Assembly: GCA_020346805.1 (NCBI GenBank) | Contig: CP070790.1 | Coordinates: forward strand, 3,220,710-3,235,985 | Length of the DNA: 15,276 nucleotides | Reading direction: 5' to 3' | DNA from: Planctomycetota bacterium | GTDB lineage: Bacteria > Planctomycetota > Phycisphaerae > UBA1845 > PWPN01 | Shown here: positions 1-15,276 of the stretch, in pieces | Position numbering within the stretch: position 1 is the stretch's first letter | Layout of the letters: the number at the start of each line of letters is the position of its first letter | Made by a program: the position numbers and the translations under genes | Notes under the pieces: generated by a model | The model's database searches: none | Seen by the model: only the letters and a program-made list of their open reading frames with translations | Told to the model about the DNA's origin: nothing

Positions 1-79
1 CGCTGGATTCCAGTCCCCCTTTAACCCCCTCCCACCAGTCAAAGGATCCCTCAGCTAGATAGATATGCTACAAGTTGGA

Positions 80-119
80 TCGAGATTCTTATCAAGCTGG
101 ATTGATATTCCCATCTCGA
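80..119. repeat. Compound inverted repeat downstream of the oxidoreductase gene
   Basis: Two nested perfect arms are visible: TCGAGAT (80-86) with ATCTCGA (113-119), and inside them TATCAA (90-95) with TTGATA (102-107) around a six-base loop. The internal loop is 3 against 5 bases. It lies about 64 bases past the stop of the leftward oxidoreductase gene. It could fold in that mRNA as a 3' end structure, but no T-tract follows on that strand, so a classical intrinsic terminator is unlikely. The rest of bases 1-182 shows no open frame I would call a gene, apart from a small CTGGA/TCCAG inverted repeat at 3-13. Confidence 0.4.
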
Positions 120-182
120 CAACAACAGCCTTCCCCCATAATCAACAGCGATGAAACAGTACCAATATTACAGAAATGACTG

Positions 183-1211
183 CTATTTAATCTTCACCGG
201 TTCACCAATTCGCACGCTCTCCCCCTCCGCCAGAGCCAGAGCCACCGCATCACGACTCTGGTGCGGCGTAGTGGTCTGGGGATCTTTGTCTTTCTCTATA
301 CAGTTCAGGAAATAATCGACTTCCCTGAAGTAGCCGTCGTCCCCTCTCATCTCCGGTGTTTCAGGTTCACTGTCCGGCCGAAATACGGTCAACGGCTTGC
401 CGCTATTTAAATCCCATAGAATGGCCCCATCTTCAAAAACCGCTGTGAATCCCATGTTAAAACCGAAACTCGTCGGCATATCCCAGTACCCCTCAAGCTG
501 CACTACCAGACCCGCACCATAATCCCACGACGCGTGAACCCGATCGATACTGCCGTGACTGTTTTGATACCCTTGGGCATACACCGATTTCGGCTTGCCA
601 AACAGATAGACAGCAAAATCAACATCATGCACCCGAAGATCCAGAATCGCACCCCCGGAAAGTTGAGGATCCCAAATCCAATTGTCCAACGAGTAATCCG
701 GCATGCCCGCCTGGCGTCTTAAATGCAAAACCCTGAGCGACCCCAACTCTTTGGCGTCGATGACCTGCTTCAGATAAACATACTCCGGCCAGAACCGCAC
801 TACCTGAGCAATCATGAACTTGCCCGGACTCTCGGCCGCCGCCTCGATCATTGCATCACAATCTTCAACGCTTAGTGACATAGGTTTTTCACATAGTACA
901 TGCTTGCCTGCCCCCAGGGCCTCAATGCTCATCTCACGATGCAGAAAAGTCGGCGCACAAATATCAACCATATCCACATCCGGATCGGTAACCAACTCCC
1001 GCCAATCGCGGTAAGGCTTGATATCGCCAAGATCGCGCTTGGTACCCTGCTTGTCCCCAACATTACCTCCCACCTTGGACCAATCGCCTATCCGGCGATC
1101 TGCTTCTTTATCGCATAAAGCCACCACCTTCGAGCGGCCGCTTAACTTTTCATACTGATTGAAATGATTGCGCCCCATAAAACCCGCACCAATGATACCC
1201 ACCCGAATCAT
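183..1211 (-). CDS. Gfo/Idh/MocA family NAD(P)-dependent oxidoreductase
   Basis: This is a 342-residue cytoplasmic protein of normal length for the family, which oxidises or reduces sugars, sugar acids and inositols with NAD(P). The N-terminal Rossmann fold opens with GIIGAGFMG (residues 5-13), the nucleotide-binding glycine motif. The family's CEKP motif is at 107-110 (K109 is the usual catalytic lysine). The C-terminal domain has GGAILDLRVHD (186-196), where D191 and H195 match the Asp-x3-His catalytic pair of inositol dehydrogenases. Substrate cannot be read from the sequence. The ATG at 1211 is preceded on its strand by GGAG (1219-1222), which supports this start. It diverges from the GH2 gene across 121 bases, so the two may share control and act on the same glycan, with the oxidoreductase processing a released sugar. 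That link is inference from position. Confidence 0.9.
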   Translation of the reverse strand: MIRVGIIGAGFMGRNHFNQYEKLSGRSKVVALCDKEADRRIGDWSKVGGNVGDKQGTKRDLGDIKPYRDWRELVTDPDVDMVDICAPTFLHREMSIEALGAGKHVLCEKPMSLSVEDCDAMIEAAAESPGKFMIAQVVRFWPEYVYLKQVIDAKELGSLRVLHLRRQAGMPDYSLDNWIWDPQLSGGAILDLRVHDVDFAVYLFGKPKSVYAQGYQNSHGSIDRVHASWDYGAGLVVQLEGYWDMPTSFGFNMGFTAVFEDGAILWDLNSGKPLTVFRPDSEPETPEMRGDDGYFREVDYFLNCIEKDKDPQTTTPHQSRDAVALALAEGESVRIGEPVKIK

Positions 1212-1332
1212 AATCCGTCTCCATAAAAAAACCTGAGGCTTGCTCCTTGTTATCCGTCATCTGAGAGCAAACATACTACAACGAGTATCAAACTGGCGAA
1301 AGTATTGATTAGCTGTTAATCTATGCGACATT
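1212..1332. promoter_or_regulatory. Divergent spacer between oxidoreductase and GH2 genes
   Basis: Both genes must start from this 121-base spacer. The leftward gene has a clear GGAG ribosome-binding site here; the rightward GH2 gene has none. A small inverted repeat, GATTA (1307-1311) and TAATC (1317-1321), sits 11 bases before the GH2 start. TTGCTC (1240-1245) and GAGCAA (1265-1270) form another weak pair. I found no convincing -35/-10 set on either strand. The region is listed by position and the repeats, not by a recognised operator. Confidence 0.35.
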
Positions 1333-4101
1333 ATGAAAACAGCAATAATAACTACTATCGTATGTATGGGTTGGTTCCTGGTACAGGCAATTGCCGATAT
1401 CCCCTGGCCGGAACACCCCCGACCGGACTTTAAACGACCCGCATGGATCAACCTCAACGGAACCTGGCAATTCGACTTCGATCCCCAAGACCAGGGGCTT
1501 AAAGCGGAATGGTTCACCCCCGGTCGGCACCAATTCACAAAACAAATCACCGTCCCCTTCCCCTGGGAAAGCAGACTCAGCGGCATAGAAAACACCGAAT
1601 ACCAGGGTGCGGCCTGGTATTCACGCAATATTACTATGCCTAGCGGCCAAGCATACATAAACCGCGATGCCTGGTTGGTCATCGGAGCCTGCGATTGGCA
1701 GGCTACCGTGTGGATCAACGGCCAACTTGCCGGTCAACACATCGGCGGATACACCCCTTTCGATATCAATCTGTCGCAATTCGCCAATCCCGGCCAACAA
1801 ATAAACATCACCATTCGGGCCGTCGACTTTACCGATCCTCAACAGCCCACCGGCAAGCAGATCAACTGGTACACCCGAACCAGCGGAATATGGCAAACCG
1901 TATATATCGAACCCCGAGCCCGCTCGTATATTAAATCATTATGCGCCATCCCCAACATCGAAATCGGAGCCGTTACCTACAAAATTACTCTAAACAGCGC
2001 AGACCCCGGCCAAAAGCTGAAACTCTCATCAACCAATAATGCTTTTAAATCCACTACCATCGACGTGCCCGAGGATTCAGATGAGCTGGAAGCAACCATC
2101 GAAGTAACCGACCCCGAACTCTGGTCGCCAGATTCTCCAACACTTTATCCAATCATTTTTGAATTACTCGACGACTGCAGACTCCTCGATTGTGTGGAAA
2201 GTTACTTCGGCCTGCGCCAAGTATCCGTCGGACCGGCCCCCGGCCGAGATTACCAGTACATATATCTCAATGGAAAACCCATATACCTCCTAGGGGCCTT
2301 ACATCAATCGTTCCATCCCGACGGCATTCATCAATACCCCGACGATGCCACCATACGAAAAGACTATGAACTGTGCAAAAAGATCGGCCTGAACTTCTTG
2401 CGAATACACATCAAGGCCCCCGTACCCCGCGAACTGTATTGGGCGGACAAACTTGGCATACTAATAATGCAGGACATGCCCAACACCTGGAAACACACCG
2501 CCAGGGCTCGCCGATATTGGCAAAACACCTTCGAACAAGTTCTACAACGCGACTACAACCACCCGGCAATTTTCGCCTGGTGCTTATTCAACGAAACCTG
2601 GGGACTGACACGTGATAAGAAAAAGTACGCCCCCGATATCCAGACATGGGTCGAGCAGATGTATCATCTGGCAAAATACCTCGACCCCACCCGTTTATCT
2701 GAAGAAAACTCCCCTTGCAGAAAGGACCACGTCATCACCGACATCAATTCCTGGCATTTCTATGTCAACGATTACAAAAGGGCCCGCGATCACATCAAAT
2801 ACGTCGTGGACAACACCTACCCCGGATCAACCTTCAACTACATCGGCGGGCGCAAACAAGGCAACGCCCCATTAATCAACAGCGAATACGGCGGAATCAG
2901 TGCCGGACTCGGCGATCAGGACATCAGTTGGTGTTTCAAATATCTGACCAACGAAATCCGCAAACACGACAAGATCTGCGGTTACGTGTACACCGAACTG
3001 TCCGACATCGAATGGGAACACAACGGCTTCGTCAATTACGACCGATCGGAGAAAGAATACGGCTACGATTTCTGGCACCCAGGATTTTCCTTAAAAGATA
3101 TCAATAATTCTGACTTCATCGTGATCGACACCCCGCCCGCTATTGATTGCAAGTTCGGCCAAGCCGTTAAAATCCCCATCAAAATCAGCCATTGGTCTGA
3201 ACTAAAGGCAAACAATCTCACACTACACGCGTCAATAAACCTCTTGGATCGACTCGGCAATAAACGCTCCTTACCCCTGCCATCCCAACCGGCCATCTGG
3301 AAATCATATGAAGTCATCGATCAGCAACCTTATCAATTCACTATTGAACACATCCCTGACTTCGACGTCGAATTAGGAGTATTATCATTCGAGTTGAAGG
3401 ATGGTGATAAGACTTTGGCCAGAAATTACGTAAATCTATTAATCGATAACCTAAAACCAGCAACTGAAATCATAGACGCAAAAACTATCGCCTATCGATT
3501 TTCACCGGCCGATTTCGTCAAATGGACCTTCCAGGGTAACAAACCAAAAACCGAAGCAATAGCGGCCCATAAAATTGCCGGCCGAGGCCCCGGAGCCGTC
3601 GAATATCAACTCCAACTCCCGGAATCGATCCATCTAAAAAATATAAAATCGCTAACTATAATCGCCGAACTAGCCGCCAAGGCCGGCGACGAAAAACTCG
3701 ACTGGCCCGCACGTAAAAAGAAATTCGACTATCCCCAAACCGACAATAAAAAGTGGCCCACAGACGTAATCCTGAGCCTGAATGGTGTTAAGCTGGCCAC
3801 CAAAACCCTGCCGGACGATCCCGCCGACAGCCGGGGCGTATTATCTCATCTGCACGGCCATAAAGGATCTTACGGTTATCTGGTCAAGGAATCCGCCAAG
3901 GGAGCGATCCTGAAAAATATCATTAAACAGATCAGTGACGACCTCACGCTTCATATTGGTTGGGAAGTACCGGTCGATGCTAAAAACCGCGGCGGACTCG
4001 CTATCTTTGGTGAAAAACTCGGTTGTTACCCTGTCCCACCAACCGTGCTGATAGAATTCAAAAATGAACACAACTTAACTAATACCGCCCTCGCAAAATA
4101 A
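1333..4101 (+). CDS. Exported glycoside hydrolase family 2 (beta-glucuronidase/galactosidase-like)
   Basis: A 922-residue secreted retaining glycosidase. An N-terminal signal peptide (about 1-21, cleavage likely after AIA) sends it to the periplasm or outside. The order of domains is GH2 sugar-binding jelly roll (about 30-200, with WINLNGTWQF and the SGIW motif), Ig-like domain (about 200-305), TIM barrel (about 310-585), then an Ig-like segment (about 595-705) and a last beta-rich domain (about 712-922). The barrel has NHPAIFAWCLFNE with N420-E421, the acid/base, and NSEYGG with E518, the nucleophile. The 97-residue spacing is like that of E. coli beta-glucuronidase (E413/E504), so it should be active. 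The specific substrate is unknown. ATG 1333 is the only possible ATG in frame before an upstream stop, yet no Shine-Dalgarno is visible. It converges with the next gene 32 bases away. Confidence 0.93.
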   Translation: MKTAIITTIVCMGWFLVQAIADIPWPEHPRPDFKRPAWINLNGTWQFDFDPQDQGLKAEWFTPGRHQFTKQITVPFPWESRLSGIENTEYQGAAWYSRNITMPSGQAYINRDAWLVIGACDWQATVWINGQLAGQHIGGYTPFDINLSQFANPGQQINITIRAVDFTDPQQPTGKQINWYTRTSGIWQTVYIEPRARSYIKSLCAIPNIEIGAVTYKITLNSADPGQKLKLSSTNNAFKSTTIDVPEDSDELEATIEVTDPELWSPDSPTLYPIIFELLDDCRLLDCVESYFGLRQVSVGPAPGRDYQYIYLNGKPIYLLGALHQSFHPDGIHQYPDDATIRKDYELCKKIGLNFLRIHIKAPVPRELYWADKLGILIMQDMPNTWKHTARARRYWQNTFEQVLQRDYNHPAIFAWCLFNETWGLTRDKKKYAPDIQTWVEQMYHLAKYLDPTRLSEENSPCRKDHVITDINSWHFYVNDYKRARDHIKYVVDNTYPGSTFNYIGGRKQGNAPLINSEYGGISAGLGDQDISWCFKYLTNEIRKHDKICGYVYTELSDIEWEHNGFVNYDRSEKEYGYDFWHPGFSLKDINNSDFIVIDTPPAIDCKFGQAVKIPIKISHWSELKANNLTLHASINLLDRLGNKRSLPLPSQPAIWKSYEVIDQQPYQFTIEHIPDFDVELGVLSFELKDGDKTLARNYVNLLIDNLKPATEIIDAKTIAYRFSPADFVKWTFQGNKPKTEAIAAHKIAGRGPGAVEYQLQLPESIHLKNIKSLTIIAELAAKAGDEKLDWPARKKKFDYPQTDNKKWPTDVILSLNGVKLATKTLPDDPADSRGVLSHLHGHKGSYGYLVKESAKGAILKNIIKQISDDLTLHIGWEVPVDAKNRGGLAIFGEKLGCYPVPPTVLIEFKNEHNLTNTALAK

Positions 4102-4115
4102 AGTCCGCACTGGCG

Positions 4116-4130
4116 TGGGTGTAAAACCCA
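4116..4130. terminator. Small hairpin between convergent genes
   Basis: TGGGT (4116-4120) pairs with ACCCA (4126-4130) over a five-base loop in the 32-base gap between the GH2 stop and the stop of the leftward gene. The stem is short and there is no T-run on either side, so this is only a weak terminator candidate serving both directions. Confidence 0.25.
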
Positions 4131-4133
4131 TCG

Positions 4134-4850
4134 TCAACCGGTTAACCTCGTCGCCACCACACGAACCACTATAACATTCGTGATTGACTTGCCTTCATCC
4201 TCCACCGGCAAATCGCTGCTCATAATCAATACCGGCACATCAGTAGTAAGAGTCATTGTCTGTTCAAACTTTAACTCATTGAAAGCCGGTAGCGTTACTC
4301 CTGAAGATACCTGTACGCCACTTTTCGTGAGACCGGACAATTCAATTTCATAACGGATATCCGCTTTATTACCCAAATCGTCATCTCGCCAATTGCCGAC
4401 AACTTCCGCAATAAAACCTAAATCTTGGTAATTTACACTTGGTGTAGCTTTCCCGCCCCTGGCGATTGTAACATCTTGTACAATCGGCCTACGCACACCG
4501 TTGACAATGCGCGATTCCTTGGTCAAATCAAAAACATTGTCAACACGAACAAGCAGTTTGGCGTCACCGGATTCTCCCAATCGCTGCAGCACCTCGGCCC
4601 CGGATCCCCGATCGGCCCCAATACTATCCAGATCAAGCTTGACCAGTTGATCGCTTGTACAGGTCAATTGAAATACGTCGATTCGCAACCGGGTAGGCTG
4701 AGACGACCCGCAACACGTCTTGACGCTCTTTCGAGCTGCCGGTACGGGAGCAGGTCGTGCAGACCTCTTACTCTGCCCGTACAACCCGATAGTCACGGTC
4801 CCCATCAGAAGCGCACAAATCGCCAATACAATACCGGTTCTGGCTCGCAT
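4134..4850 (-). CDS. Small exported protein with a secretin-C-terminal-domain-like pattern
   Basis: A 238-residue protein with an N-terminal signal peptide or anchor (about 1-25), then a short basic/Pro-Ala linker and a Cys-Cys pair (46-47), so it is expected in the periplasm. From about 54 to 235 the strand pattern follows the secretin domain of GspD/PilQ. There is an opening strand (RLRIDVFQLT), a 'leader-helix plus AKLLVRVDNV' block (85-106) and a block RPIVQDVTIARGG (121-133). After these come YQDLGFIAEVVGNW (141-154), ADIRYEIELSGL (163-174), and a final strand pair ending in VIVVRVVATRL. The N0/N1 ring domains and the full pore-forming length are absent. This resemblance is by eye and remote; a hypothetical exported protein is the safe name. 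A perfect AGGAGG Shine-Dalgarno (4857-4862 on the other strand) supports the ATG at 4850. It diverges from ilvD, with no obvious shared function. Confidence 0.85.
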   Translation of the reverse strand: MRARTGIVLAICALLMGTVTIGLYGQSKRSARPAPVPAARKSVKTCCGSSQPTRLRIDVFQLTCTSDQLVKLDLDSIGADRGSGAEVLQRLGESGDAKLLVRVDNVFDLTKESRIVNGVRRPIVQDVTIARGGKATPSVNYQDLGFIAEVVGNWRDDDLGNKADIRYEIELSGLTKSGVQVSSGVTLPAFNELKFEQTMTLTTDVPVLIMSSDLPVEDEGKSITNVIVVRVVATRLTG

Positions 4851-4974
4851 GGTTGGCCTCCTTTGGCTGATTTAACGGCGGTTACGTCGGCTTGTTTCTT
4901 GCTTATACAACCTAACCAGAGGCATGGTTTCAAGCAATTCGCTCCCGTGCGCTCGGAAATTCCCGCCGGATCGC

Positions 4975-4980
4975 TATAAT
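4975..4980 (+). promoter_or_regulatory. Candidate -10 box for ilvD
   Basis: A perfect TATAAT stands 68 bases before the ilvD ATG at 5049. The bases 16-18 upstream do not resemble TTGACA, so either the promoter relies on an activator or the match is chance. I see no branched-chain leader peptide or attenuator between it and the gene. Confidence 0.35.
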
Positions 4981-5048
4981 AACCGCTTCGCTGGATAAAA
5001 CCGGCTCAACGACGTAAAACATCGATTTTTCTTTTGCGAGGCTCAAAC

Positions 5049-6878
5049 ATGAGAAGCGATCTGGTCAAAAAAGGCATCGAACGGGCCCCCCATCGCAGCC
5101 TGCTTAAAGCCACCGGCAACTATACGGACGCCGACATCGACAAACCGTTCATTGCCATCTGCAATTCATTCGTCGAAATAATCCCCGGCCACACGCATCT
5201 GGACAAGGTCGGTTACTTTATCAAGGAACAGGTCCGCAAAGCCGGCGGCGTACCTTTCATCTTCAACACCATAGGAATAGACGACGGCATCGCCATGGGA
5301 CACGCCGGCATGAAGTTTTCACTCCCCAGCCGCGAGCTAATCGCCGACTCGGTCGAGGCCATGATCGAAGCCCATCGCTTTGACGCCATGATATGCATCC
5401 CCAACTGTGACAAGATCATCCCCGGAATGCTGATGGCCGCCGCTCGCTGCAATATCCCCACCATTTTCGTCAGTGGCGGCCCCATGGAAGCGGGTAAAAC
5501 CAAAGACGGCAAAAAAGTCGATCTAATCAGCGCCTTCTATGCCGTCAGTCAACATGCCGCCGGCCTGATGGACCAAGCTACCGTTGCCGACATCGAGAAC
5601 AACGCCTGCCCGACCTGCGGCAGTTGCTCCGGCATGTTCACCGCCAACAGCATGAACTGCTTATGCGAAGCCCTGGGCATGGCCCTGCCGGGTAATGGAA
5701 CCATACTGGCCACCAGTGAAGACCGCAAAAAACTCTACGCCGACGCTGCCAAAAGAATCGTCGAAATGGCCAAAGACGACCGCCCAAAACCTCGCGACAT
5801 CATGACCCAAAAGGCTTTCGAAAACTCAATGATCCTCGACATGGCTATGGGCGGTTCCACTAATACCGTCCTGCACATAATGGCCATCGCCCACGAGGCA
5901 CAGGCACCTTTAACTCTTAAAGACATCGATGATTTATCCAGAAAAACGCCCAATATCTGCAAGGTGGCCCCCTCTCCCGGCGAAAAGGGAAAGATATATC
6001 ACATCGAGGATTGCCATGCCGCCGGTGGAATAATGACCATACTCGGCGAACTTACCCGCGGTAAACCCGGATTATTAAACACCGATTGCATAACTGTTAC
6101 CGGCAAAACCATCGGCCAAAATATTCAGCAAACCGACATCCGTGTTAAAGGCGAGAAAATCCGCCTCGACGGAATCAGCACCGCCAAACGCAGTGAATTA
6201 AGCACACATACCGACCACGCCGTTAAAGAGGGCGCACCCGTCCTGACGGTTATCAATCAAAATCAGTTCGATCCTCAAGATTGCATCCGCACCGTCCAAA
6301 ACGCATACTCCCAGCAAGGTGGGCTGAGCATACTCTATGGTAACATCGCCAGGGAAGGTGCAGTAGTAAAGACCGCCGGCGTCGATCCCAAAATGCTCAA
6401 ACATTCGGGACCGGCAAATATATTCGAATCCCAGGAAGACGCCTGTGAGGGCATCCTCGGAGGCAAAGTCAAACCCGGCGAGGTGGTCGTGATTCGATAT
6501 GAAGGCCCCAAAGGCGGACCGGGTATGCAGGAGATGCTTGCACCGACCAGCTATATCAAGGGCAATCCTCAATTGGCCAATACCGTGGCCCTGATTACCG
6601 ATGGGCGATTCAGCGGAGGAAGTGCAGGGGCATGCATCGGCCATGTCAGCCCGGAAGCCGCCGCCGGAGGTGAGATCGGCCTGCTAAAGGATGGCGACAT
6701 AATCGAAATCGATATCCCCGGCCGAAAACTCGACGTCAAACTCTCCGATACCGAACTTACCGAGCGGCGCAAAAAATGGACTCCCCCGGAACCTCGCTAC
6801 AAAACCGGAAGTCTGAGCAAGTACGCCTCCCTGGCTACCAGTGCCAATACCGGGGCCGTGCTTAAATGGAATTCATAG
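5049..6878 (+). CDS. ilvD: Dihydroxyacid dehydratase
   Basis: A cytoplasmic iron-sulfur enzyme that dehydrates 2,3-dihydroxy-isovalerate and 2,3-dihydroxy-3-methylvalerate to the keto acids of the valine and isoleucine pathway. It has 609 residues from ATG 5049. A TTG at 5034 would add five residues, but GAGG (5038-5041) is seven bases before the ATG and the protein then begins [16 protein letters not shown], as family members do. Family signatures are the cluster cysteines C38 (AICNS), C120 (NCDK, with K122 the usual carbamylated lysine) and C193 within [16 protein letters not shown], plus the GRFSGGS motif near the C-terminus with the serine base. Length and the CGSCSGMF version place it with the long E. 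coli IlvD form rather than the shorter GACGGMYTAN form. Phosphogluconate dehydratase, the main alternative, is less likely given these motifs. The kinase-like gene follows after 44 bases. Confidence 0.97.
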
Positions 6879-6922
6879 TAAACGAACAACAACTTTTTCT
6901 GATGAAAATAATTCGGTAATAC

Positions 6923-7738
6923 ATGGCCAGACAATTCCATATCGACAGCAGTTATGCCGACGCCCTGGCCAATATCGGCCTCAAGGACTTCCCCAGCGTG
7001 ATGACTACAACCATCGGAACACCGGTTAGCGTACACAAAGACCGCGACGCGGTTCGCTTTCAGGCCGAAGTGCAAGACCAAAAACGTGAACTATTCCTTA
7101 AGCGAACGTTTCATCATCCCCTTATCGGACTCACTCGCGATATTGTTTTTGGTCGCCGGCCCCAGGCTCGGCCAATCTATGAATACAAGATCTGCAAGCA
7201 ACTGGAAAGTGCCGGTATCCCGGCCATGAAAGCGATCGGATACGGAGAGCATCGCCGTTGGGGACTGCCCAGTCAGGCATTTGTGATCGTCGAAGCGGTT
7301 CCCAGACGAATGTCTGTGCAAAAAGCATGGCAAGTACAGGCTGACGGTAGGCCTCGTTTGACATTAACCCAAAAACGCCGGCTAATTCGACAAGGTGCAA
7401 AACTGATATCCAGACTGCACCGGACAAACTTTCGCTGGCCCGACCTGGTAAGCAAGCATATCATGTTGGACCCGCCGCCATCCGACAACGCCCAGTCCCA
7501 ATGGCAGATTTATCTGATCGATCTCGAACGGATTTATATCGGCCAATCGGAAAAAAGCCGGCAGCGCGACCTGTTAAGCCTCTTGAAATCAATGCCCCCC
7601 AAGGCCCTGACCCGCACCGATCGGTTGCGATTTGCCATAAGTTATTGGAATGTGGGGAAAAAAACCTGGACCCAACAGAAAACTGCCATTCAAGCAGACA
7701 AACTGACAAAAAAGATCAGGCGGTTGCGTGTCGTATGA
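6923..7738 (+). CDS. Lipopolysaccharide kinase (WaaP/InaA/Kdo-kinase) family protein
   Basis: A 271-residue protein with a small protein-kinase-like fold. K60 (FLKR) fits the ATP-binding lysine and E87 (YEYK) its helix-C partner. HRTNFRWPDLVSKHIML (166-182) is the catalytic loop with D174, and YLIDLERIYI (197-206) gives the metal-binding Asp D200. This is the pattern of WaaP and KdkA enzymes, which phosphorylate lipid A core sugars at the inner membrane face. No signal peptide or membrane helix is seen. Substrate is inferred only at family level: core heptose, Kdo or another envelope sugar. The ATG at 6923 is the first in frame after a stop at 6917, and its Shine-Dalgarno is poor. The 44-base gap suggests co-transcription with ilvD, though the two jobs are unrelated. 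Confidence 0.8.
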   Translation: MARQFHIDSSYADALANIGLKDFPSVMTTTIGTPVSVHKDRDAVRFQAEVQDQKRELFLKRTFHHPLIGLTRDIVFGRRPQARPIYEYKICKQLESAGIPAMKAIGYGEHRRWGLPSQAFVIVEAVPRRMSVQKAWQVQADGRPRLTLTQKRRLIRQGAKLISRLHRTNFRWPDLVSKHIMLDPPPSDNAQSQWQIYLIDLERIYIGQSEKSRQRDLLSLLKSMPPKALTRTDRLRFAISYWNVGKKTWTQQKTAIQADKLTKKIRRLRVV

Positions 7739-7752
7739 CTCACAACCGCCTG
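7717..7752 (-). terminator. Intrinsic terminator of the pilin gene
   Basis: CAGGCGGTTG (7717-7726) and CAACCGCCTG (7743-7752) are perfect 10-base inverted arms with a 16-base loop. Read leftward, the hairpin is followed at once by ATCTTTTTT, which makes a good Rho-independent terminator for the pilin gene whose stop is at 7777. Read rightward, the tail is only TTCCCTCT, so it would end the kinase transcript less well. The left arm lies inside the last codons of the kinase gene, so that protein's C-terminus (RLRVV) is partly shaped by the stem. Confidence 0.75.
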
Positions 7753-7776
7753 TTCCCTCTCAAATAGGATGGTTAA

Positions 7777-8301
7777 CTAATATTCGCTGTATGCCTTACC
7801 ACTGTCATCCGTTGCCGTGGTGTTGGCGATAATATCTCCGGTGTTGGCGTTGAAAACCCACCCCTCGCCTGTACCTTCACTGACATTCGGCGGACTATTG
7901 ACATTATCGATCAGCACCGTACCGTTACCTTTGTTGGCACCAAGTGGCAGAGGTGGAATCCCCTTACGAAGATACGGACCGTAGGGGTGAGCGGCATCGC
8001 GGACATCAACAACTGCCCCGCTCGAATTGGAATACTTGGTCAACTGCGTAACCAGTGCATCCGCACCGGCCGGGTTGGTCCCGTCACCATTTTTACCAGG
8101 ATAAACACTGTCGTGCTCACTGGCATATAATTCAAGCGCGTTACGCAAAATCGCCAGATTGGCTACCAGTGCCGATTCACCGGCCCCCCTGGATCCCTGT
8201 GATACTCGAGGTATGGCGATGGCCGCCAGTACTCCAATGATCACAATCACAATAATAAGTTCCACTAAACTGAAACCACATTTCCCTCTTTTTCTGTCCA
8301 T
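7777..8301 (-). CDS. Type IV pilin-like / type II secretion pseudopilin
   Basis: A 174-residue prepilin. The short basic leader MDRKRGKCG is followed by FSLVELIIVIVIIGVLAAIAIP. The prepilin peptidase should cut after G9, F10 becomes the methylated first residue, and E14 is the conserved Glu at +5. The hydrophobic helix (10-31) anchors it in the inner membrane until assembly into a pilus or pseudopilus. The globular part includes a long insert with GIPPLPLGANKGNG and ends in GEGWVFNANTGDIIAN, a pattern I associate with stand-alone pseudopilins of Phycisphaerae. No assembly ATPase, secretin or peptidase gene is nearby, so it would use machinery encoded elsewhere. AGAGGGG (8309-8315 on the other strand) precedes the ATG by about seven bases and lies partly in a palindrome. 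Confidence 0.95.
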   Translation of the reverse strand: MDRKRGKCGFSLVELIIVIVIIGVLAAIAIPRVSQGSRGAGESALVANLAILRNALELYASEHDSVYPGKNGDGTNPAGADALVTQLTKYSNSSGAVVDVRDAAHPYGPYLRKGIPPLPLGANKGNGTVLIDNVNSPPNVSEGTGEGWVFNANTGDIIANTTATDDSGKAYSEY

Positions 8302-8311
8302 GTTTTGACCC

Positions 8312-8325
8312 CTCTTATATAAGAG
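8312..8325 (-). promoter_or_regulatory. Perfect 14-base palindrome overlapping the pilin ribosome-binding site
   Basis: CTCTTATATAAGAG is its own reverse complement. In the pilin mRNA the right arm AAGAG runs straight into GGG, which together form the Shine-Dalgarno (AGAGGGG). A CUCUU/AAGAG hairpin would mask it. It could also be a DNA operator for a dimeric regulator. Confidence 0.5.
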
Positions 8326-8328
8326 TTT

Positions 8329-8342
8329 CCTAAACGTTTAGG
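8329..8342 (-). promoter_or_regulatory. Second perfect 14-base palindrome in the pilin leader
   Basis: CCTAAACGTTTAGG is a perfect palindrome three bases from the first one (8312-8325). Two adjacent perfect 14-base palindromes just before a start codon are unlikely by chance, which supports a regulatory role. The binding factor is unknown. Confidence 0.45.
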
Positions 8343-8451
8343 TTTGTTCAATCCCGTAAGAAATACCAATATAAACCACAAATAGAATAACAGACACTAC
8401 CCTTTAAAGGTTATTCGTGTCAGGATAACCTACTCTTTAGCAATTTGTGTA

Positions 8452-8479
8452 CTTATATAAATACTTTTACCCAGTCCAA
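8452..8479 (-). promoter_or_regulatory. Weak candidate promoter for the pilin gene
   Basis: On the leftward strand TTGGAC (8474-8479) and TATAAG (8452-8457) are 16 bases apart. The -10 is good and the -35 poor. If used, it gives a leader of about 145 bases that carries both 14-base palindromes. Other start points in this AT-rich spacer are possible. Confidence 0.22.
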
Positions 8480-8591
8480 TAACATAAAGTCCCATATGAT
8501 TTGTAGTTCCACAGATTAACAAAGTTAATCCGGATTTATATACACACGGTGAGCCTTAAAAATGAATCCATAAATAAGATAATTCTTATAT

Positions 8592-9719
8592 TTAATTGTC
8601 GGGGGTTGATGTGGTGGTTGATATCGGCAAAGTTGCCGGTCGCAGGGTGGTGCGAGTCGTTGCGGCCGGAGCAGTAGATAGAGAAGGTGCAATAAGATCG
8701 GGTGGTTGTACGATTATAGGAACAGTATATTCAAGACGATAAATACTTTTTTGCCCATCACCTTCGAGCAATTCGTTTAGCAATCGGACCAAAAGATCTT
8801 CCATATGTGCCGCATCGGATGGATTCAACTGTTTCATCCACAACCGACCGATTCGATACTGCAGCAGGCTGACCAGTCGACGACAGGATTCGGCATCCTC
8901 GTTTTTGGATTCCAGCCACTTTCGACACAAGCCCTGCATGCGTATGGTCATGGCCGTAGCCGCCGCATATCTGCCGGCATCGGCGAGAATTCGGCAACGC
9001 AACAAACGACACATAAAATCATAAGGCCACTGTTCCGGTCTCTTTAACGCTTCTGGCAATGATATCAAAGCTCGCTCGCGCCGCCCTCCCAGTTCCAATG
9101 CAAATGACTGCCACAATAACGCACAGGATGCCAGTGCCTTATCATCCGCCTCACGAATAACCGACAGATCAAGTGCCGCTCTTGAACAGGCAGAACGATA
9201 CTCATAGCCCTCACCCGGCGAACCAAGAGCCATAAACAGCTTGGCAAACAAATCCAAATTTTCGATGGTATCGGCCAACGCCTGTTGCCTTTCCTTCGAC
9301 AAATCCGCCTCGGCGTCAAATAACGATCGGGCCTCACTAATATGTGTCAAAGCCTCCTCCGCCAAAACGCCTATAACCCCTTGATCCGTCGATTTTTCCA
9401 CACCAATCAACCACCGTCTGGCTGGACCGCTGGTAGGAACCGCCAGTAACCAGTTGGCCATGGCCAGATGGGCGGTGATACTTGCCGTCGGCTTATCGGC
9501 GGCATCCAGTGCCCATTGAAGATAGTCTAGTTGATTCCTGTGGCTTTCAACCTGGGCAGGCTGTTCTATCAAAAGACGCGATATATCCAACTCATCCCCC
9601 CTCGCCGGTTGTGTTGAGGCAAATCCGGTAACATCAGCCTTGGCAAAAGCCAACTGCACCCCTGAAAACAATATGAGCAAACCGCCAAATCCGTTAATCA
9701 CCTTTATAAATCGTGTCAC
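8592..9719 (-). CDS. Exported alpha-helical (TPR-like) protein of unknown function
   Basis: A 375-residue protein I do not recognise. A signal peptide covers about residues 1-26 (cleavage likely after AFA). The mature part is mostly amphipathic helices rich in Ala, Leu and Arg with paired-helix spacing, such as RRERALISLPEALKRPEQWPYDFMCRLLRCRILADAGRYAAA, which resembles degenerate TPR repeats. It has a Thr/Ser/Pro/Ala-rich tail (about 348-375) that looks disordered. The start is GTG at 9719: the frame is closed by a TAA shortly upstream, and AGAG about seven bases before it is a modest ribosome-binding site. A second GTG six codons in is possible. It is divergent from the VWA/ExbB operon across 181 bases and shares its exported-helical character, so it may be a partner of that system, but this is inference. 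Confidence 0.83.
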   Translation of the reverse strand: MTRFIKVINGFGGLLILFSGVQLAFAKADVTGFASTQPARGDELDISRLLIEQPAQVESHRNQLDYLQWALDAADKPTASITAHLAMANWLLAVPTSGPARRWLIGVEKSTDQGVIGVLAEEALTHISEARSLFDAEADLSKERQQALADTIENLDLFAKLFMALGSPGEGYEYRSACSRAALDLSVIREADDKALASCALLWQSFALELGGRRERALISLPEALKRPEQWPYDFMCRLLRCRILADAGRYAAATAMTIRMQGLCRKWLESKNEDAESCRRLVSLLQYRIGRLWMKQLNPSDAAHMEDLLVRLLNELLEGDGQKSIYRLEYTVPIIVQPPDLIAPSLSTAPAATTRTTLRPATLPISTTTSTPDN

Positions 9720-9800
9720 GCTGAATCTCTTAAGTAAAAATATCTATCCTAACCGGGTAAGAAACCGTACCCTACCATAATCCCACTCTTTATTCACCAT

Positions 9801-9829
9801 TTGACCTCGTTGCCCGCAGAAAATACACT
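9801..9829 (+). promoter_or_regulatory. Sigma-70-type promoter of the VWA/ExbB/ExbD operon
   Basis: TTGACC (9801-9806) matches five of six consensus -35 bases. TACACT (9824-9829) matches four of six -10 bases, and the spacer is exactly 17. It points at the VWA gene with a leader of about 65 bases that contains a strong hairpin. Confidence 0.5.
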
Positions 9830-9851
9830 CATTCCCACATAATGGCCACCC

Positions 9852-9876
9852 TTTCAGGCAAACGGAGTGCCTGAAA
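9852..9876 (+). repeat. Stem-loop in the operon leader
   Basis: TTTCAGGCA (9852-9860) and TGCCTGAAA (9868-9876) are perfect nine-base arms around a seven-base loop, ending 24 bases before the first ATG of the VWA gene. No T-run follows, so a terminator is unlikely. It could be a protein operator or an mRNA structure that affects translation or stability. Confidence 0.55.
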
Positions 9877-9900
9877 CGCAAAAACGTATCGGACAGACGC

Positions 9901-10839
9901 ATGAGGCCCACACCGCAAACTATCAGACCATTCCCTTATCACCCAGGCGACTCCTGGATGAGTCGGTTGGCAAAATCCAATCCTTTCGCCTGGACAATTT
10001 CAATTATCTTGCATGCCATAGTCTTCCTCGCACTCTATCAGATTGTCTTTCAAGAGTCGGCTCAACCTAAAAAATACATCATCCCCGAAGCCCGGCTGGT
10101 CGCCGGGGCCGATGCCAAATTACCGCAACCAACCGCACCCTTAAAACTATCTCGACAACCCCTGCCGGATTCCTTCAGCCGGCCAAAAATCCAAGAGCCC
10201 CCCATTACCGCCGTCACTCTTGATACTTCGTCGATATCGGCCCTAACCGAACGCGACAAACCGGACACCAGCATTCCCTTAACCTCGGCAGCGTCCGTCT
10301 CAACCCTCAACACCGGACCCGCCAGCAGCTTTTTCGGAATAGCCGGAAATGCCTACAAAGTGGTTTATGTTGTCGACGTCTCCGCCTCATTGATGATCTA
10401 TATCGACGAAATCGTCCGCGAAATGCGCGAATCGATCCGCGCACTTCTGCCCACCCAGCGTTTTCATATTGTATTAGCCAAACCTCGTAAGGTTGTCGAA
10501 TTCAGTCCCCGACGATTGGTACCGGCCATCGGAAAATACAAGACCCGGGCTAACTCCTTTATTGATACTATCACCGGTATCCCCCAGCCGGGGAAAGCCG
10601 ATCCTATCGAAGCCATGAAACGGGCCTTTGCCGTCCGCCCGCAGTTAATTTATTTCCTGACCGACGGTGACTATCCTGATATACAATCCGATCTGGAATT
10701 AACCTTACAACAGCTCAACACCAATCAGGAAGTCAAAATTACTACTATCGGATTCGATCCATCACCTAATCCCCGTACCCTGCTCGAACGAATTGCGCGG
10801 GATCACGGTGGTAATTTTCGTATGGTGGTATTAAAGTGA
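9901..10839 (+). CDS. TonB-like membrane anchor fused to a von Willebrand factor A domain
   Basis: A 312-residue (or 293 from Met20) inner-membrane protein. A single helix (about 30-50, WTISIILHAIVFLALYQIVF) is followed by a Pro/Thr/Ser-rich periplasmic linker (about 55-145) and a VWA domain (about 152-312). The helix carries S34-x3-H38, the pair that in TonB couples to ExbB/ExbD. From the internal ATG at 9958 they become S15 and H19, nearly the E. coli TonB numbering (S16, H20). The VWA domain has VVYVVDVSASL with the MIDAS core D159-x-S161-x-S163 and LTDGD (D255), but the usual Thr in GGTDP is replaced (GKADP, 231-235), so metal binding may be altered. No TonB C-terminal domain is present. 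Neither ATG has a strong Shine-Dalgarno. It heads an operon with ExbB and two ExbDs and overlaps the next gene by four bases. A plain membrane VWA protein is the conservative name. Confidence 0.9.
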   Translation: MRPTPQTIRPFPYHPGDSWMSRLAKSNPFAWTISIILHAIVFLALYQIVFQESAQPKKYIIPEARLVAGADAKLPQPTAPLKLSRQPLPDSFSRPKIQEPPITAVTLDTSSISALTERDKPDTSIPLTSAASVSTLNTGPASSFFGIAGNAYKVVYVVDVSASLMIYIDEIVREMRESIRALLPTQRFHIVLAKPRKVVEFSPRRLVPAIGKYKTRANSFIDTITGIPQPGKADPIEAMKRAFAVRPQLIYFLTDGDYPDIQSDLELTLQQLNTNQEVKITTIGFDPSPNPRTLLERIARDHGGNFRMVVLK

Positions 10840-11957
10840 GCGCAACCAAACACGCCAACTCGACTAAACTACTCTTATCAGGCGCGTCCCTTATCCTTAT
10901 CATTTTTGCATATGCCGTCGCCTACGTTCAAGCCGACGTACTGACTGCTAAAGGCCGCCCCACAGCCATTGATATAAAAATCGACAAATTGACCAACGGA
11001 AAACTTGAATACCGTCTGAGAACCGGCCGCCCGACCAGTAAACCTGTTGAACAAATCGAATACCTGCAAATCACCGGCTGGCCCCTGTTCAACCTGGCGG
11101 AAAAACAACAACGCGATAACCATATGCGACAAGCCGCCAATAGTTATGAAAAATTATTGTCGGAATTAACCGACGCCCCCGTTCAAGATAAAGATCCCCA
11201 ACTCCCCGAGACCGATCGCCTGGATCGAATAATGTTGGTTCAATGTCGACTGCTTCGAGTATATGACTCTCAGGGCCGCTTCGACCGGGCCGTTGATCTC
11301 TATCTAAAGATAATCGAACGCATGCCTGCCTGCCTGGAAACCCTTCGGCCCACAAATATACCGACCGCCGGATCAATATTTATTCAATCGGCGTTGTCTT
11401 CAGTAAATTCCGCCATTAAACGCCACCGGCAGGATGCCCTGAGTACATCACTCAGAAAATGGCGGGACACATGGCCCGGACAACAGCAAACGGATGACCA
11501 TACATCAACCGATCGCCAAACTGCCAGCCGGCCCGGAGAATCTTCCGAAATCAAGAACCTCCGTAATAAATTGCCCCAAATTCAATCAATGATCGATACC
11601 GGCCAATTCGACCAAGCCCTGCAGCAAATCAAATCTTTAAATTCTACCTCCGCAGGAATGCTCCGTGCGGATCTATATTATTGGCAAGCTCGGGCCTGGC
11701 TAGGCAAAAGCTCAGCCCAAAACACCCGGGATCAGAACAATCGCTCCCTGCAACGGGCTGCCCTGGCCTTTATGCGGGTAGTCATCCATTATCCGAATCA
11801 TAAGTACGGTCCAGAATGTTTATACCGTACCGGTCTGATTTGCCGGAAATTAGGTCGGCCGAATCTGACGGTCAGAATCTTCTCGGAGTTGGAACGAAAA
11901 TACCCGCTTTCGAATCCATGGGTAGAACGTGCCCAAAAGGAATTGAGCCGTTTATAA
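10836..11957 (+). CDS. Exported TPR protein, CpoB/YbgF-like C-terminus
   Basis: A 373-residue protein with a signal peptide or anchor (about 11-33, cleavage likely after VQA), so periplasmic. An N-terminal beta segment (about 34-85, with RPTAIDIKIDKLTNGKLEYRL) reads like a small barrel that precedes TPR regions in planctomycete proteins. Helical pairs follow (about 95-205), then a low-complexity hydrophilic linker (about 215-240), then helices to the end. The last part, AALAFMRVVIHYPNHKYGPECLYRTGLICRKLG and the next repeat with ERKYPLSNPW, matches the tandem TPR signature of CpoB/YbgF, a Tol-Pal partner. The start is GTG in a GTGA overlap with the VWA stop, pointing to translational coupling. 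Role inferred: scaffold for the VWA/ExbB/ExbD complex. Confidence 0.87.
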   Translation: MSATKHANSTKLLLSGASLILIIFAYAVAYVQADVLTAKGRPTAIDIKIDKLTNGKLEYRLRTGRPTSKPVEQIEYLQITGWPLFNLAEKQQRDNHMRQAANSYEKLLSELTDAPVQDKDPQLPETDRLDRIMLVQCRLLRVYDSQGRFDRAVDLYLKIIERMPACLETLRPTNIPTAGSIFIQSALSSVNSAIKRHRQDALSTSLRKWRDTWPGQQQTDDHTSTDRQTASRPGESSEIKNLRNKLPQIQSMIDTGQFDQALQQIKSLNSTSAGMLRADLYYWQARAWLGKSSAQNTRDQNNRSLQRAALAFMRVVIHYPNHKYGPECLYRTGLICRKLGRPNLTVRIFSELERKYPLSNPWVERAQKELSRL

Positions 11958-11991
11958 TCCCGGGAAATAACGGAAATTAATAACCGGGATT
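11956..11991 (+). repeat. Intercistronic stem-loop before exbB
   Basis: AATCCCGG (11956-11963) and CCGGGATT (11984-11991) form perfect eight-base arms over a 20-base loop, starting inside the stop codon of the TPR gene. This is the only sizeable gap (64 bases) between the VWA gene and exbD. No T-run follows, so an mRNA-stability or partial-termination element that sets the exbB/exbD level is the likely role. Confidence 0.45.
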
Positions 11992-12021
11992 GTAAATCGC
12001 AAATATCTTGAGAGGAATGTT

Positions 12022-12783
12022 ATGAATACCTTGCTACAAATCGGGCATAACAATTATTGTCCACCCGTCGCACAAGGGGATATTTCTCCCGTCAATGTCC
12101 TTCAACATTTCGTGTGGGACGGCGGTCCAATTACCTGGTGCATATTAATACCCCTATCGGTGATAACCATTGCCCTGACCGTTCATTATTTGTTCACTAT
12201 TCGCCGAAAAACCTTAGCCCCCCCCGATCTGGCCAAGACATTGATCGCCGGTGCCCGACAGGGCCAGGCAAACAGCATCCGTCAGATCATTCGCGACGAC
12301 AACACCCTCCTCGCCCAGGCCGCTTACGCGGGATTATCCCAAATAGGCGCCGGCCGAGAAACCGCCCGCGCCGCCATCGACGAGGCCGTCGAAGAGCAGG
12401 CCACCAAGCTTTTTCGCAAGATTGAATATCTAAACATGATCGGCAATATAAGCCCCATGATCGGCTTGTTGGGAACTGTGGTGGGCATGATCAAGGCTTT
12501 CAACCGCATCTTCGCCGCCGGCGGGGGCATGCCCGATGCCGGCAAACTCGCCGGTGATATCGCCGTCGCCCTGGTAACCACTTTCTGGGGCATCCTCATC
12601 GCCATACCGGCACTGGCCGCATTTGCCCTCTTCAGGAATCGCATCGATGCCTTCGCTGCTGAAAGCGTGAAACTATGTGACGGTCTGCTTTCTTGGGTAT
12701 ACAAACAGAATACTGCCCAAACCGCTGAGAGGAATACTCAATCCTCATCGACAAAAAGAACGCCGCCGGTATCGCCGGCATAA
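12022..12783 (+). CDS. exbB: MotA/TolQ/ExbB proton channel family protein
   Basis: A 253-residue inner-membrane protein that forms the pentameric stator channel and turns proton flow into motion of a partner. Three membrane helices lie at about 37-57, 138-162 and 180-204, with the cytoplasmic loop between the first two, as in ExbB/TolQ. The signature LNMIGNISPMIGLLGTVVGMIKAF (137-160) carries T152, the counterpart of ExbB T148. ALVTTFWGILIAIPAL (183-198) carries T187, the counterpart of T181. The position of E. coli ExbB E176 looks hydrophobic here (V182), as far as an eye alignment can tell. The C-terminal tail (about 230-253) is polar and probably disordered. AGAGGA (12011-12016) supports the ATG. 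exbD follows after 11 bases. TolQ is an equally good family name; the neighbours decide little between them. Confidence 0.94.
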   Translation: MNTLLQIGHNNYCPPVAQGDISPVNVLQHFVWDGGPITWCILIPLSVITIALTVHYLFTIRRKTLAPPDLAKTLIAGARQGQANSIRQIIRDDNTLLAQAAYAGLSQIGAGRETARAAIDEAVEEQATKLFRKIEYLNMIGNISPMIGLLGTVVGMIKAFNRIFAAGGGMPDAGKLAGDIAVALVTTFWGILIAIPALAAFALFRNRIDAFAAESVKLCDGLLSWVYKQNTAQTAERNTQSSSTKRTPPVSPA

Positions 12784-12794
12784 TCAGGTGAAAC

Positions 12795-13235
12795 ATGCGC
12801 CGATTATTACACCAACACGACCATAGATCCGCGGGACGAATCAACATGACTCCCATGATCGACGTCACTTTTTTGTTGCTGACCTTCTTTATGCTCGCCA
12901 GCCATTTTGCATCGGCAGAAAAAATCGACGTCGATCTTCCCCAGCCCGACAACAACCAGTCCGTCGATCGCCGTTTCAAGGACAAGATCATCATCAACAT
13001 GCTCTACCACAACCAATACACCGAACCGTCGCTCACTTTGGGACCCATCGTTGTTACTTCGGTAAACGAATTGTCCGACCGCTTGCACGAACTGGGCCGG
13101 CAAAATCCAAAGGCGGAGGTAATCCTGCGCGCCGACCGCCGACTTAGTTACGGCAATGTTAAACAAATAATGGAAATAATCGCCGCCGAGAAATTGATCC
13201 GTTTGCAAATCGTTACCCAGATGGATCAACCGTAG
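12795..13235 (+). CDS. exbD: ExbD/TolR family protein, first copy
   Basis: A 146-residue inner-membrane protein with a short cytoplasmic tail, one helix (about 19-38) and a periplasmic domain. INMTPMIDVTFLLLTFFML holds D23, the proton-carrying Asp equal to D25 of E. coli ExbD. Just after the helix it has KIDVDLPQP (43-51), the conserved strand motif that ends in LP in ExbD/TolR. The rest is the usual ExbD fold, with VILRADRRLSYGNVKQIMEII (109-129). AGGTG (12786-12790) is the ribosome-binding site. It works with ExbB as a dimer inside the pentamer ring; here the partner could be itself or the second ExbD. Confidence 0.94.
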   Translation: MRRLLHQHDHRSAGRINMTPMIDVTFLLLTFFMLASHFASAEKIDVDLPQPDNNQSVDRRFKDKIIINMLYHNQYTEPSLTLGPIVVTSVNELSDRLHELGRQNPKAEVILRADRRLSYGNVKQIMEIIAAEKLIRLQIVTQMDQP

Positions 13236-13273
13236 AGGATCGATTCCCATCGGTTAAATGGACAAACAAGACT

Positions 13274-13783
13274 ATGACGACAGCCAAACCGGAAAATAAT
13301 TCACCCCAACGGACCGCGGCTCCCATCTCATGGCGAATCCGCCAAAGGAGAAGGCCGATCAGTACCGTAATCTCGCTGAACCTGACTCCCATGATCGATA
13401 TTGTCTTTCTGTTGTTATTTTTCTTCCTGGTGGTAAGCCGATTTCGGGTCTTGGAAGGAATGCTGCCCGCCCAACTACCGGCCCAGACCGTCGCTGCCGC
13501 CGATGATATTCCACAAACCCCTATTCGAATCCGTTTTTTATACGATTCCGCCCTGCCCGATCGATGCAAGGTAACTATCGACCGATTCAATGAAACGCCT
13601 CTGCCCGTCGGACTGTTATCGGGTGCCTTGGCAAAAATTCGCGACAACCCCAACGGCTTCGACTGTAGTACACCCGTGCATATGTTGGCGGATGATGATG
13701 TCCCATGGGACCATATGGTTAACGCATACAACGCCGCCTTGAACGCCGGATATCAACAAATTCTCTTTGCTGGTTCAAAATGA
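13274..13783 (+). CDS. exbD: ExbD/TolR family protein, second, divergent copy
   Basis: A 169-residue paralogue of the preceding gene. Its cytoplasmic tail is longer (about 38 residues) and strongly basic (RIRQRRRP, 21-28). LNLTPMIDIVFLLLFFFLVV (35-54) keeps the proton-path Asp at D42. The periplasmic domain ends with VHMLADDDVPWDHMVNAYNAALNAGYQQILFA, which follows the ExbD fold, but the post-helix strand reads MLPAQLPAQ instead of the IDVDLP of copy one. The two are too different for a recent duplication, so a heterodimer is plausible. The Shine-Dalgarno is weak, and the gap to copy one is 38 bases. Its stop overlaps the next start as ATGA. Confidence 0.92.
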   Translation: MTTAKPENNSPQRTAAPISWRIRQRRRPISTVISLNLTPMIDIVFLLLFFFLVVSRFRVLEGMLPAQLPAQTVAAADDIPQTPIRIRFLYDSALPDRCKVTIDRFNETPLPVGLLSGALAKIRDNPNGFDCSTPVHMLADDDVPWDHMVNAYNAALNAGYQQILFAGSK

Positions 13784-15276
13784 CCGTACAAAATCACCTT
13801 TATCGAATTACCTGGACTCCTGTTTTACTCGTAATCATGAGCGCCGTATCCGCCGCCGACACCGACGCCCGGTCAAATACCTTACCAACTGCAGGCTATA
13901 TCGACGAAGCGGTCTTTCGCGAAGGCCTCAGACAGCGCGGCTTGACCGATCTGCTGGAACAATATTTTCAAGACAACCCCCCCCTCAACAAAATTGATGC
14001 CCAAATGCGACAAAGGGAGGAATTGCTCGAAAAAGCTTCGCAACAAATAATCCCAAACCATCAGCGAGAATCAATCATCGATAAAGCAAGTGATATCCTT
14101 TCAAAATTAATCGAGAAACACCCCAATCATCCGGCACGATTGCGTTGGCGCTACGAACTTGCCCGCGATATCCTCGAACGCAAAGACCCGACAATATTCG
14201 ATATCCTCTTATTGTATGAATTACCGGGCCGCGATCGGGTAAAAGCCGGCAAGCTGAGCCGGCGGGCCATCGAAGTACTCAATCATCTCAGACAACAAAC
14301 CGACGCAATCTGGCAGGCGGCTGAGGCTCTCGACGAGACCGCACTTGAGCAGGTAACCGTTTCTGGGGCCCTGCAATCCGTCGAAGCAATCGATATGCAG
14401 TCCGCATTTCTACTAAGCTGGGCCAGGTTGTACCATGCCCTTAGTTTAGAACCGGCCGAAGCTCAACCATCGGCCGTCTGGTCGGATCTGTTGGCCCAGG
14501 TAACCGAAAAGTACGGTTGGATCAAACTGCCGGCCGGCCGGGAAACCCAACAATGCAGCGCCTTGATAATCGCCGCCACCGCCGCCCGACGTCTCGGACA
14601 ATTCAATGAAGCCAACGACTACGCTCGGCAAATCATTACTTCATTGGCCCAGGTCGACAATCCCGAAACCCGCAAACAACTAAGCCGGGCCTCACTGACT
14701 GCCGTCCTGGAACAAATCCGAATCCTCCGAGACCGCAATCGCCAGGACGATGCCCAAAAAGCTATCAAGCAGGCCCACCACTGGGCAAAACGCACCCGTC
14801 CCGACGACATACAAACCGACCTGGCCCTGGCACTCACCGAACACAGCCTGCTGACTGGCAAACTTCCCACCGCTACCAAACCGACCGAAACCAACCATAT
14901 CGAGACTTTTATCCTCCATCACCATAGCCTCGCACCCCTCAAGCAATTAGCCAACAAATCACCATCCCATCGGGATGCTTTATACTCCATCCTGGCCGGT
15001 GCATTGGAAACAGAACCCTTGAACATCAGCCGCACGACATTTGCTCTACAACTGATCGTGGGCGCAGCCGTCATGGATGCCAGGATTAATCGCTCGGCTC
15101 CCCATTCCACAATTGATAAACGACTAAATGAAGTTATCGATGCTCTAGAGAACACCTCTTATGAAGTATCACCCGATACTCTGTTCAGCATTGCCGAACT
15201 GAGCTATCTATCCGCTCAGGCATATTATTTAGCGGGCCGTCACTTAACTGCGGTCAATAAACTGTTAAGCTATGTT
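13780..15276 (+). CDS. Exported helical (TPR-like) protein, cut by the window end
   Basis: An open frame of 499 codons with no stop before the end of the window, so the gene is partial at its 3' end. The ATG overlaps the stop of the second ExbD (ATGA), which suggests translational coupling. The start MTVQNHLYRITWTPVLLVIMSAVSAAD is a signal peptide with likely cleavage after SAA, so the protein is exported. The mature part is almost entirely helical, with TPR-like pieces such as AQPSAVWSDLLAQVTEKYGW and RQDDAQKAIKQAHHWAKRTR. I recognise no named family. A role as a large periplasmic scaffold of the VWA/ExbB/ExbD machine is inferred from the operon. Codon use matches the neighbouring genes. Confidence 0.85.
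   Translation, partial: MTVQNHLYRITWTPVLLVIMSAVSAADTDARSNTLPTAGYIDEAVFREGLRQRGLTDLLEQYFQDNPPLNKIDAQMRQREELLEKASQQIIPNHQRESIIDKASDILSKLIEKHPNHPARLRWRYELARDILERKDPTIFDILLLYELPGRDRVKAGKLSRRAIEVLNHLRQQTDAIWQAAEALDETALEQVTVSGALQSVEAIDMQSAFLLSWARLYHALSLEPAEAQPSAVWSDLLAQVTEKYGWIKLPAGRETQQCSALIIAATAARRLGQFNEANDYARQIITSLAQVDNPETRKQLSRASLTAVLEQIRILRDRNRQDDAQKAIKQAHHWAKRTRPDDIQTDLALALTEHSLLTGKLPTATKPTETNHIETFILHHHSLAPLKQLANKSPSHRDALYSILAGALETEPLNISRTTFALQLIVGAAVMDARINRSAPHSTIDKRLNEVIDALENTSYEVSPDTLFSIAELSYLSAQAYYLAGRHLTAVNKLLSYV

Follow-up and report, generated by a model that had tools for sequence, protein, structure and literature searches.

A VWA-domain protein as probable TonB/TolA-type force transducer at the head of an exbB-exbD-exbD operon in a planctomycete

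Gene content and layout of the operon

The stretch of DNA under study (the window; 15,276 nt of contig CP070790.1 from the Planctomycetota assembly GCA_020346805.1) carries an operon with the gene order VWA-TPR-ExbB-ExbD-ExbD-TPR, all on the + strand and headed by the VWA gene. A first-pass annotation made from the letters had rightly placed the VWA gene first in an exbB-exbD-exbD operon, but had missed the two TPR genes. The VWA gene, a single ORF (9901..10839, +), encodes a force-transducer candidate of 312 aa that consists of a single membrane helix bearing S34 and H38 (residues 27-50; 9979..10050, +), a Pro/Ser/Thr-rich disordered linker (residues 51-140; 10051..10320, +), and a VWA domain (about residues 141-312; 10321..10836, +) with DxSxS at 159-163, A233, and D255. 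All three parts had been named in the first-pass annotation, and all are borne out: the helix by the structure model and by a 78-row alignment, in which S34 and H38 are invariant; the linker by composition and low pLDDT; and the VWA domain by a Pfam match, the fold of the model, and the alignment. The linker is of about 100 residues, and the spacing from helix to VWA domain is 98-138 residues across the 78 rows. Pfam identifies no domain besides VWA in the 312-aa protein, and specifically no TonB C-terminal domain (PF03544). The sortase-target VWA model TIGR03788 (NCBIfam) matches 27 of the 78 members at E<=0.001, the query not being among them. The structure matches listed for the protein concern essentially the VWA part, the helix and linker being hardly probed by fold.

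The start of the second gene overlaps the VWA stop by 4 bases; it encodes TPR protein 1 (10836..11957, +), which has an N-terminal signal sequence (by eye), matches to TPR_2 and TPR_6 just above cut-off, and a match to a YbgF/CpoB-type TPR model (E=1.5e-9) that lies below the cut-off of that model. The motor genes follow, encoding an ExbB/TolQ-type subunit of 253 aa (12022..12783, +; MotA_ExbB, 99.7 bits), a first ExbD/TolR-type subunit of 146 aa with Asp D23 (12795..13235, +; ExbD, 92.1 bits), and a second of 169 aa with Asp D42 (13274..13783, +; ExbD, 56.4 bits). The gene for the long TPR protein 2 (13780..15276, +) overlaps the stop of the second exbD by 4 bases and is open at the window end; the frames of its relatives are mostly about 870-990 aa, and TPR matches are clear in one relative and weak in another as well as in the window's own part.

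The same layout was followed through 86 fetched loci, which were chosen from longer lists, several of them for extra copies, and from which L046 and L050 were left out as repeats of L038 and L037. An ExbB match of >100 bits is present in 65/86, a proportion that reflects this choice and is not an estimate for the taxonomic class. In 65/65 exbB-bearing loci, the VWA gene and exbB share a strand, with the VWA gene 5' and no more than 5 kb away; at least one same-strand exbD follows exbB in 65/65, and at least two follow in 62/65 (64/65 if either strand is counted). TPR protein 1 was recognised before exbB in 42/65 loci and TPR protein 2 after it in 41/65. Because TPR protein 1 is recognised in 42/65 loci only, it cannot be the sole class-wide partner of the VWA protein unless it was missed in the others, and its candidacy as a universal partner was dropped on that count. 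Tandem VWA transducer genes (2-3 copies) precede one motor in L066, L068, L070, L072, L074, L077, L078, and L080. At L036, the VWA and TPR protein 1 genes are present with no exbB in the 16.9 kb fetched, and the helix keeps SxxxH; this is perhaps a split operon.

Motor residues and the Ser/His pair

The ExbB-type subunit carries T152 and T187, which align on T145 and T178 of TolQ, the two Thr given as essential in a 2026 review (PMC12905483). T152, T187, and P145 are invariant in 40/40 rows, and P196 is kept in 38/40. D23 of the first ExbD-type subunit aligns with D23 of TolR and is kept in 35/35 rows, and D42 of the second is kept in the 47/47 rows having the column (48 rows in all); these rows are drawn from the first batch of loci, with the window's own sequence counted twice. 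The first membrane helix (TM1) of ExbB, which the TolQ alignment leaves out, has a conserved Ser (S46, 38/40) and no conserved Trp; TM1 of ExbB/TolQ is described as carrying both Ser and Trp in the review (PMC12905483). The best NCBIfam scores are with tolQ for ExbB and with tolR for the first ExbD, both below cut-off. As judged from sequence, the proton motor is complete, with its key residues intact.

The Ser-x3-His of the VWA protein is S34-x3-H38, and there is no Asp within residues 27-50. The SHLS motif, defined in the review as Ser-3x-His-6x-Leu-3x-Ser (PMC12905483), is represented by S34, H38, and L45, with V49 at the fourth position; Ser is found at this last position in 1/78 rows and Leu at 45 in 33/78. 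In the vWA transducers described so far, the motif is given as present in many, not all, members (PMC12204202). Across the 78 aligned relatives, mean column identity is 25% and 16 columns in all are invariant, among them those of S34 and H38. In a database search that returned 121 rows, these are the best conserved two of positions 22-59, with Ser in 113/114 and His in 114/115 of the rows having the column; one row (P0100) breaks both. The first-pass annotation had advised a search with TonB N-terminal models, which yielded nothing: no TonB-type N-terminal model in Pfam or NCBIfam matched. The NCBIfam tolA_full model aligns with residues 31-95 only, at 12.3 bits and E=0.074 (cut-off 59.45). 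When the VWA family profile was compared with PDB sequences, the third match was TolA of 9ddm (E=0.037), a weak and merely suggestive match in which the helices align Ser on Ser and His on His; the 41-residue helix piece alone had no match in PDB sequences.

A survey of the pair in homologues, likewise advised in the first-pass annotation, was made according to proximity to a motor, a VWA copy being taken as motor-linked if exbB lies on the same strand within 5 kb. None of the 75 motor-linked copies lacks the His (75/75), so that the first finding named in the first-pass annotation as refuting its reading did not come up; the Ser is present in 72/75 and replaced by Ala in 3/75, these Ala+His copies occurring twice at L077 and once at L080. 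The 75 leave out L098, which has an ExbB match of just 25 bits and no pair (if it is kept, His is present in 75/76) and which is also outside the 28 unlinked copies; L107 was scored by reading the sequence, the scripted segment having lain upstream of the likely start. Among the 28 copies not near exbB, SxxxH is present in 14 and absent in 14. Eleven of the 14 pair-less copies begin with a signal-peptide or lipobox-like segment; the others are L039, with its N-terminus cut off, L090, with a pair-less membrane helix, and L105, with no clear helix (all by eye). Some of the unlinked copies that keep SxxxH sit on contigs that are cut off or belong to tandem clusters; L033, L035, and L036 are on short contigs or in a split operon, and L079, L092, L101, L121, L126, and L128 are orphan-like within the stretch fetched. 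As a background rate, SxxxH occurs in 12/433 other mechanically called ORFs with a hydrophobic segment. The pair is always present beside the motor, apart from the Ala replacements of Ser, and its absence is accompanied by a lost motor neighbour, but not vice versa.

Known systems, metal site, and occurrence

The first-pass annotation had taken the layout to be novel, and this claim is superseded by a paper of 2025: Williams-Jones et al. (Mol Biol Evol 42:msaf138; PMC12204202) describe proteins in which an SHLS-motif helix and a disordered linker lead to a vWA domain; their genes, found in Planctomycetes and other phyla, neighbour TPR, tolQ-like, and paired tolR-like genes. An AF3 model of other members in that paper has the vWA-transducer helix docked by its His on the motor edge (PMC12204202). 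Within the literature searched, which left most subscription papers and all of bioRxiv aside, a vWA transducer is described in that paper alone; the 2026 review PMC12905483 cites it, with vWA absent from the review's main text. The layout is therefore already known, and the window's protein joins the predicted class of PMC12204202, with which it shares the single N-terminal helix with conserved Ser and His, the disordered linker, the C-terminal vWA fold, and the TPR, tolQ-like, and two tolR-like neighbours. It differs in gene order, the vWA gene of PVC-group bacteria often lying downstream of the other genes according to the text of PMC12204202, whereas it is 5' of exbB in 65/65 loci here, as well as in the second long TPR gene (41/65 loci) and in the loss of the metal-site Thr from the window's family. 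The transpore-helix vWA proteins of the same paper (Fig. 4c-d) are likewise membrane-tethered vWA proteins encoded beside a TolQ-type gene, but have no Ser/His motif, a helix Asp, and no tolR, whereas the window's protein has no helix Asp and is accompanied by two exbD genes. TonB and TolA are described as having C-terminal domains that are related to each other and grip a partner strand (PMC12905483). The VWA protein shares with TonB the Ser-x3-His helix, the Pro-rich linker, and the ExbB/ExbD partners, but has a VWA domain in place of the TonB C-terminal domain, for which there is no match in the protein or the genome. With TolA it shares the helix motif, as aligned in the PDB profile search, and a TPR neighbour that resembles YbgF/CpoB below cut-offs; unlike TolA, it ends in a VWA domain rather than the TolA C-terminal domain, and the operon genes in the window include no tolB or pal match (Pfam, NCBIfam). 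What is new here is the near-universal presence of the gene in the taxonomic class, its independence of the receptor Plug domain, and the loss of the metal-site Thr in the window's family.

The metal site (MIDAS) of VWA domains, which we take to be formed by DxSxS, a Thr, and an Asp and to require the Thr, is altered in the window's clade, in which the helix motif is kept. In the query, DxSxS and D255 are kept and the Thr position is A233. Among the 51 close rows (query included), this position is Ala in 49/51 and Thr in 0/51, and among the 27 distant rows it is Thr in 17/27; D159, S163, and D255 are kept in 78/78 rows, and S161 in 76/78, with Thr in the remaining two. Because the metal-site Thr is lost in the window's family, the VWA domain there probably grips otherwise than in the classic metal-dependent way.

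A match to the VWA gene was found in 190/200 genomes from genus to class level (own genome included). A profile search of 30 of these 200, a choice that took in divergent genomes and five of the ten match-less ones, detected it in 26/30, very weakly in G035, which is among those five. TonB_C and Plug have no match in the window's own genome, absences that are weaker than they look because the genome is rated 72.75% complete; two MotA/ExbB loci were found in it, that of the window and a motA-like one, after which comes a motB-like gene encoding an OmpA domain. Across the 200 genomes, Plug is present in 84 and TonB_C in 60. Presence of the VWA gene is independent of Plug (79/84 with Plug, 111/116 without; Fisher p 0.74), and the gene is found in 85/90 genomes having neither TonB_C nor Plug. 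It is also found in all 60 genomes with TonB_C, the 10 genomes without a VWA match all being without TonB_C (p 0.034); thus VWA and TonB are not alternatives in the class. We tentatively suggest that the VWA arm, more so than TonB or TolA, could be the general route of the class by which proton-driven force reaches the outer envelope, with a metal-free grip in the window's family. Its gene occurs almost throughout the class, its presence does not depend on TonB receptors, and in the window's genome it is tied to the only motor gene found apart from the motA-like one; we regard this wider reading as possible rather than likely.

Proposed mechanism and alternatives

The VWA protein, anchored in the inner membrane, looks as though the proton-driven motor pulls it in the manner of TonB or TolA, and we infer that it is probably a force transducer of this type whose outer domain has been exchanged. 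Its helix would pack, by the Ser/His face, on the outside of the ExbB pentamer, beside the first ExbB membrane helix; proton flow past the ExbD Asp would turn the motor, by which the helix would be moved or released, and the VWA domain would then pull a periplasmic or outer-membrane partner. The likeliest first partner would be the co-translated TPR protein 1 and, via it, the long TPR protein 2, an arrangement like that of TolA and CpoB, which would serve envelope upkeep and not nutrient uptake; by this analogy the TPR proteins are the best first guess as partners. A motor arm tipped with a VWA domain would mean that motor and grip are separable, and it points to an as yet unnamed envelope process in planctomycetes that would use proton energy. 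Given its breadth (190/200 genomes), the gene would be well suited to a first genetic test in a cultured member of the class.

VWA domains commonly act as binding modules, and the protein might instead be a regulator or sensor of the motor, a plug or brake whose helix docks while its VWA domain detects a ligand in the periplasm and so opens the channel, with no force passed on. The disordered linker is compatible with such a role, and the Ser/His contact in TonB and TolA is suspected to signal to the channel, according to PMC12905483. However, the TonB/TolA layout is matched closely, down to the 98-138 residues between helix and VWA domain that a local sensor would not need, and the other operon genes in the window encode no further candidate for a membrane-anchored transducer (Pfam, NCBIfam), so that we consider a regulator unlikely. 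The 65/65 loci in which the VWA gene lies 5' of the exbB-exbD set speak against a different proposal, by which an ordinary membrane-anchored VWA protein, of a Bat-like VWA/TPR set, happens to share the motor operon and carries the Ser/His pair as a relic of its lineage. Adjoining VWA and TPR genes do recall aerotolerance-type operons, and SxxxH is kept in 14/28 copies not near exbB; yet nothing else in this fast-changing helix is as well conserved as the pair, which is absent from copies with signal-peptide or lipobox-like starts, and we give a relic only the slimmest chance.

A further alternative, by which the VWA domain replaces TonB and energises TonB-dependent receptors in lineages without a TonB C-terminal domain, draws on the window's family, in which Plug is present in 7/13 genomes (own included; 7/12 relatives) and TonB_C in 0/13. 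The first-pass annotation had proposed a VWA-ended coupling arm that does not serve a TonB-dependent transporter; the Ser/His pair, the motor residues, and the lack of TonB_C and Plug matches in the own genome agree with it. It is supported in part, since service to such receptors is conceivable in the 7/12 relatives with Plug and no TonB_C match. Around six of these Plug genes, 6 frames of 4 loci (one locus being 3 kb) have SxxxH close to a hydrophobic segment, but no second transducer is obvious there, the SxxxH falling outside the helix or ahead of the likely start (by eye). On the other hand, VWA presence is independent of Plug across the 200 genomes, the window's genome has no Plug match, and the TonB_C model can miss a divergent TonB. 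Eight same-family relatives also have 3-4 MotA/ExbB loci (flagellar and other kinds pooled), so that receptors there may use another motor and less likely the VWA one. Replacement of TonB is thus very unlikely in our judgement, and a TonB/TolA-type transducer with an outer domain of its own remains the preferred reading. Genomes with Plug and without any TonB_C match include G002, G003, G005, G007, G008, G009, and G011.

Other genes were seen in passing. At 7777-8301 (-), the window encodes a type IV pilin/GspG-like protein with an N-terminal methylation motif. OmpA-domain proteins with lipobox-like starts (by eye) are encoded at L086 (7080-7730, -) and L087 (6542-7462, +), separate from the two motor loci of the genome, and are possible Pal-like anchors. 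A gene like those for Kdo/WaaP-type LPS core kinases lies at 6923-7738 (+) of the window (Pfam Kdo, 76.6 bits; RfaP, E=1.3e-23, below cut-off), which hints that the outer membrane of this organism is LPS-like.
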